Part shown: piece by piece, positions 1 through 64,000 of the stretch
How positions within the stretch are numbered: position 1 is the first letter of the stretch
Layout: each line of letters begins with the position of its first letter
Assembly: GCA_018715935.1 (NCBI GenBank)
Contig: DVKR01000018.1
Location: 62,001-126,000 of the forward strand
DNA from: Candidatus Aphodovivens excrementavium
Lineage (GTDB): Bacteria; Actinomycetota; Coriobacteriia; Coriobacteriales; Eggerthellaceae
Direction of reading: 5' to 3'
Length of the DNA stretch: 64,000 nucleotides
Program-made: the position numbers and the translations under genes
Notes under the pieces: generated by a model
The model's database searches: none
Told to the model about the DNA's origin: nothing
Seen by the model: only the letters and a program-made list of their open reading frames with translations

Positions 1-870
1 ACCCTCCTTCTTGCAGGGAACCAAGATGGCGGGCGTGTCCAGCAGGTACTCTGCATAGCGCTCCAGCGTAAAGCCGGCATTCAGCGATCCGGGCACGATG
101 CCGCAACGGTCGGGATCGCACTCCTTCCAGATCTTCGTGCGCACAAGGCGATGCGGAGGCTCACTGCCCTCAAACACCGGCGTGTTGTCGCACATAAGGG
201 CGAAGAGAGGGCCTGCGATGCCCGCCAAACGCAATTTGCGCAGGCAGTCTTCGGTGCTGTGATAGTCGATGGAGACCTGGGTGGAGGCGCTGCCGCGCAT
301 CATGCGCATGCCGTATGCCCCGCGCTTTTGGAAATAGAGGTCCATAAACTGGTAGCGCCGTTTGGGGATGAGCGATAGCTCGGCAGCGCGCGCAGTGGGG
401 TGGTAGCCAACCGTGCGTGCTTGCATGCCGTGTCCGGACAGCATGCGTTCAAGACGGTCTTCGAATGCATCGAAGGTTTGCTTGGCGTCGGCAAGGCTCG
501 TGAAAGGGCCGGCGGAAAGCTCAACCTGGGCGGCAGGCTCAATGGTGACCGCCTCGCCTTCGCGCGCTACGCCCAGAATGTCTTCTTCGTCGTCATAGGT
601 TACCTGCGGATAGTCTGCTTGCAGCTGCCCGAGCAGCCAGGCGATGCCGTGGTCGTCGGCGTAGCTCACAGGCGATCCGTCTTCATGGACGATAGTGTGT
701 TCGAGCTCGATTCCCACCGCCTCGGGGCTTCCTGCGGGTTTGATGCCGCTTTCTATGAAAGCAACCAGCTCTTGGATGTTCTGCTTGCGGGCGGGCTGGT
801 CTGAGCCGCTGCATTCGCGGGCGTAGCGATCCGGGCTTGCGTGCGTGTTTCCCCCGGCTGTTTTCTTCAT
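1..870 (-). CDS. Glutamate-cysteine ligase, GCS2 family (3' end beyond the left edge)
   Basis: This is a minus-strand frame open for 290 codons from ATG at 870 to the left edge, so the C-terminal part is missing. The family joins L-glutamate and L-cysteine using ATP, the first step of glutathione or ergothioneine synthesis in the cytoplasm. Family motifs visible by eye are VGIELEHTIV (about residues 52-61), EPAAQVELSAGPF (about 111-123, the substrate-contact strand typical of plant-type/EgtA-like ligases) and MRGSASTQVSIDYHS (about 191-205). The first 30 residues are polar and probably disordered. The gene is divergent from the 4,6-dehydratase gene, with 149 bp between the starts. Whether the product feeds glutathione, ergothioneine or another thiol cannot be told from the window. 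Confidence 0.85.
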   Translation of the reverse strand, partial: MKKTAGGNTHASPDRYARECSGSDQPARKQNIQELVAFIESGIKPAGSPEAVGIELEHTIVHEDGSPVSYADDHGIAWLLGQLQADYPQVTYDDEEDILGVAREGEAVTIEPAAQVELSAGPFTSLADAKQTFDAFEDRLERMLSGHGMQARTVGYHPTARAAELSLIPKRRYQFMDLYFQKRGAYGMRMMRGSASTQVSIDYHSTEDCLRKLRLAGIAGPLFALMCDNTPVFEGSEPPHRLVRTKIWKECDPDRCGIVPGSLNAGFTLERYAEYLLDTPAILVPCKKEG

Positions 871-917
871 GTAGCGGGTTTCCCCTTTCTTTGCATTTTC
901 TGCAACAACAGATGACT

Positions 918-927
918 TTGTATACAA
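918..927. promoter_or_regulatory. Palindrome TTGTATACAA in the divergent promoter region
   Basis: A perfect 10-bp palindrome sits in the 149-bp gap between the divergent ligase and dehydratase genes. Its core supplies a TACAAT-type -10 for the plus strand (923-928) and TATACA on the minus strand. It is therefore a plausible shared -10 region. No good -35 is visible for either direction. Confidence 0.35.
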
Positions 928-1019
928 TAACCCTTCGATCGCACCGCGCAGTGCGCGATGCGGCAAATCGGAATCATTCCACTTCCCACAAGGGGGCTAG
1001 ACGGGGTTTGGACTCTCGC

Positions 1020-2855
1020 ATGACAAGGCGTACCGCCATTTTGCTGCTGCTGGATATTGCGCTTACCTATGCGGCGTACTGGCTGGCCTCGTTTTTGACG
1101 AACGTGATAGACGAGGTGTTCGTCAACAACGAGATCTTTTTCGTCCTGGGCATCCTGGCTGTCATCAACGTGGTGTCGCTGGCCGCCTTCAAGCTTTATA
1201 ACAACCTTTGGGAGTATGCCAGCATCGACGAAGCCATCCACATCGTGATGTCGGTAGTGCTCTCGACGCTGGTGGGCGCGGTCTTTTTGTGGGTCATCGA
1301 CGTACGCTTGCCCATTCGCGTGTTCGTGTGCGCCTGCATTCTGCTGGTGCTTTTGCTTGGCGGTACGCGCTTCGTGCTGCGCGTGTTCCGTCAAAAGCGC
1401 CGCGTGTTCACCTCTGCCCAGCGCCCAGCCGACCGCCCGCGCACCTTGGTGGTGGGCGCTGGCGAAACCGGCTCGCTGGCCATTGGCCGCATGTCGTCGA
1501 AGGATCCGCTTATGCCGGGTATCCCCATCGTGGCAACCGACGACGACCCCGCCAAGCGCGGAAGTCGCATCCACGGCGTCAAGGTGGAAGGAACCACCGA
1601 CGACATCGTTGAGCTTGCTGAGAAATACGACATCGAGCAAATCGTAGTTGCCATTCCCTCCGCCTCCATCGAGCAGCGCAAGCGCATCTACGGAGAATGC
1701 ACCAAAACCGACTGCCGCCTGCGCACGCTCCCCAATATTCGCGAGCTTTCTCTCGACGAGGTCGGCGACGTTTCGCTGCGCGATGTTGACGTGGCCGACT
1801 TGCTGGGCCGTGAGGAGATCGTGCTGAACACGCGCGCGGTGTCGGGCTATATCGCCGGCGAATGCGTGCTGGTAACGGGCGGCGGCGGCTCTATCGGCAG
1901 CGAGCTTGTGCGTCAGCTGTGCCAGGTGGCGCCAGCGCGCATCGTCATTTTCGACATGTACGAAAACGATGCCTACATGCTGCGCAACGAGCTTTTGAAT
2001 CGCTTCGGCGATATCGACATCGTGGTGGAGATAGGCAACGTATGCGACCGAAGGCGCATCGAAGACGTGTTTGAGAAGTATCGTCCGGCGGCGGTGTTCC
2101 ATGCGGCAGCGCACAAGCATGTTCCCCTGATGGAAGTGTGCCCGCGCGAGGCGGTGCACAACAACGTATTCGGCACGCTGAACACGGTGCGCGCAGCCGA
2201 CGCCTACGGAACCAACCGCTTCATCTTCATCTCCACCGACAAGGCGGTTAATCCCACCAGCGTGATGGGCGCCACCAAGCGCATGGGGGAAATGGTGGTG
2301 CAGTACTACGCCTCCACGTCGAAGACGATTTTCTCTGCAGTGCGCTTCGGCAACGTTCTCGGCTCTAACGGCAGCGTCATTCCGGTGTTCAAACGCCAGA
2401 TTGCCGCAGGGGGGCCGGTTACCGTGACCCATCCAGACATCGAGCGCTACTTCATGACCATCCCCGAGGCATCGCGGTTGGTTATCCAGGCGGGCGGCAT
2501 GGCGCGCGGCGGAGAAATCTTCATCTTGGATATGGGAGAGCCGGTGAAGATCGTCGATTTGGCAAAGGGCCTCATCCAGCTTTCCGGCCTCACGCCCGAC
2601 GTGGACATCAAGATCGTGTTCACGGGGCTGCGCGAAGGCGAGAAGATGTACGAGGAGCTGCTCATGGATGAAGAGAGCACGCTTCCCACCGATAATCAAT
2701 CCATCATGGTGTCCACGGGCAAAGACATCGGGTACCGTGAGGTTGCAAAGAAGCTTGAGGCGCTGGAATCGGCGTTGGAGATGACTGACGAAGAGGCCGT
2801 CCATATGCTCGAGGAGGTCGTTCCGACCTACCATCACACGCCGAACCATCGGTAG
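1020..2855 (+). CDS. Membrane-bound NDP-sugar 4,6-dehydratase, FlaA1/PglF/CapD family
   Basis: The 611-aa product probably converts a UDP-HexNAc to the 4-keto-6-deoxy sugar for surface glycan or protein glycosylation. About four N-terminal membrane helices (within residues 1-120) are followed by a first Rossmann-like region with VVGAGETGS. The NAD-binding dehydratase domain starts at VLVTGGGGSIGSE (about 283-295). The active-site strip DKAVNPTSVMGATKR has Met where epimerases have Tyr, which is typical of the inverting and retaining 4,6-dehydratases. The frame is open upstream to 837, inside the divergent ligase gene. I chose ATG 1020 because the transmembrane segment starts right after it; TTG 1008 is an alternative. 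No glycosyltransferases are adjacent, so the final glycan is unknown. Confidence 0.88.
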   Translation: MTRRTAILLLLDIALTYAAYWLASFLTNVIDEVFVNNEIFFVLGILAVINVVSLAAFKLYNNLWEYASIDEAIHIVMSVVLSTLVGAVFLWVIDVRLPIRVFVCACILLVLLLGGTRFVLRVFRQKRRVFTSAQRPADRPRTLVVGAGETGSLAIGRMSSKDPLMPGIPIVATDDDPAKRGSRIHGVKVEGTTDDIVELAEKYDIEQIVVAIPSASIEQRKRIYGECTKTDCRLRTLPNIRELSLDEVGDVSLRDVDVADLLGREEIVLNTRAVSGYIAGECVLVTGGGGSIGSELVRQLCQVAPARIVIFDMYENDAYMLRNELLNRFGDIDIVVEIGNVCDRRRIEDVFEKYRPAAVFHAAAHKHVPLMEVCPREAVHNNVFGTLNTVRAADAYGTNRFIFISTDKAVNPTSVMGATKRMGEMVVQYYASTSKTIFSAVRFGNVLGSNGSVIPVFKRQIAAGGPVTVTHPDIERYFMTIPEASRLVIQAGGMARGGEIFILDMGEPVKIVDLAKGLIQLSGLTPDVDIKIVFTGLREGEKMYEELLMDEESTLPTDNQSIMVSTGKDIGYREVAKKLEALESALEMTDEEAVHMLEEVVPTYHHTPNHR

Positions 2856-2978
2856 TGCGTCGGGATGCTTCGCGTCGCATGACATGGAAGCGTGCCGCGT
2901 AGTGCCTAATGCGAGCTGCGCCTGCGATGAGAGCGAAAGAGATTAAGAGCGGAAGAGAAGAAGAGAAGAAGGCGGAAG

Positions 2979-4043
2979 ATGTCCATTAAAGCGGGAGTGG
3001 TAGGTGCTGCGGGTTTTGCGGGTATAGAGGCGGTGCGACTTTTGCTCTCTCACCCTTCCTTCGAGTTGCGCGCCATTACGTCGTCTGAGTTGGCGCATAC
3101 GCCGCTTTCCGAAGTGTACCCTGCATTTGAGGGCGTGACCGACTTGCGGTTCGTCTCGCACGACGACCCTTCGCTCGCCCAATGCGACGTGGTGTTCCTG
3201 GCTGTTCCCCATACGGCGGCGCTTGAGACTGCTCCTGAGTTTATCGAGCGCGGCGTCACGGTGATTGACCTCTCTGCCGATTTCCGCTTGAAAGACCCTG
3301 CGGCATACGAGGCGTGGTACAAGGTTCCCCATACGCAAACGAAGCTGCTGGCGCGCGCCGCCTTTGGCCTGCCCGAACTAACGGGGGGCGAGCTTCAGCG
3401 CGCCGCAGATCAGCAAAAGCAGGGAACGCCGGCGCTTGTTGCGTGCGCGGGCTGCTATCCTACCGCCACTTCGCTTGCTGCAGCGCCCGCTGTGCGTGCG
3501 GGGTTTGTGCGCCCCGATGCTCCTATCGTGGTAGATGCGATATCGGGCGTGACCGGTGCGGGGAAAAAGGCAACGCAGCGCACGCATTTTTGCTTCGCCG
3601 ACCAAAACGTGGAAGCCTACGGGGTGGGGACGCATCGTCACGCGCCCGAAATCGAGCAGATCTTGCAGGCGCCGGGACGCGTGGTGTTCACGCCCCATCT
3701 TGCTCCGTTGGGTCGCGGGCTGCTGTCAACGGTTACCTTGCAGCTTACACCCGATGCGCCGCGCGATATTCAGGCGTATATCGAGCTGTATCGCAACTCG
3801 TACAAGGAAAGCCCGTTTGTGGCCGTGCTTGACGCGGGAAAGCAGCCGCGCACGGCTTCGGTCGCGGGCACCAATCGCGCGCACATCGGCCTGGCGCTTT
3901 CCGAGCCGGCGCACGTGCTTGTTGCTACGGGCGCAATCGACAACCTTGGCAAAGGTGCCGCAGGTCAGGCGGTTCAGTGTGCGAATATCGTGTTCGGCTT
4001 GCCGCAAGACGCGGGGCTTGCGGGAGTTGCCCTTTCCGTGTAA
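2979..4043 (+). CDS. argC: N-acetyl-gamma-glutamyl-phosphate reductase
   Basis: This enzyme performs the third step of arginine synthesis, the NADPH reduction of N-acetylglutamyl phosphate to the semialdehyde. The protein is 354 aa. A Rossmann start VGAAGFAGIEAVRLL (about residues 8-22) is followed by the catalytic strip CAGCYPTA with Cys159 as nucleophile, and later HRHAPEIEQ. A purine-rich stretch ending GGCGGAAG precedes the ATG. It is the first gene of the arg cluster, but the next gene is 154 bp away and has its own operator-like sites, so argC may be transcribed partly separately. I see no convincing ARG box in the 123 bp upstream of argC. Confidence 0.96.
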   Translation: MSIKAGVVGAAGFAGIEAVRLLLSHPSFELRAITSSELAHTPLSEVYPAFEGVTDLRFVSHDDPSLAQCDVVFLAVPHTAALETAPEFIERGVTVIDLSADFRLKDPAAYEAWYKVPHTQTKLLARAAFGLPELTGGELQRAADQQKQGTPALVACAGCYPTATSLAAAPAVRAGFVRPDAPIVVDAISGVTGAGKKATQRTHFCFADQNVEAYGVGTHRHAPEIEQILQAPGRVVFTPHLAPLGRGLLSTVTLQLTPDAPRDIQAYIELYRNSYKESPFVAVLDAGKQPRTASVAGTNRAHIGLALSEPAHVLVATGAIDNLGKGAAGQAVQCANIVFGLPQDAGLAGVALSV

Positions 4044-4077
4044 AGGGAGCGCGTTTTTGCGACAATTTCGCAAATAA

Positions 4078-4093
4078 ATGCAATAATTTGCAT
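4078..4093. promoter_or_regulatory. Putative ARG box 1 (perfect 6-4-6 palindrome)
   Basis: ATGCAA-TAAT-TTGCAT is a perfect inverted repeat in the AT-rich gap between argC and argJ. It resembles ArgR operators, whose half-sites centre on TGCAT or TGAAT. The cognate repressor gene argR lies 4 kb downstream in the same cluster. Confidence 0.55.
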
Positions 4094-4131
4094 AATTTAT
4101 TAAAAAGTTAACAAAAAACAGCATATTCAGG

Positions 4132-4150
4132 TGCATAATATCCCATTGCA
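4132..4150. promoter_or_regulatory. Putative ARG box 2
   Basis: TGCATAATATCCCATTGCA has the same half-site layout (TGCAT, spacer with CCC, ATTGCA) as the ARG box described for actinobacterial arg operons such as Streptomyces argCJB. It overlaps a CATAAT hexamer (4134-4139), a possible -10. A TTAACA (4108-4113) lies upstream at a long 20-bp spacing, so ArgR binding here would block transcription of argJ onward. Confidence 0.6.
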
Positions 4151-4197
4151 ATTGAAAGACTCGAAACGATAGAGAAGGCAAAGGGGATCAAGCACCT

Positions 4198-5442
4198 ATG
4201 ACCAAAGAGGCTGCGTTCATTGCAAACGGTGGTGTAACGAGTGCGCTCGGATTTCGGGCGGCTGGCGTTCACGCGGGCTTCCGCAAAAACCCGCAGCGTC
4301 TCGATATGGCGTTGGTAGTGGCAGACGAACCCTGCGCATGTGCGGGCACGTTTACCCAGAACGTGTTTTGCGCAGCTCCTGTGCAGGTGTCAAAGGAGCA
4401 TCTCGATGGCGTTTCCTATGGCACGGCCCGTGCTGTGGTCGTGAACTCGGGCATAGCGAACGCCGCAACAGGCGAGCAGGGTCGCGAGGCGGCTCGGGCG
4501 ATGGCGCGCATTACCGCCGAGGAAGTGGGATGCCCTGCTACTGAGGTGATGGTGGCTTCAACCGGGGTGATCGGGCAGCATTTGCCGCTTGAGCCGTTCG
4601 AGACGGGAGTGCCTGCTGCGCTCGACGCGCTCTCTCGCTCGGGCGGGCACGACGCGGCGTGCGCCATTATGACTACCGACACGCATCCCAAAGAGGCGGC
4701 GGTTTCTTTCGCGGTGGAAAGCTACGAGGGCTGCACGTTCACCGTTGGCGGAATGGCAAAGGGGTCTGGCATGATCATGCCAAACATGGCAACCATGATC
4801 AGCGTCATCACTACCGATGCTCCCGTACGATCCGACGCTTTGCACGAGGCATTGGTGAATGCCGTGAACAAGAGCTTCAACAAGGTGACGGTCGATTCGG
4901 ACACTTCCACCAACGACACCTGCTTTTTGCTGGCATCGGGTGCCGCCGCTTTGGGCAAGCCGGCGTTTCAGCCGGGCTCTGCGGAGTTCGCTGCGTTTGA
5001 GCAGGCGTTGCAGGCTGTGTGCAACAACCTTGCGCGTCAAATGGCAGCCGACGGCGAAGGCGCCACGCGCCTGGTGACGGTGAACGTTGCGGGAGCCGCC
5101 AGCGACGTCGACGCCGACAAGGCGGCGCGTACCGTGGCGAACTCTCCTTTGGTGAAGACCGCCATAACCGGGCATGACGCCAATTGGGGTCGCATTGCCG
5201 GCGCCCTCGGGAGATCGGGGGCGGCGTTTCGCCAGGAAGACGTTTCCATCGACATCATGGGGCTGGCGGTGTGCCGCAACGGAATGACGGTTCCCTTTGA
5301 CGAAGACGAGGCGCTCCGACGATTCGAAGACCCCGAAATTGTGATAGACATCGACCTTGGGGCAGGGCGCGCGGCCACGACGATGTGGACCTGCGATTTC
5401 TCTCATGAGTACATTACGATCAACGGCGACTATCGGACGTAG
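4198..5442 (+). CDS. argJ: Glutamate N-acetyltransferase / amino-acid acetyltransferase (ornithine acetyltransferase)
   Basis: The enzyme transfers the acetyl group from N-acetylornithine to glutamate, recycling acetate in the arginine pathway. If bifunctional, it also starts the pathway from acetyl-CoA. The 414-aa protein carries the self-cleavage site KGSGMIMPNMATMI, with Thr199 as the new N-terminal nucleophile that splits the precursor into two chains. The DSDTSTNDT motif follows. A Met replaces the more common Ala before PNMAT. The start is the ATG after AAGGGGATCAAGCACCT. No argA or argE is seen, consistent with the cyclic pathway. Confidence 0.96.
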   Translation: MTKEAAFIANGGVTSALGFRAAGVHAGFRKNPQRLDMALVVADEPCACAGTFTQNVFCAAPVQVSKEHLDGVSYGTARAVVVNSGIANAATGEQGREAARAMARITAEEVGCPATEVMVASTGVIGQHLPLEPFETGVPAALDALSRSGGHDAACAIMTTDTHPKEAAVSFAVESYEGCTFTVGGMAKGSGMIMPNMATMISVITTDAPVRSDALHEALVNAVNKSFNKVTVDSDTSTNDTCFLLASGAAALGKPAFQPGSAEFAAFEQALQAVCNNLARQMAADGEGATRLVTVNVAGAASDVDADKAARTVANSPLVKTAITGHDANWGRIAGALGRSGAAFRQEDVSIDIMGLAVCRNGMTVPFDEDEALRRFEDPEIVIDIDLGAGRAATTMWTCDFSHEYITINGDYRT

Positions 5443-5842
5443 GGTTGTAGAGTTCTTCGTGCTGCCGCGCGCGGAACCGCGTCTGCGCTGCGGGCATCAA
5501 CATACCAGGGAGGCGATAATCTGGCAGAAAAATTCGGTTAGGTCAATGCGAAATAGGCTCCTGACGGATCGATGATAATTGACCAGGCGTTTTGCAGGCT
5601 GCAGAACGTATCTGTTCAAGATCTTGAACGCGAGCGGGTTCAAAAAATGCCCCAACCGTAAATTTGTGCCAGATTTTCCACGTCGACGTACACGAGCATG
5701 CAGGCTCGTGTGCAGGAGAGAGCACTTGAGCGCGCGTTGGATCGAGCGCAGGCTCAAGCGCAGGAGAGAGTGCTCGAGCTCGCGTTGAGACGAATGCGGG
5801 CTCAAACGTGGGGGAACGGGAATACAACAGGAAGTAAACGAC
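5443..5842 (+). other. argJ-argB intergenic region (400 bp)
   Basis: There is no convincing gene here. The right half holds an imperfect 48-bp tandem repeat listed separately. The left half has no terminator with a T-run and no ARG-box-like palindrome that I can see. The gap is unusually long for two arg genes expected to be co-transcribed. Confidence 0.5.
5701..5810 (+). repeat. Imperfect 48-bp tandem repeat (about 2.3 copies) upstream of argB
   Basis: Units begin CAGGCTCGTGTGCAGGAGAG at 5701, CAGGCTCAAGCGCAGGAGAG at 5749 and a partial CGGGCTCAAACG at 5797. The spacing is exactly 48 nt each time, so any reading frame through it gives 16-residue repeats. The array ends about 33 bp before the argB start codon, on the argB side of the gap. 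Confidence 0.8.
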
Positions 5843-6790
5843 ATGAATTACGACAAAGAAACAAGACCGAACGGCGTGCCTAGCCTTACTGCCGAAGTGC
5901 TTGCAGAGGCCATGCCGTGGATCAAAAACTGCACTGGCAAAACCATCGTCATTAAATATGGCGGTGCGGCAATGGTTGACGAAAAGCTGCGAGCCGACGT
6001 GATGGCCGACATCGTGCTTCTTAAGATCATCGGCATGAACCCGGTTATCGTCCACGGCGGAGGCAAGGCGATTACCGCCGCCATGCAGCGTCATCAGTTG
6101 GAGGTGAAGTTCGTTGACGGGCAGCGCGTTACCACCGACGAGGCGATGGAACTTGTGCGCACCGTGCTCACCGGAAAGGTGAACCAAGAGCTGGTTGCCG
6201 CCATCAACATCCATGGCAACCTGGCGGTAGGCGTGAGCGGTGCCGATGCGGGCACTATTATCGCCAGCCAAGCCGACCCGCGCCTGGGCAGGGTGGGCAA
6301 AGTCGAGTGCATCAACAGCCAGTTGCTCGAGGATATGGTTGCCAGCGACTTCATTCCCGTGCTTGCCACGGTGGGCATCGATGAGGAAGGCGGCTTCTAC
6401 AACGTGAATGCCGACGTGGTGGCGGGGCATGTGGCTGCGGCAATCGGCGCCCACAAAATCGTCTTCCTTACCGATGTGGACGGTCTGTATGAGGACTTCT
6501 CGAACAAAGACTCCCTCGTGTCGCGCATGACGCTGCAGGAGGCCAAGGACCTTGTCGAGAGCGGGACGTTGTCTTCGGGCATGGTTCCTAAGATGCGCTC
6601 GTGCGTGCACGCTATGGAAGCGGGCGTGCATCGTGCGCATATCATCAACGGCACCACACCCCATGCTCTGTTGCTCGAGCTTCTCACCGACAAGGGTATT
6701 GGCACCATGGTAGACCAGCAGAAAGACCCCGAGGCGTTTGAAAAGAAACCGCTGGGGGTGTTTGCCTCGCGCCTTGCGGTGAATCACTAG
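5843..6790 (+). CDS. argB: Acetylglutamate kinase
   Basis: This kinase phosphorylates N-acetylglutamate, the second and usually arginine-feedback-controlled step. The 315-aa protein shows the amino-acid-kinase motifs KYGGAAM near residue 36, VHGGGKAI near 71-78, GVSGADAG, and DVDGLYED with a C-terminal GTMV tail. ATG 5843 follows AGGAAG at a good distance. A roughly 24-residue N-terminal extension before the kinase fold fits the arginine-sensitive class (inference). It is followed 76 bp later by argD. Confidence 0.95.
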   Translation: MNYDKETRPNGVPSLTAEVLAEAMPWIKNCTGKTIVIKYGGAAMVDEKLRADVMADIVLLKIIGMNPVIVHGGGKAITAAMQRHQLEVKFVDGQRVTTDEAMELVRTVLTGKVNQELVAAINIHGNLAVGVSGADAGTIIASQADPRLGRVGKVECINSQLLEDMVASDFIPVLATVGIDEEGGFYNVNADVVAGHVAAAIGAHKIVFLTDVDGLYEDFSNKDSLVSRMTLQEAKDLVESGTLSSGMVPKMRSCVHAMEAGVHRAHIINGTTPHALLLELLTDKGIGTMVDQQKDPEAFEKKPLGVFASRLAVNH

Positions 6791-6866
6791 TTCGGGCGGG
6801 TTGCTAGCCGTCGGAGCCTGCCGACTCTGCGCGCTTGCCGAGTCGGATACGCGAAAGGACAAGATC

Positions 6867-8132
6867 ATGTCATTAACCCAACAGAAGCAGTTGGAAAACG
6901 AATACGTAATGCACACGTTCGGGCGCAAGCCCGTCGAGCTCGTCCGCGGCAGCGGGATGGAGGTGTTCGACGACGAGGGCAGGTCGTATCTTGACTTTAT
7001 TGGCGGTATTGGCGTCTTGTCGCTGGGCCACTGTCATCCGGCGGTGGTGGATGCGCTGCAGAAGCAAACCGCCAAGCTGATGCATGTGAGCAACTACTAC
7101 TACATCGAGGATCGCGGCGAGGTCGCTCAAACGGTGTCAGACCTGCTGAACGACAACGCTCCCGCAAAAGACCGCAGCCCTTGGAAGAGCTTTTTCGCGA
7201 ATTCGGGTGCCGAGGCCAACGAATGCGCCATCAAGCTCGTGCGCTTGCATGCGCGCCATCGTGCCGCCGAAGCAGTTCGTAGCACGGGTGCGGACGCTGC
7301 TGCTGTCGCAGCTGCCGAGCAGGCCGCGCCCCGTCTTATCGTCACGCTGGAAGGCAGCTTCCATGGGCGCACGTTGGCTTCCCTTGCCGCTACGGCGCAG
7401 CCGGCAAAGCAGGAGTCGTTCCAGCCGCTGCCCGGCGGCTTCGCAAGCATTCCGCTCAATGACGTTGCGGCGTTGGAAGAGGTGTTCAGCCAGCGCGGTA
7501 GCGAAATCTGCGCCGTGATGGTTGAATGCATTCAGGGCGAAAGCGGCGTGCATCCTTGCACGAAGGAGTTTCTGCAAGCCGCGCGCAGCTTGACGGAAGA
7601 GCACGGCGCGCTTCTCGTATGCGATGAGGTGCAGTGCGGCGTCTTCCGCACCGGAAAGCCCTTCGGGTTCCAGCACTACGACATCATGCCCGATGTCGTA
7701 ACCATCGCAAAGGGCGTTGCCGACGGCTTTCCGATGGGCATGTGCGCTGCTCATGGCGCGGCGGCAGAGGCATTTGCGCCGGGAGATCACGGCTCAACGT
7801 TCGGCGGCAGCTGTCTGGCGGTTGCTGCAGCTCGGGCAACTTTGAACACGCTTGCAGGCGGCGGTTTTGAGCGCCGCGTGCAAGAGACGGGGGCCTATTT
7901 TGCCCAGCGGCTCGCACAGCTCGATCACGTGACAGAGGTGCGCGGCAAGGGCTTGATGGTGGCGGCAGAGCTGGACGATTCGGTAAACGCGAACGACGTT
8001 GTGCTGCGTGCCCTCGACGAAGGCTTTTTGCTGAATGCGACCGGGCCGCACACGCTGCGCTTCCTTCCGCCGCTGATGTGCGAAACCGCGCATATCGACG
8101 CGCTCATTCAGTGCCTGATGCGACTGCTATAA
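6867..8132 (+). CDS. argD: Acetylornithine aminotransferase
   Basis: This is a PLP-dependent enzyme that makes N-acetylornithine from the semialdehyde and glutamate. It may also serve lysine synthesis in the same cell. The 421-aa protein shows SGAEANECAIKLVR (cofactor phosphate region), GSFHGRTLASLAATAQ, the DEVQCG strip and the PLP lysine in TIAKGVADG (Lys282). A short Ala-rich insertion (VAAAEQAAPR) lies between the first two motifs. The frame is open upstream to 6801, but ATG 6867 has AAAGGA just before it and begins the usual N-terminus. Confidence 0.94.
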   Translation: MSLTQQKQLENEYVMHTFGRKPVELVRGSGMEVFDDEGRSYLDFIGGIGVLSLGHCHPAVVDALQKQTAKLMHVSNYYYIEDRGEVAQTVSDLLNDNAPAKDRSPWKSFFANSGAEANECAIKLVRLHARHRAAEAVRSTGADAAAVAAAEQAAPRLIVTLEGSFHGRTLASLAATAQPAKQESFQPLPGGFASIPLNDVAALEEVFSQRGSEICAVMVECIQGESGVHPCTKEFLQAARSLTEEHGALLVCDEVQCGVFRTGKPFGFQHYDIMPDVVTIAKGVADGFPMGMCAAHGAAAEAFAPGDHGSTFGGSCLAVAAARATLNTLAGGGFERRVQETGAYFAQRLAQLDHVTEVRGKGLMVAAELDDSVNANDVVLRALDEGFLLNATGPHTLRFLPPLMCETAHIDALIQCLMRLL

Positions 8133-8160
8133 TGGCCTGCGCACAGAAAGGGGTTTCTCG

Positions 8161-8607
8161 GTGAAAAGCACAAAAGCAACCACGCGACGCCATCTGCGCC
8201 ATGAGGCCATTCGCACGATCGTGCGTTCGGAGGGCATAAGGACGCAACGGGGTTTGGCGGAGAAGCTGCATGAGGCGGGGTTTACGTGCACGCAAGCCAC
8301 GGTCTCTCGCGATATCGTGGAAATGGGGCTGCAGAAAGCCCCCGATGGTTGCTACGCGCTGCCCGAGGAAGAGCGTCTGGCGCGCTTGGTTACCGAACTG
8401 GTAACCGATGTCAACGTGGGCGGCACCATCGTGGTCATCAAGACGCTTCCCGGCGGTGCACAGGGCGTGTGCGCGGCGCTTGACGACGCTCAGCTGCCGG
8501 GCGCGTTGGGCACGGTTGCCGGCGACGACACCATCATGATCGCGGCGGAAAGCGCAAAAGCCGCCGAGCAGGTGTCGCGTGTTGTGGGGCGCTTGCGACG
8601 ACGATAG
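8161..8607 (+). CDS. argR: Arginine repressor
   Basis: This 148-aa regulator binds ARG boxes as an arginine-bound hexamer. The N-terminal winged helix (about residues 8-70) includes RTQRGLAEKLHEAGFTCTQATVSRDI. The C-terminal oligomerisation and arginine-binding half contains GTIVVIKTLPGGAQGVCAALD and GTVAGDDTIMI, where the Asp pair contacts arginine in the family. It starts at GTG 8161 after AAAGGGG, 28 bp after argD, so it is likely co-transcribed and autoregulated through the sites upstream of argJ. Confidence 0.95.
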   Translation: MKSTKATTRRHLRHEAIRTIVRSEGIRTQRGLAEKLHEAGFTCTQATVSRDIVEMGLQKAPDGCYALPEEERLARLVTELVTDVNVGGTIVVIKTLPGGAQGVCAALDDAQLPGALGTVAGDDTIMIAAESAKAAEQVSRVVGRLRRR

Positions 8608-8610
8608 ACC

Positions 8611-8646
8611 GAGCGCGGCCGAGGTGACGAGCGCGGCCGAGGCGAC
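8611..8646. repeat. 18-bp tandem duplication after argR
   Basis: Two near-identical units GAGCGCGGCCGAGGTGAC and GAGCGCGGCCGAGGCGAC follow the argR stop directly. Further decayed GAGGTGACGC copies run to about 8690. No hairpin with a T-run is present, so this is not an obvious terminator. Confidence 0.7.
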
Positions 8647-8825
8647 GCAGTGGAGGTGACGCGCACTGCCGAGGTGACGCGGTGGAGGTGTTTTTCGGGG
8701 CGCTTCTTTACCGCACTCGGGCAACCGAAATAACAGGGAACAGCTTTGGCGTGTTTAATGGAGCGTTTCCGATCGTATCGTTTGGCGAGGATATGCAAGA
8801 AGCATAGAGATAGGAAGGGAAAGCA

Positions 8826-10052
8826 ATGGCAGAGCAGAGAGAAAAGTGCGTATTGGCGTATTCAGGCGGTCTGGACACGTCGTGCTGCATCAAATGGCTC
8901 CAGGAAGAGAAAAACCTCGACGTGATTGCCGTCGTGGGCGAGGTTGGTCAGGAGCATGACGGCCTTGAGAAGGTTCGCGAAAAGGCGCTGAAGACGGGTG
9001 CCATCGAGTGCTACGTGGTGGACATGCGCGAAGATTTCGCCAACGAGTACCTTGCCTGCGCCTTGGCGGCAAACGGTCTGTACGAGAATCGCTACCCGCT
9101 GGTGAGCGCTCTTTCGCGTCCGCTGATCTCGAAGCACCTGGTGCGCATTGCCCACGAGCGCGGCGCAAAGTACGTTGCGCATGGCTGCACGGGCAAGGGC
9201 AACGATCAGGTTCGTTTCGAGACGAGCATTCTCACGCTCGACCCGACGCTGGAGATCATCGCTCCGGTCCGCGAGTGGGATCTGGGCTCGCGCCCCAAGG
9301 AGATGGCTTGGGCAAGCGAGCGCGGCATCGAGGTTCCCACCACCACCGAGCAGCCCTATTCCATCGACGACAACCTGTGGGGCAGGGCTATCGAGTGCGG
9401 CGTGCTGGAAAACCCCTGGAACGAGCCGCCTGACGACATCTACACGATGACCGACGACCCGGAGAACGCTCCCGACCAGGCTGAATACGTGGAAATTTCC
9501 TTCGAGCGAGGCGTGCCGTGCGCCATTAACGGCGAAAAGAAGAGCTTCCTCGACATCGTCTACGCTCTGAACGAGATTGCGGGCCGCAACGGATACGGCC
9601 GTCTTGACATGATCGAGAACCGCCTGGTGGGCGTGAAGAGCCGCGAGTGCTATGAGGCTCCGGCGGCCTTGGCCCTCATCGAAGCACATAAGGCGTTGGA
9701 GGATCTGGTGCTTGAGCGCGACGTGCTGCACTACAAGCTCGGCGTTGAACAGGCGTGGGCGCGCACGGTCTACAACGGCCAGTGGTTCAGCCCCCTGAAG
9801 CAGGCGCTCGATGCCTTCATCGCCTCTACGCAGCAGTGCCTTACGGGCGATGTTCGCTTGAAGTTCTACAAGGGCACGTGCGTTGTGCGTGCGCGTAAGA
9901 GCGCGTATTCGCTTTACGACTACGGCCTGGCAACCTATGACGACGACGATGCCTTCGACCACAAGGCGGCCAAGGGCTTCATCGACCTGTACAGCCTTCC
10001 CGCCAAGGTGTGGAGCTCCAATCGCCGCGAGCAGGGGATTGCGCTGTCCTAA
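8826..10052 (+). CDS. argG: Argininosuccinate synthase
   Basis: This ATP-dependent enzyme condenses citrulline and aspartate. The 408-aa protein has the PP-loop AYSGGLDTSC near residues 9-18, AHGCTGKGNDQVRFE in the middle and the substrate strip EQPYSIDDNLWGR. The ATG follows AGGAAGGGAAAGCA. It lies 218 bp after argR. A short ATGC-AAGAA-GCAT palindrome (8793-8805) just upstream could be a degenerate ArgR half-site pair, but that is weak. Confidence 0.96.
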   Translation: MAEQREKCVLAYSGGLDTSCCIKWLQEEKNLDVIAVVGEVGQEHDGLEKVREKALKTGAIECYVVDMREDFANEYLACALAANGLYENRYPLVSALSRPLISKHLVRIAHERGAKYVAHGCTGKGNDQVRFETSILTLDPTLEIIAPVREWDLGSRPKEMAWASERGIEVPTTTEQPYSIDDNLWGRAIECGVLENPWNEPPDDIYTMTDDPENAPDQAEYVEISFERGVPCAINGEKKSFLDIVYALNEIAGRNGYGRLDMIENRLVGVKSRECYEAPAALALIEAHKALEDLVLERDVLHYKLGVEQAWARTVYNGQWFSPLKQALDAFIASTQQCLTGDVRLKFYKGTCVVRARKSAYSLYDYGLATYDDDDAFDHKAAKGFIDLYSLPAKVWSSNRREQGIALS

Positions 10053-10127
10053 CGACCTGTTGCTGCGGTCTTTCGCTCGGGGGCCGGATGTTGCGAGGCC
10101 TCCGTGCGGAATGGACCTTTGAAACCC

Positions 10128-10180
10128 GCTCTAAATCGAAGAAAAATGCCAGCTAGTTGCAAATCACTTCGATTTAGAGC
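10128..10180. repeat. Inverted repeat copy 1, 14-bp perfect stem
   Basis: GCTCTAAATCGAAG at 10128-10141 pairs perfectly with CTTCGATTTAGAGC at 10167-10180 across a 25-nt loop. The loop contains TGC...GCA. There is no T-run after the stem, so it is not a typical terminator. Confidence 0.9.
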
Positions 10181-10271
10181 GATTTGGCATAGGCTTTATG
10201 GTGGGCAATGCGCAAAACAGCAGGTCGTGGCCGTCCTTTTCTTCGTATATCGCTAAATTCGAGGAAACAGC

Positions 10272-10322
10272 GCTCTAAATCGAAGTAATTTGCCTTCATT
10301 GAGCAAAATGCTTCGATTTAGA
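10272..10322. repeat. Inverted repeat copy 2, 12-bp perfect stem
   Basis: GCTCTAAATCGAAG recurs at 10272-10285, 144 bp after copy 1, and its inner 12 nt pair with CTTCGATTTAGA at 10311-10322. The loop is again 25 nt and holds TTTGC...GCAAA. The stem is shared between copies while the loop sequence differs. Confidence 0.9.
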
Positions 10323-10382
10323 TTCGCTTTAGCGTAAGCCACGGGCGGCCTCTTAGGTAATTCCAAAGATAAGGAGAATCCA

Positions 10383-11774
10383 ATGGCACTTTGGTCCGGT
10401 CGCTTTACGGAAGGCGTGAGCGAGTTCACTCAACAGTTCGGTGCATCGCTCCCGGTGGACAAGGCGCTCTACGCGCAGGACATCGCCGGCTCGAAGGCGC
10501 ATGCGCGTATGCTGGCTTCGCAAGGCGTGATCTCCCAAAAAGATTGCGACGCCATCCAAGACGGCCTTGATCGCATCGAACAGCGCATCGAGGCGGGTGA
10601 ATTCGTTTTCGACATCAACAACGAAGACATTCACATGTCCATCGAGAGCGTGCTTACCGAGGAGATCGGCGATGCGGGGGCTCGCCTGCACACCGGCCGC
10701 AGCCGCAACGATCAAGTTGCGACGGACACCCGCCTGTTCGCCAAAAAACGCTGCGCCGATTTAATGCAGGCAAACATCGAGTTGCGCGAGGCCCTTCTGC
10801 ACCAAGCTCAAGAGCATTTCGACACCATCTTGCCGGGCTATACTCACCTGCAGCATGCGCAGCCGGTGCTGTTCAGCCATCATTTGCTCGCCTACGTTTG
10901 GATGCTCACGCGCGATTTCGAGCGTCTGCAGGCAGCGCGTCAGGCTGCAGACGCGAGCCCGCTGGGCGCTGCAGCGTTAGCGGGAACCACCTATCCGCTT
11001 GACCGCCAAATGACCGCTTCCGAACTGGGTTTTTCGCGCGTTATTCCCAACTCGCTCGATGCGGTGTCAGACCGCGATTTCCTCTTGGACCTGATGTATG
11101 CCTGCAGTGTTTCGTGCATGCATCTTTCGCGCTTGGCAGAAGAGATCATCCTGTGGTCGTCAAGCGAGTTCGGCTTCGTGACGCTGTCCGATTCGTTCAG
11201 CACCGGTTCGTCCATCATGCCGCAAAAGAAGAATCCCGATTTCGCCGAATTGGTCCGTGGGAAAACAGGTCGCGTGGTGGGGGATTTGGTGGCTCTGCTG
11301 GTGACCATGAAGGGGTTGCCTCTCGCCTACAACAAAGACTTGCAGGAAGACAAGGAAGGCGCGATCGACGCCGCCAAGACGCTTGAGGATTGCTGCGTTT
11401 GCATGGCGGGCATGATAGGCACGATGACGGTGAACGCCGACGCCATGTTGGCTCAGGCGAAAAAGGGCTACTTGGCGGCCACCGACGTTGCCGACTACTT
11501 GGCCAAAAAGGGCATGCCGTTCCGTCGTGCCCACGAGGTGGTGGGACACCTCGTTCTCTTGTGCGACCAGCGCGGATGCGATCTTGACGACCTTGCCCTT
11601 GAAGATTTCAAGGCGGCAAGCGATTTGTTCGAGGCAGACATCACGCAGGCGCTTGACTTGCGAAGCATTGTGAACGCACGCACCACCGAAGGCGGGACAG
11701 GCCACGATGCCGTTGTGCAGCAGCTGCAAAAAGCGCAGGAGCAGCTTGATGCCAACAAGAAAGTGCTGGCGTAG
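10383..11774 (+). CDS. argH: Argininosuccinate lyase
   Basis: This enzyme splits argininosuccinate into arginine and fumarate, the last arginine step. The 463-aa protein begins MALWSGRF and has HTGRSRNDQVATD, the TSPLGAAALAG-like strip DASPLGAAALAGT, and the fumarase-superfamily signature GSSIMPQKKNPD near residue 275-287, whose mobile loop carries the catalytic Ser. AAGGAGAATCCA precedes the ATG. A terminator follows about 50 bp after the stop, closing the arginine region. Confidence 0.96.
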   Translation: MALWSGRFTEGVSEFTQQFGASLPVDKALYAQDIAGSKAHARMLASQGVISQKDCDAIQDGLDRIEQRIEAGEFVFDINNEDIHMSIESVLTEEIGDAGARLHTGRSRNDQVATDTRLFAKKRCADLMQANIELREALLHQAQEHFDTILPGYTHLQHAQPVLFSHHLLAYVWMLTRDFERLQAARQAADASPLGAAALAGTTYPLDRQMTASELGFSRVIPNSLDAVSDRDFLLDLMYACSVSCMHLSRLAEEIILWSSSEFGFVTLSDSFSTGSSIMPQKKNPDFAELVRGKTGRVVGDLVALLVTMKGLPLAYNKDLQEDKEGAIDAAKTLEDCCVCMAGMIGTMTVNADAMLAQAKKGYLAATDVADYLAKKGMPFRRAHEVVGHLVLLCDQRGCDLDDLALEDFKAASDLFEADITQALDLRSIVNARTTEGGTGHDAVVQQLQKAQEQLDANKKVLA

Positions 11775-11823
11775 GGTTGAAGGCCGCTTGCCTCCCATTT
11801 GCTAACTAAATCTCTGCTAACTA

Positions 11824-11856
11824 AAGCCGCGTCGTTAAGCAAACGGCGCGGCTTTT
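11824..11856 (+). terminator. Rho-independent terminator after argH
   Basis: AAGCCGCG (11824-11831) pairs with CGCGGCTT (11847-11854). The stem can extend to about 12 of 13 pairs and is followed by a short TTTT run. It is placed where the arg cluster ends and before the PBP promoter. Confidence 0.75.
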
Positions 11857-11925
11857 GCGTCTTGCGTCGGTTTTAAAGCGATAGTGTGGTATTTCCCTTG
11901 AAGAAAATACCAGTTGGAAGCCCGA

Positions 11926-11934
11926 TGTTACAAT
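11926..11934 (+). promoter_or_regulatory. Putative extended -10 promoter for the PBP gene
   Basis: TGT-TACAAT forms an extended -10 about 58 bp before the PBP start codon. No convincing -35 lies at 16-18 bp, as expected for extended -10 promoters. Confidence 0.4.
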
Positions 11935-11991
11935 GAGCGGAGTTTTTTCTTGCCGCAGCTTGCATGTTGCGGCTTTTGCAGGAGGTGACGC

Positions 11992-14217
11992 GTGGCTTCG
12001 CGCTCGATAAAGAATAGGCCTAGCACAAAGCAAAAACGCGGCCATACCATCGCGCTGGCAATTCTTGCGGTATTCGTTACGGCTTGCATCGCCGGCGTTA
12101 TCGGCGTGTGGACGCTGTGTTCGTCGTGGCTGCAGGATCTTCCCGACTATACCCAGGTAAACGCGTACGACTCGCCGCAAACCACCACCGTTTTGGCAAG
12201 CGACGAGACCACCGTTTTGGCAGAGTTTCAGCTAGAGAACCGCGATCCGGTCACGCTTGATCAAGTGAGCGAATACGTGCTTGAGGCGACGGTCGACACC
12301 GAAGACGAGCGCTTCTACGAGCACAGGGGCGTCGACCTTGCCGGCATCGCCCGTGCCATCGTGGTGAACCTTACCGGCGGTCAAGAAGGCGCGTCTACCA
12401 TCACCCAGCAGCTGGTGCGCCAGACGATCCTGTCGTCGGAAATGAACGACATCACCATCAAGCGCAAAGTGCGCGAGATCTATCTGGCGCTCAAGGTGGA
12501 AGAGGTCTATTCCAAAGACGACATTTTGCGCATGTACCTCAACACCATCAACTACGGCTCGGGCGCCTATGGCATCCAGGCCGCCGCTCAGCGCTACTTC
12601 TCTAAGAACGCGAGCGATTTGACGCTGGTGGAGGCGGCAACGCTGGTGGGCATCCCGCAGTCTCCCACCAACAACAACCCCATCGACCATCCCGACAACT
12701 GCCTGGAGCGTCGCAACTTGGTATTGAACCGCATGCTGAGCAACGGCGACATCACGCAAGAGGAGCATGACGAAGCGGTTGCCATGCCGCTTGAACTCAA
12801 CGTTTCGGAAATCAGCACCGACGGCATTTACGCCTACCCGTATTTCACGAGCTATGTGCGCGACACGCTGCTCAACGATTATGCCTACACCACCGACCAG
12901 CTGTTCAAGGGCGGTTTGACGGTCTACACCACGCTTGACCCCTCTATGCAGGATGCGGCGGAAGTGGCCGCGAGCAACAAGCTTGAGAGAAGCGCCGACG
13001 CGGCGTCGGTCGCCTTGGTGGCGATAGACCCCGATACGGGGTATATCCGCGCCATGGTGGGCGGCAAGGATTGGAACTCCAACAAGGTCAATCTTGCCAC
13101 CGGCTCTGGTGGCGGCGGTCGTCCGGCGGGCTCTACCTTCAAGGTGTTCGGTTTGGTGGCGGCTATCAAAGAAGGCATCGACCCGAACTCGACCTATGTG
13201 AACTGCAGCGCGCGCGCCGAGCTGCCTGGTTGGGACGTGCACAACATCGGCTATCACGAGTACGGCGTGCGCACCATCGCGCGGGCTTTGGCGGTTTCGT
13301 CCAACACGGGCTTCGCGCGTCTTGCGATGTCCATCGGGCCTGAGAAGGTTGCCGAAACGGCTCACGAGATGGGCATAGAATCCGAATTGGTGGCCGAGGG
13401 CGGCTTGGTTCTGGGCGCCGACTCCTCGCCGGTAACCCCGCTTGAAATGGCCGACGCCTATGCGACTATCGCCAACGGAGGCACGCATTACGAAGCGACT
13501 CCCATTCTGCGCGTGGTGGACGCGCAGGGCAACACGCTCATCGACAACTCCAATCCGGAAGGCGAGCGCGTGTTGTCGGAGGAGATTGCCTACGCTGCCG
13601 AGCAGGTGATGGAAGGCGTTGTCAACACCTCTGAGGGCACTGGTCGTGCTGCACGCCTGTCCAACGGCCAAACCGTTGCGGGCAAGACGGGCACGCAGGA
13701 AAACAGCATGGACATTTGGTTCTGCGGCATCACCCCGCAGCTTTCGGTGGCGTGCTGGATTGGCGATCCGCATAACCAGGTCTCCATGGGCAACATCACC
13801 ATGGCAGACGTCTTCCACGACTTCATGACCGCTGTCTTGGAGGGTCAGCCAACAGAAGAGTTCCCTGAAGCCAACGAGCCCGAATACGAGGACTACGACG
13901 ATGAAGAATATGAAATCTCGTCTGGTCCTACTCAGGCGGAAATCCAGGCGGCGGCTGCCGCAGCCGCAGCGGCGGCGCAGCAGGAAGCCGAAGAGGCCGC
14001 TGAAGAGGCCGAAAGCAACGACGATTCCGAAGGAGACTCGACGCCGTCAACTCCCACTACGCCTGACACCGGCGGCGGCACAACCGGCGGCGGCACAACC
14101 GGCGGCACAACCGGCGGCGGAACTGGCGGCGGCACAACCGGCGGCGACACCGGAGGCGGAGGAGGCGGAAGCGCCGACTCTGGCGGCACAACCGGCGGCA
14201 GTGGGTCAGAATCCTGA
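11992..14217 (+). CDS. Class A penicillin-binding protein (transglycosylase/transpeptidase)
   Basis: This bifunctional peptidoglycan synthase is anchored by one N-terminal membrane helix (about residues 20-42). The GT51 domain has EDERFYEHRG with catalytic Glu104, GASTITQQLVRQ and KVREIYLALKVEE. The transpeptidase domain has STFK (Ser381), SSNTG and KTGT (Lys565). The C-terminus is unusual: an acidic stretch, an Ala/Gln/Glu tract, then about 50 residues of Gly-Gly-Thr repeats with no PASTA domain, possibly a wall-spanning or disordered tail. The start is GTG 11992 after GGAGGTGACGC. It is a paralogue of the minus-strand PBP at 14945-17128. Confidence 0.95.
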   Translation: MASRSIKNRPSTKQKRGHTIALAILAVFVTACIAGVIGVWTLCSSWLQDLPDYTQVNAYDSPQTTTVLASDETTVLAEFQLENRDPVTLDQVSEYVLEATVDTEDERFYEHRGVDLAGIARAIVVNLTGGQEGASTITQQLVRQTILSSEMNDITIKRKVREIYLALKVEEVYSKDDILRMYLNTINYGSGAYGIQAAAQRYFSKNASDLTLVEAATLVGIPQSPTNNNPIDHPDNCLERRNLVLNRMLSNGDITQEEHDEAVAMPLELNVSEISTDGIYAYPYFTSYVRDTLLNDYAYTTDQLFKGGLTVYTTLDPSMQDAAEVAASNKLERSADAASVALVAIDPDTGYIRAMVGGKDWNSNKVNLATGSGGGGRPAGSTFKVFGLVAAIKEGIDPNSTYVNCSARAELPGWDVHNIGYHEYGVRTIARALAVSSNTGFARLAMSIGPEKVAETAHEMGIESELVAEGGLVLGADSSPVTPLEMADAYATIANGGTHYEATPILRVVDAQGNTLIDNSNPEGERVLSEEIAYAAEQVMEGVVNTSEGTGRAARLSNGQTVAGKTGTQENSMDIWFCGITPQLSVACWIGDPHNQVSMGNITMADVFHDFMTAVLEGQPTEEFPEANEPEYEDYDDEEYEISSGPTQAEIQAAAAAAAAAAQQEAEEAAEEAESNDDSEGDSTPSTPTTPDTGGGTTGGGTTGGTTGGGTGGGTTGGDTGGGGGGSADSGGTTGGSGSES

Positions 14218-14281
14218 TCTTTTGGGTACGTGACATTCCGTTACAATACGTTGCACCGCATTAAGAAGGAGAAACGAACGA

Positions 14282-14845
14282 ATGGCTTTTTCTAACCGTA
14301 AAACAGTGCTGAAACTGTTTGCCGTTTGCCTTGCAGCTGCATTGGGCGTGAGCATGTTGGCGGGCTGCGGCGCGCAAAACAGCGCGGCGAACCAGCAGCA
14401 AAGCGCAAACCGCCAGTACATGTCTCAGGTCAACCAGGTCATGGACGAGCTTGAGACGGCGTTGGGCAGCTTCACCGACGCGGTGTCGCGCGATGACGTC
14501 GTGGGTATGCAGACTCAGGCGGAAAACGCGCTCGCGACGCTTGACGATTTGGGCGGCATCGAGGCCCCCGAAGAGCTGGCTGACGTGCAGGCGGGCTACC
14601 AGGAAGGTTCCGACATCCTGCGCAAGGCGCTGAGCGATTACGTTTCGCTTTACACCGAGATCTCAAGCGCCACCGACGCGAATCCGTTCGATTGGTCTAC
14701 CTACGACGATCGTCTGGCGGAGATTCAGACGAGCTACGACGAAGGAATTGAAAAGCTGAAAGCGGCAGACGAGCTTGCGGCGGGCAAGGAAAACGGCACG
14801 GCAGACCAGCAGTCCGATTCTGCGCAGCAAGCCAACGCTCAGTAG
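14282..14845 (+). CDS. Small predicted lipoprotein, function unknown
   Basis: The 187-aa product has a signal peptide and lipobox LAGC, with Cys29 as the lipidation site. The rest is soluble, acidic and predicted helical, with a region about 40-150 rich in Leu/Asp/Glu that could form a helical bundle. The C-terminal tail is Gln/Ala/Asn-rich. AAGGAG precedes the ATG. It sits 64 bp after the PBP gene and may be co-transcribed, suggesting a cell-envelope role (inference). The stop codon falls inside a 15-nt tandem repeat. I do not recognise a named family. Confidence 0.8.
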   Translation: MAFSNRKTVLKLFAVCLAAALGVSMLAGCGAQNSAANQQQSANRQYMSQVNQVMDELETALGSFTDAVSRDDVVGMQTQAENALATLDDLGGIEAPEELADVQAGYQEGSDILRKALSDYVSLYTEISSATDANPFDWSTYDDRLAEIQTSYDEGIEKLKAADELAAGKENGTADQQSDSAQQANAQ

Positions 14846-14887
14846 ACAAACGCTCAGCAAGCCAACGCGCAATAGGCCAACGCGCAG
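14828..14887 (+). repeat. 15-nt tandem repeat spanning the lipoprotein stop codon
   Basis: There are four in-frame units of the type CAAGCCAACGCTCAG (QANAQ). In units 2 and 4 the first codon is TAG instead of CAA or CAG, so the first TAG ends the protein and two more units follow untranslated. Confidence 0.85.
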
Positions 14888-14944
14888 CGGGCTCAGCGCT
14901 TGCAGTTCCTCACATGAGCCTTATACTTGCGACCCGGTAGGGCC

Positions 14945-17128
14945 TCATGCCTGCGGCCCGGTCGAGACGGTCAGCACGATCATGCCGTCGCGCTCTTCTT
15001 GGGAAATGACCGTACCTGCAGGCACGGTGTCGGATGAGGCTTCTTGGTACCACGCATTGAAGCCGTTGAGCGCATGCGATGCTTCGTCGAGCGTCATGCC
15101 TACGGTGTTCGGCGCAGAGGCGCCTTCTGTCGTCTGCGCGTTACCGTCTCCTTCTTCGTTGTCAGAGGCGCCCGATGCATCCTGTGTGCCATCGTGCTCT
15201 AAACCCTGCCTGTCGTTGAAGTCGTTGTCGTAGGGCGGGTCGTCGGTGCGGGGGAAATCCTCCACCGGAGTGTCGGCCAGTGCCGCGCTTATGAAGTCGC
15301 GCCAAAATGCGTTGCAGGTGATAGAAGCGGCAGTGGGGATGCTGCCTGCAGGGTTTCCTATCCACGTCGCGCACGAAAGGGTGGGGCTATAGCCCACAAG
15401 CCAGTGGTCGACGAAGTCGTCGGAGGTTCCCGTCTTCCCCGCAACCGGCTGGCCGTTCGCAGGCCCTGATCCATAGGCCGTGGCTCCGGGGAGTTCGAAC
15501 ACGCCGCGCAGCACATCGGTGGTGGCTCCTGCCACCTCTTCGCTGAGAACGCGCTCGGACGTGTCGGGAGCGGAATAGATTGTTTCGCCGTCCGCGTTCA
15601 TGATTTTCGTAATGACCACCGCATCGTGGCGCACGCCGCCGGTTGCCAGCGTTGCATAGGCGCTTGCCATTTCGAGAGGGGTCACTGAAGAGGTGCCCAG
15701 CGTCAACGTGGGAACTGCGCTAAGCTCCGATGCGATGCCCATGCTATGAGCCACATCGGCAACGGTTTGGGCTCCGATTTCCTCCGAGAGTCGCACAAAG
15801 CCCGTGTTTGACGACACGGCGGTTGCACGCCGAATAGAGCGGATGCCGTAGTTCGCGTTGCCGAAGTTCTCGATGGTAGTGCCGCCTTCCAATGTCATGG
15901 GAGACGTGCAGTCGATGAGCGTTTCAGGGTTGATGCCTTCGTTTATGGCTGCAGCAAGGGTAAACGCCTTGAAGGACGACCCCGCTTGACGTCCCGACCC
16001 TCCCGAGCCGGTCGCGAGGTTCACCTTGCTGGCGCTCCAGTCTTTACCGCCAACGAGCGCGCGCACGTAGCCCGTCTGCGGGTCAACGGCAACCAGGGCC
16101 GCATCCAGATCTGACGCCATGCGCGAAAGCTGCCTGTCGCGTGCGGCTTCCGCTTGGGCTTGCAACGCGGGGTCAAGCGTGGTGTAGATGGTCAGGCCGC
16201 CCTCGAACAGGTCGGCGTAGGAACATCCGTAGGCGTTGTCTTCGCGGAGAAGTTCGTCTCGAACATAGCTTGTGAAGTGAGGGTATGCATATATTCCATC
16301 GGCAGGTTCGGCGGGGGCCGGGTTGAGGGTGAGGGGCTGCGCGACGGCAGCGTCATGCTCTTCCTGCGAGATGTCGCCGGCTTGAAGCATGCGGCTGAGC
16401 ACCACGTTTCGGCGTGCGAGAGCCGCATCGGGGTTTGTTTTGGGGTTGAGGTTTTCGGGCGACTGCGGAATGCCCACCAAGGTGGCGGCTTGCTCGAGGG
16501 AAAGGTCGAGCGCCGATACCTGGAAGTAATTCTGCGCAGCCGCCTCGATGCCGTAGCATCCATCGCCGTAGTTGATGGTGTTGAGGTACATCACCAAGAT
16601 CTCGTCTTTCGAATAGCTCTTTTCAAGCTCTACGGCAAGCTCGATTTCGCGCACTTTTCGCTCAAACGTGATGTCGTTGGCTTCCTGGGATAGCACGGTG
16701 TTGCGCACGAGCTGCTGCGTGATGGTCGAGGCGCCCTCCAAGTCGCCACCCGTGAGATTGTTCACCACTGCGCGCGCGATGCCAAGCAAGTCGGCTCCGT
16801 TGTGCTCGTAGAAGCGCACGTCTTCGGTATCGACGGTTCCCTCAAGCACGTAGGGGGAAATCTGCTCTTTGGTTACCGGTTCTCGCTTTTCAAGCTGGAA
16901 ACGCGCAAGCAACGTCGAGCCGTCGGAAGCGTACATTACCGATTCTTGCGCGAAGTTGAAAGCGTCGGTTTCGCTGAGGCTTGGCAGATCATCGGTCCAG
17001 CCATCCATGAGGCGAAGGGCGCCTTGGATGCACATGACAGCGGCGAAGACGGCTGCAAACAGCGTAAAAAGGAATGCCCACACTATGGCGTGGGTGCGCG
17101 ATTGCCGCTGTTTACGCCGATTCTTCAT
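14945..17128 (-). CDS. Class A penicillin-binding protein with C-terminal PASTA domain
   Basis: This is a 727-aa bifunctional peptidoglycan synthase. A basic N-terminus and one membrane helix (about 13-37) are followed by a GT51 domain with EDVRFYEHNG (Glu102), GASTITQQLVRN and YGDGCYGIEAAAQNYF. The transpeptidase domain contains GSSFKAF, SSNTG and GKTGT. The last 65 residues (PNTVGMTLDEASHAL to TVSTGP) are one PASTA repeat, known to contact cell-wall muropeptides. It is convergent with the lipoprotein and clearly paralogous to the plus-strand PBP, but with a different tail. A TATAAT ends seven bases before the ATG, with no clear ribosome site. Confidence 0.95.
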   Translation of the reverse strand: MKNRRKQRQSRTHAIVWAFLFTLFAAVFAAVMCIQGALRLMDGWTDDLPSLSETDAFNFAQESVMYASDGSTLLARFQLEKREPVTKEQISPYVLEGTVDTEDVRFYEHNGADLLGIARAVVNNLTGGDLEGASTITQQLVRNTVLSQEANDITFERKVREIELAVELEKSYSKDEILVMYLNTINYGDGCYGIEAAAQNYFQVSALDLSLEQAATLVGIPQSPENLNPKTNPDAALARRNVVLSRMLQAGDISQEEHDAAVAQPLTLNPAPAEPADGIYAYPHFTSYVRDELLREDNAYGCSYADLFEGGLTIYTTLDPALQAQAEAARDRQLSRMASDLDAALVAVDPQTGYVRALVGGKDWSASKVNLATGSGGSGRQAGSSFKAFTLAAAINEGINPETLIDCTSPMTLEGGTTIENFGNANYGIRSIRRATAVSSNTGFVRLSEEIGAQTVADVAHSMGIASELSAVPTLTLGTSSVTPLEMASAYATLATGGVRHDAVVITKIMNADGETIYSAPDTSERVLSEEVAGATTDVLRGVFELPGATAYGSGPANGQPVAGKTGTSDDFVDHWLVGYSPTLSCATWIGNPAGSIPTAASITCNAFWRDFISAALADTPVEDFPRTDDPPYDNDFNDRQGLEHDGTQDASGASDNEEGDGNAQTTEGASAPNTVGMTLDEASHALNGFNAWYQEASSDTVPAGTVISQEERDGMIVLTVSTGPQA

Positions 17129-17134
17129 GCTTGA

Positions 17135-17140
17135 ATTATA
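17135..17140 (-). promoter_or_regulatory. TATAAT -10 directly before the PASTA-PBP start (possible leaderless mRNA)
   Basis: On the minus strand TATAAT ends at 17135. Seven bases further is the A of the ATG at 17128, which is the expected transcription start. No Shine-Dalgarno-like stretch lies between. The -35 region is poor. Confidence 0.5.
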
Positions 17141-17194
17141 CTAGCAACTCAAATACTTCCGACAGTGCGATTGCTTCCAAACGAGGGTGGAGAG

Positions 17195-19792
17195 ATGGGC
17201 AGATCATATAATCCAGCGCGTACGTCCGTTGAGCTGTTGGCGCCCGCCGGGAGCATGGCGGCTCTTCATGCTGCGGTATGTGCCGGTGCGGACGCCGTGT
17301 ATTTGGGCATGGAGCAGTTCAACGCGCGAAGGGGAGCCGATAACTTCACGGCGGAAACGCTTGCCCAGGCGTGCGACTATGCCCATCTACGCGGCGTGCA
17401 TGTGTACGTGACCATGAACATTGCCGTGCTGCCAGAAGAGGTGGACGCTGCGCTTGAAGCTGCGCGCACGGCGTGCGTAGCGGGAGTGGATGCCTTCATT
17501 GTGCAGGACATCGGGCTGGCCGCTGCGTTGCGCGAGGCATTTCCCCAAGTACGCCTGCATATCTCAACGCAAATGAACACGCATAACGTGGCGGGCATCG
17601 AGGCGGCGGCGCAGCTGGGCGCCTCGCGCGTGACGCTCGCTCGCGAGCTTTCGCTTGGGGAGGTTGAGCTGTTGTCTGCCGAGGCTCGGGCTCGCGGTAT
17701 GGAGATAGAGGCATTCGCCCACGGCGCGCTGTGCGTGTGCTATTCGGGTCAGTGCTTCATGTCGTCTCTTATCGGAGGGCGTTCGGCGAATCGGGGGATG
17801 TGCGCTCAGGCATGCCGCCTTCCTTATGAGCTGCGCGATTCCCAGCATGACGATTCGCTTCCGTCGGACGGGGAGCACCTGCTTTCGCCGCGCGATTTGT
17901 GCTCGGTAAACTTGCTGCCCGATTTAGTGAAGGCGGGCGTTGGCTCATTGAAGCTGGAGGGGCGCATGAAGTCGCCCGATTACGTGTTTGCGGTGACGTC
18001 GGTGTACCGTTCGGTGCTCGACCGCGTGCTTGCAGAGAACCCCGATGCGCAGGGAGAAGGCGAATCGCCAGCTGCCGTTCGCGCAACTGCCGAAGAGCAG
18101 AGGGTTTTGGCCGAGGCGTTCTCGCGCGGTTTTACCACGGCGTATTTGGAGGGCAAGCGCGGAAACGACATCATGAGCTACGGGCGGCCTAACAACCGCG
18201 GCGTGCTTGTTGGCCGCGTGTCATCAGTGCGCGACGGAAAGGCGTTCGTCTCTGCCCAAAAAGAGCTTTCGCCCGGCGACGTGTTGGAGTTTTGGACCAA
18301 GCGCGGTCATTTCGCCTACACGCTTTCTGACATCCAGGTCGACCGCGCGGGAAACGTGATCACGCAGCCCGACAGGCCGGTGGGGAAGGGCGATCGCGTG
18401 TTTCGCGTGCGCAGCGCAAGCGATGCGTTCGCAGACGACGCCGCGAATCCGCGCGTCCCTATCGAGGGCAGGGTGACCATGCGTCTTGGACGGCCTCTTG
18501 AGATGGAGTTTTGGCTGTCTGCATCTGCGCAACAGGTGCGTCGCGACTTCGCGTGCAGCGATGCGAGGGGCGTTGCGTCCGGGCAGGTGCTGGAGGCGGC
18601 GCGCACGAAGGCGGTTTCCGCGGAAGACGTGCGCTCGCATGTCGACCGGCTCGGCACTACGCCGTTTCGCCTCACGTCGCTTGATATCGAGCTAGACGAA
18701 GGCGTGGGCATCGGCTTTTCTGCCCTGCATCGCGTCCGTGCCGAAGCGGTGGAGTCGTTGCGTGCCGCGCTGTTGTCGCCATGGGTGGGTCGTGCGGATG
18801 GCGTGCGTAAGCAGGTTCGGGCAAAGGGAGAGAGCTCTTCGCGCAAGGGCAAGCATGAGGGCGGGCTTGCGGCGCGCAAGGTGTCGGCCGCACAGCGGGA
18901 TGCGTTGGTTCAGAAGAAGGCCTCGTCGTGCGCGGTGGTGGCCCTTGCGGCTAATCCTGCGTGCGCGCGCGTTGCGAAACGCGCGGGCGCCGATGCGGTG
19001 TACGTGCCGGCTTTGAACTACAAGCGTGGCGGCGCTCAGATTGCCGGGTTGCGTTCGGACGAGGTTGACCAGGCGGGATACCCCAAGCAGTGCATCGTTG
19101 CGCTGCCAGCGATAGAGCACGAGCCGGTGGGTGCGTCGCGCGAAGCCGTAACGGGCGTCGGGGATATGTGGGAGCGGGTTTCGGCGGGCAAGCCCGTACT
19201 TGCCGACAGCTTCGGGGCGCTTGTGCGCGCCGCAGACAGGGGAGCGCTTCCTGAAGTGGGGTCTCATGTGCCTGTCACTAACGCGCTGTCGCTTGCCTAC
19301 GTTGCGGCTTTGGGGGCGCAGCGCGTATGGCTTTCGCCCGAGCTTTCGCTTTCGCAAATCGAGGCGCTGGGGAAAGACGCTCCCGTTTCTTTGGGGCTTA
19401 CCGTCATCGGATTCCAGGAGCTTATGGTTACCGAGCATTGCCTGCTCATGAGCCAAGGGCCTTGCAACCAGAAATGCGATACGTGTCCTCGGCGCGGCGT
19501 TTCACATACGCTGCGCGACCGCAAAGGGTTTGAGTTTCCAGTGAGCACCGACGAGCTCGGGCGCGGCCATCTCTACAATGGCGTGCAGCTGGACATTGCG
19601 CATCTGCTCCCCGATCTCATTGCGGCGGGCGTGTCTGCGTTTATGGTGGATACCACGCTCATGACCATGAAAGATGCCGGAAGTGCGGTTGCTCGCGTGG
19701 TGCGTGCGCGCGATCTTGCCGCGCAAGACGGCTCGTGCGTGCCGAAAACAGCGGGTGCGACAACCGGGCACCTTTTCCGCGGGGTCTCATAG
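17195..19792 (+). CDS. U32 peptidase-family protein (collagenase-like, RlhA/TrhP type)
   Basis: The 865-aa protein belongs to the U32 family, several members of which hydroxylate RNA bases with prephenate-derived factors rather than cleave protein. The N-terminal TIM-barrel part starts VELLAPAGSMAALHAA. The signature EAFAHGALCVCYSGQCFMSS carries the clustered cysteines, with RGMCAQACRLPY after it. A middle DUF3656-like region follows. The C-terminal third repeats barrel-like sequence and ends with another Cys cluster, GPCNQKCDTCPRRG. The frame opens at GTG 17165, but ATG 17195 has GAGGGTGGAGAG before it. It starts 67 bp from the divergent PBP gene. Confidence 0.88.
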   Translation: MGRSYNPARTSVELLAPAGSMAALHAAVCAGADAVYLGMEQFNARRGADNFTAETLAQACDYAHLRGVHVYVTMNIAVLPEEVDAALEAARTACVAGVDAFIVQDIGLAAALREAFPQVRLHISTQMNTHNVAGIEAAAQLGASRVTLARELSLGEVELLSAEARARGMEIEAFAHGALCVCYSGQCFMSSLIGGRSANRGMCAQACRLPYELRDSQHDDSLPSDGEHLLSPRDLCSVNLLPDLVKAGVGSLKLEGRMKSPDYVFAVTSVYRSVLDRVLAENPDAQGEGESPAAVRATAEEQRVLAEAFSRGFTTAYLEGKRGNDIMSYGRPNNRGVLVGRVSSVRDGKAFVSAQKELSPGDVLEFWTKRGHFAYTLSDIQVDRAGNVITQPDRPVGKGDRVFRVRSASDAFADDAANPRVPIEGRVTMRLGRPLEMEFWLSASAQQVRRDFACSDARGVASGQVLEAARTKAVSAEDVRSHVDRLGTTPFRLTSLDIELDEGVGIGFSALHRVRAEAVESLRAALLSPWVGRADGVRKQVRAKGESSSRKGKHEGGLAARKVSAAQRDALVQKKASSCAVVALAANPACARVAKRAGADAVYVPALNYKRGGAQIAGLRSDEVDQAGYPKQCIVALPAIEHEPVGASREAVTGVGDMWERVSAGKPVLADSFGALVRAADRGALPEVGSHVPVTNALSLAYVAALGAQRVWLSPELSLSQIEALGKDAPVSLGLTVIGFQELMVTEHCLLMSQGPCNQKCDTCPRRGVSHTLRDRKGFEFPVSTDELGRGHLYNGVQLDIAHLLPDLIAAGVSAFMVDTTLMTMKDAGSAVARVVRARDLAAQDGSCVPKTAGATTGHLFRGVS

Positions 19793-19855
19793 CGACAGGT
19801 CAGGCAGCTGCGTCAGGTCGTTGCGATAGCCGGGCTTTCCGCGGGGTCTCATAGC
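19774..19855 (+). repeat. 20-bp direct repeat straddling the U32 stop codon
   Basis: TTTCCGCGGGGTCTCATAGC occurs at 19774-19793, where it includes the TAG stop, and again exactly at 19836-19855, a 62-bp offset. A decayed TATCCTCATAGC follows near 19910. It looks like a partial tail duplication. Confidence 0.85.
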
Positions 19856-20232
19856 CAGCGTGCGTGTGCGGTTTGACGGCGAGCCGTCTACACGCTCTAC
19901 CTTCACAGGTATCCTCATAGCAGGCGCATGTGTACGGTATGACATCGCGCGCTGGCCCTAGCTTGTTCGGCGATGTCTTGCGAGCACAACCTGTTCCGAA
20001 GCGATTCGTAACGTGAAAACCGGATGAAGATACGAGGGCTTCTCTGTTCGTACTTATTCGAAATTGAGAATAAAGTGTTAAATTACACGGGCGCTGCCTG
20101 TAAGGATGTGGCACAATAATCCAGTTCACGATTTTTTGCCAAACGCAGCAAAGTAGAGCAGCAGAGTAGAGGAAGTGCGTTGACGGGAAGCGTCATCGCA
20201 CGCAAAAGGCAGGAAGAGGGTTTGGAAGCATA
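19793..20232 (+). other. Intergenic region before secDF (440 bp)
   Basis: No gene is supported. It holds the second copy of the 20-bp repeat, then ordinary sequence, and an AT-rich island at about 20040-20090 (with TTGAGA at 20064) that is the likeliest promoter area for secDF. There is no clear hairpin terminator. Confidence 0.5.
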
Positions 20233-22881
20233 ATGGCAGCCAACACCACCCAAACTAACCGCGCGAAAAAGAAAAAAGCTTCTTCGGGGGTGCGCCGAAA
20301 CGTCTGGCTTTTGGTGCTGTGCACCGTGCTCGCCATTGGCGCTGTCTTCATGTTCACGCCGCCTCAGGAGAAAATCAACCAAGGGTTGGATATTCAAGGC
20401 GGCCTTTCGGTCGTGCTTACCGCTACCGGAGAAGACGGCCAGGCGCCTTCGGCGGAGGACATGGAAACCAGCCGCGAAATCATTGAGAGCCGCGTGAACG
20501 CCCTCGGCGCTTCGGAGGCGGTCGTTCAGGTTCAGGGAACCAATCAGATTTTGGTTCAGATTCCCGGCATGTCCGATACCCAGGAGGCCTTAAACACCAT
20601 TGGGCGCACCGGCAGCTTGGTGTTCGCTCGTCTCGACTCGTTTACCGACGAAGACGTGGTAAGCCAGATCGAAAGCGGTCAATACGGCGGCAACCAGGTG
20701 ATCTACGACGATCTAGGCAACGCGTTCCCCTCAACCGAAACCAACGACTTAGAAGTTGCTGAAGGAACCTACACTCCGCTTATCACGGGAGCCAACATCA
20801 CCAACGTGACGGTTGGACAAGAAAGCCAAACCTCAACCGACTACGCAGTCAACGTGACGCTTGACTCGGAGGGCACGCAGGCGTTCGCTCAGGCCACCGA
20901 GGATCTGGTGGACACCAACGGGCAGATTGTCATCATTTTGGACAGCGTGGTGCAAAGCGCTCCTGCGGTGCAGTCGGTTATCTCCGACGGCAACGTGTCC
21001 ATTTCGGGTGGCTATACGTTGGACGAAGCGCAAAGCATGCGCACCATCTTGGAGTCCGGCTCTTTGCCGGTGAGCTTCGAGTACTCGCAGAGCCAGGTGG
21101 TTGGCCCGACCCTTGGACAAGACGCGCTGGCATCCGGCGTGGTCGTGGCGCTTATCGGCCTTGCCGTAGTGCTTCTGTACCTGCTGTTCTTCTATCGCGG
21201 CCTTGGCCTTATCGCCGCGGCTATGATGGCCGTGTTCGCCGTGTTCTATCTGGGCTTGCTGGCCTTGCTTTCTCATTTCGGCCTGTTCAGCCTCTCGTTG
21301 GCCGGCATTGCGGGCGTGGTGCTTACCATCGGCATGGCGGCCGACTCGTCCATCCTTATCATGGAGCGCTTCCGCGAAGAGATTCGCATGGGCAGAAGTG
21401 TGCGCGCCGCTTCGAAAACAGGCGTGTGGCACGGCATCACTACCTCCATTGACGCCGACTTGGTAACGTTGGTGAGCGCGTTGACGCTGTTCTTCCTTGC
21501 GGCGGCATCGGTGAAGGGCTTTGGCCTTACGCTGGCGCTGGGCATCTTCTGCGACCTGGTGGCAATGCTGGTGTTCTTCATGCCGGTAGTGCGCTTGCTG
21601 GCTCCGCGCGTTATGCCAAAGCACCCCGCGTTTTGGGAAATCAAAGACTGCCTTGACCTTGCCAAAGCGGAAAGCGAGGGAACGCTTACGAGCAAGCCGC
21701 GCGGCCGCTTCATCAAACGCGATATCGACTTTTTGGGCAAGCGCAAGATCTTCTTTGCCATTGCCGCCGTGATGATTGTCGCCGCGTTTGCCGTCGTGGG
21801 TATTCGGGGTATGAACTTTGGCATCGAGTTCCAGGGCGGCACGTCAATTAGCATGCACGATACCGGCGATGTTTCCATCGAGCAGGTGCGCGACGCGTTT
21901 GCCGATGCGGGCGAGCCTGATGCGGTGGTGCAAACCACCTCTTCCGACGGCCAGGAAGGCTTCTTGGTGCGCACCGCCGACACCTCGGCAGAAAACGCAG
22001 CATCCGTTGCAAACCAGGTGGCCGACCAGTTCGGCTGGTCGCACGAGTCCATCGAGGTGACCACCATCGGCCCTGACTGGGGTGCAGGGGTCATCCAGGC
22101 GTCCGTCATCGCTTTGTTCATTTCGTTTGCGCTGATCATCGCCTACATCGCCATCCGCTTCGAGTACAAGATGGGCGTGTGCGCCATCATAGCGCTTTTG
22201 CACGACATCATTATCGTGGTGGGAGTGTATGCGCTGGTCGGCCGCGAAGTAACGCCCAACGCAGTGGCAGCGTTGCTTACCATCTTGGGCTATTCGCTGT
22301 ACGACAAGGTGGTCGTGTTCCATCGCATCAATGAGAACATGAAAACCGACGAGGGAAAATGCACGTTTATGACGATGGCGAACCGCTCGCTGAACCAGGT
22401 TATCATCCGTACGATGAACACCTCCATCGCCCAGCTGGTCCCGGTAGTTGCCATGCTGCTGTTCGGCGGGGAAACGCTGAAAGACTTCGCCTTCGCTATG
22501 ACCATCGGCCTGATTTGCGGCGCCTACTCCACCATCTCGGTTGCAACGCCGCTCTATAGCATCTGGAAGACGCGCGAGCAGAAATACGCTCGTCTCGCTA
22601 AGAAATACGGACCTGAGGTTCAGCGCTGCTACCTGGGCTATCTGCCCAGCGATCCAAAGGTGAAGGGCTTTTTTGCCGCGCAGGAGGCCAAGGATTCGGA
22701 CGCTGAAGCAACGGCTGCGAGAGCCGACGGAGGCGAAGGACCTTCCAACACAACCGCGTCCGAGGGCGCTGTTTCCGATGCGGAGCCGAGAAAGGCCGCC
22801 GCGATGGCTTCGGGCGAAGAGGCCAAGCAGAAGATGTCGCAGCGCCGCCATCAGAGCCGCGCCCAACGCAAGGGAAAGTAG
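20233..22881 (+). CDS. secDF: Protein translocase subunit SecDF (fused)
   Basis: This membrane protein uses the proton gradient to help pull secreted proteins out through SecYEG. The 882-aa product fuses SecD and SecF. SecD covers about residues 20-450 with the DxQGG-type motif NQGLDIQGGLSV, the P1 periplasmic domain and helices 4-6 (GMAADSSILIMERFREE). SecF covers about 490-790 with GMNFGIEFQGGTSI and YSLYDKVVVFHRINEN. A charged Ala/Glu-rich tail of about 70 residues follows. No yajC is seen. The ATG follows AGGAAGAGGGTTTGGAAGCATA. It converges with the helicase gene, only 9 bp apart, without a visible terminator. Confidence 0.95.
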   Translation: MAANTTQTNRAKKKKASSGVRRNVWLLVLCTVLAIGAVFMFTPPQEKINQGLDIQGGLSVVLTATGEDGQAPSAEDMETSREIIESRVNALGASEAVVQVQGTNQILVQIPGMSDTQEALNTIGRTGSLVFARLDSFTDEDVVSQIESGQYGGNQVIYDDLGNAFPSTETNDLEVAEGTYTPLITGANITNVTVGQESQTSTDYAVNVTLDSEGTQAFAQATEDLVDTNGQIVIILDSVVQSAPAVQSVISDGNVSISGGYTLDEAQSMRTILESGSLPVSFEYSQSQVVGPTLGQDALASGVVVALIGLAVVLLYLLFFYRGLGLIAAAMMAVFAVFYLGLLALLSHFGLFSLSLAGIAGVVLTIGMAADSSILIMERFREEIRMGRSVRAASKTGVWHGITTSIDADLVTLVSALTLFFLAAASVKGFGLTLALGIFCDLVAMLVFFMPVVRLLAPRVMPKHPAFWEIKDCLDLAKAESEGTLTSKPRGRFIKRDIDFLGKRKIFFAIAAVMIVAAFAVVGIRGMNFGIEFQGGTSISMHDTGDVSIEQVRDAFADAGEPDAVVQTTSSDGQEGFLVRTADTSAENAASVANQVADQFGWSHESIEVTTIGPDWGAGVIQASVIALFISFALIIAYIAIRFEYKMGVCAIIALLHDIIIVVGVYALVGREVTPNAVAALLTILGYSLYDKVVVFHRINENMKTDEGKCTFMTMANRSLNQVIIRTMNTSIAQLVPVVAMLLFGGETLKDFAFAMTIGLICGAYSTISVATPLYSIWKTREQKYARLAKKYGPEVQRCYLGYLPSDPKVKGFFAAQEAKDSDAEATAARADGGEGPSNTTASEGAVSDAEPRKAAAMASGEEAKQKMSQRRHQSRAQRKGK

Positions 22882-22890
22882 GATCTAGGT

Positions 22891-25293
22891 TTAGCGCAAG
22901 GGAGACGCTGCGCCCAAAAGACGCGCTTCGTCCCAGCTGTGGATGCGCCTGCAGGCGCCCGCGACGTCAAGCACGCCGTAAGCGAATCCCTTGCGAACAA
23001 GCTCTTTAGGAAGCAGTGCGTCGTATTTTTCGAAAAGAGGAACCTCTCCCGGATAGAGAAGATCCATCGGGTCAAGCATGCCTGCTTCGTGCTCGTCGGC
23101 GACATGCGCCAGCTCGGTTAGAAACTCACTGCCCGAGCAGGTCATTTTGAACTGGATGAAATACGGGCGAGAGACTTCGATGCCTTTCAGTCCCAACCGG
23201 GACGCTATCTTGATTTTGACGATACGCTCCAACGCCAAGAACGCATACGTTCCCAGCCAAGGTAAAAGGCACCACGTATTGCCTCCCAGGTTCACCAAGG
23301 GAAGTGTGTCGAGGTGCGCGTTTGCCGCGACGCGCCGGGCAAGGGAGACGCGCGCGCGGGCATTCGCCTTCAGATAGGGGTAGCAGGCGTCTTCTTGCAG
23401 CACGGTGCGCATTCGCTCGAGCACGCGCGTGTTGACGTCTCCCGGACAGTCGCCGAAATACGCGGGCACTTTTCCCTTCACCAGCGTGCAGTACACCAGA
23501 TGCCGCTTGTGGTCTATTTCGTCTACCACCCAAACATGGCCGGCAATGGCGATTTTTTCTCCCGCTGGGGGCGGCTGAACAATCGTGCCGATTTCTTGAG
23601 ACTCGCTTCGAACGGTGTATTCGACGTTTTCCTGGAAGACGGCGTAAAACTTGAACGAGTTGACGATGCGCTCGCCTGCAAGGCCGACGATGAGGCCGCC
23701 TGTTTCCGTTAGCTCGATAAGGTCGGTGCCAAGCAAATGGTGAAGCAAAAAGCGATAGTCGTCCTGTGTGACGCGATGAAACGGCGCGAGCGGAAGCACG
23801 CGCTGCGCCAGCTCGGCAGGATGCAGCTCTCCTTCCGATGCAAGCGTGGCGAGCGTCTGATGCAGAAGCAGGCTGTAGGGAAGCCTGTCGAGGCGAGGGG
23901 GCTCCACCCAGCGCTCTTCTAGATACAGCTGAACCAGCGCGATTCCCTGTAGTAACTTCCAAGGAATGCTCTCAGGCGTCATTGAGCGCGCTTCGGGCTG
24001 CTCTTCCCGCATGACAAACCACATTTCTTGAGGTGCGCCGCGTCTGCCAGTGCGTCCCATGCGCTGGAGAAACGACGACACGGTAAACGGTGCGTCTATT
24101 TGAAAGGCGCGTTCGAGCCTGCCGATGTCGATTCCCAGCTCCAAGGTTGCCGTGGTGATGGTGGCAAGGTTCGTATCCTCGTCTTTCATCAGCTCTTCGG
24201 CGCTTTCTCTGAACGAAGCCGAAAGGTTTCCGTGATGAATGAGGAAGCGGTCGGGCTCGCGCATGGCCTCGCAGTATTGACGAAGCGTGGTGCACACCGC
24301 CTCCGCCTCTTCGCGCGAGTTGACGAACACGAGGCACTTTTTGCCGCGCGTGTGCTCATAGATGTAGCCAATGCCTGGGTCGGCCGTTGCCGGTGCGGTG
24401 TCGGTGGCGGAGTCTGTTGGCAGCTGGAGGTCTTGCGCCGGGGCGCTGTTTGCGGGGCGCGCTGCCGCATTATGACGATCCTGCGCCAAGGCGGGCGCGA
24501 CGGCAGGTATAGCCAATGGGGCGGCAATAGCCAGTGGTTGGCGATTATGCACCAAAGGCTCATAGAAAACGTTTTGCTCGGCGGCCTGCGGGCCGTTGGC
24601 ATAGAAGTGCTCCATCGACAAGCGCCAGGTGCGTTTCGGCTCTTCGATTTGCGGAATGAGGGTGGCGCGGCCCGACCCGGCAGACAGGTACGCACCGGTG
24701 AGTTGCGGGTTGCCGATGGTTGCCGAAAGCCCGATGCGTCGCGGGTTTACCTGGGCAAGCCTGGCAAGGCGTTGAATGAGGCAGAGCGTTTGCCCGCCGC
24801 GGTCGCCCCGCAGAAGCGAATGCACCTCGTCGATGACGATGTAGCGCAAATCCCCAAAGAGGCGTGCGATGGAGGAGTGCTTGCGCAGCAGGAGAGCCTC
24901 AAGCGACTCGGGCGTGATCTGCAGAATGCCGGACGGGGCTTTCATTAAGCGCGCTTTGTGCGAAGCCCCCACATCGCCATGCCAGTGCCACACGGGAATA
25001 TCCGCGTCTTCGCAGAGGTCGTTCAGGCGGGAAAACTGGTCGTTGATAAGCGCTTTCAAAGGGCCGATGTAGAGCGCGCCTACCGATTGGGGCGGGTTTT
25101 CCCAAAACTCGGTGAGGATGGGAAAGAAAGCCGCCTCCGTTTTTCCGGACGCGGTTGTAGCGGAAAGCAGAACGTTGTCGTCGGTGTTGAAGATGGCGTC
25201 GGCGGCAGCCACCTGGATACCGCGCAGATTCTCCCATTCGTGCTGGTAGATAAAGTCTTGAATGAAGGGCGCGTAGCGCTCGAATGTCCCCAT
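22891..25293 (-). CDS. Lhr/BrxHI-like superfamily 2 DEAD/DEAH helicase
   Basis: The 800-aa protein has helicase motifs in order: SATTASGKTEAA (Walker A, Lys51), GPLKALIND, TPESLEALLL, DEVH (155-158), SAT (190-192), FVNSREEAEAV and the arginine-finger strip QRMGRTGRRG (around residue 410). A Pro/Ala-rich linker (about 255-300) separates the two RecA domains, and the C-terminal 350 residues are the accessory part typical of large Lhr-type helicases. It is the last gene of a three-gene minus-strand operon, starting 9 bp after the BrxD-like gene with AGGGGTGAGCG before the ATG. BrxHI helicases pair with BrxD in some BREX types; here only that pair plus a TerB-type protein is present. The role is probably DNA remodelling or defence (inference). 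Confidence 0.85.
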   Translation of the reverse strand: MGTFERYAPFIQDFIYQHEWENLRGIQVAAADAIFNTDDNVLLSATTASGKTEAAFFPILTEFWENPPQSVGALYIGPLKALINDQFSRLNDLCEDADIPVWHWHGDVGASHKARLMKAPSGILQITPESLEALLLRKHSSIARLFGDLRYIVIDEVHSLLRGDRGGQTLCLIQRLARLAQVNPRRIGLSATIGNPQLTGAYLSAGSGRATLIPQIEEPKRTWRLSMEHFYANGPQAAEQNVFYEPLVHNRQPLAIAAPLAIPAVAPALAQDRHNAAARPANSAPAQDLQLPTDSATDTAPATADPGIGYIYEHTRGKKCLVFVNSREEAEAVCTTLRQYCEAMREPDRFLIHHGNLSASFRESAEELMKDEDTNLATITTATLELGIDIGRLERAFQIDAPFTVSSFLQRMGRTGRRGAPQEMWFVMREEQPEARSMTPESIPWKLLQGIALVQLYLEERWVEPPRLDRLPYSLLLHQTLATLASEGELHPAELAQRVLPLAPFHRVTQDDYRFLLHHLLGTDLIELTETGGLIVGLAGERIVNSFKFYAVFQENVEYTVRSESQEIGTIVQPPPAGEKIAIAGHVWVVDEIDHKRHLVYCTLVKGKVPAYFGDCPGDVNTRVLERMRTVLQEDACYPYLKANARARVSLARRVAANAHLDTLPLVNLGGNTWCLLPWLGTYAFLALERIVKIKIASRLGLKGIEVSRPYFIQFKMTCSGSEFLTELAHVADEHEAGMLDPMDLLYPGEVPLFEKYDALLPKELVRKGFAYGVLDVAGACRRIHSWDEARLLGAASPLR

Positions 25294-25302
25294 CGCTCAC
25301 CC

Positions 25303-26799
25303 CTAAAGACTGAATTCGGCGTAAGGAGCCATAGTGGGTGCGGCGGCCGTGGGTGCGGCGTCTACGGGCGAGGCGCCCATGGGCGTGGCGGCCATGTTTG
25401 CGACGGCCGTGGACGCGGCGTCTATGGGTGAGGCTGCCGTGTGTGAGGTTGCCATAGATGCGACGGAGGGGTCGGCGTCAGCGCGCCTGCTTGCTGCGAG
25501 AAGCCGCTCCACGTCAACCGAGGGGTTCTGACTTACGATATCCAGCAGCTCGATATAGTCTCGAATAACCTCGCGTGGCGTGAGATGAGAGCTGGAGCCC
25601 ACCTGCTCGAACTCGATGCGCAAAAACGCAACGAGGTCTTCTTCGCTCAGCGTTCTCGTGTAACCGAAAAGGCCGGCATGGATGTCGGCCAGTTTTTCGA
25701 TGAGCACCAACAGCTCTTCGTGGGTAAGCGGTTCGAGCCGAATGACGGGAGCCAGCAAATCCACCAGCCCCTCACCTGCGAACCTGCCTTGCGCCAAGCG
25801 GCTGCGCAGGGCTTCGTAGCTGTAGATGCCCCTGCGCCTGTCTTCTATCGACTGCGGGGTTCCTCCCATAACAATGCCCAGGTAGCGCGCTTTTCCCTGC
25901 AGCGTGTCGTTGTACATGGTGAGTATTTTCTCGTAGTTGTACTGCCGCGCGATGGTGTTGGGGATTTTGTACAGGTTGACCAACTCGTCAATGAGCACCA
26001 AAAGCCCCTGGTAGCCAGCGCTTTTCAAGAAGCAAGCGAAAAGCTTTAGGTAGTCGTACCAGCTGTCGTCGGTGATTATCGACGAAACCCCCAGTTCCTG
26101 TTTCGCCTCCGTTTTGGTGCGGTATTCGCCGCGGAGCCATTTGACCACGCGAGCTTGGGTCTCGTCGTCGCCGTCTCGCCAAGCATGGTGATAGCGGGCA
26201 AGCAGCGTGGCGAAGTCGAAGCCGTGCACCAACTCTTCAAGAGATTGCAGCACCTCGAAAATGCGGGTCTCCACGTGCTGGTCGAAAGCGGGGTCGCGCT
26301 CTTCTATGCCCTGAGCTGCCACGCTTGCTCGGACGCTAGAGAGCCATCTGTCCAGCACAAGTGGCAAGGCGCCGCCTTCGGGACGTGTTTTCACCGAAAG
26401 GTTGCGCATCAGCTCGCGATAGGTGGCAAGCCCTTGGCCTTGGCCGCCTTGAAGGCGGCGCTCGGGCGAGAGGTCGGCATCGCAAACGGCAAACCCCTTG
26501 CCCATAGCGTGGTTGCGAATGGTCTGCAGCAGGAAGCTCTTTCCGCTTCCGTACCGCCCTACCAAAAAGCGAAACGAAGCGCCTCCGCCAGAGATGAGGT
26601 CGAGATCGTGGAGCAACGCCTGGATTTCGAGGGTGCGCCCTACGGTTATATAGGGAAGGCCGACGCGCGGCACGACGCCGCCCTTAAGCGAGTTGACGAT
26701 TACGGCGGCCACGCGTTTGGGAACGCGGGGGCCGGGCGAAGACGTGCGAGCAGCAGAGGCGGTCTTTTCGTCTGGGGGCGTTGCGGGGTCGTAGATCAT
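25303..26799 (-). CDS. BrxD-like P-loop ATPase (DUF2791-type)
   Basis: The 498-aa protein has SFRFLVGRYGSGKSFLLQ (Walker A, 81-88) and GLLVLIDELVNLYKI (Walker B, about 266-272), plus AVCDADLSPERRLQG between them. This is the layout of the BREX ATPase BrxD and related DUF2791 proteins. The C-terminal 65 residues are a low-complexity Ala/Ser/Pro/Met tail built from roughly 20-residue repeats (60-bp DNA units at about 25343-25460). ATG 26799 overlaps the TGA of the preceding TerB_C-like gene as ATGA, indicating translational coupling. The frame stays open upstream to 27291, but that part is a shadow of the preceding gene. Predicted partner of the downstream helicase. Confidence 0.82.
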   Translation of the reverse strand: MIYDPATPPDEKTASAARTSSPGPRVPKRVAAVIVNSLKGGVVPRVGLPYITVGRTLEIQALLHDLDLISGGGASFRFLVGRYGSGKSFLLQTIRNHAMGKGFAVCDADLSPERRLQGGQGQGLATYRELMRNLSVKTRPEGGALPLVLDRWLSSVRASVAAQGIEERDPAFDQHVETRIFEVLQSLEELVHGFDFATLLARYHHAWRDGDDETQARVVKWLRGEYRTKTEAKQELGVSSIITDDSWYDYLKLFACFLKSAGYQGLLVLIDELVNLYKIPNTIARQYNYEKILTMYNDTLQGKARYLGIVMGGTPQSIEDRRRGIYSYEALRSRLAQGRFAGEGLVDLLAPVIRLEPLTHEELLVLIEKLADIHAGLFGYTRTLSEEDLVAFLRIEFEQVGSSSHLTPREVIRDYIELLDIVSQNPSVDVERLLAASRRADADPSVASMATSHTAASPIDAASTAVANMAATPMGASPVDAAPTAAAPTMAPYAEFSL

Positions 26800-27497
26800 G
26801 CGAATATCAGTCCTCTCACGTCGTCTCGGTAGTCTTCGATAAGTTCTGGCTCTCCGTTCACATCGGCTAGCGCGATGTCGCACAGCAGGTCGAAGAGCTT
26901 TTCGTTGATGACGTCCATCATCATGGCATCGGAGCTGTCTGCCGCACGCACGATGGCGGCGCGCTCGGAAGCGGGGCGGTTGTCGAAAACGCTGCGCAGG
27001 TACGCTGTCTCGGTGGGCGACAAGGGCGATGGCTCTCCGCCGCCCGACAACATGGATGGTGGCGCGGCATCGGACAGCAAGGACGATGGCTCTGCGCTGT
27101 CCGGCTGCGAAGGCGGCGGCGCGGCGTTGGTCTGCGGAGGGATCTGCGCGGTGCAGGATGAGCCGATCTGCGGAGGGATCCGCGCGGTGCCGGACGAGCC
27201 GACGTCCTCGCGCTCCTCGTCTACCAAGAGCGCTTCGCATGACAGCGCGGCTTCGTCTCGAATGCGCGCGAGTTGGGAGAAGTCGATGCAAAGGAGAGGC
27301 TTTTCCGGCGTGGGTGCGGGTTTCTGGGCGGCTGTTCGACGGGCCTTTTTCTGCCGAGTTCGCTTACCGAAGCGCTCCAGATCCGCTCCCGTGAACAGGA
27401 GCGGCTCGTCGCGGTAGATGGTTTGCGAGCGCGCTTGGAGCGTCTTTGCCTTTTCGTCGGCGAGGATGCGCTCGACCAAACGCTGTGCATACCCCAT
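26796..27497 (-). CDS. TerB C-terminal-domain-like protein
   Basis: This 233-aa protein is first in the operon with the ATPase and helicase. Residues about 155-233, from LSPTETAYLRSVFD through MMDVINEKLFDLLCDIALADVNGEPELIEDY, resemble the TerB_C domain with its conserved INE and acidic EPELIEDYRDD end. The N-terminal 70 residues are basic (RFGKRTRQKKARR). The middle is a disordered Pro/Ser/Ala linker with a repeated IPPQIGSSCTAQIPPQ element. A full TerB core is not visible. I chose ATG 27497 (GAGAGGGGCGGCT before it) over an in-frame extension to 27635 that runs through the promoter repeats. Links to tellurite or phage stress are family-level inference. Confidence 0.7.
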   Translation of the reverse strand: MGYAQRLVERILADEKAKTLQARSQTIYRDEPLLFTGADLERFGKRTRQKKARRTAAQKPAPTPEKPLLCIDFSQLARIRDEAALSCEALLVDEEREDVGSSGTARIPPQIGSSCTAQIPPQTNAAPPPSQPDSAEPSSLLSDAAPPSMLSGGGEPSPLSPTETAYLRSVFDNRPASERAAIVRAADSSDAMMMDVINEKLFDLLCDIALADVNGEPELIEDYRDDVRGLIFA

Positions 27498-27544
27498 AGC
27501 CGCCCCTCTCGCCCTCGCCTTGATTCTTTCACGCGCATCAATAA

Positions 27545-27589
27545 AAACATCCGTTTGCAAAAACATTTGTTCGCAGAAACATTTGTACG
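27545..27589. promoter_or_regulatory. Three 13-bp direct repeats at exact 16-bp spacing (putative operator)
   Basis: AAACATCCGTTTG (27545), AAACATTTGTTCG (27561) and AAACATTTGTACG (27577) lie in the divergent gap between the TerB_C/ATPase/helicase operon and the DUF1292-like gene. A TATAAA (27593-27598) adjoins the last copy. The spacing of about 1.5 helical turns suggests an array for an oligomeric regulator. Confidence 0.7.
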
Positions 27590-27685
27590 TAGTATAAACC
27601 ATAAATGGAACATAGGGCAGATGCCAGCCGAACAATTTCGTGGTACCCTATGCGGCTGAAAGCGAGAGCTACGAAGGAGGATCCC

Positions 27686-28018
27686 ATGAGCGATGAAGTG
27701 CGTACGGGCAGTGCCCCGAATTTCTGCCCACCCGTGGAAGAGGGCATCACCTTTGCCATGGAAGACGAACGGGGCGACGAGACGCTGCTTGAGTTTCTCG
27801 GGCTTATTCTGCACAACAATCGCAGCTATGGGTTTTTCTTTCCGGTAACCGAGGAAGAGCCGGCGAAATCGTCGGGCGAGGTCGTTTTGCTCGAAGTCAC
27901 CGAGCTCGATGACGAGGGACAGCCGGCGGCTTTCGAGCTGGTGGACGACGAGGCCATTGCCGCCGAAGTGTGGGACGACTTTCGCGAGGCAACCAAAGAT
28001 ATCTATCGGTTCGAATAG
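27686..28018 (+). CDS. DUF1292-like small acidic protein
   Basis: The 110-aa acidic protein contains the DUF1292-like core ITFAMEDERGDETLLEFLGLILHNNRSYGFFFPV...GEVVLLEVTELDDEG, an all-beta type small domain of unknown function common in Gram-positive bacteria. ATG 27686 follows AAGGAGGATCCC, an excellent ribosome site. It diverges from the helicase operon across the 16-bp-spaced repeats and is followed 20 bp later by the LysR gene, so these two are probably co-transcribed. No catalytic motif is visible. Confidence 0.65.
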   Translation: MSDEVRTGSAPNFCPPVEEGITFAMEDERGDETLLEFLGLILHNNRSYGFFFPVTEEEPAKSSGEVVLLEVTELDDEGQPAAFELVDDEAIAAEVWDDFREATKDIYRFE

Positions 28019-28038
28019 TCTTGCAGGAGGCGGCATCA

Positions 28039-28959
28039 ATGCTGCTTGAAGAGGTTGAGATTCTCACTACCATCGCCGAGACGAAAAGCCTGTCGCGTGC
28101 GGCGGACAAGCTTTTCTTGTCCCGCCCGGGTCTTTCGAAAAAGATAGCGCGCTTGGAAGAGCGCTACGGCGTACAGCTCTACGAGCGCACGCCAACCGGA
28201 GTTGCCCTCACTCCCGCAGGGGAGATATTCACCAAGTTCGCCAAAAACGTGGAGAGCCTGGAGGGAAAGCTGGAGGCGGAACTGGCGGCAGCGCAGGAAT
28301 CGTTCAATAGCACCATCGAGGTGGGCATGAGCCTCGCCGACGGCGAGACGTTGCTTCCGGTTGCGGTAAAGAAGTTCCTCGATCTGTATCCCAACGAATA
28401 CATCCATCTTGATGCGGGGTACGAATCTGAGCTCATCGAGAAGCTCAAAGAAGGAAAGCTTGACTTTGCGATACTGGAAAACCAGCCTATCGAAGACGGC
28501 ATCGAACGCGAAACGCTCGGCTACAAGCGACTGGCGTTTTTGGCGTCCAACAAGCCTCCCTACAGCACGGCGCACCAGCCTATTTCGGTTGAAACGCTGT
28601 TCAAATGGCCGTGCGTGAGCTACGAGCGCGAGTGCGGGTTTCATTTGATTGGCAACCGCTTCTTCCGCGAGCGCTACGGGCTTGCTTTGAAAAGCAACGA
28701 TTTGGTGGTTCAGTTCGACACATGGGAATCGCGCATCATCGGCTTGCGTGAGGGGCTGGGCTGGTCGGCAATGCCCGAGGTGATAGCGGCTCGCTACAAG
28801 GGAGACCCGAAGCTCATCAGCCTCAAGATCGACACCGATCCCATTCTGTATCCGGTGGATTTGGCGTGGAAGGCCGATCATGTGATCTCGGATTCTGCGC
28901 GCAGGTTCATGAACTTCTTCAAAACCACCATTCCCGAAGGGTACTTCCGCAGCAAATAG
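28039..28959 (+). CDS. LysR-family transcriptional regulator
   Basis: The 306-aa regulator has an N-terminal winged helix-turn-helix (about residues 5-62) with SLSRAADKLFLSRPGLSKKIARLEERYG, a linker helix, and a periplasmic-binding-like effector domain from about residue 90 (STIEVGMSLADGETLLPVAV). ATG 28039 follows GGAGGCGGCATCA. It lies upstream of, and co-directional with, the molybdopterin enzyme module. A 576-bp gap between them is long enough for regulated promoters, so this is the likely regulator of that module, responding to its substrate (inference). Confidence 0.9.
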   Translation: MLLEEVEILTTIAETKSLSRAADKLFLSRPGLSKKIARLEERYGVQLYERTPTGVALTPAGEIFTKFAKNVESLEGKLEAELAAAQESFNSTIEVGMSLADGETLLPVAVKKFLDLYPNEYIHLDAGYESELIEKLKEGKLDFAILENQPIEDGIERETLGYKRLAFLASNKPPYSTAHQPISVETLFKWPCVSYERECGFHLIGNRFFRERYGLALKSNDLVVQFDTWESRIIGLREGLGWSAMPEVIAARYKGDPKLISLKIDTDPILYPVDLAWKADHVISDSARRFMNFFKTTIPEGYFRSK

Positions 28960-29535
28960 AGGCGCCGTTGGTTTCGAGAAGAGGCGCCGTCAGTTTCAAC
29001 TCCATCCAGGCTGAGGCCGTTTTGCCCGAGCCGGCGCACTCCGTCAAAGGGGTGTTTTGCGCAAGCCTGCGCCCCGTTTAAGCGAGAGCGTTTCGCGCTC
29101 AATGTGGCGTGCGCCCTCGTTCGCGCGGCAGCGACCCCCGTTGCGCAACAGACGGACTCGTAGCCTTTGTGCACAGGTGTGATGCGAGAATTCCGGTCTT
29201 GCAAACTCTTGTTACGATGACAACAGATGTTTACATCCCTCTTTGAATAAGTGGAGCATCGATTTTTACAGCAGCCCGCTTTTTTCGCCCTGTGCGAGGT
29301 ATAGTGAGCCTGCCTTGACAAGGTGCGATCGAGGGGGCCTAACGTATACGAACGATCCTCCAACTGTCGGGCAAAGCGGGGGAAGCGAAGTAATCCGGAA
29401 ACATATCGTTATATCCCCCAGCACAAACGAGGGGTAGTTCTTTTCCAAACACATGCGTTGGATGGGTGGCGCTTTGCGCTGCTTGGTACCCCTTACGCAG
29501 AATCGAACAATCTTCGGTTCAAGGAGGGAGGATCA
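28960..29535 (+). other. 576-bp leader region before the molybdopterin enzyme gene
   Basis: No gene is supported. Near the LysR stop, GAGGCGCCGTTGGTTTC (28959-28975) is repeated as GAGGCGCCGTCAGTTTC (28981-28997). A consensus TTGACA lies at 29315-29320 with CGTATACG (29343-29350) downstream, then a stretch with ACATATCGTTATATCCCCC near 29400-29420 that could hold regulator sites. The final 20 bp contain AAGGAGGGAGGATCA, the ribosome site. Confidence 0.5.
29315..29345 (+). promoter_or_regulatory. Candidate promoter for the molybdopterin enzyme operon
   Basis: TTGACA (29315-29320) is a perfect -35. The nearest -10-like hexamer TAACGT (29340-29345) is at a 19-bp spacing, longer than ideal, as is common for activator-dependent promoters. 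It would give a transcript leader of about 185 nt. Confidence 0.35.
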
Positions 29536-32136
29536 ATGGACAAACAAGGAATCATTGATGCCAGCCGTAAACGACGAGAGGGCGAGCGGATTTTCTATAC
29601 GTCGTGCCCGGTGAATGGTTGCTGGGATAGCGCCTGTATCCTGAAGTGCCATGTCAAAGATGGCAAGCTCACGGCAATCGAACCCGACGACAGCATTAAC
29701 GGGCATATGTGCCGAGAGGACGTTGATTTCGAGCAACTGTGGCATGGCATGGTTCAGATGAGACCTTGTGCTATGGGACACGCGTGGAAAAAAGAGCTCT
29801 ATGCTGATACGCGTATCTTGCATCCCATGAAGCGCATTGGCAAAAAAGGCCCTGGCAAAGGGTACTTCGTGCAGATCGGCTGGGAAGAGGCGCTTGACAC
29901 CATCGCCCAGAAGATGATTGAGATTCGTGAGAAATACGGGCCGTATGGCATTCACCACACCGGCAGCGACGCATTCGAAGCGACGCGCGCACCGCTTTCT
30001 CGCTGGTGGGAGTCGAGCTTCTGCTGCTGGGGCGACCACTCCACGTCAGGTCATACCCCTGGTGAGAAATTCCACCTGGGCTTCGATCTGATGCGCTGCC
30101 TCAACACAGGCGACAGCCCGGCGCTGCCTGGTTTCGAAGCGCCCGACCTGTTCAATTCCAAGCTTATCGTGATGTGGGGCATGGATCCGGTGGTGGCATG
30201 GTTCGGCCCGGTGTCGTACTACATGCAAATGGCGCATGAGTACGGCGTGAAGACCATCGTCATCGACCCGCGCTACTCGGCATCGGCAGAGATCTTGGCC
30301 GATCAGTGGATTCCCATTCGCCCGGGTACCGACCTTGCCATGATGCTGGCGGTTGCCCAGGTCCTGTTCGAGGAGGACCTCTACGATCACGAGTACGTGG
30401 AGCAATGGGTTGAGCCTGTTGGCTTTGCCACCTGGCGCGACTACGTAATGGGCGAAGGCGACGACGGCATCAAGAAGACGCCGGAATGGGCAGAGTCGAT
30501 CTGCGCCATTCCCGCAGAAACCATCCGTGAGTTCGCACGGGTTTATGGCACGACGAAACCGGTTCACCTGCAGTATTTCTACAGCTGTGCAAAGCGCCAT
30601 ATGGGCGAATACAGCGCGGCTGCCGCCATGCTGCTGCAATCGATGACCGGCAACCTCACCATCCCCGGCGGCTGCCAGACGGGCTCGGCGCTGCCCACGC
30701 CCGGACGCCTGCCGGCGCCTCTGGCCGACTTCAAGCAGGCTCCTGCAAAATACAGCGAGCCTCCGCTGATCAATTCCAACAAGCTCAGCGAGCTTTTGGT
30801 GAGCCAGAAGGACTACTGGGAAGGCCGCATGAGCGAAGAGGAGTTCCGTCGCCGCATTGGCGCATTCAGCGACACCTCTCCGTTGCCCAACTGCCAAATG
30901 CTCATTTTGGAATGCAACTACGTCAACAACATCCATGACATCAACAAGCGTATGCGCGGGTTTGCCTCTACCGAGTTCAACTGGGGCTTCCAGTGGCACA
31001 TGAACCAGCCCACCGTTGAATTCTTGGACATCGTGCTGCCCAGTCCTGTGTGGCAGTTCGAGGGCATGGACCAGCATATGTACGGCCACCAGCGCTTCGT
31101 GAGTGGCCCGTCGGGCATGCGCAATTACTTCGTGTACTGCGGACGCGGTGCCGACTATCCAGGCGAAGTGCGCTCGAAGGAATGGGTGTGGACGCAAATC
31201 GCCAAGCGTCTTGGTGTTGCGGAGGAATACAACCCGCGCATGAAAGACGTCGAGTGGGAAGACTGGACTGATGCCCAGGAGGCCATCTACAAGGAAGCCT
31301 ACGAAGAGTGGGCTGCCGATAAGACGGGCGTTCTCAAATACCTGGGCGTGAAGCCCAAGACCTGGGAAGAGTTGCAGGACAGCCCGGTTGTACGCATTCC
31401 TGTTAACGACCCTCACTACGCCTACAAGGAGTGCATCGAGCAGGGCATCAACCCGTTCGGAACGCCTTCGGGCAAGATCGAGTTCGTGTCAAGCTACGTG
31501 AAGGACAACGATCTTGTTCATACCAGGTGGCGCGGGCACTACGAGCCGATGCCGGTGTGGTCGCCCAGCTACGTGGAAGGCGACATCGGCTCGGCCTCCA
31601 ACGACGGCTTCTACAACCCTAAGGCCAAGAAGTACCCGCTTTCGTTGGTAAGCCCCGTCTCGGTGTATCGCCAGCACTCTTCAAACGACAACAACCCGTT
31701 CTTGCGCGAAGACTGCTACCGCCATTGCGTTTGGATCTCGGGCGTTGACGCCAAGGCTCGCGGCATCAAAGACGGCGACATGGTACGCGCCTACAGCGAC
31801 GCCGGCGAGATGATCTTGGCGGCGTATGTGACCAACCGCCTCATGCCGGGTACTGCGGCGCTGTATCACGGCGCGTGGTATCAGACCGACGGAACGCCCA
31901 CCGAACTCAACCCCTACGGCATGGACCATCGCGGGGCACCGTGCATCCTGCTCGACGACATCCACTGGCCGCACATCGTGGGTGCTTTGATCATCGCCGG
32001 TTTGATAGAGGTTGAAAAAGTTGCCGACGGCGACGAAGAAGGCTTTGGCGCCGAAACGGAGCGCGCGGGTATGCGCGGAGCGCGAATGATGCTTGACATG
32101 CGCGCTGCGCTTGGAGAAAAGGAGATGGGACGATGA
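29536..32136 (+). CDS. Molybdopterin (bis-MGD) oxidoreductase catalytic subunit, DMSO-reductase superfamily
   Basis: The 866-aa catalytic subunit has no Tat signal, so it should act in the cytoplasm. An N-terminal cysteine set (C24, C29, C34, with C38 nearby and C59) fits a 4Fe-4S site. Later motifs include VIDPRYSASAEILADQWIPIRPGTDLAMMLA (pterin and substrate domains), GNLTIPGG and a C-terminal molydopterin-dinucleotide-binding domain around ALYHGAWYQTDG. Size, lack of export signal and the 247-aa FeS partner recall pyrogallol transhydroxylase and the catechol dehydroxylases of Eggerthellaceae (inference). The metal ligand may lie in CCWGDHSTSGH (164-173), but this is unverified. ATG 29536 follows AAGGAGGGAGGATCA. 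Confidence 0.88.
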   Translation: MDKQGIIDASRKRREGERIFYTSCPVNGCWDSACILKCHVKDGKLTAIEPDDSINGHMCREDVDFEQLWHGMVQMRPCAMGHAWKKELYADTRILHPMKRIGKKGPGKGYFVQIGWEEALDTIAQKMIEIREKYGPYGIHHTGSDAFEATRAPLSRWWESSFCCWGDHSTSGHTPGEKFHLGFDLMRCLNTGDSPALPGFEAPDLFNSKLIVMWGMDPVVAWFGPVSYYMQMAHEYGVKTIVIDPRYSASAEILADQWIPIRPGTDLAMMLAVAQVLFEEDLYDHEYVEQWVEPVGFATWRDYVMGEGDDGIKKTPEWAESICAIPAETIREFARVYGTTKPVHLQYFYSCAKRHMGEYSAAAAMLLQSMTGNLTIPGGCQTGSALPTPGRLPAPLADFKQAPAKYSEPPLINSNKLSELLVSQKDYWEGRMSEEEFRRRIGAFSDTSPLPNCQMLILECNYVNNIHDINKRMRGFASTEFNWGFQWHMNQPTVEFLDIVLPSPVWQFEGMDQHMYGHQRFVSGPSGMRNYFVYCGRGADYPGEVRSKEWVWTQIAKRLGVAEEYNPRMKDVEWEDWTDAQEAIYKEAYEEWAADKTGVLKYLGVKPKTWEELQDSPVVRIPVNDPHYAYKECIEQGINPFGTPSGKIEFVSSYVKDNDLVHTRWRGHYEPMPVWSPSYVEGDIGSASNDGFYNPKAKKYPLSLVSPVSVYRQHSSNDNNPFLREDCYRHCVWISGVDAKARGIKDGDMVRAYSDAGEMILAAYVTNRLMPGTAALYHGAWYQTDGTPTELNPYGMDHRGAPCILLDDIHWPHIVGALIIAGLIEVEKVADGDEEGFGAETERAGMRGARMMLDMRAALGEKEMGR

Positions 32137-32876
32137 CGCAGTACGGTTTCCATTTCGACATGAACCGCTGCTATGCCTGCCAGGCATGCAGCATCGCGTG
32201 CAAAGACTGGAACGACATTGAGCCCGGCGCAGAAAAGTGGATGTGCGTCTACGAATGGGAGACGGGCACGTTTCCCGGCATTCGCCTGAACGCGCTTGCG
32301 TTCTCCTGCGCGCATTGCGAGAACCCGGCTTGCGTGGCGGCGTGTCCGGAAGGCGCCATCTATAAGGAAGAAAAATACGGCGCCGTCCTTGTCGACCAGG
32401 ACAAATGCACCGGTTGCCGCAAGTGCGCCGAGGCGTGCCCCTACGGTGCTCCGAAGTTCGCAACGGACGACCCCGACTGCAAGATGAGCAAATGCACCAT
32501 GTGCATCGATCGCTTGGAGGAGGGTTTGCGCCCGCTGTGCGCGGCATCGTGCCCGTTGCGTGCCATCGACTTCGGTCCTCTGGACGAGCTGGTGGAGAAG
32601 TACACCGACATCCGCCAATGCGAAGGCATGCCCTCGCCGGATGAGACGAACCCGTCGTACCTCATTTGGCCGCACCGCGAGAAGGTGCCGGTAGTTCCCT
32701 ACGACGCCGAGCGCGCGATCGAGCTTAACAAGCAGCGCGGAGATCTGGGGACGCTGTTCGAGAGCACCGAGGACCTTACGGAGTTCGAGCAGGGAACCAT
32801 CGGCCGCGCCGAGCTCAAGATGAAGCATAAGACCGTTGCGGAGCTTATGCGCGCAACGAGAAACGACATGGCCTAA
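32133..32876 (+). CDS. Four-cluster ferredoxin (DmsB/AthS-type) electron-transfer subunit
   Basis: The 247-aa iron-sulfur protein carries four cysteine quartets: CYACQACSIACKDW, CAHCENPACVAACP, CTGCRKCAEACPYG and CTMCIDRLEEGLRPLCAASCP. These give four predicted 4Fe-4S clusters that wire the molybdopterin subunit to a donor. It overlaps the upstream stop by four bases (ATGA), indicating coupled translation and a stoichiometric complex. No membrane anchor subunit (DmsC or NrfD type) follows, so electrons probably come from a soluble donor or are shuttled internally, as in the transhydroxylase-like enzymes (inference). Confidence 0.93.
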   Translation: MTQYGFHFDMNRCYACQACSIACKDWNDIEPGAEKWMCVYEWETGTFPGIRLNALAFSCAHCENPACVAACPEGAIYKEEKYGAVLVDQDKCTGCRKCAEACPYGAPKFATDDPDCKMSKCTMCIDRLEEGLRPLCAASCPLRAIDFGPLDELVEKYTDIRQCEGMPSPDETNPSYLIWPHREKVPVVPYDAERAIELNKQRGDLGTLFESTEDLTEFEQGTIGRAELKMKHKTVAELMRATRNDMA

Positions 32877-32969
32877 GCGAAAAGGGATGCGTGCGGTTCT
32901 GGCGAGCCGCACGCAGAAAGCTTGGCTGGCAAGAGACAAGTAACGGTAAGTATTTAAAGGAGGGAACCT

Positions 32970-34292
32970 ATGGAATGGTTAGGGGTAGCAGGTATTATTG
33001 TCGCGCTCGTGTTCTTCGTTGTGGCGGCAATGCGCGGTTACACCGTAATGCTTACGGCGCCTATCACTGCTATTATCATCATTCTCACCAACCAACTCGA
33101 CTTCAATCAGTTCTTCTTCACCGACCCCTCTAACTCGTATCTGTCGGGTGTGGGAGCGCTGATCACCAGCTCCATCCCCATCTTTGTGCTGTCGGCAGTG
33201 TTCGGCAAGTACATCGATGCGTCGGGTGCGGCGCGCTCTATCGCCAACTCGCTGATGAGCAAGATGAACAAGTTCGGCCCTTACGGCATCCTGCTGGGCA
33301 TCGCTGCCGTAACCGCTCTGTTCACCTACGGCGGTATCTCGATCTACGTGGTTATGTTTGCGGTTATTCCGCTGGCAAAGCCGCTGTTCAAAGAGTGCAA
33401 CATCGCATGGCATCTGTTTGTGGCTTCGTTCGCCTTGGGCGCAGCCTCCTTCACCATGGGCATGCTGCCCGGTAGCCCCGACTCCACCAACGTCATTGCT
33501 GCAAACGGCATCGGCGTTCCGGTGACCGCTGCTCCTATCTTGGGTATCGTTGCTTCTTTGATCACCATCGTGCTGGGCTGCATCTACATCAAGATCGCTC
33601 TGAAGCGCTCCTTGGCTAAGGGCGAAGTCTACGATTGCACGCTTCCCGACACCACCTATTCCACCGAGAACCTGCCTGGTTTGGGACGCTCTCTTACCCC
33701 GATCGTGGTGCTGATTGCCATCATCCTCATCGGCAGCGCAATGGGCATCCCCAACATCGTCTACATCGCCATGATCATCGGCATCGTGTTGGCAGGCATC
33801 CTGTTCAACAAGTTCATCAACCACGACCACAAGGGCGTTCTCGGCGCTGGCGCCATCGACTCTCTCGGCCCGGCTCTGTTCACGGCAGCTGCCGCCGGCA
33901 TCGGCTCCATCATCGCCGTTTCCAGTGGCTTCCAGGTCATCCAAGAGGCTCTGTTCAACATGCCTGGCGGTCCGTACGTATCCGCTGCGACGCTTTCCGG
34001 CGTGCTGGGCGGCATCATCGGCGGCGGCACCGCTGCGGTGGGCATCGTGGTTCAGAACTTCCTGAGCGCCTATCTCATCCCCGGCGTCAACACGGCGGTT
34101 CTCTACAAGGTAATGGTTGTGTCTGCTTTGATCGGCGGCGCACTGCCTAACGCAGGTTCGATGTTCGGTATGTTCAACGCTATGGGTCTTACCCATAAGA
34201 CGGCATACAAGCACTTCTTCTGGATCTCTATCGTCGCAAGCCTGATAGCCCTCATTGTCATCATCATTCTGGGCTCTCTTGGCATTGCCTAG
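32970..34292 (+). CDS. GntP-family permease, copy 1
   Basis: The 440-aa inner-membrane permease is hydrophobic throughout, with about 12 predicted helices and GntP-family features such as FGKYIDASGAARSIANSLM, TYGGISIYVVMF and GMLPGSPDSTNV. The family imports gluconate-like sugar acids and related hydroxy-acids with protons. ATG 32970 follows AAAGGAGGGAACCT, 93 bp after the ferredoxin gene. It is very similar along its length to the second copy at 34666, a tandem duplication. As it sits in the molybdopterin enzyme operon, it probably imports that enzyme's substrate or a co-metabolite (inference). Confidence 0.9.
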   Translation: MEWLGVAGIIVALVFFVVAAMRGYTVMLTAPITAIIIILTNQLDFNQFFFTDPSNSYLSGVGALITSSIPIFVLSAVFGKYIDASGAARSIANSLMSKMNKFGPYGILLGIAAVTALFTYGGISIYVVMFAVIPLAKPLFKECNIAWHLFVASFALGAASFTMGMLPGSPDSTNVIAANGIGVPVTAAPILGIVASLITIVLGCIYIKIALKRSLAKGEVYDCTLPDTTYSTENLPGLGRSLTPIVVLIAIILIGSAMGIPNIVYIAMIIGIVLAGILFNKFINHDHKGVLGAGAIDSLGPALFTAAAAGIGSIIAVSSGFQVIQEALFNMPGGPYVSAATLSGVLGGIIGGGTAAVGIVVQNFLSAYLIPGVNTAVLYKVMVVSALIGGALPNAGSMFGMFNAMGLTHKTAYKHFFWISIVASLIALIVIIILGSLGIA

Positions 34293-34389
34293 TTTGCCGT
34301 ATGCCTTGCAAGGTGACGGTTTGCGAGCGTTTCGCATTGCGAGCCGTCACCGCAATAACGCAATATTATGTTCATAAAGGAGAAACCCC

Positions 34390-34590
34390 ATGTGCTTCAG
34401 ACCAGCTGTAACAGGTTCCGGACCAATCAAATGCCCAAAGTGCGGCGGCGAGGTGAGTCCGTATGTGGACGAATGTCCGCACTGTGGGGCGAAAGCAGCT
34501 TCAGCGCCGAGTATGCCCTCCATGCCTTCGGCGCCGAAGCCGCCTACAATGCCCGGACGCCCGTCGGTGCCTAAACCGCCGACGGTGTAG
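34390..34590 (+). CDS. Small zinc-ribbon protein
   Basis: This is a 66-aa product with one zinc ribbon, CPKCGGEVSPYVDECPHCG (about residues 19-37, two CxxC knuckles), followed by a Pro/Met/Ser-rich tail with the repeated PSMPSMPSAPKPP pattern. AAAGGAGAAACCCC before the ATG is a strong ribosome site, supporting real translation. It lies between the two GntP permease genes. The function is unknown; a regulatory or scaffold role for the permease/enzyme module is only a guess. Confidence 0.75.
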   Translation: MCFRPAVTGSGPIKCPKCGGEVSPYVDECPHCGAKAASAPSMPSMPSAPKPPTMPGRPSVPKPPTV

Positions 34591-34665
34591 TCTTCGGCGA
34601 AATAACACGAACAGGGAAGCGGGTCGCGCCGCTTCCCTTTACTGCTATCAGGAGGGGGTAGCTAT

Positions 34666-35988
34666 ATGGAGTGGATAGGAGTGGCGGGCATCGTTGTCGC
34701 GCTGGTGTTCTTTATCGTTGCCGCGATGAAGGGCTACACCGTTATGCTGACGGCGCCCATTACCGCCATAATCATCATTCTCACCAACCAGATGGACTTC
34801 AACCAGTTCTTCTTTGCCGATCCGCAGGATTCTTATCTTGCGGGCGCGGGCAGCTTCGTTATGAGCACGATCCCGATTTTCATTTTGTCGGCGGTGTTCG
34901 GAAAGTATATCGACGCGTCGGGGGCGGCTCGCTCTATCGCGAGCGCACTGATGAGCAAAGTGGGAACGAACAGCCCGTATGGGGTTTTGCTCGGAATCGC
35001 GGCCATAACCGCGCTGTTTTCCTATGGCGGCATCGCAATCTTTGTGGTGATGTTCGCTATCATGCCGCTGGCCAAGCCTATTTTCAAAGAGTGCAACATC
35101 GCGTGGCACCTGTTTTTGGCCTCGTTCGCGCTGGGCGCGGCATCATTCACGATGGGCATGATTCCCGGAAGCCCCGACACTTCCAACGTCATCACGGCTA
35201 ACGGCTGCGGGGTAACCACCACGGCGGCGCCGGTGCTCGGCATTATCGGGTCTATCGTCACCATTGTGTTGGGCTGCGTTTATATCAAAATCGCGCTCAA
35301 GCGCTCTCAAGCCAAGGGGGAGGGCTACGACTGCATCCTGCCCGACATGTCGTATTCCACCGACAATCTGCCCAGCCTCGCGCGCTCGCTCACGCCCATC
35401 GTGGTGCTTATTGCCACCATTCTCATCGGCAGTGCTTTCAAGGTTCCCAATATCGTCTACATTGCGATGACCATTGCCATTGTGCTGTCGGCTGTGCTGT
35501 TCAACCGCTATATCAACCACGACCACAAAGGCGTGTTGGGAAGCGGGGCGCAAGATTCTTTGGCGCCGGTGCTGTTCACGGCAGCCGCTGCCGGCATTGG
35601 CTCGGTGGTAGCCGCTTCGAGCGGTTTTGGCGTCATTCAAGAGGCCGTCTACAACATGCCCGGAGGCCCGTATGTTTCCGCTGCGGTGCTGTCGTGCACG
35701 CTGGGCGGCATCATCGGCGGCGGCACGGCCGCATGCGGCATCATGGTGCAGAACTTTATCGGCGATTACCTTGCCTTGGGAGTGTCGGCAGCCGTTCTCT
35801 ACAAGGTCGTTAATGTTGCGGCTCTCGTGGGTGGCGCGTTGCCTAACGCAGGGTCGCTGTTCGGCATGCTCAACGCCATGAGCCTCAACCACAAAAATGC
35901 CTACCGTCATTTCTTCTGGCAGTCAGTGGTTATCGACGGTATCGCGCTTGTGGTGATCATCGTCTTGGGAACCCTTGGCGTGCAGTAG
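34666..35988 (+). CDS. GntP-family permease, copy 2
   Basis: This 440-aa permease has the same length as copy 1 and near-identical helices (MEW-GVAGI-VALVFF-VAAM-GYTVML... and GMIPGSPDTSNV). Differences cluster in loops (for example SYLAGAGSFVMSTIP and NGCGVTTTAAP), suggesting a shifted substrate range. A good ribosome site (AGGAGGGGGTAGCTAT) precedes ATG 34666. It closes the LysR-oxidoreductase-permease module. No hairpin terminator with a T-run was seen before the convergent PPOX gene. Confidence 0.9.
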   Translation: MEWIGVAGIVVALVFFIVAAMKGYTVMLTAPITAIIIILTNQMDFNQFFFADPQDSYLAGAGSFVMSTIPIFILSAVFGKYIDASGAARSIASALMSKVGTNSPYGVLLGIAAITALFSYGGIAIFVVMFAIMPLAKPIFKECNIAWHLFLASFALGAASFTMGMIPGSPDTSNVITANGCGVTTTAAPVLGIIGSIVTIVLGCVYIKIALKRSQAKGEGYDCILPDMSYSTDNLPSLARSLTPIVVLIATILIGSAFKVPNIVYIAMTIAIVLSAVLFNRYINHDHKGVLGSGAQDSLAPVLFTAAAAGIGSVVAASSGFGVIQEAVYNMPGGPYVSAAVLSCTLGGIIGGGTAACGIMVQNFIGDYLALGVSAAVLYKVVNVAALVGGALPNAGSLFGMLNAMSLNHKNAYRHFFWQSVVIDGIALVVIIVLGTLGVQ

Positions 35989-36159
35989 GTTTTAGGACGG
36001 GGGACGGCGCGGTGGCTCGGCGGCTGCTTTGCCGCAACGCTGAAGCGCCGTCCGATTTTCGTGGCGCGGCCGGACGCGCAGGGTATCCTTACTCGATGCG
36101 GCTTGGCAGCGCCGTCCGCTCTGCCCGAAGCGTCTCGGCAGCGACGCTCGCCCCTTGCC

Positions 36160-36221
36160 GGCGCGGCCCTGCTACGTCCGCTCATGTCTCGGCGCGGCCC
36201 TGCCACGTCCGCCCATATCTC
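36160..36221. repeat. 31-bp tandem duplication
   Basis: Two adjacent units starting GGCGCGGCCCTG at 36160 and 36191 differ at about three positions. They lie in a GC-rich non-coding stretch (35989-36250) between the convergent GntP and PPOX genes. Confidence 0.85.
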
Positions 36222-36250
36222 GGAGCGTCTCCGTTCCGCCGAGCGACCCT

Positions 36251-36760
36251 TTAAAGGGAAAGCGGGTTCCAGCTGCCGTCGATGTCGCAGATCCACCCCT
36301 GTGCGTCGACGATGGTGAAAAACGTGAGCTCGGCAGCGTCGGGGCTTGCGTGGTATTCCCCTAAGGCGCACATATGGTCGAAGCCGGCCTGCCGCACCGC
36401 CGCGCTTGCGCGGTCGTGCAAGTCGGCGCGGCCGCGCACGATAATCCAGCCGCTTCCCGGTTTCCAGGCGGTGAGCTCGAGTTTGGGGTTTTCCTGCAGC
36501 TCGCGATACACGTCTTTGGTGGTTGCGGTGCAAAACCACAGCGTGTCTTGCTCGAGCGCCACGAAACTAAAGGGCCTTACGTGGGGCTGATCGCCCTCGC
36601 AAGTCGCCAGATACCATGCAGGCACGCTGCGGAGGTAGTCAAGCACTGTTCGCAGCCCATCTGCGGTGTTGGCGCTCTTGCCGCCTGTCGTTTCGGGCGC
36701 GGCGTTCGCGGATTCCTGCGCATTGGTCTCAGGCTCAAGCGAACGAGGCGATGCGTTCAT
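36251..36760 (-). CDS. PPOX-family (pyridoxamine 5'-phosphate oxidase-like) flavin-binding protein
   Basis: The 169-aa protein has a split-barrel FMN-binding fold suggested by WYLATCEGDQPHVRPFSFV, LWFCTATTKDVYRELQENPKLELTAW and GWIIVRGRADL. Such proteins usually bind FMN or F420 as redox cofactors. The first 35 residues are a polar extension. The gene begins 12 bp after the ecfT stop, so it is the last gene of the riboflavin-uptake operon under the FMN riboswitch, a fitting position for a flavin-using protein. The substrate is unknown. Confidence 0.85.
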   Translation of the reverse strand: MNASPRSLEPETNAQESANAAPETTGGKSANTADGLRTVLDYLRSVPAWYLATCEGDQPHVRPFSFVALEQDTLWFCTATTKDVYRELQENPKLELTAWKPGSGWIIVRGRADLHDRASAAVRQAGFDHMCALGEYHASPDAAELTFFTIVDAQGWICDIDGSWNPLSL

Positions 36761-36772
36761 AGTTTCTCCAAT

Positions 36773-37567
36773 CTAGGCAAAAACGAAGTTGGTTGCGATA
36801 ACGCAGGCCAACATAAGGGCTATTACGCAAACGGCGATGCCGTCAATGCGGCCGAAGCGCAGAGGGTGCAGCCTCGTGCGTCCTGCCCCGCCGTGATAGC
36901 AGCGCGCCTCCATGGCTCCCGATAGGGTTTCCGCATGGCGAAAAGCGCTGGTAAACAAGGGGACGGTAAGCGAAAGCAGCATGCGCATGCGCCCTTCGGA
37001 AAACCTTGCGCCGCGACTGATTTGGGCGCGGTATATCGTGGTGAGCTCTTGGGCGAACTGCGGCAGGAAGCGCAAGGCGATGCCCATCATCATCGAGAGT
37101 TCGTGAGCCGGAAGACCAAGTTTTGCAAAAGGCTTCAAAAGGTGCTCGAACGCATCGGTGATATCCAGCGTTTGCGTGGTGAGCGTGAGCAGGCTTGCTT
37201 CTAGAAGCAAGAGCAGCAAGCGGCACGAGATAAAAGCCGCTTGGACAAGGCCCGCTTGGCTGATGCAGAAGATCCACCATTGCGCATATACGGTACCGCC
37301 TTGTACGAAAAAGATGTTGAGCAGGGCGGTTATAACCACAATGAAGGCAAGTGGAGCAATGGATCGCAGCGCTTTTGCGAGGGGGATGCGCGAAAGGGCG
37401 AAAAACGCCGCTACGAACACGGCGCACGCTGCAAGCCCCCAAAACGTTTGCGCCACGAAGGTAACCGCCATAAGCGCAAGCGAAAGCACCAGCTTGGCGC
37501 GAGCGTCCATGCGGTGCACCGGGCTCGTTCCCGGCCAATATCTCCCTATGAGCGCGGTGTCTGGCAT
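36773..37567 (-). CDS. ecfT: ECF transporter transmembrane component EcfT
   Basis: This 264-aa membrane protein couples the two ATPases to the substrate-binding S component. It has about five or six helices and the two family coupling motifs, AQISRGARF and AMEARCYHGG, whose Ala-Arg-x-Gly-like segments contact the EcfA grooves. It starts 5 bp after the ecfA2 stop in the same operon. Together with ribU, ecfA1 and ecfA2 it makes a complete riboflavin ECF transporter. The module may also serve other S components elsewhere in the genome. Confidence 0.92.
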   Translation of the reverse strand: MPDTALIGRYWPGTSPVHRMDARAKLVLSLALMAVTFVAQTFWGLAACAVFVAAFFALSRIPLAKALRSIAPLAFIVVITALLNIFFVQGGTVYAQWWIFCISQAGLVQAAFISCRLLLLLLEASLLTLTTQTLDITDAFEHLLKPFAKLGLPAHELSMMMGIALRFLPQFAQELTTIYRAQISRGARFSEGRMRMLLSLTVPLFTSAFRHAETLSGAMEARCYHGGAGRTRLHPLRFGRIDGIAVCVIALMLACVIATNFVFA

Positions 37568-37572
37568 GGTGC

Positions 37573-38616
37573 TTAGCGCTCCTTAGGGTGCGTTGATGTG
37601 GGCTGCGAGGGTACGCTTTGCAGCTGCTGCTCTGCCGCGTCGGCGAGCGGGCTTCTCAGATCGTCTGCGCCGGCGGATCGATGCGGTTTCAGCTGCTGCG
37701 CCAATGCGTCGGCGAGCGAGGCCTCATCGTAGAGCTTTTCGGGCAGCGCAAATCCGGCATGGCGTAGTTCCTCGGCGAACTGCTGGGAGGCGGGGGCGTT
37801 CAACCCAATCTCCCGCAGTTCTTCCACGTGGGAAAACACCTCTTCCGGCACACCGAGCCACCTCGCTTCTCCATGATCGAGCACAAGGATTCTGTCTGCC
37901 AGACGGGCGAGGTCTTCCATGGAGTGCGACGCCATCATGATGGAGAGCCCGTGGCGGTGCAGCTCTTCGATAAGCTCAAGAAACTCTTCTCGCGCCACCG
38001 GGTCAAGGCCGGCAACCGGCTCGTCCATCACCAGCACGCGCGGCTGCATGGCGAGCACGCCCGCAAAGGCAACGCGGCGTTGCTGCCCGCCCGAAAGCTC
38101 GAAGGGGCTGCGCTGCGCTACGTCGGCTTCGTCGAGATGCACCAGGCGCAACGCCTCGCTCACGCGTCGTGCCACCTCTTCGTCGTCGAGTCCGAGGTTT
38201 CGCGGGCCAAAGGCCACGTCCTCGTAGACGGTAGCAGCGAAAAGCTGGTGCTCCGGATACTGGAACACCAGGCCGACGGCGCTCCTGCACGTTTGCGCCG
38301 TCTTTTTGTCGGAGAGATCCGCGCCGTCGAAGAGCACGTGCCCCTCGGCTGGGTGCAAAAGCCCGTTGGCATGCTGAATAAGCGTGCTCTTTCCGCTTCC
38401 CGTGTGGCCGGCCAATCCGAGAAACTCGCCGTCGTCCAAGGTGAAAGACACGTCGTGTAGCGCCCAGACTCTTTTCCCGTCTGAAGGGGCGTTGGCTTGG
38501 GGGGCTTGAGCGTCATGACCGCCTCCAGTGTGGCGCCGGGAGAATGACTTTGCCCGTTTTTTCCGACTCTTTGGGGCGTCGTAGGAATAGCTTACGCATT
38601 CGAATGCAAGCGGCAT
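37573..38616 (-). CDS. ecfA2: ECF transporter ATPase EcfA2
   Basis: The 347-aa ABC ATPase has Walker A GHTGSGKST, Q-loop VFQYPEHQLF, signature LSGGQQRRVAFAG and Walker B VLVMDEPVAGLDP. The DEPxAGLDP version is characteristic of EcfA2. A basic insertion (PKSRKKRAKSFSRR, residues 15-28) precedes the nucleotide domain, and a C-terminal tail of about 60 residues is Gln/Ser-rich. Its start lies 25 bp inside the ecfA1 3' end, so translation is probably coupled. Confidence 0.92.
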   Translation of the reverse strand: MPLAFECVSYSYDAPKSRKKRAKSFSRRHTGGGHDAQAPQANAPSDGKRVWALHDVSFTLDDGEFLGLAGHTGSGKSTLIQHANGLLHPAEGHVLFDGADLSDKKTAQTCRSAVGLVFQYPEHQLFAATVYEDVAFGPRNLGLDDEEVARRVSEALRLVHLDEADVAQRSPFELSGGQQRRVAFAGVLAMQPRVLVMDEPVAGLDPVAREEFLELIEELHRHGLSIMMASHSMEDLARLADRILVLDHGEARWLGVPEEVFSHVEELREIGLNAPASQQFAEELRHAGFALPEKLYDEASLADALAQQLKPHRSAGADDLRSPLADAAEQQLQSVPSQPTSTHPKER

Positions 38617-39644
38617 AGCTCCTCCTTCAACGAGTCGGGGTGAATGTGGACATGCACTGGCACTCCGCGTTTTTGCAGCTCAAGCGAGAGAGTGCAAGCA
38701 AAAGGGACGTCGAGGTTCAAATGCTCGAGCAAATCCGACTGCGTCAGCACTTCTTCGGGCGCGCCGTCGCAGGCCACGCGGCCTCCGTTCAGGATAATGA
38801 CGCGCTGCGCTTGCGCGGCCTCTTCCATGAAATGCGTAATCATGACGATGGTTTTTCCTTCGCGGTGAAGCTGGTGGCACAATTCCATAAGCTTCTTGCG
38901 CCCCTGCGGGTCGAGCATCGAGGTCGCTTCGTCTAGAATCAATATGTCGGGGCGCATGGCAAGCACGCCTGCCACGGCAACTCGTTGTTTCTGCCCGCCC
39001 GAGAGCGCGGCTGTTTCTCGAGTCTGAAAACCCTCAAGCCCCACTTCGCTCAGGCTTTCGTCTACGCGTTGGCGGAGCTCGTTTGCGGGAACCCCCAGGT
39101 TTTCTGGACCGAAAGCAACGTCGTTTTCCACCAGGCTGGCAACAAGCTGGTCGTCGGGGTTTTGAAACACCATGCCCGCCTGGCTTCGAATGACATAGGT
39201 TGATTCTTCGTCGGCGGTGTCGTGCCCCAGCACGGTTACGTTGCCGTGGTCGGGCATCAGCAGGGCATTCATGTGTTTGGCAAGCGTCGATTTGCCCGAG
39301 CCATTGCCTCCCAGGATGGCAACGAACTCTCCACGGGGTATGCGGATGGTTACGTCTTGCAGCACGAACGTGTCTCCGTCGTAGGAAAATGCGAGGTCGT
39401 GAGTTTGCACGGCGGCATCGCGAGAGCCGGGAGCGTCTGCGGGGGCGGCGTTTCGTGGACAGGGGGCGCTGTCTGAAGCGGCAGCGCGCGGATCTGGGGC
39501 GCCGTCTGAAGCGGCAGTGCGCGGATCTGGGGCGCCGTCTGAAGCGGCAGTGCGCGGCTCTGGGACGCTGTCTGGAACGGCAGCGCGCAGGTCGGAATTG
39601 CTCTCGCGTGGTGACATGGACTTTTGGGGCGACGAATCGGGCAT
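38592..39644 (-). CDS. ecfA1: ECF transporter ATPase EcfA1
   Basis: The 350-aa ABC ATPase has Walker A GGNGSGKST, Q-loop VFQNPDDQLV, signature LSGGQKQRVAVAG and Walker B ILILDEATSMLDP, the EcfA1-type form. An unusual N-terminal extension of about 75 residues precedes the ATPase domain and contains four 11-residue repeats of the SDGAPDPRTAA type, matching a 33-bp DNA tandem repeat. It lies 14 bp after ribU and overlaps ecfA2. Confidence 0.92.
   Translation of the reverse strand: MPDSSPQKSMSPRESNSDLRAAVPDSVPEPRTAASDGAPDPRTAASDGAPDPRAAASDSAPCPRNAAPADAPGSRDAAVQTHDLAFSYDGDTFVLQDVTIRIPRGEFVAILGGNGSGKSTLAKHMNALLMPDHGNVTVLGHDTADEESTYVIRSQAGMVFQNPDDQLVASLVENDVAFGPENLGVPANELRQRVDESLSEVGLEGFQTRETAALSGGQKQRVAVAGVLAMRPDILILDEATSMLDPQGRKKLMELCHQLHREGKTIVMITHFMEEAAQAQRVIILNGGRVACDGAPEEVLTQSDLLEHLNLDVPFACTLSLELQKRGVPVHVHIHPDSLKEELCRLHSNA
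39475..39606 (-). repeat. 33-bp tandem repeat in the ecfA1 5' end
   Basis: Four units begin at about 39475, 39508, 39541 and 39574 (plus-strand GAAGCGGCAG-type starts). The exact 33-nt period keeps frame and encodes 11-residue Pro/Asp/Ala repeats. Units 1-3 are nearly identical, suggesting recent expansion. Confidence 0.9.
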
Positions 39645-39658
39645 GGGCTTTCCTTCGG

Positions 39659-40426
39659 CTACCTACCTTTTACCTGCTTTTTTCGCGGGGTGATGAGATT
39701 CGAGATGCTCTTGTATATTGCCAATGTTAGCACGGCGTTGATGACGCCTTTCAACAGATTGAAGGGCACCAGAATCGGCAGGATCATGGCGATTACGGCA
39801 TCGAGGGGAACGCCCAGCCAGCTAGGGGTGATAATCAGGTTGCCGACGATCGCCATAAGCACGGCGCATATCACGCTCACCACTAAGCCCGCGATCGCGC
39901 GGGGGAAGGTGCGCCCGTGGTTGTAGATGACGGCGGCGGGCACCACAAACCCTATAACAACCAAGATGTTCATCACGGCGCCCGAGAAGTCTGCCATAAG
40001 CAGGCCGTGGATAACGGCTCCCGCTATGCCTACCGCCAATCCTCCGCCGGCGCCGAAGGCGAATCCGCACACCATGGCAGGCATGGCGGATGCATCGTAT
40101 TTCAACCAGGTCACGCCAGGAATGAGGGGAAACTCAATAAACGACAGCAGCACGCCGATGGCGCAGAGCAGCGCCATGGTGACAAGTTGGCGCGTCTCCC
40201 ATTTGTTGGTGTTCTTTATGCTGGTGGCTTGTGCGCCGGAGGTCGGCCTGTCGGCGGCTTTGCTGAGAGGCATTTGCGCTCCGGCGGCCGGCTTGTCAGC
40301 GTTTTTGCTACGTGGCGCTTTTGCGTCGTCGGCCCGCTCGGTGGGCGGCTTCGACGGCGCGACGGGCGCGTTTGTGGGCAGGGCGTCTGGTCTTGCCGTG
40401 TCGTCAGCTGATTCGAATTGGCTCAT
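39659..40426 (-). CDS. ribU: Riboflavin ECF transporter S component RibU
   Basis: The 255-aa substrate-binding membrane protein has six helices from about residue 85. Its RibU-family features are FPLIPGVTWLKYDASAMPAMVCGF, the glycine-rich AGAVIHGLLMADFSGAVMN and PFNLLKGVINAVL. The first 80 residues are a low-complexity Ala/Pro/Lys extension. I chose ATG 40426 (AAAGGGGCTTAGC before it) over an in-frame extension through the attenuator. The FMN riboswitch upstream independently supports riboflavin or FMN as substrate. Confidence 0.92.
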   Translation of the reverse strand: MSQFESADDTARPDALPTNAPVAPSKPPTERADDAKAPRSKNADKPAAGAQMPLSKAADRPTSGAQATSIKNTNKWETRQLVTMALLCAIGVLLSFIEFPLIPGVTWLKYDASAMPAMVCGFAFGAGGGLAVGIAGAVIHGLLMADFSGAVMNILVVIGFVVPAAVIYNHGRTFPRAIAGLVVSVICAVLMAIVGNLIITPSWLGVPLDAVIAMILPILVPFNLLKGVINAVLTLAIYKSISNLITPRKKQVKGR

Positions 40427-40480
40427 GCTAAGCCCCTTTCCTGCAGGCGAACGAACAAGGGGCTTGAGTTTTCGGCCTGC

Positions 40481-40521
40481 AAAAGAAAACGAGCCCGTAC
40501 GGATTCTTTCCATACAGGCTC
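40481..40521 (-). terminator. Attenuator terminator of the FMN riboswitch
   Basis: On the minus strand GAGCCTGTATGGA pairs with TCCGTACGGGCTC (allowing G-T pairs) around AAGAA, then GTTTTCTTTT follows. It sits between the aptamer and ribU, the expected position for FMN-dependent premature termination. Confidence 0.85.
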
Positions 40522-40640
40522 ATTGGGTTCGCATGGTTAAAGCACGTAAGGTCTGCGGCGCACGGGCGTCGGACGAGCACACGCGCTGCGCGTGCTTTGC
40601 GACAAACGTGCGCTGCGACAAACGTCGCAACAACGCGAAT

Positions 40641-40797
40641 CTCTGCCTCTTCCATCCGGACTGTAACCGTTGGTCTTGGGTTCTCACCAAAGTCAGCCGA
40701 ATCCGTTTGCATTCTTCAAACGGATTCGGGTCGCGGACTGTCGACGCTGCCTCGCAGGTCGCATCACCGCCAGTGAGGAATTTCACCTCGCCCTGAA
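40641..40797 (-). promoter_or_regulatory. FMN riboswitch (RFN element)
   Basis: Reading the minus strand, the conserved RFN blocks appear in order: GGGCGAGGTGAAATTCC, GGCGGTGAT, the AGTCCGCGACCCG segment, a long variable stem (AATCCGTTTGAAG...CAAACGGATT), TTTGGTGAGAACCCAA, and AGTCCGGATGGAAGAGGCAG. FMN binding should favour the downstream terminator and switch off the riboflavin-uptake operon. Confidence 0.95.
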
Positions 40798-40813
40798 ACA
40801 GAATCCGCCCGCG

Positions 40814-40819
40814 ATTGTA
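40814..40819 (-). promoter_or_regulatory. Candidate -10 (TACAAT) upstream of the FMN riboswitch
   Basis: On the minus strand TACAAT lies about 17 bp before the aptamer, a sensible position for the transcript start. No good -35 was identified. Confidence 0.35.
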
Positions 40820-41009
40820 GCGCGAAACGTAAAAAAGAGGTAGTCCCATTTTGCGTTTCGCCCGCGGTCGTTGCCGAAGAGCCCTCGGATGACCTACATT
40901 CTGTCAGCGGACTGCCGGTGTTCGGTCTATGGGCTGCCTAGTATTCGCTGCAGGCGGATTGGGATCGGGCTTGCGGCTTCCTGCTGAGCAAATACGCTAT
41001 TATGAGCGC

Positions 41010-42623
41010 ATGGCGAAAAGGCGAAACAACAAAAAGGCACGTGCGCAGGGCGGGCATGAACCGTCCCGTTCCGAGCACCCCCGTTCTCGCGACAGCGAAA
41101 AACAAGCACCTACGCGACAGTCGGCCGAGCCTCTGCAGGGAAACCCGCGTAAGCGCATTGCCGTCGTCGGCGGCGGGGCGGCGGGTTTGGCCGCCGCGAT
41201 TTCCGCAGCGCGCGAAAGCGCGATTGCCGGTGCTGCCGCTCAGGTTGTCGTATTCGATGCCGACGAGCGCATAGGGCGCTCGATCCTGGCAACGGGTAAC
41301 GGAAGATGCAATTTCTCCAACGCGTCCATCGACGCTGGTCAGTATTACAACTCCGATTTCGTGTCGAAGGCGCTTGATTCGCTTGCATCCTCTTGCGAAG
41401 CGTTGCGCCTTTCCGAGCAGGACGAAGGCGGCAATCACGTCCGCCAACAGTCTCATGACATGCAGTCATGCGCGAATGCCGCCTCCGAAGACCCTGTGCT
41501 CCGATTCTTCGCTGATCTGGGCATGCTCTGGCGCGAAGAGGGCGAAGGACGGCTGTATCCCGTTACGGGCAAGGCATCCACGGTGGTTGACGTGCTGCGC
41601 TTTGCTGCGCAGAGCTTCGGCGCTCTCGAGGCGTGCGAAAGGCGAGTGGTGCGCATCGAGACGCCTCGTGAGGAAGGCGGGCTCTTTCATCTTCGGTTTT
41701 CCGACGGCAGCATCGAACATGCCGCCTCGGTGATTGTTGCCGTTGGCGGCAAACACGCGTTTGGCCTAGATGAAGCGTCGTCTGCGTCGCAGCGTGCGCG
41801 CGGCAGGTCCTCGTCTTCCGCCAGCGGGTCTGAGGTTGCCGGAGGTTCGCAAGCGCTGCTGCTGCCGGCCTATGCCGTCAAGGCGTTTCGGCCGGTTTTA
41901 GGTCCTCTGTCGGTAAGTGAGCAGGCGCCGCGCCAGCTCGACAACATCCGCGTTCGCGCTCTTGTCGAGCTGCGCGAGAGATGTCCTTCCGGAAAAAAGA
42001 AAGCCGAACAGGCGGGCGAGGTGCTCTTCCGCTCGTATGGCGTGTCGGGAATATGCATTTTCAACTTGTCGCGTTTTGCCGAGCCGGGCGACACGCTGCT
42101 TATCAACTTTATGCCCTCGATGGATGAGGCTGCTTGTGCGCGGTTTATCGAACAACGCCACCGCCGCTTGGCGGCATCCGCTTCGATTTTCCCGTGCGGC
42201 GCGGCGGTCACCAACGAAACCTTGCTGCGAGGCGTGTTGCTTCCTGTTGTGGCTCATGTGGTGCTGGAGCATGCCGGTCTTGGCGAGAAAGAGCCGTTCG
42301 AAAAAGGCGCTGCGGCAAAACTGGCAGCGGCGCTCACCCGTTTTCCCCTCACGGTAACGGGCGCGGGCGATACGCGGCAATGCCAGGTCATGCGCGGTGG
42401 TTTGGCGGTGGACCAGTTCGACCCCGCAACGATGGAGTCGCGTTTCGATGCGGGTTTGTTTGCGGCAGGCGAAGCGCTTGACGTTGATGCACCCTGCGGC
42501 GGATACAACCTTCACTGGGCGTGGGCAAGCGGCCTGCTTGCGGGCAGAGCGGCGGCAGGCAGGTTGCTAGGCGAGTTCGTTCCGCTAGAGGCAGATGAAG
42601 GAAACGGGAAACGCAATGCTTGA
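41010..42623 (+). CDS. HI0933/BaiN-family FAD-dependent oxidoreductase
   Basis: The 537-aa flavoprotein has a Rossmann FAD-binding motif, IAVVGGGAAGLAAAISAAR (about residues 48-66), the family strip SILATGNGRCNFSN, and the C-terminal FAD closure FAAGEALDVDAPCGGYNLHWAWASG. This family includes the bile-acid enzyme BaiN, but most members have no assigned substrate. The first 45 residues are basic and disordered. The frame is open to 40929; ATG 41010 marks the natural start after an AT-rich gap. The last 8 bases overlap the next flavoprotein gene. Confidence 0.87.
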   Translation: MAKRRNNKKARAQGGHEPSRSEHPRSRDSEKQAPTRQSAEPLQGNPRKRIAVVGGGAAGLAAAISAARESAIAGAAAQVVVFDADERIGRSILATGNGRCNFSNASIDAGQYYNSDFVSKALDSLASSCEALRLSEQDEGGNHVRQQSHDMQSCANAASEDPVLRFFADLGMLWREEGEGRLYPVTGKASTVVDVLRFAAQSFGALEACERRVVRIETPREEGGLFHLRFSDGSIEHAASVIVAVGGKHAFGLDEASSASQRARGRSSSSASGSEVAGGSQALLLPAYAVKAFRPVLGPLSVSEQAPRQLDNIRVRALVELRERCPSGKKKAEQAGEVLFRSYGVSGICIFNLSRFAEPGDTLLINFMPSMDEAACARFIEQRHRRLAASASIFPCGAAVTNETLLRGVLLPVVAHVVLEHAGLGEKEPFEKGAAAKLAAALTRFPLTVTGAGDTRQCQVMRGGLAVDQFDPATMESRFDAGLFAAGEALDVDAPCGGYNLHWAWASGLLAGRAAAGRLLGEFVPLEADEGNGKRNA

Positions 42624-44310
42624 AATCTCAAACGTTCGCCTGCCGCTTGATGCCGGTCTGCCTGACGGATGGGGGCTCGTTTGCCGTGCGGCAGCCAAAG
42701 CGTTGGGCGTGCGTGAGCACGACATCTCCGAGGTGAAGCTGCTCAAACGCAGTGTGGACGCGCGTAAAAAAGCCACGGGCGACGTGCATTTCGTGGCGAC
42801 GCTATGCGTGGCGCTTCGCGACGGCGAACAAGAAAACAAGCTTCTTGCCAGGAAGAACGTCAAAGCGCACACGCCCTATGCGCCTTTGGAGGTTCCCGAT
42901 GCGTCTGCCGCGCTCAGCCAAGGCGGCGCCGGTGCTCAAAACCGTCCTCTCGTGGTGGGAACCGGCCCTGCGGGGCTGTTTGCGGCGCTGTGCCTCGCGA
43001 AAGCGGGGCTTCGCCCCATCGTGCTTGAACGCGGGGGCAGTGTGGAAGAGCGCCAGGCAGCGGTGGCGGCGTTCGACTCCGGAAAGCCGCTTGACGTGCA
43101 TACCAACATTCAGTTTGGCGAAGGCGGAGCCGGAACGTTTTCCGACGGCAAGCTCACCACCAATGTGAAAAGCCCTTTTTTGCCCCACGTGCTTCGCTGG
43201 TTTGTGGAAGCGGGCGCGCCTGAGGAGATCCTTTGGAAGGCAAAGCCGCATATCGGCACTGATTTGCTGGTGGGCATTGTGCGCACCATGCGCGAGCGCA
43301 TCGAGCAAGAAGGCGGGGAAGTCCGCTTTCATGCCCAGCTTGATCAAATCCGCTTTCAAAACGGTGCGGTTTCTGGCGTGACGGTGCGCGACACGCGCGC
43401 GCAGCGCACTGAGGAAATACCCGCTTGTCGCGTCGTGCTTGCGTGCGGGCATTCGGCGCGCGACACCTTTGCGATGCTCTACGACAAAGGCCTGGCGCTT
43501 GAGCAGAAGCCTTTTTCCATAGGAGTGCGCATCGAGCACCTCCAACGCGATATCGATCGTGCGCAATACGGTAAAGCCGCAGGCCATCCGGCGCTCGGTG
43601 CGGCAGACTACAAGCTTGCCGTGCACCTGCCCAACGGGCGCGGGGTCTATACCTTTTGCATGTGCCCGGGCGGCAAGGTGGTATGCGCTGCCAGCGAGGA
43701 GGAGGGCGTGTGCGTGAACGGCATGAGCGTCTACGCGCGCGACGGCGAAAACGCCAACAGCGCCGTTTTGGTGGGCGTCGATCCGGAGGATTTCGGCAGC
43801 GCGCATCCGTTGGCGGGCGTTGAGTTGCAGCGCAGGGTTGAGCGCGCCGCGTACGAGACGGCGCTGCGCTCGGGAGGCGCGCCCTATCATGCTCCCGCCC
43901 AAACGGTTGGCGATTATCTACGGCGGCGTCCTTCGACGGGAGCCGCGTCGGGCAAACACGCCGTGCATCCCACGTATGCGCGTGGGGTTGCGTGGTGCGA
44001 CTTGCACGAGTGCCTTCCGGAGTTTGTGGCGGAATCGCTGGCCGAGGCATTGCCGCTTCTCGACAAGCGATTGCGCGGATTCGCCAATCCCGCAGCTGTG
44101 CTCACGGGAGTGGAAGCACGCAGTTCAAGCCCGGTGCGCATCGTTCGGCAGCCCGATTTCCAGGCGCACCTTCCGGAAGCGCCCGACGTTCCCAGCGGGC
44201 TGTATCCATGCGGAGAGGGCGCGGGCTATGCGGGCGGCATCACCAGTGCCGCCATCGATGGGTTGCGCGTGGCATTGGCGATAGCCGGAGAGCTTGCGGG
44301 CGGACGGTGA
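42616..44310 (+). CDS. COG2509-type FAD-dependent dehydrogenase
   Basis: The 564-aa flavoprotein has an N-terminal alpha/beta region (residues 1-95), an FAD motif PLVVGTGPAGLFAALCLAKAGLRPIVLERG (about 107-136) and the family hallmark IQFGEGGAGTFSDGKLTT. The C-terminus has GLYPCGEGAGYAGGITSAAIDG. Substrate and partner are unknown for the family. ATG 42616 overlaps the previous stop by 8 bases; an alternative ATG at 42595 would add seven residues. Coupled expression with the HI0933 protein suggests a shared redox process. Confidence 0.85.
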   Translation: MLEISNVRLPLDAGLPDGWGLVCRAAAKALGVREHDISEVKLLKRSVDARKKATGDVHFVATLCVALRDGEQENKLLARKNVKAHTPYAPLEVPDASAALSQGGAGAQNRPLVVGTGPAGLFAALCLAKAGLRPIVLERGGSVEERQAAVAAFDSGKPLDVHTNIQFGEGGAGTFSDGKLTTNVKSPFLPHVLRWFVEAGAPEEILWKAKPHIGTDLLVGIVRTMRERIEQEGGEVRFHAQLDQIRFQNGAVSGVTVRDTRAQRTEEIPACRVVLACGHSARDTFAMLYDKGLALEQKPFSIGVRIEHLQRDIDRAQYGKAAGHPALGAADYKLAVHLPNGRGVYTFCMCPGGKVVCAASEEEGVCVNGMSVYARDGENANSAVLVGVDPEDFGSAHPLAGVELQRRVERAAYETALRSGGAPYHAPAQTVGDYLRRRPSTGAASGKHAVHPTYARGVAWCDLHECLPEFVAESLAEALPLLDKRLRGFANPAAVLTGVEARSSSPVRIVRQPDFQAHLPEAPDVPSGLYPCGEGAGYAGGITSAAIDGLRVALAIAGELAGGR

Positions 44311-44496
44311 GCGCGCGGACGGCAGACGCGGGCAGCTGGAGAATGCAGGGATGAGGCGGGCGTGCTGCCGGCCGGCGAGCGTGCGTGTAGCCGGAGGGCT
44401 TGCGGCAGCTGGTGAACCTAAAGGCGGGCTGCCGGCGAGCATGCGGCGCCCGGCAAGTTTGGGGCGGCCGACCGCGAAAGGCTGCATCGAGTAGCG

Positions 44497-44502
44497 TATA
44501 AT
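44497..44502 (+). promoter_or_regulatory. TATAAT -10 upstream of the cobalamin riboswitch
   Basis: A consensus TATAAT lies 22 bp before the first riboswitch stem, giving a start near 44509. The -35 (GCGAAA at 44474-44479, 17-bp spacer) is weak. Confidence 0.5.
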
Positions 44503-44524
44503 GAACTCCGTTTGATATTGGTCA

Positions 44525-44688
44525 CGACGGTGGCGCGTCTGCGCGGATAGCCAAAGAGGCACTGCTTTGAGCCGATGTTGGCGTCCAGGGGAATTGGGGT
44601 GAGAGTCCCCGGCTATACCAGTAACCGTAACTTCGCACGGCCAAGGCGTTTTCGGCTCGCTGCGATCAAGTCGGAATACCTCCCGTCG
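44525..44688 (+). promoter_or_regulatory. Cobalamin riboswitch
   Basis: The core GGGGTGAGAGTCCCCGGCTATACCAGTAACCGTAA and the B12-box-like AAGTCGGAATACCT (44668-44681) match the adenosylcobalamin aptamer consensus. A closing stem CGACGG (44525-44530) pairs with CCGTCG (44683-44688). ACCTC (44678-44682), in the B12 box, is perfectly complementary to GAGGT in the ribosome site (44708-44712), so control is probably at translation start. Confidence 0.88.
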
Positions 44689-44718
44689 GTAGTTTGGCCC
44701 TGGAAGAGAGGTTTTCCT

Positions 44719-47565
44719 ATGCGCGCGATCCCGCACGATGCGGCAGCCCTGTCGCAAACTCACCCGTTAAAAAAGCTAGCGCCGCTCGTCATGAGCGTGC
44801 TGCTTGCGTTCTCGCTTTTGCCCATAGGCGCATTCGCTTATGCGAGTGCCGCGAAAGGCGGTGCAGCAAGCGGGCAGCCGGCGACTTCCGAGACCACGGA
44901 CGCCGGATCCGCCACGCTTGCCCCCGAAGAGCAAGGCGGTGCGGATGGCCAGGGCGGCTGCGCGGTGCAGGGCGGCTGCGAGGAACGCGCTTCGGCAACG
45001 CGGGATGCGGCAGGCGATGCGGAAAGCTCTGACGAAAAGCGTACTGCCTCCGACGAGAGCGCAGGATATTCCGCTGATCAGGGGGGCAATTCAGACAGCA
45101 CGAACGCCTCTCAGGTTCCCGATGAGTCCAGCGGGCTCGCTTCGCAGTCTGGCAATGCCGACGCGCAACAGGAGGCGGACGGCATCATTTGTGCGTCGGC
45201 AGCGGTATACGGCATCGACGCAAACGGAGCCGACCAAACATGGGCGGCAAGCGAAAGCTACGAACTGCCGGAAGGCTCTACGGCGGCAGATCTTTTTGTG
45301 GCAATGCTTGAGAAGACGGGCTTGCAGGCTAACTACGACCCAGACGGGACATACGGTCTTTCTATCAACACCATCACTTCGCCGGTTGATTCCTCGTTTT
45401 CTCCCGGATGGGATGCGGAAACCGGTTGCTATTGGCAGTTTTTCTATAACGGCACGCCTCCTGACCTAGGCCCAAGCAGCGTCGTCTTGAAACCGGGCGA
45501 TACGGTTGTGTGGTACTACTCGGCGTCCGGCGCCGCCCTGCCCGCTTCCGAACCGCCGCTTGCGGAGAGCCCTTCCGACAATCCAGACGACACCGTTTTC
45601 GTTGTGGGACGGATGGTCGGCGTCAATGCCGAGGGTGAAGACGAAGCGTGGGTGCCCTTAGGGTTCACGTCGCTTCCTGCTGGCTCCACGGCAGCAGACC
45701 TTACTGAGTTCATGATAGAGGCAACGGGCATCACTGCCGACATATCCAAAGGGGAGGGGTATTGGTGGCTCAATTCGGTGACTTCTCCGAATGATCCCCA
45801 AAGAACGTTGTCCTACGACCAAACCACGGAGGCGTTCTGGCAGCTTTTCGTCAACGAAGAGCTTTCCACGGTGGGCGCTGCCGATTACGTTCTGCAGTCG
45901 GGCGATTCAATCACGTGGTATTACGGAGCCGACGGCACGATGCCCGGCTCCGATTCGGGCGAAGGCGACGAGGGCGATGACGAGACGGTGGACGGAGTGG
46001 TCGTTGACGAAGACGCCGCTCGTCCTACCGACTGGGAGGCGCAATGGCCGGGGTTCGCCACCGGCGCCGCGCCGGAAGGCGCGCTTACGCCCACGAGCCC
46101 TACAGCGGATGCGTGGCATGTCGAGCTCAAAGACCAAGCGGACTATCTGACCAACGTGTCCGATCCCATCGTGGTCAATGGGCGCGTGTACGTTGCCGCA
46201 GGATCCCAGCTGAAAGCATTGAACGCCTCTACGGGGGCGGAGTTCTCGTCGGCTCAGCTGGTAGCGCCTATCAACCACGTTGCACGCATGGTCTATGCCG
46301 ACGGGATTATCGTGGTTCCTCTTCAGGGAGGTCGTTTGCAGGCGCTGACGGCGGACACCTTGACCACGGTTTGGTGCACCGACGCTCTTCCCGAAATCGA
46401 CGACACGGGAACACAGCAATCTCAAAGCAGCCTCACGGTGTCCGATGGCTATGTGTATTACGGCACCGCCGCTGCGTCCTCCGACGTTTACTACAACGGC
46501 TACTTCACCTGCGTGCGCCTTTCCGACGGCGCGGTGATGTGGTCGAACAAGAACTATCGATCGGGCTTTTACTGGTCGGGGGCTGCCGTTTCCGACGGCA
46601 AGGCGGTCGTAGGCGACAACGAAGGGACGCTCTATGTCTACGACGCATCGACGGGAGACGTTCTCTCGATGCTGAGCTTGGGCTCCTCTGTTCGATCGAC
46701 GGTTGTCGAGGGGTCGCAGTCGGGAACGTTTTTGGTCGTGAGCGACGAGGGGGTTTTGCATAAGATTCGCGTTGACGCGTCGGGCATTGCCCACGAGCTT
46801 GCCTCCGTACAGTTCGGTTCGTCGTCTACGTCCACTCCCGTTGTTGTGGACGGTGCGGTGTATGTAGGCGGAACCTCGTTTGAGAGCGCTCCCAACGCAT
46901 GGGGCGGAACTTCGCTCGGCGGCCTTTTGGCGGTCATAGACGAAGCGACGATGACGGTGGAGCATGCGATAACCACCTACGACGGAGATATGTTGCTTCC
47001 CGCCGATTCGAAGTCGGCGCCGTTGGTGTCGGTGCAATCGACGGGCACCTATGTCTATTTCACCTGCAACGAAGAGCCTGGAGGGGTGTATTGCTACCGC
47101 GTGGGCGATGCCGAGGCAATGCTTCTGTTCGAGCCTCCCGAGGGATATCGGAACTATTCGATGTCGTCGGTGGTGTGCGGCGCCGACGGCACGCTGTACT
47201 ACGTCAACGATTCCGGAGCCCTGTTTGCGATTTCGGGCGATGGCGTTTTCGTAAAACCGGAGACGGCTGAGGAAAAGCTCGCTGGTAACGGAAACAATCT
47301 GCAAACCAAGCCCGCGCTGCTCTCTTCCGCTTCGCGCTCCCTTGCGTCTAGCTCTTTAGACGAATCGTCTGAGGGCGCAGATGACCTGTTGGTGAGCGCG
47401 GCGTCATCCGAGGCGGCAGAGGAACTGGTGGGCGAAACCTCCGCTTCGGCGGAAAACGGGCAGTTCGGCGTGCCTTCCTGGCTTCCTATTGCGGGCATCG
47501 CGGTAGGTGCGTGCGGTTTGGTTGCCGTTGCGGTAGTGGCTGTGCGCCTGGCGCGCCGAGGGTAG
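44719..47565 (+). CDS. Cell-surface protein with two DUF4430 (transcobalamin-like) domains and a PQQ-like beta-propeller
   Basis: The 948-aa secreted and anchored protein has a signal peptide (about residues 18-42) and a low-complexity Ser/Gln/Ala linker. Two DUF4430 domains follow at about 154-272 and 291-408, each with a YWQFFYNG or FWQLFVNE strip and a C-terminal VWYY or TWYY strand. A PQQ/YVTN-type propeller (about 465-850) has repeated DGxVYV/LxALxxxTG blades. A Ser-rich stalk and a membrane helix (919-943) ending RLARRG anchor the C-terminus. DUF4430 resembles the beta domain of transcobalamin and intrinsic factor. With the riboswitch upstream and the ECF genes downstream, it is a predicted corrinoid-capture protein (inference). 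ATG 44719 follows GAGAGG. Confidence 0.85.
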   Translation: MRAIPHDAAALSQTHPLKKLAPLVMSVLLAFSLLPIGAFAYASAAKGGAASGQPATSETTDAGSATLAPEEQGGADGQGGCAVQGGCEERASATRDAAGDAESSDEKRTASDESAGYSADQGGNSDSTNASQVPDESSGLASQSGNADAQQEADGIICASAAVYGIDANGADQTWAASESYELPEGSTAADLFVAMLEKTGLQANYDPDGTYGLSINTITSPVDSSFSPGWDAETGCYWQFFYNGTPPDLGPSSVVLKPGDTVVWYYSASGAALPASEPPLAESPSDNPDDTVFVVGRMVGVNAEGEDEAWVPLGFTSLPAGSTAADLTEFMIEATGITADISKGEGYWWLNSVTSPNDPQRTLSYDQTTEAFWQLFVNEELSTVGAADYVLQSGDSITWYYGADGTMPGSDSGEGDEGDDETVDGVVVDEDAARPTDWEAQWPGFATGAAPEGALTPTSPTADAWHVELKDQADYLTNVSDPIVVNGRVYVAAGSQLKALNASTGAEFSSAQLVAPINHVARMVYADGIIVVPLQGGRLQALTADTLTTVWCTDALPEIDDTGTQQSQSSLTVSDGYVYYGTAAASSDVYYNGYFTCVRLSDGAVMWSNKNYRSGFYWSGAAVSDGKAVVGDNEGTLYVYDASTGDVLSMLSLGSSVRSTVVEGSQSGTFLVVSDEGVLHKIRVDASGIAHELASVQFGSSSTSTPVVVDGAVYVGGTSFESAPNAWGGTSLGGLLAVIDEATMTVEHAITTYDGDMLLPADSKSAPLVSVQSTGTYVYFTCNEEPGGVYCYRVGDAEAMLLFEPPEGYRNYSMSSVVCGADGTLYYVNDSGALFAISGDGVFVKPETAEEKLAGNGNNLQTKPALLSSASRSLASSSLDESSEGADDLLVSAASSEAAEELVGETSASAENGQFGVPSWLPIAGIAVGACGLVAVAVVAVRLARRG

Positions 47566-47574
47566 GCGGTTCGC

Positions 47575-48405
47575 ATGACTGAGAACAAGCGCCCTGCATC
47601 CGCCATCTACGCGGGCATGGAAGAAACCCAGACGCTGCCGAAGCCGACAGGCGCTGAAGGGCATGACGGCGCAGCTTCGTCTGAGCCTGCGGGAAAGACC
47701 CCTTCAACGGGGGCGAAGATTGCCCTTGCCGTTGTCGCGGTTGTTTCGGTAGTGATTATCGCGGTATCGGCGTTTGCGCTGGCGGGCGGCTTCGCTCCAG
47801 CTCAGCAAGATGCCGGCACGGTGACGGCAGGACAGGCTTCCGCCGAAAAGGGCGGCAGCTCAGATTCGGGCGATACGTCTGCGAGCGAGGAGGCGCAATC
47901 CGGTTCCGACGAGGGAATCGCCGGGGGAGAGGATGGCGCGGAGGAGCCCGGCGGGCTTTCCGACAACGACGCTTCCGGGTCGGGCTCTGCCGGCGACGGC
48001 TCCTCTTCGAACGCGGATTCTGCCTCCTCCTCGTCGGGCGCAGCGTCGGACGGTTCCGGGTCGCAGGCGGCTGCATCCGACCAAACGAAGCCCGCTTCCA
48101 TAACCGTGTCGGTCTCAGTCGACTCCAGTGCGAGCGGAACTGCGGTTTCGTACGCGGCGACGGTGACGCTAGAGGAAGGCGCCACGGTCTACGACGCGCT
48201 GGTTGAAAGCGGGATTCCCTACAACGCGCGTTCGTCTCAGTACGGCAACTACGTAGATGCAGTTGGGGGCGTTGAGGAAAACCACGGAGGCACGAGCGGC
48301 GGTTGGACGTACTATGTGAACGGCAGCTACATCAATGCTTCGTGCAGCTCGACCGTTCTCCATGAGGGCGATTCCGTCCAGTGGGTCTACGTGCTGGTGG
48401 AGTGA
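47575..48405 (+). CDS. Membrane-anchored DUF4430 (transcobalamin-like) protein
   Basis: The 276-aa protein has a cytoplasmic N-terminus of about 43 residues and one membrane helix (about 44-68, IALAVVAVVSVVIIAVSAFALAGG). A Ser/Gly/Asp-rich stalk (about 70-170) leads to a C-terminal DUF4430 domain (about 178-276). The domain has ATVYDALVESGIPYNARSSQYGNYVDAVGG, GGWTYYVNG and VQWVYVLVE. It starts 9 bp after the propeller protein and ends overlapping the EcfT gene, so it belongs to the same cobalamin-controlled operon. Probable relay between surface capture and the S component (inference). Confidence 0.85.
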   Translation: MTENKRPASAIYAGMEETQTLPKPTGAEGHDGAASSEPAGKTPSTGAKIALAVVAVVSVVIIAVSAFALAGGFAPAQQDAGTVTAGQASAEKGGSSDSGDTSASEEAQSGSDEGIAGGEDGAEEPGGLSDNDASGSGSAGDGSSSNADSASSSSGAASDGSGSQAAASDQTKPASITVSVSVDSSASGTAVSYAATVTLEEGATVYDALVESGIPYNARSSQYGNYVDAVGGVEENHGGTSGGWTYYVNGSYINASCSSTVLHEGDSVQWVYVLVE

Positions 48406-49277
48406 GCAAGCGCTCCATGAGGTACAACCCCTTTGCAACATATCATCCGGCGGTGGCGTTCGCTTATCTGGCGTGCGCTATCGTCATTTCCATGGCGGCA
48501 ATGCAACCGGTCTTCGTTGCGATTTCCCTTGTGGGCTCGGTTGCCTGCTCGGCCGTGTGCCGAGGGGCGCGTGCCACGGTGCGCTCGTTTGCCTGGATCG
48601 TGCCGCTGGTAGCTGTTGTCACCATCGCCAACCCTCTGTTTTCCGCTTCGGGCATAACCGAGCTGTTCCGCATCGGTCCGCGTGCGGTCTATGCCGAATC
48701 CCTCGTTTTCGGAGCTTGCTCGGGAGGGATGCTCGCAAGCGTGTTTCTTTGGTTTGCGTGCTATTCCGCGTGCATGGACAGCGCGAACTCCATGGCGCTG
48801 TTTGGCAACTCTTTGCCGGTGGTTTCGCTTATGGTGTCGCAGGTGATGCGGCTTGTCCCCCAGTTCGTGTTGCGCGGGCAAAACATCGCAGCTGCTCAGG
48901 ACGCGGTAAGCGCGGCATCTCCCGCAACTAGAAGACAACGGCTCGGCGGACGTTTCCGCATCGTGTCGGTGCTGATGAGCTGGGGCATGGAAGACGGCAT
49001 CGAGCGCAGCGACGCCATGCGGGCGCGCGGATACGACTGCGGCGCCAAGCGCACTACGTACAAACGCTATGCGTTCGGACGCGCTGACGCTTTTGCCATG
49101 GCGGTGATTGCGGTGTTGGCGGCGGCATCGGGCGCCTGTGCCGCAGCGCTGTGCCTGCGCTTTGCGTTTTATCCCACGCTGTCGGGCTGGGGCGCGTGGT
49201 GGGGCTATGTTCCCTATGCCCTCCTGATGGCGGTGCCGGGCGTTCTCCGCTTCAAGGAGTGGTTGGTGTGGCGATAA
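48402..49277 (+). CDS. EcfT/CbiQ-type transmembrane component of the cobalamin ECF transporter
   Basis: The 291-aa integral membrane protein has about six helices. The EcfT coupling segments appear as VLRGQNIAAAQDAVSAAS and SDAMRARGYDCGAKRTTY, the second being the usual Ala-Arg-Gly strip. I chose GTG 48402, which overlaps the upstream TGA as GTGA; ATG 48417 is an alternative. It links the fused ATPase and S component encoded directly downstream. This T component is clearly distinct from the riboflavin-operon EcfT. Confidence 0.87.
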   Translation: MSKRSMRYNPFATYHPAVAFAYLACAIVISMAAMQPVFVAISLVGSVACSAVCRGARATVRSFAWIVPLVAVVTIANPLFSASGITELFRIGPRAVYAESLVFGACSGGMLASVFLWFACYSACMDSANSMALFGNSLPVVSLMVSQVMRLVPQFVLRGQNIAAAQDAVSAASPATRRQRLGGRFRIVSVLMSWGMEDGIERSDAMRARGYDCGAKRTTYKRYAFGRADAFAMAVIAVLAAASGACAAALCLRFAFYPTLSGWGAWWGYVPYALLMAVPGVLRFKEWLVWR

Positions 49278-50734
49278 TCGATGTCTCCCACTTTTCGTTT
49301 TCTTATGCGCCTGGGCAGAGTCGGCAACGCTCCGTGCTTTCCGACGTTTCGTTTCAGGTGGAAGAAGGAGAGTTCTGCGTTTTGGTGGGGCCGACCGGTT
49401 GCGGAAAAACGACTCTGTTGCGCTCGCTCAAACCGGAGCTTTCCCCCGTGGGCACTCGCGCCGGGTCCATTTCTGTAATGGGGCTTCCCCTGTTTGAGGG
49501 CGGCGAGCTGGTGCCTGCCGATCGGGGAGGCATCGACCGAAAAACGTCGGCAGCTGCCATTGGGTTTGTGATGCAGGATCCGGCGATGCAGATCGTGTGC
49601 GACACCGTGTGGCACGAGCTTGCGTTCGGCCTTGAGAATGTGGGCACGCCGCAAGAGGAAATGCGGCGCCGCGTTGCCGAAGTCGCGCATTTCTTCGGCA
49701 TCGAGCCCTGGGTGCGTCAGTCTACAGAGCACCTTTCTGGCGGGCAGATGCAGCTGGTGAACCTCGCGGCGGTTTTGGCGCTGCGCCCGCGCCTCATCCT
49801 TCTGGACGAGCCTACCGCTCAGCTTGATCCGAACGCGCGCAAGCGGTTCCTGTTTTTGCTGGCGCGCGTCAATCGCGAACTGGGACTTACGGTGGTTATG
49901 GCAACGCATGCGCCCGAAGACGTGTCCGAGTACGCCGCCCGCCGCATAGACCTAGGAGACATCGGCGAGCTGGGCTCGCGCGACGATCTTTGCGAATCGC
50001 TGAGGCCGCGCTGGGCAGCCCGCCGCTCTTCGCTCAAAGCCCAGCCCGCGCTTCAGGCGAAAGAGGCGAGTTTTCGCTATGCGCGCGAAGACGCATGGGT
50101 GCTGCGCGGCTTGGACGTTTCGGTGGCGGCGGGCAGCGTGCACGCCATCGTTGGCGGCAACGGGAGCGGCAAATCGACCTTGCTGAAGCTGCTGGCGGGG
50201 GTGGAAAAACCGCAACGCGGCAAGATCGTAAACCGCCTCGCCGCGTCTCAGGCGTATTTGCCGCAAGATCCCAAGGCGCTTTTTGTGTGCGACAGCGTTG
50301 CAGAAGAGCTTGCCGAGTGGCGCCGCCGCTGCGGCTATTCCGAAGCGGACGAGCAGGTGGCGCTTGAGCGCTTCGGGCTGGCGGATCATGCGTTTCAGCA
50401 CCCCTACGATTTGTCGGGCGGGCAGCGCCAAAAGCTCGCCTTGGCAAAGCTGCTGCTTACCGACCCGCAACTTTTGTTCCTCGACGAGCCCACTAAGGGG
50501 CTCGACCCGGCCTCCTGCGCCGAAGAGGCGCGGCTTGTACGCGCACTGGCGGATGAAGGAAGAACGGTCGTGATGGTTACGCACGACCTCGACTTTGCCC
50601 TTGCTGCCGCTGATGTGGTGTCGATGGTGTTCGACGGGCAGCTCGCGTGCACCGAGCCGGTGGAGAGCTTCTTTGCAAACAACATCGTGTACCGTCCCAA
50701 TGGCCGATCGCGGCTTTTCGGAGCCTTGCTATGA
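49268..50734 (+). CDS. Fused tandem ECF ATPase (EcfA-EcfA')
   Basis: The 488-aa protein contains two ABC ATPase domains. Domain 1 has GPTGCGKTTLLRSL, LSGGQMQLVNLAA and LILLDEPTAQLDP. Domain 2 has GGNGSGKSTLLKLL, LSGGQRQKLALAK and LLFLDEPTKGLDP. Both Walker A lysines and both signatures look intact, so both sites may be active. GTG 49268 follows AAGGAG at good spacing and overlaps the ecfT stop by 10 bases. An in-frame extension to 49151 lies inside ecfT and is rejected. Confidence 0.93.
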   Translation: MAIIDVSHFSFSYAPGQSRQRSVLSDVSFQVEEGEFCVLVGPTGCGKTTLLRSLKPELSPVGTRAGSISVMGLPLFEGGELVPADRGGIDRKTSAAAIGFVMQDPAMQIVCDTVWHELAFGLENVGTPQEEMRRRVAEVAHFFGIEPWVRQSTEHLSGGQMQLVNLAAVLALRPRLILLDEPTAQLDPNARKRFLFLLARVNRELGLTVVMATHAPEDVSEYAARRIDLGDIGELGSRDDLCESLRPRWAARRSSLKAQPALQAKEASFRYAREDAWVLRGLDVSVAAGSVHAIVGGNGSGKSTLLKLLAGVEKPQRGKIVNRLAASQAYLPQDPKALFVCDSVAEELAEWRRRCGYSEADEQVALERFGLADHAFQHPYDLSGGQRQKLALAKLLLTDPQLLFLDEPTKGLDPASCAEEARLVRALADEGRTVVMVTHDLDFALAAADVVSMVFDGQLACTEPVESFFANNIVYRPNGRSRLFGALL

Positions 50735-51432
50735 GCGGTAGCGGGCGGCGTCGGGCCGCTTTCGTCGCGGAGCTTGTGGCGATTGTTGGCGTTCCGGTTG
50801 TGCTGGTAGCGTGCGTGGCGCTTCGCTTTCGACAGACTGCAGTGCTTTCTTTAGTGGTTGTGCTGGGCTGCTTGGTGGTGTTTTTCGCTGGGTACGAGCA
50901 CTCGCGCCCGCGGCTGCGCGATACCATGCCGGTTGCGGTGCTTGCCGCGCTTGCGGCTGCCGGGCGCATCCTCTTCGCGCCTGTCCCCAGCTTTAAGCCG
51001 GTATCGGCTATTGCCATCATCGCCGGCGCGGCGTTTGGAAGGCGAAGCGGATTCTTGGTTGGCGCGCTCGCGGCGCTCGTGTCTAATTTCTTCTTCGGGC
51101 AAGGGCCGTGGACCCCTTGGCAGATGTATGCATGGGGCCTTATCGGCTATCTTGGCGGGCTGCTGGCGCAAGCGGGGTTGTTCCGCAGCAGGGCGGTGCT
51201 GGTGGGCTACGGCTTTTTGTCTGGGCCGTTGTACGGCGTTGCCATCAATCTGTGGAGCATCGTCGGGTTCTACCATCCCGAAACGTTCGCGCAGGCGGCG
51301 TTGATCTATGCCGCGGCTTTGCCTTTCGACGTGCTGCACGGCGTGGCGACGGCGGTGTTTTTGCTCGTGCTGTTTGTTCCCTGGCAGCGCAAGCTTTCGC
51401 GCATCAAAGACAAGTTCGGCCTTCAAACGTGA
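50731..51432 (+). CDS. ECF transporter S component, predicted cobalamin/corrinoid binder
   Basis: The 233-aa membrane protein has about six helices and the family strip PVSAIAIIAGAAFGRRSGFLVGALAALVSNFFFGQGPWTPWQMYAWGLIGYL. This strip is typical of ECF S components found with cobalamin riboswitches and DUF4430 proteins. ATG 50731 overlaps the ATPase stop as ATGA. Substrate assignment rests on the cobalamin riboswitch and neighbours. No terminator is seen in the 169 bp before glpK, which contain a GCGACTCGCTCAA direct repeat (about 51466 and 51529). Confidence 0.87.
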   Translation: MSGSGRRRAAFVAELVAIVGVPVVLVACVALRFRQTAVLSLVVVLGCLVVFFAGYEHSRPRLRDTMPVAVLAALAAAGRILFAPVPSFKPVSAIAIIAGAAFGRRSGFLVGALAALVSNFFFGQGPWTPWQMYAWGLIGYLGGLLAQAGLFRSRAVLVGYGFLSGPLYGVAINLWSIVGFYHPETFAQAALIYAAALPFDVLHGVATAVFLLVLFVPWQRKLSRIKDKFGLQT

Positions 51433-51601
51433 ATCGCAACCGAGGGGCGGCGGAGCCAACCAGGTGCGACTCGCTCAAACCGAGCTGGTGCGCATTGCCA
51501 AGAGAGTAGTTGGAAGGGCGTGCCGAGCGCGACTCGCTCAATCGAACATACCGCAAGCGCTATAATGGCGTAACCGCAGGGGGTCGTTTGAAAGGGAAGC
51601 T

Positions 51602-53095
51602 ATGAGCGAAACCTATGTGATCGCGCTCGACCAGGGCACTACCTCGTCGCGCGCAGTTTTGGTTGATCGTGCAGGCACCATAGTCGATTCCGTCCAGAAT
51701 CCCTTTCCGCAGATTTTCCCTCAACCCGGTTGGGTTGAGCACGATCCGCGCGACATACTCTCTTCTCAGCTGGGCGCCCTCACCGAGCTTCTGGTTCAAA
51801 ACGGACTGGGGCCGGCCGACATCGACAGCATCGGAATTACGAATCAGCGCGAAACGACCGTTGTGTGGAACCGCGAAACAGGTCAGCCAGTCTACAACGC
51901 CATCGTGTGGCAGTGCCGTCGCACGGCAGACATCATCGACGAATTGAAGTCCGACCCCGAGGTTGTGCGCACTATCACGGAAAAGACCGGGCTTATTCCC
52001 GATCCGTATTTTTCGGCAAGCAAAATCAAATGGATCCTCGACAACGTAGAAGGCGCCCGCGAAGACGCCGAGGCGGGCAGGCTCGCATTCGGCACCGTGG
52101 ACAGCTGGCTGATCTGGACGCTCACACACGGGGCGGTGCACGCGACCGACGTGACTAACGCAAGTCGTACCATGCTGTTCGACATTCACACCCTGCAATG
52201 GGACCGGTGGCTGCTCGATTTGTTCGACATCCCCGCCTCGATGCTGCCTGAGGTACGTCCTTCGTCGGGCGATTTTGGCATGACGGCTAACCCGGGCGTT
52301 TTGGCGGGCATTCCCATTCGGGGAGCGGCGGGCGACCAGCAGGCCGCCTTGTTCGGGCAGTGCTGCTTTAAGCCGGGGCATGCGAAAAACACCTACGGCA
52401 CCGGTTGCTTCCTGCTACTCAACACCGGAGAGGAGGCGTGCGCTTCGACGCATGGGCTTGTCACGACGGTCGCGGCAAGCGCCCCGGGAGAAGGCCCGGT
52501 CTATGCGCTGGAGGGCAGTGTGTTCATGGCGGGGGCGCTGCTGCAGTGGCTGCGCGACGAGATGGGGCTTATTTCCTCGGCGGCGGAAAGCGAACAGCTG
52601 GCATGCTCGGTTCCCGACACCGCAGGGGTAGTGGTGGTCCCGGCGTTCACGGGGCTTGGCGCCCCGTACTGGGATGCGAACGCGCGCGGTGCGATCGTGG
52701 GCCTGACGCGCGGCGCAAACAGGGCGCACATCGTGCGTGCCGCGCTGGAGTCGCTGGCGTTTCAAGTTGCCGACCTGGTGGGGGCGATGGAGGCGGATGC
52801 GGGGTTCCCGTTCCGCGAGCTTCATGTCGATGGAGGGGCTTCGGCGAACAACTTCCTCATGCAGTTCCAAAGCGATATCTTGGACTGCGTGCTCAAGCGT
52901 CCTGCCTGCCTTGAGACCACTGCGCTGGGGGCGGCGTATTTAGCCGGTTTGTCGGGAGGCTTTTGGAATTCGACGGAAGAGTTGGCGTCGCTGCAAACCA
53001 ACGAAGAGCGGTTCTTGCCGCAAATGAACGCGCAGGCGCGTGGTAAGCTGTTAGACGACTGGCATACCGCCGTCAAATCGGTCATGGTTCACTGA
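51602..53095 (+). CDS. glpK: Glycerol kinase
   Basis: The enzyme phosphorylates glycerol to glycerol 3-phosphate with ATP. The 497-aa protein has FGGY-kinase motifs: [15 protein letters not shown] at the N-terminus, [58 protein letters not shown], and [19 protein letters not shown] near residue 405. The ATG follows AAAGGGAAGCT. No glpF or glpD is adjacent. It lies 74 bp upstream of rpiB in the same direction. Confidence 0.96.
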
Positions 53096-53169
53096 GCGTC
53101 AAGACCGGTTACGGTTCGCTGATTGCGAAAGGAACGGCATCTTTTCGCGTTTCGAGGGGAAGGTTCACG

Positions 53170-53607
53170 ATGAATATCAGCATTGCAAGCGACCATGCGG
53201 GCTTCGAGCAAAAGCAGGCATTGCGCGACTATCTGATCGAGCGGGGGCACGCGGTAGCAGATCGCGGTCCTGACTCCGACGATCGCGTGGATTATCCCGA
53301 TTTTGCCGCGCTGGTTGCGCGCGATGTGTCGGAAGGGAAGGCAGATGCGGGCGTGCTGGTGTGCGGCACGGGCATCGGCATGGCTGTCGCGGCGAACAAG
53401 ATTCACGGCATCCGAGCGGTGAACTGCATCAACGTTCAATTCGCCGAACTCGCGCGCGAGCACAACAACGCTAACGTCGTAACGCTTTCGGGACGTTTTG
53501 TCGAACTCGACGAGAACAAGCGCATCCTCGATGCGTTCTTGTCGACCGGCTTCGGCGGGGGTCGACACGCAGGGCGCGTAGAGAAGATCATGGCGCTGGA
53601 AGGGTAG
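53170..53607 (+). CDS. rpiB: Ribose-5-phosphate isomerase B
   Basis: The 145-aa RpiB/LacAB-family enzyme interconverts ribulose 5-phosphate and ribose 5-phosphate. Motifs are IASDHAGFEQKQALRDYL, DYPDFAALVA, VLVCGTGIGMAVAANKIHGIRA with the catalytic Cys in VCGTG (about Cys67), and HNNANVVTLSGRF. The GAGGGGAAGGTTCACG ribosome site is clear. Context with glpK suggests triose/pentose metabolism. Confidence 0.94.
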   Translation: MNISIASDHAGFEQKQALRDYLIERGHAVADRGPDSDDRVDYPDFAALVARDVSEGKADAGVLVCGTGIGMAVAANKIHGIRAVNCINVQFAELAREHNNANVVTLSGRFVELDENKRILDAFLSTGFGGGRHAGRVEKIMALEG

Positions 53608-53660
53608 GCGTCTGGCGTTCGATTGATGAGGACGCTCAGATCGGGCGTTTGCCATCGTAT

Positions 53661-53692
53661 GCGGCAGGCGCGGCGAGGGCCGCGTCTGCCGC
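53661..53692 (+). other. Strong GC hairpin after rpiB
   Basis: GCGGCAGGCGCGGC pairs with GCCGCGTCTGCCGC around GAGG, 13 of 14 pairs. Only a weak GTTT follows, so it may be a poor intrinsic terminator or simply a transcript-end stabiliser. Confidence 0.6.
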
Positions 53693-53755
53693 TGTGCGTT
53701 TAAGGGCGTGACTGCCTAAGCATAAAAAGTAATCGCGCAAAATTACATTTTGACA

Positions 53756-53784
53756 TTGACTTACGATGCACAGAAGCGTAAGCT
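53756..53784 (+). promoter_or_regulatory. Promoter with overlapping palindrome for the type I R-M operon
   Basis: TTGACT (53756-53761) and TAAGCT (53779-53784) are at the ideal 17-bp spacing. CTTACG (53760-53765) and CGTAAG (53777-53782) form an inverted repeat overlapping both elements, a natural repressor-site geometry. It lies 42 bp before the half-S start codon. Confidence 0.55.
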
Positions 53785-53826
53785 ACGAGGCGTCAGTTGG
53801 CAATCCGCGATTGAACGGAGGCGTAA

Positions 53827-54402
53827 ATGGCACGTCTGGATGCTTATTCGCGCATCGTGAGCGGTACTCCTCAGTTCCGTATCGTGGAGAGCGGTGCCGA
53901 TGAGGCACCTGCCTACACGTTCTACACGCAGGCGAACCTCGACGAGGATCTGAAGGGCGTCGAGCCGTCAGGGGAGACCGGAACGCGCGTCAAAACTTTC
54001 GATTCGGTTGTCACGGCGTCGGCAAAAGATGTGGTGTTCAGTCTGTTGTCGGGCACTGCGGCCGTAGTTCAAGCCCGGCACGAAGGATTTCTGCTCACGC
54101 AGAACTACGTCAAGCTGGAGCCCTTGCAAACTGTCGACCCTGGTTATCTGGCTTACGTGCTCAATGAAAACCGACAGGTCAGGCATCAGCTCCGCAGGGA
54201 GCAACAAGGCTCCGTCACGGTGAAAGTCACTCTCAGGCAGCTCAGGAACTTAGAGCTTCCTCTGCTTCCCCAGATAGGGAAGCAGAAGCTCATAGGGGAG
54301 CTGTATGCATGCCAGCTCAAGCTCGATGCGCTCAGGAAAAAGGCGTCGGAGCTGGAAACCGTTTTGGTGTTGGAAGCGATCAGGAAGGCAGACGAATCAT
54401 GA
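53827..54402 (+). CDS. HsdS-like single-TRD protein (half specificity subunit)
   Basis: This 191-aa protein looks like half of a type I specificity subunit: an N-terminal DNA-recognition region with DVVFSLLSGTAAVVQARHEGFLLTQNYVKL, YLAYVLNENRQVRHQL, and the conserved LPLLPQIGKQKLIGELYACQLKLDALRKKASELE helix that in HsdS spans between subunits. It is the first gene of the R-M operon, and its TGA overlaps the hsdR ATG. It may dimerise, act as an alternative specificity subunit or modulate the complex. GGAGGCGTAA precedes the ATG. Confidence 0.7.
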   Translation: MARLDAYSRIVSGTPQFRIVESGADEAPAYTFYTQANLDEDLKGVEPSGETGTRVKTFDSVVTASAKDVVFSLLSGTAAVVQARHEGFLLTQNYVKLEPLQTVDPGYLAYVLNENRQVRHQLRREQQGSVTVKVTLRQLRNLELPLLPQIGKQKLIGELYACQLKLDALRKKASELETVLVLEAIRKADES

Positions 54403-57400
54403 GCGATATGATCGATAAAAGCGAGCTTCAATTCGAATCCGACCTCATCCAATACCTGTGCAGCGGAACCATCACCCAGCCCCGATCTTCATCTGAGCAG
54501 TGGGGCGTCGTGCGCGAGCGCGCCGTCGACTACGTGGTCAAGACCAAGCTGTGGAAGCACGAGCCGCACATCAAGACCACCGACCAGCTGTGGGACAACT
54601 TCAAGGCTATCCTTGAGCGCCACAACCAAAACACGCTCGATTATCCGCTGAGCGCCCTTGAGTTCGCCCAGGTGAAAAAGATCATCTCCGATCTGCAAAC
54701 TCCTTACCAGGCGGGGCAGTTCCTCTACGGTCTCAATGGCGTCTCCCAGATCGAGATCGACCTCGACGACGGCCGTCACGTGTTTCTCACCGTTTTCGAT
54801 CAGGCTCAAATCGGCGCGGGCGACACCGTGTATCAGGTGGTGAACCAGATCGAGCGTCCGGCGAAGATCCCCGGCAAACAGAATCGCCGCTTCGACACCA
54901 CGCTGCTTATCAACGGCTTGCCCATCATTCAGATCGAAGAAAAGCGCGACACGCACAACGTGGACGAAGCGCTCAACCAGATGAATCAGTACATCGACGA
55001 AGGTCAGTATCGCGACATCTTCTCCACCCTGCAGATTCTCGTTGCCATCACGCCCAACGACGCGAAGTACATGGCAAACACCACCAGCGAGCGCTTCAAC
55101 AAAGACTTCGCCTTCCGCTGGCAGCGCAAAAGCGACAACGCCGTCGTGCGCAACTGGAAGGAATTCGCGGACTCCATGCTGTCAATACCCATGGCGCATC
55201 AGATGGCCACCAACTTCATGATCCTGGACGGCACCAAGAATCGGCAGAGCCTCAAAGTCATGCGCCCGTACCAAGTGTATGCGACGCAGCAGGCCATCAG
55301 CGCCATCAAGCGCACCGATTTCGAGCTGGGCGCCAACAAAGTAGGCTACATCTGGCACACTACCGGATCGGGCAAGACCATCACCAGCTTCAAGACCGCA
55401 TGGCTTGCAAGTCGCCTGCCCCGCGTAGACAAGGTGGTGTTCTTGGTTGACCGCATCGCGCTCACCAAGCAGACGCTCGAGAACTATCGCGCATACGATC
55501 CAGATGCTGCAGACGATTCCCTTGGCAACGTGCAGAACACCGACAACACGGGCGATTTAAGCCGTAAGCTCAAATCGAAGGACAACGGCATCATCGTGAC
55601 GTCGGTGCAGAAGCTGGAACGGCTGGTCAAGCGCAAGTCATTTCAGGCTCCCGAGAAGAACTTCGTGTTCATCGTGGACGAAGCGCACCGCTCGACAGGC
55701 GGCGAGGCGTTTGAGGCCATCCAGAAAGCATTCAAGCATGCGGCTTGGCTGGGCTACACCGGCACGCCCATGTTCGACGAAACAACCTCGGGCCTGCGCA
55801 CCGAGGACATCTTCGGGCCGCTGCTCCATGCCTATACCATCCGCGAGGCCATCGCTGACCGCAACGTTTTGGGCTTCCAGGTGGATTTCGAGACGACCAT
55901 CTCCGAGCAGGCGATGAAGGAGGAGTACCTCCCGCGCTTTTACCGCGGTAAGCACCCCAATTGGACCGAGACGCAGATCAAGTGGAAGATCGCCAACCTC
56001 ACTCCGGACGATATGGATGATGCGATAGAGCCGAGCTTCTACGACGAGAATCCCGACCACGTGCGGGAGGTCGTACGGGACATCTTCGACAACTGGAGAA
56101 ACCGCTCTGCCAACGGCAAGTACAACGCGCTGCTCACCACGCACGTGGGTGGCGGCAGGGCTTCCACGCCCATGGCGATGATGTACTTCGACGAGTTCCA
56201 GCGCGTTAACGCCCAGCGTTGCGCTCAGGGCTTGCCCACGCTCAAGGTGGCTGTCACATTCAGCCAGAACACGTCCAACAACGATACCATGCTCGAAACC
56301 AACAAGGGCCTCCACCGTGCCATCATGGCGTACAACCAGGAATTCGGCACCGCGTGGGGGATGGAAGACGTGTCGGCTTACACGCAGGACGTTATGGCGC
56401 GGCTCAACAAGACTGCGGACGATGACGTGTTCCTCGACCTGGTAATCGTGGTCGATCAGCTCCTGACCGGCTACGACGCTCCGGAGCTCAACACCCTCTA
56501 CGTAGATCGCACGCTCAAAGGCGCAGGTTTGATTCAGGCGTATTCGCGCACCAACCGCATTGCGGATATGCAGGAGAAGCCGTGGGGACACGTGGTCAAC
56601 TATCGTTGGCCGGCGCAGAACGAACGGCTCATGAACCAGGCGCTGGCCATTTATGCCAACCGAGATTCCGCCAATCTCACCGACGAGCAGCGCGGACGCC
56701 AAAACGTGCTCGACGGCATTACCGCCCCCGAGTTCGATGAAGTGTTCCAGCAGGTCAAGGAAAAGGTTGCCAAGTTAGACGACCTTACGAGCGGTTTCAC
56801 GCAGCTTCCGCCCTCGGAGAAGCAAAAGGACTTCATGCTTGATCTGCTACGCGAGTACAACGCAGGGATGGCGAAACTTAAACAATTCAAGACCGATGAG
56901 CTCGACGGCAAGAAGGTAGGATTCGATTACGACAGCCCCGACGATCTACTGCGCGCGCTGGGCATGGAGCCGGAGCAGGAGAGGATGCTCGCCACGTCGC
57001 TGGCAAACGAGCTCAAAGAGCATCTTTCCGTGCGGCAGAACGTGCCCGTCTACCAGATCGAGCTGCGCATGACGCATGTCAAGGAAGTTGAGGTGAACTA
57101 CGATTACCTGACGGAGCTTATCGAGGCTCTGCTCAACGCGGTTCACGAGGAAAAAACGGAGCGCGTGGAAGAGATGCGCGGTAAGATTGAGCAGTTTGCC
57201 AACGGGCTTGAGGACCGCTCCTATGCAGGCAAGATCATGCGGGCGGTGGGCGCTATCGTGCGTGGAGACTATCCGCCTGCGGGGGCTGGTGTGACCTACC
57301 CTGTCAAGCTGGATACGCAAAGCGATGGGGAGCAGGTGATCTTGGCGGCAAGCAATGCGAGCCTGGATAGGACGCTGCTCGATTTCAGGTATGCGTGGGG

Positions 57401-57632
57401 CATCACCGAGATTATCAGAAGCGCCGAGATGCGCGATTTGTTCAGCCGCCACCGTTACGGGCAGCAGGACCTTGACGATACGGGCGCTATTACCAAGATA
57501 ATTGCTGAGGCGTCAGGTGTGTACAAAACCATGGCGCGCGACGAGTCTGTTCAGGCGCTTTCGCGCATCAAGTACCGCAACGCCTTGCGCGAGGCGATAT
57601 ACGATATGGCCGACAAGCTGGCAGAGGGCTAA
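54399..57632 (+). CDS. hsdR: Type I restriction enzyme R subunit
   Basis: This is the 1077-aa motor-nuclease subunit. The N-terminal nuclease domain has RRFDTTLLINGLPIIQIEEKR (D-ExK type, about residues 165-185). The SF2 translocase has WHTTGSGKTITSFK (Walker A, about 320), VDEAHRSTGG (about 425) and GYTGTPMFDE. Later motifs include VVDQLLTGYDAPELNTLYVDR and QAYSRTNRI. The C-terminal helical domain binds the methylase core. ATG 54399 overlaps the half-S stop (ATGA). The length is near the usual 1000-1100 aa and all key motifs look intact. Confidence 0.95.
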   Translation: MSDMIDKSELQFESDLIQYLCSGTITQPRSSSEQWGVVRERAVDYVVKTKLWKHEPHIKTTDQLWDNFKAILERHNQNTLDYPLSALEFAQVKKIISDLQTPYQAGQFLYGLNGVSQIEIDLDDGRHVFLTVFDQAQIGAGDTVYQVVNQIERPAKIPGKQNRRFDTTLLINGLPIIQIEEKRDTHNVDEALNQMNQYIDEGQYRDIFSTLQILVAITPNDAKYMANTTSERFNKDFAFRWQRKSDNAVVRNWKEFADSMLSIPMAHQMATNFMILDGTKNRQSLKVMRPYQVYATQQAISAIKRTDFELGANKVGYIWHTTGSGKTITSFKTAWLASRLPRVDKVVFLVDRIALTKQTLENYRAYDPDAADDSLGNVQNTDNTGDLSRKLKSKDNGIIVTSVQKLERLVKRKSFQAPEKNFVFIVDEAHRSTGGEAFEAIQKAFKHAAWLGYTGTPMFDETTSGLRTEDIFGPLLHAYTIREAIADRNVLGFQVDFETTISEQAMKEEYLPRFYRGKHPNWTETQIKWKIANLTPDDMDDAIEPSFYDENPDHVREVVRDIFDNWRNRSANGKYNALLTTHVGGGRASTPMAMMYFDEFQRVNAQRCAQGLPTLKVAVTFSQNTSNNDTMLETNKGLHRAIMAYNQEFGTAWGMEDVSAYTQDVMARLNKTADDDVFLDLVIVVDQLLTGYDAPELNTLYVDRTLKGAGLIQAYSRTNRIADMQEKPWGHVVNYRWPAQNERLMNQALAIYANRDSANLTDEQRGRQNVLDGITAPEFDEVFQQVKEKVAKLDDLTSGFTQLPPSEKQKDFMLDLLREYNAGMAKLKQFKTDELDGKKVGFDYDSPDDLLRALGMEPEQERMLATSLANELKEHLSVRQNVPVYQIELRMTHVKEVEVNYDYLTELIEALLNAVHEEKTERVEEMRGKIEQFANGLEDRSYAGKIMRAVGAIVRGDYPPAGAGVTYPVKLDTQSDGEQVILAASNASLDRTLLDFRYAWGITEIIRSAEMRDLFSRHRYGQQDLDDTGAITKIIAEASGVYKTMARDESVQALSRIKYRNALREAIYDMADKLAEG

Positions 57633-57643
57633 GGGGATACATT

Positions 57644-58870
57644 ATGAGCGAATCAAAACCGAACGTACCCAAGCTGAGATTCCCCGGCTTCACTGACCCT
57701 TGGGAACAGCGTAAGTTCAAAACAATGGTTGAAATTGAGCGAGGTGGTTCTCCTCGGCCAATAGAAGCTTATGTTACCGATAAGCCTGATGGGTTGAATT
57801 GGGTGAAGATAGGCGATGCTCCCTTACTTGGACGTTACATAACGCATACCGCCGAGAAGATTAAGCTCGAAGGCCTGTCCAAAACAAGGCAAGTTCATCC
57901 TGGAGACATCATCCTCTCGAACTCTATGAGCTTCGGTCGTCCATACATCATGGCTGTTGAGGGATGTATCCACGACGGCTGGCTATTGATCCGTGATGCA
58001 AATGAGCAATTTGATCCAACATATCTATGCCACATGCTCGGCACGCCGCAAATGCTCAATCAGTATCGCATGTTTGCGGCGGGCAGCGCCGTCAACAACT
58101 TGAACAAGGAGCTTGTCGGCAATGCCATCGTTCCAGTACCGAGCAAGGCAGAACAAATTGCAATCGGGGAAATACTTAGCGACCTCGACGACCTCGTCGC
58201 ACTTCACCAGCGTAAGTTGGATCACCTCAAGCTGCAGAAGCGCGGTCTCCTCCAAAAAATGTTTCCAAAAGACGGCGCCGACGTGCCCGAGATCCGTTTT
58301 CCCGGATTCACTGATCCTTGGGAACAGCGTAAGTTGGGGGAACTGTATCAGCCAGTCTCGGAGAAGAACGATCTTTCCTTCGGGATCGACCGAGTCATTT
58401 CGGTTGCAAATATGTATTTCAAGGATGACGCGAAGGTCTCGGACGAGGCATACTTGGCGACCTACAATATCATGAGGGTTGGAGACATCGCGTTCGAAGG
58501 GAATCGCAGTAAGAGCTTCGCACACGGCAGGTTCGTGGAGAACGACATCGGCGACGGGATAGTTTCGCACGTGTTCAGGGTGTTTAGACCCGTCGGCGAC
58601 TATGACCTCTCCTATTGGAAATACGCCATCAATAACGAGGTGGTCATGGGGCCGATCCTCACGCGCTCGACCAAGGCATCGACCATGATGCACGAGCTTG
58701 TCCCGAAGGATTTCCTCAAGGAGGCCATCTTGGTTCCGACGACGATGGCGGAGCAGCGCCTCATCGGCTCCTTCTTCCTCGACCTGGACGACCTCATCGC
58801 ACTTCACCAGCGTAAGTTGGAACACCTCAAGCTGCAGAAGAAAGCCCTTCTCCAGCAGATGTTCGTATGA
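57644..58870 (+). CDS. hsdS: Type I restriction-modification specificity subunit (active copy)
   Basis: The 408-aa protein has two target-recognition domains, each opened by RFPGFTDPWEQRK (residues about 11 and 218) and closed by DLDDL-ALHQRKL-HLKLQK helices (central about 180-205 and C-terminal about 380-405). The two TRDs are unrelated in sequence, as expected for bipartite targets. The DNA for the opening motif is an exact 17-bp repeat and that for the closing helix a near-exact repeat. Both recur in inverted orientation downstream. The gene starts 11 bp after hsdR (AAGGGGATACATT before the ATG). Confidence 0.94.
   Translation: MSESKPNVPKLRFPGFTDPWEQRKFKTMVEIERGGSPRPIEAYVTDKPDGLNWVKIGDAPLLGRYITHTAEKIKLEGLSKTRQVHPGDIILSNSMSFGRPYIMAVEGCIHDGWLLIRDANEQFDPTYLCHMLGTPQMLNQYRMFAAGSAVNNLNKELVGNAIVPVPSKAEQIAIGEILSDLDDLVALHQRKLDHLKLQKRGLLQKMFPKDGADVPEIRFPGFTDPWEQRKLGELYQPVSEKNDLSFGIDRVISVANMYFKDDAKVSDEAYLATYNIMRVGDIAFEGNRSKSFAHGRFVENDIGDGIVSHVFRVFRPVGDYDLSYWKYAINNEVVMGPILTRSTKASTMMHELVPKDFLKEAILVPTTMAEQRLIGSFFLDLDDLIALHQRKLEHLKLQKKALLQQMFV
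57699..57715 (+). repeat. HsdS head repeat a: CTTGGGAACAGCGTAAG
   Basis: This exact 17-bp sequence opens TRD1 of hsdS. The other copies are at 58317, 62658 (inverted) and 63804. Confidence 0.95.
58317..58333 (+). repeat. HsdS head repeat b: CTTGGGAACAGCGTAAG
   Basis: An exact 17-bp copy opening TRD2 of hsdS, direct with copy a (618 bp apart) and inverted relative to 62658-62674. Confidence 0.95.
58787..58816 (+). repeat. HsdS tail repeat, plus-strand copy
   Basis: These 30 nt encode DDLIALHQRK, closing TRD2. They match the reverse complement of 62235-62264 at all 30 positions, and the similarity extends about 38 bp upstream with a few mismatches. Confidence 0.95.
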
Positions 58871-58880
58871 GGGAGGCTCC

Positions 58881-60548
58881 ATGACTTTTTTCGACCGGCT
58901 TAATGCCTGGCGGGAGAACAACCGCTTGGAATTCAAACTCGCCCAAGGCGGCTTCCCTAAAAGCTTTTGGGAGACGTATTCCGCTTTCGCCAACACCAAC
59001 GGCGGCCTCATTGTCCTTGGCGTTGACGAAACGTCGGAAGGGTCAAAGGCGACAGGCGTTGCGGACGCCGATGCGCTTGTTCAAGACCTGTGGAACGGCC
59101 TCAACAACCCGCAGAAAGTCAGCGCGAATCTGTTGCTCGATTCGGATATTTCCGTTGAAAGCGTGGACGGGGCAACCATTGTCGTCGTTAAGGTGCCTCG
59201 CGCTGACCGCACGCAGCGTCCTGTGTACATCAACAACAACCTGAACGCGGGAACGTACCGACGCAACGGCGAGGGTGATTACCATTGCACCATGGAGGTC
59301 ATTCGTTCCTTGGTGCGCGACAGTTATGACGGCGCGATTGATAAGGACATTGCTGATGGAATCTGCCTTGAAGCGTTAAACGGCGATTCCATACGCGGAT
59401 ACCGGAACGAGTTCGACCTCATTCGCTTCAATCATCCTTGGTCCGATTTGCCTGACAAGGAGTTCCTTCTTCGCTTGGGCGCCATTGGACGCTCGGGAGA
59501 TGATGGGCAGCTGCATCCAACTAAGGCCGGTTTGCTCATGTTCGGCGAAGCATGGCGCATCACAGATGAATTCCCCAACTACTTTCTCGACTGCAGGCAG
59601 GTGAGCGAGGGGCGCCGTTGGGACAACCGCATCACGTCGGATTCCGGTGACTGGAGCGGCAATGTATACGACTTTTCGCGGAGGGCTAGTCGCATGCTGT
59701 GCGAGGGTTTGCCTGTGCCGTTTGAGCTTGATTCGAGCATGCGCCGCATTGAGGACACGCCGCAACATGAAGCTATTCGCGAGGGACTGGCTAACGCACT
59801 GGTGCATGCTGACTACTACGGTCGCACGGGCATCGTCGCTATTCAGCGGCGTTCAACGGTGGAGTTTTCCAACCCGGGGTGCTTGCGCATCCCTGTCGAG
59901 GTGGTCGAGGGCGGCGGTGTTTCCGATCCACGTAACAGGACGCTCATGACCATGTTCAACCTCATCGGCACGTGCGAAAAGGCGGGTAGCGGATTCGATC
60001 TGTTGAGACGCGCGGCGCAGTACGCCGGCACCGCGCAACCGACGCTCGAAGAGTTTCTCGAACCCGACAGGACAAAGCTGACGCTGCATATCGAGATGGA
60101 TGGGGCGAAGTTGGCAAAGCGTGGGCGTGCGGGTTATGCCGGTTATGTTGCAGACGAAGCCGTAAAAAACGGCGGTAATGGCGGTTTGCTCGTCGGTAAT
60201 AGCGGTAATGCTGGCGGTAAAACCGAAACAAATGTCGGGGAAACCCAGGGAAATGTCGGCAATGTCGGTAATTTTAACGTTCGAGACGTAAAAAAAGACG
60301 GTTTGGGTGTCGGTAATGCCGGTAATAGAGAATCGGCAAACGACAGCGCTACGACAAAGCAAACAGGCGATACCGAGACAGCGGTTCTCTCGTATATAAA
60401 GTCCGACCAAAGGGCAAGCGCCGCTTCAATAGCCTCTCGAATGGGTCTTTCAACGCGTCAAATTGAACGTGTGATGAAACGTCTTCGCGAGGCTGGCCTT
60501 ATAGAACGCATTGGCGGAACTCGTGGCCACTGGGAAGTTCGCGATTAA
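58881..60548 (+). CDS. AlbA_2 (Schlafen-like) / GHKL ATP-binding / winged-helix protein
   Basis: The 555-aa protein has an N-terminal AlbA_2/Schlafen-type domain (NNRLEFKLAQG at about 13-23 and AFANTNGGLIVLGVDE at 36-51). A RecG-like GHKL ATP-binding C-terminal domain follows (EAIREGLANALVHADYYG near 297-314, and GTCEKAGSGFDLLRRA). A low-complexity linker of Gly-Asn-Val repeats (about 413-488) leads to a winged helix (LSYIKSDQRASAASIASRMGLSTRQIERVMKRLREAGLIERIG). It is embedded between hsdS and hsdM with a GAGGGAGGCTCC ribosome site. Likely a DNA-binding regulator or an accessory defence ATPase; its specific role is unknown. Confidence 0.82.
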   Translation: MTFFDRLNAWRENNRLEFKLAQGGFPKSFWETYSAFANTNGGLIVLGVDETSEGSKATGVADADALVQDLWNGLNNPQKVSANLLLDSDISVESVDGATIVVVKVPRADRTQRPVYINNNLNAGTYRRNGEGDYHCTMEVIRSLVRDSYDGAIDKDIADGICLEALNGDSIRGYRNEFDLIRFNHPWSDLPDKEFLLRLGAIGRSGDDGQLHPTKAGLLMFGEAWRITDEFPNYFLDCRQVSEGRRWDNRITSDSGDWSGNVYDFSRRASRMLCEGLPVPFELDSSMRRIEDTPQHEAIREGLANALVHADYYGRTGIVAIQRRSTVEFSNPGCLRIPVEVVEGGGVSDPRNRTLMTMFNLIGTCEKAGSGFDLLRRAAQYAGTAQPTLEEFLEPDRTKLTLHIEMDGAKLAKRGRAGYAGYVADEAVKNGGNGGLLVGNSGNAGGKTETNVGETQGNVGNVGNFNVRDVKKDGLGVGNAGNRESANDSATTKQTGDTETAVLSYIKSDQRASAASIASRMGLSTRQIERVMKRLREAGLIERIGGTRGHWEVRD

Positions 60549-60576
60549 CCAGCATATCAACGAAAGGAACCCTCTT

Positions 60577-62163
60577 ATGAGCGATTTGCAAACCATCTCG
60601 TCCAAGCTGTGGGCGATGGCAAACGAGCTGCGCGGCAATATGGATGCAGCGGAGTACAAGAACTATATCCTGGCGTTCATGTTCTACCGTTACCTATCCG
60701 AGCGCCAAGAGCAGTATCTCGTTACCAACAACGTGCTCGATGTGGAGCCCGGTAAATCGGTCAACCAGCTCTATCGCGAGCAGGCGGTGGGCGAGGATCT
60801 TCCCGACTATCTGCAAGATATTTCTTCGAGCCTGGGCTATGCCATTGCGCCGGACGACACCTGGGCATCGCTCGTAGGCAAGATTGAGAACAGTGCGATA
60901 GTCCCAAGCGACTTTCAGGATATGTTCGACCATTTCAACAACAATGCCGCTCTGAACAGGGAAGCTGTTCAGGACTTCAGGGGCGTGTTCAACGATGTGA
61001 ACTTGGGCGACTCGCGTCTGGGCTCCTCGACCAACGAGCGAGCTAAGTCGCTCAGCCGCATCGTCAAGTTGGTCGACAGCATCGAGTACAAAAGCGACGA
61101 CGGCACGGATATTCTTGGTGCGATTTACGAATACCTCATCGGGCAATTCGCCGCGTCCGCTGGCAAGAAGGGCGGGGAGTTCTACACGCCGCACGAGGTG
61201 AGCGAAATCATCTCCCGCGTCGTCGCCTTGGGACGCGAGAAGTCAGACGAGTTCTTCACCGTGTACGACCCTGCGATGGGCTCGGGCTCGCTGCTGCTGA
61301 CTGTCGGTCAGAACCTGCCGGAGGGGCAGCCCATCAAGTACTACGGTCAGGAGCTGAACACCACCACCTACAACCTGGCTCGCATGAACCTGATGATGCA
61401 CGGGGTGCCCTTCAACAACATGACTCTCTCCAATGCAGATACCCTTGAAGCCGACTGGCCGGACGGCCCCGATGCCAGGGGCATCGACCAGCCGAACTGC
61501 TCGTTTGACGCGGTGGTGGCAAACCCCCCGTACTCTGCCCATTGGGACAACAGCGAGGCCAAGCTCAAGGATCCGCGTTTCAAGGAATACGGCAAGTTGG
61601 CACCACGCACCAAGGCGGACTATGCGTTCGTGCTGCACGGCATCTACCACCTGGGACCCGAGGGAACCATGGCGATCGTTTTGCCTCATGGCGTGCTGTT
61701 TCGTGGTGCGGCGGAGGGCGTCATTCGCAAGACCGTCATCGACAAGAACTATCTCGATGCGGTGATTGGCCTACCGGCAAACATCTTCTACGGCACGGGC
61801 ATTCCCACGGTTATCTTGGTGTTCAAGAAGAACCGCACCACGAAAGACATCCTGTTCATTGATGCGTCGCGCGAGTTCGAGAAAGCCAAGAACCAGAATC
61901 GCCTGACCGAGGAGAACATCAGTAAGGTCGTGGAGACGTATCAGCGGCGCGAAGATGTCGAAAAGTACGCGCACGTGGCGACGCTCGACGAGATCCGCGA
62001 GAACGACTACAACCTCAACATCCCGCGCTATGTGGACACCTTCGAGCAGGAGGAAGAGATAGATCTGGATGAGGTGCGCCGCCAGTTGGAGCAGGATAAG
62101 CGCGAAATTGCCGAGCTTGAAGCTAAAATCGCTGAAACACTGAAAACGCTGGGCGTGCAGTAG
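60577..62163 (+). CDS. hsdM: Type I restriction-modification methyltransferase subunit
   Basis: The 528-aa N6-adenine methyltransferase modifies host target sites together with HsdS. An N-terminal HsdM helical domain (ISSKLWAMANELRGNMDAAEYKNYILAFMFYRYLSERQ) is followed by the SAM site FTVYDPAMGSGSLLLTVG and catalytic motif IV NPPY (about 316-319). PHGVLFRGAAEGVIR follows, and the C-terminal DEVRRQLEQDKREIAELEAKIAETLKTL coiled coil probably docks on HsdS. ATG 60577 follows GAAAGGAACCCTCTT. A terminator follows directly. Confidence 0.95.
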   Translation: MSDLQTISSKLWAMANELRGNMDAAEYKNYILAFMFYRYLSERQEQYLVTNNVLDVEPGKSVNQLYREQAVGEDLPDYLQDISSSLGYAIAPDDTWASLVGKIENSAIVPSDFQDMFDHFNNNAALNREAVQDFRGVFNDVNLGDSRLGSSTNERAKSLSRIVKLVDSIEYKSDDGTDILGAIYEYLIGQFAASAGKKGGEFYTPHEVSEIISRVVALGREKSDEFFTVYDPAMGSGSLLLTVGQNLPEGQPIKYYGQELNTTTYNLARMNLMMHGVPFNNMTLSNADTLEADWPDGPDARGIDQPNCSFDAVVANPPYSAHWDNSEAKLKDPRFKEYGKLAPRTKADYAFVLHGIYHLGPEGTMAIVLPHGVLFRGAAEGVIRKTVIDKNYLDAVIGLPANIFYGTGIPTVILVFKKNRTTKDILFIDASREFEKAKNQNRLTEENISKVVETYQRREDVEKYAHVATLDEIRENDYNLNIPRYVDTFEQEEEIDLDEVRRQLEQDKREIAELEAKIAETLKTLGVQ

Positions 62164-62195
62164 AGAGCAGCGGAAGAATTGGATTCCATTTGCCG

Positions 62196-62226
62196 GGGGC
62201 AGGCTCACGTCTGCCCCTCTTTTTTC
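62196..62226 (+). terminator. Rho-independent terminator after hsdM
   Basis: GGGGCAG and CTGCCCC enclose an 8-nt loop and are followed by TCTTTTTT. It ends the R-M operon. The inverted hsdS cassette's stop codon (62205) falls in the loop. Confidence 0.9.
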
Positions 62227-62234
62227 GTACACTG

Positions 62235-62264
62235 CTTACGCTGGTGAAGTGCGATGAGGTCGTC
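62235..62264 (-). repeat. HsdS tail repeat, inverted copy
   Basis: A 30-nt exact inverted match to 58787-58816, at the closing end of the silent cassette. Confidence 0.95.
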
Positions 62265-62657
62265 GAGGTCACGGAAGAAGGCGCCGATGAGGCGCTGCTC
62301 CGGAAGGGATGGACATACGACTTTGGTTCCGACTATCGCCTGCTTGGACAGGCTGGGTAACCCTGTCGACTCATCTTTTTTTCTCCAGTTGACATTCAGA
62401 AACAGACAGAAAGCGAAGTCGAGATCAGTTCTCTGTCTTGGAATCGAATAAAACAGCGTGTCAACCGTCCAAAATGGAGCACGTATAATATAGGGCCTGT
62501 CGATGGTTCCCTTCCTTCCGATGCCGATTGCGTCGTCCGAATACGATAGCGCTTCTGAGACGCTCGTCATATAACCGCCGGTTCCATATACCGGAACGCT
62601 GCCTGCATCGAGGTGCTTATAATCCCTTCCGCTGCAAACGTCTACGATATCTCCCAG

Positions 62658-62674
62658 CTTACGCTGTTCCCAAG
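62658..62674 (-). repeat. HsdS head repeat c (inverted): CTTGGGAACAGCGTAAG
   Basis: The exact 17-bp head repeat on the minus strand opens the silent cassette. With flanks CG and CTGGG it matches the right-edge copy (63804) more closely than the hsdS copies. Confidence 0.95.
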
Positions 62675-62724
62675 CGTAGGCTGGGTTGCTCCTGATTTAA
62701 CGAAGGCAAAAGTGCCGATACTTT

Positions 62725-63555
62725 CTATTCGTCGCTCCTGTATACGGAATCAAGAGTTTTGCCGAAATCATCAATCCACTCAGTCCAGCCGTTCTGGCTG
62801 CCGCCTAAAACGAATACCGCTGCTGCCGAAGGGCTTGGGAAAGATGCATCCTGCTCAAGCACAGAGCGAATCGCAGATTCGCCAAAGAGTTCCGCACGAA
62901 CCGTCTTGGCTCGCTGATTCTTAATAATGGGAATATCGAGTGCGATCTCTGAGCCTGCCAATACGCAGAATTGTCCAGTGGTCTTGTCGTAGCGCCCCAT
63001 CGCTCGGATGCCGTTTCTTCTCGTGTGAAAAACGGGTACGGAATTTGCTGGCCCTGCATACTTTCGATTGAGATCGTATCCGAGCGCTTCCATGCGAAAG
63101 AGAATGTTGCGATGGAGAGTTGCAACGCGCTGCTCTTTGTAGGGATTGTTGCGGGGGTTCGGCGTTGCAGAGTTGTCCGTTTCGTAGGATCCATGGTTTC
63201 TTACATAATCGATTGCGACAGCCTCAAGCATGTCCAACGAGTCCCGGTCGATATTGTTGTCGTCGTCCAGGAACATGATCGCCTTGTTCCAGAATTCCTT
63301 TTTGGCTTTGTGCGCTTCGAGGCGAACGAGCCCTTGCGTGGTTTGGCCCGCGTAGACCCGGCTTAGAACTCCATGATCCTCGTCGAGAAGGTAGTAAATC
63401 CCGCGATAGGGCAGATCAGGAAGGCGCCTCGCCTCTGGCAGCTTCTCCCTAGGGACAACAACGGCAACCAGGGATTCTCCCTCGACTCGGCATATGCGAA
63501 TGCCATCGGGATCCCGGTTGATAAGCTGGATGTTCATGGTTACGAGGTTAATCAC
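62725..63555 (-). CDS. GIY-YIG nuclease-family protein with DUF4357
   Basis: The 276-aa protein has the GIY-YIG core RGIYYLLDEDHG...VYAGQTTQGLVRLEAHKAKKEFWNKAIMF (about residues 51-95), a central helical part and a C-terminal DUF4357 domain (SPSAAAVFVLGGSQNGWTEWID). Such proteins often accompany restriction systems. It starts at GTG 63555, which has AAAGGGACTAAA before it; the internal ATG at 63537 lacks a ribosome site. It lies between two outward-facing hsdS cassettes. Whether it cuts DNA, acts in recombination of the cassettes or is a cargo gene is unknown. Confidence 0.82.
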   Translation of the reverse strand: MINLVTMNIQLINRDPDGIRICRVEGESLVAVVVPREKLPEARRLPDLPYRGIYYLLDEDHGVLSRVYAGQTTQGLVRLEAHKAKKEFWNKAIMFLDDDNNIDRDSLDMLEAVAIDYVRNHGSYETDNSATPNPRNNPYKEQRVATLHRNILFRMEALGYDLNRKYAGPANSVPVFHTRRNGIRAMGRYDKTTGQFCVLAGSEIALDIPIIKNQRAKTVRAELFGESAIRSVLEQDASFPSPSAAAVFVLGGSQNGWTEWIDDFGKTLDSVYRSDE

Positions 63556-63610
63556 TTTAGTCCCTTTTCAGTGAGCTTTCCGATCGTTTCTAACAACCAA
63601 GGTAACTTTA

Positions 63611-63616
63611 ATTATA
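63611..63616 (-). promoter_or_regulatory. TATAAT -10 for the GIY-YIG gene
   Basis: On the minus strand a consensus TATAAT lies 55 bp before the GTG start. TTGTCG (63630-63635) is upstream at only 13 bp, so the -35 is doubtful. Confidence 0.45.
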
Positions 63617-63708
63617 GTCTCCCCGCACTCGACAAAACAGCTGGCTGCGCATTGAGGCGATTGCTACCGCCATTCAGGTCAAATCAATAGAGTCGCTTAA
63701 GTCAGCAT

Positions 63709-63752
63709 ACTGCTCAATGCTCTGAGCATAATATTGCAGAGCATTGAGCAGT
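63709..63752. repeat. Perfect 16-bp inverted repeat upstream of the edge hsdS
   Basis: ACTGCTCAATGCTCTG (63709-63724) and CAGAGCATTGAGCAGT (63737-63752) are exact reverse complements around a 12-bp AT-rich spacer, AGCATAATATTG. No T-run follows on either strand. It ends 5 bp before the first ATG of the next frame. Confidence 0.95.
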
Positions 63753-63757
63753 TTGAG

Positions 63758-64000
63758 ATGCTTGTTTTGCGAACTGCTCTTCTCGTGCAGTTCTCAGCCT
63801 CCGCTTGGGAACAGCGTAAGCTGGGGGAGCTGTATGTGCGCTCAGGATCGGGCGGCACGCCGAAGGCGGGTAACCCTGCATATTACGGGGGAAGCATCCC
63901 GTTTCTCGGTATCTCTGACATGAATGGAAGATTTATTACCCATACGGAAAAGAGCATCACAGAGAAGGGGCTCGCCAACAGTGCTGCGTGGATAGTCCCC
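63758..64000 (+). CDS. hsdS-like specificity gene, 3' end beyond the right edge
   Basis: A frame open from ATG 63758 to the edge encodes, after a short non-conserved start, AWEQRKLGELYVRSGSGGTPKAGNPAYYGGSIPFLGISDMNG and NSAAWIVP, a classic HsdS recognition domain. It lacks the usual N-terminal residues seen in the active hsdS (SESKPNVPKLRFPGFTDP), and no good ribosome site precedes ATG 63758 or GTG 63785. It may be another silent cassette rather than an expressed gene. The head repeat is at 63804-63820. Confidence 0.75.
   Translation, partial: MLVLRTALLVQFSASAWEQRKLGELYVRSGSGGTPKAGNPAYYGGSIPFLGISDMNGRFITHTEKSITEKGLANSAAWIVP
63804..63820 (+). repeat. HsdS head repeat d: CTTGGGAACAGCGTAAG
   Basis: An exact 17-bp copy, inverted relative to copy c at 62658-62674. 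The two face away from each other across the GIY-YIG gene. Confidence 0.95.

Follow-up and report, generated by a model that had tools for sequence, protein, structure and literature searches.

A riboswitch-marked operon of Candidatus Aphodovivens excrementavium predicted to take up corrinoids through a surface propeller protein and a CbrT-like ECF transporter

Introduction

How might a monoderm bacterium bring corrinoids from beyond its wall to an importer in its membrane? B12 acquisition by many gut bacteria is still described as an open question (PMC6593275). A locus of Candidatus Aphodovivens excrementavium (Coriobacteriia, Eggerthellaceae), within a stretch of 64,000 nucleotides of contig DVKR01000018.1 here called the window, raises it with a series of genes, marked by a riboswitch, that would lead from a surface receptor to an importer. 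A reading of the letters alone, the original prediction, had seen there a cobalamin aptamer, an anchored surface protein (P1) with two DUF4430 domains fused to a propeller, a second DUF4430 protein (P2) and a complete ECF transporter, and had taken the whole for a capture, relay and import chain for corrinoids in which the propeller fusion had no obvious precedent.

There is in fact a precedent. The available sections of Burroughs et al. 2007 (PMC1796856) describe the fusion of an SLBB (DUF4430-type) domain to a beta-propeller in a Clostridium, with a second paralogous SLBB protein and operons of CbiO/CbiQ type, and predict B12 scavenging; the outline of the system, propeller fusion and second paralogue included, was thus already predicted at that time. 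A literature search, with most subscription journals outside its scope, found no experimental work on bacterial DUF4430, and in the literature searched the 2007 prediction appears still to be without experimental follow-up. New here are the riboswitch linkage seen in many genomes, the resemblance of the S component to CbrT, the recognition that the propeller is an accessory layer that can be separated, and its comparison with BtuG.

Operon layout and leader

All the elements named in the original prediction are present, as judged from open reading frames, Rfam and Pfam matches and family profiles (Table 1), and follow one another 5' to 3' as riboswitch, P1, P2, EcfT, fused EcfAA' and S component with tight or overlapping starts. 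P1 begins about 30 bases 3' of the aptamer. The GTG start of EcfT overlaps the stop of P2 (48402 against 48405), and the overlapping starts claimed for the ECF genes recur at EcfAA' (49268 against 49277) and the S component (50731 against 50734). Every constituent of an ECF transporter is present, with EcfT, a pair of ABC ATPase domains and the S component.

Table 1. Features of the P1 operon, in positions of the window
Feature	Position	Strand	Evidence
AdoCbl-II riboswitch aptamer, RF01689	44572-44689	+	39.4 bits; RF01689 also directly upstream at no fewer than 34 of 40 related loci
Possible expression platform: ACCUCC (44678-44683) pairing with Shine-Dalgarno-like AGAGAGG (44705-44711)	44678-44711	+	sequence and MFE fold
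P1 surface protein, 948 aa	44719-47565	+	ORF, Pfam and predicted structure
P1, DUF4430 / transcobalamin-like beta-grasp domain 1	45175-45558	+	PF14478; beta-beta-alpha-hairpin-beta-beta predicted, high pLDDT
P1, DUF4430 domain 2	45586-45948	+	PF14478; weak profile match to transcobalamin-1
P1, beta-propeller	46024-47244	+	PF13360; structurally nearest to BamB and designed PQQ-like propellers
P1, C-terminal transmembrane anchor	47479-47541	+	sequence; basic tail
P2, DUF4430 protein, 276 aa	47575-48405	+	ORF and Pfam
P2, DUF4430 domain	48178-48390		Pfam E=2e-13
EcfT transmembrane coupling protein	48402-49277	+	family profile against solved EcfT chains
Fused EcfAA' ATPase, 488 aa	49268-50734	+	two ABC_tran stretches
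S component, CbrT-like	50731-51432	+	CbrT 6fnp_A E=6.8e-16; S-component fold

The aptamer, lying in the leader of a B12-related gene, matches the full RF01689 model (1-81) at a score above the curated gathering score of 36.5 bits (E=7e-6 in the search of the window, 4e-8 in a local search), and is the only AdoCbl-II match of the source genome. From this family match the leader is predicted to respond to adenosylcobalamin. The pairing of ACCUCC with the Shine-Dalgarno-like sequence faintly suggests translational control, faintly because the whole leader folds no better in energy than shuffled sequences do (z=+1.7).

Recurrence of the arrangement

The operon arrangement is far beyond chance, since it recurs across Coriobacteriia. 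P1 is matched in 46 of the 138 genomes of the family. RF01689 lies directly upstream of the propeller gene in all but a few of the 40 family loci examined, the remainder including one where the match falls inside the stop-to-stop frame (L052), one that ends at a contig end (L066) and one with a match at chance level (L050); in most of the 40, P1 is followed by P2, EcfT, EcfAA' and the S component. The S component itself has a broader spread (111/138 genomes), and it is present in every one of the 42 genomes with a clear propeller gene. On the same strand and within 13 kb upstream of it RF01689 is found at 60 of 110 loci, against an expectation of about 0.2% per locus. Many relatives keep the riboswitch, P2, EcfT, EcfAA' and the S component with no propeller; among such loci the core is P2-EcfT-EcfAA'-S, some having a different DUF4430 protein in front, and some consist of ECF genes alone. 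At L161:8101-10398 and L166:6990-9473, for instance, the P1 position before P2-EcfT-EcfAA'-S is occupied by another DUF4430 protein (frames of 765 and 827 aa, with no propeller detected).

Further afield, P1 is matched at E<=1e-20 in 153 of 398 sampled Coriobacteriia genomes. The loci that could be named belong to Collinsella, Olsenella, Gordonibacter, Slackia and Eggerthella, and to a few Clostridia. P1 and P2 of Collinsella often have no adjacent ECF genes; in the six loci with P1 and P2 only that were checked a riboswitch is still upstream, above threshold in two and below it in four of Collinsella type (E=0.002-0.1). The survey of DUF4430-propeller fusions proposed with the original prediction finds fusions across Coriobacteriia, and stand-alone propellers in several Clostridia. 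Two Gordonibacter loci (L061, L062) have, upstream of their propeller gene, two AdoCbl-II matches in tandem with a spacing of about 250 bases, and a relative of the same genus (G017) has, about 26 kb from its complete operon on the same contig, a second riboswitch-P1-P2 copy (L039) with a 2246-aa frame and no ECF genes.

The transporter and its substrate

EcfT has no Pfam or NCBIfam match, and is recognized by the comparison of its family profile with solved EcfT chains (E=3e-11 to 2e-9); each of the two ABC domains of the fused EcfAA' carries a Walker A motif and LSGGQ. What does the transporter carry? The strongest new evidence on this is the CbrT-like nature of the S component. A profile built from 28 relatives, with a mean column identity of 63%, has its best PDB sequence match in CbrT (6fnp_A, E=6.8e-16), with other solved S components at 0.0014 (4hzu_S) and 0.3 (RibU), so that CbrT is the closest of the solved S components by sequence. 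CbrT transports cobalamin and cobinamide (PMC5997447), and from the relationship the S component is predicted to bind and transport the same two. Its model (pLDDT 88) has the S-component fold with two extra N-terminal transmembrane helices. Foldseek matches are weak, favour PanT and RibU, do not rank CbrT and do not separate the substrate families, for which reason the argument on specificity rests on sequence and context.

Generic annotation would point elsewhere: Pfam gives the riboflavin-type PF07155 (E=1e-10) and DUF6580 (E=5e-11) for the S component, and from PF07155, or from CbiO/CbiQ labels, one might suppose import of another vitamin or of a metal, riboflavin or cobalt. This we regard as very improbable given a cobalamin riboswitch in front of the operon, a sequence profile that matches CbrT far better than any other solved S component and, at 36773-40804, a separate RibU-like gene with an FMN riboswitch and an ECF module of its own; riboflavin or cobalt import was rejected on the CbrT match and on this separate module. 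The latter, the second ECF module of the window and on the minus strand, has the FMN riboswitch (91.8 bits) followed by the RibU-like S component, two unfused EcfA-like ATPases and an EcfT-like gene, the names being given by eye. In G057, G058, G069, G070, G086 and G131 one stop codon lies inside the S-component frame, which may be a frame-boundary stop, decay or a sequencing error.

ECF-CbrT of Lactobacillus delbrueckii (PMC5997447) has in common with the present operon the sequence family of its S component, an EcfT and two ATPase domains. CbrT draws on a general ECF module, and the paper describes no surface receptors for it; the present operon has a dedicated module, a fusion of the two ATPases and an S component longer by its two extra N-terminal helices.

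Is there a need for such a transporter? The source genome (G000, 2.08 Mb) gives no match to CbiC, so corrin-ring synthesis is probably missing, and it encodes a corrinoid-binding protein whose gene neighbours a methyltransferase-like one, besides another protein that has a B12-binding domain; the enzymes were named by eye. Corrinoid capture, relay and import, as originally proposed, is well supported because riboswitch linkage, a CbrT-like S component, co-occurrence and the absence of CbiC all bear on it, and the operon as a whole very probably serves dedicated uptake of corrinoids (vitamin B12 or other cobamides) in a monoderm B12 auxotroph. Another B12 route is possible, since the genome has one FecCD permease with an ABC ATPase (L077, contig 7), which might import haem, a siderophore or, as a second system, corrinoids.

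The DUF4430 domains of P1 and P2

P1 consists, from its N-terminus, of a signal peptide (about residues 1-45), an acidic linker, two DUF4430 domains, an eight-bladed propeller of BamB/PQQ type, an acidic stalk and a C-terminal transmembrane helix. Its description as anchored is right in respect of that helix with its basic tail; there is no visible LPXTG motif. Pfam finds DUF4430 twice (E=3e-19) and the PQQ_2 propeller (E=2e-15), and the model of residues 150-860 has a pLDDT of 89 and a pTM of 0.67, with linkers between the domains of low confidence and no fixed clamp of DUF4430 and propeller. P2 has an N-terminal signal anchor, a Ser/Gly-rich linker and a single DUF4430 domain; this and the two of P1 are the only three in the source genome.

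In the model each DUF4430 domain of P1 shows two strands and a helix, after which come a hairpin of two strands and then more strands, and this beta-grasp with a beta-hairpin insert after the helix, together with PF14478 matches in both P1 and P2, is that of the transcobalamin-like SLBB (DUF4430) clade, agreeing with the topology in the available sections of Burroughs et al. (PMC1796856). The hairpin insert carries an aromatic residue, invariant for P2 in the alignment of relatives. P1 had been called double transcobalamin-like, and structure prediction against transcobalamin suggested as a check. The part of this that stands is the clade topology, recovered in the P1 model; homology at the sequence level is marginal, the profile matches to transcobalamin-1 (E=0.11 and 0.35) centring on a YW...NGE...GAG...GD motif, and there is no alpha/alpha toroid in P1 or P2 by Pfam, nor in the P1 model. 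It is this toroid that completes the transcobalamin binding site. DUF4430 resembles the C-terminal beta domain of transcobalamin, haptocorrin and intrinsic factor, whereas the combination of toroid and beta domain that characterizes these proteins is not found in P1 or P2.

The propeller

The least understood part of the P1 operon is the propeller. Is it decoration on DUF4430, or does it have a part of its own in corrinoid uptake? Eight blades are counted from the DSSP string of the model, and the net charge is -30 over 407 residues, a figure not controlled for the general acidity of the bacterium's secreted proteins. Among the best 50 structural matches the nearest are BamB, designed PQQ-like, quinoprotein and similar propellers, and BtuG is absent from those 50, so neither blade number nor structural neighbours place it with the seven-bladed BtuG-related propellers. 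Mean conservation is higher in the propeller (0.53) than in the DUF4430 domains (0.36 and 0.44), with near-invariant aromatic or polar residues at W552, Q567, YYW617-619, F781, N784 and ND830-831.

The notion that this propeller occurs solely as a DUF4430 fusion was rejected. P1 homologues in Ca. Soleaferrea (L151), in Oscillospiraceae (L140, L157) and at L145 and L152 are made up of a signal peptide, the propeller and a tail; they lack DUF4430 and have a C-terminal anchor of their own, and their genes are followed by one for a lipoprotein-like DUF4430 protein and usually by ECF genes. RF00174 lies just upstream of the propeller gene in 10 of 10 distant loci (Clostridia and others), at 75-88 bits. 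DUF4430 copies per propeller frame go from none (12 of 122) to 5, a maximum to be read as at least 5 in that the custom profiles used may undercount and some frames end at contig ends. The emphasis of 'double transcobalamin-like' is therefore misplaced, because the DUF4430 copies vary in number and the propeller of some Clostridia is secreted as a protein by itself. Because it is separable, standing alone behind a strong cobalamin riboswitch while DUF4430 number varies, the propeller would seem to be no mere decoration and to have its own role in corrinoid uptake.

The favoured reading is that the propeller is an accessory corrinoid receptor, like BtuG in function and of another propeller family. 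It would contact the corrinoid, most likely by binding it directly, direct binding itself being given only a little less than an even chance. If so, and this larger proposal is a tentative one that we put somewhat below even, the propeller would represent a second and independent origin, in the BamB/PQQ lineage, of high-affinity corrinoid receptors at the cell surface. This class, the counterpart of BtuG in Gram-positive bacteria, would be widespread in Coriobacteriia and in some Clostridia, and would work with DUF4430 domains that pass corrinoid on to the CbrT-like ECF importer.

The propeller might instead be a scaffold, a wall- or partner-binding module that positions DUF4430 and makes no corrinoid contact, in an operon of otherwise the same function. 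For extra domains surface tethering was suggested in the available part of Burroughs et al. (PMC1796856), the nearest folds include BamB, a protein-protein scaffold, and many relatives have the ECF system and no propeller; we nonetheless think a scaffold unlikely, in the face of a propeller more conserved than DUF4430 and of clostridial propeller chains that have no DUF4430 to position, a cobalamin riboswitch in front and their own C-terminal anchor. Might it rather close over a DUF4430-held corrinoid in place of the toroid of transcobalamin? The missing toroid, the presence of DUF4430 and propeller on one chain or in adjacent genes, and a strong negative charge like that of BtuG (PMC10404256) would suit such a clamp, which is yet quite improbable with flexible, low-confidence linkers in the P1 model and a variable number of DUF4430 domains; a rigid clamp is not borne out by the model. 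The profile matches to PQQ_2 and BamB could suggest a PQQ-dependent enzyme or a true BamB, a suggestion that hardly merits credence: TIGR03300 gives 44 bits against an equivalog cut-off of 285, on which a true BamB was rejected, and a quinoprotein dehydrogenase was rejected as the catalytic propeller PF01011 is not matched by Pfam in P1. BamB would moreover call for an outer membrane, and none is expected in the Coriobacteriia lineage of the source genome.

With the propeller as accessory receptor, the route is best read as follows. At low intracellular adenosylcobalamin the AdoCbl-II riboswitch would permit expression of the operon. P1, with its C-terminal helix as membrane anchor and acidic linkers to raise it, would capture corrinoid at the surface, beyond or within the wall, with propeller and DUF4430. 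P2, its DUF4430 domain close to the membrane, would then pass the corrinoid to the CbrT-like S component, from which EcfT and the fused EcfAA' would drive release inside.

BtuG of Bacteroides (PMC6143338, PMC10404256) and the P1 propeller are both acidic beta-propellers of the cell surface whose genes accompany those of a B12 importer in gut bacteria, the BtuG2 receptor being strongly acidic with a net charge of -18 (PMC10404256). BtuG, with seven blades, is a lipoprotein of the outer membrane and forms a complex with BtuB, whereas the P1 propeller has eight blades, resembles BamB, is anchored in the membrane of a monoderm, is usually part of a DUF4430 fusion and is a putative binder of corrinoid. 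With the operons of Burroughs et al. 2007 (PMC1796856), as they appear in its available sections, there are in common secreted DUF4430 proteins, a propeller fusion, a DUF4430 paralogue, genes of CbiO/CbiQ type and predicted B12 scavenging, the likeness of the Clostridium propeller to that of P1 being by description alone. Theirs is, in those sections, a prediction that brings in no riboswitch or S-component evidence, whereas here the propeller proves separable and the S component can be connected with CbrT. That separability opens the receptor question to direct tests on purified domains. One further propeller protein, at L147:5590-7950, has a C-terminal part that by eye resembles cell-wall-binding repeats of CWB2 type, with no membrane anchor there.
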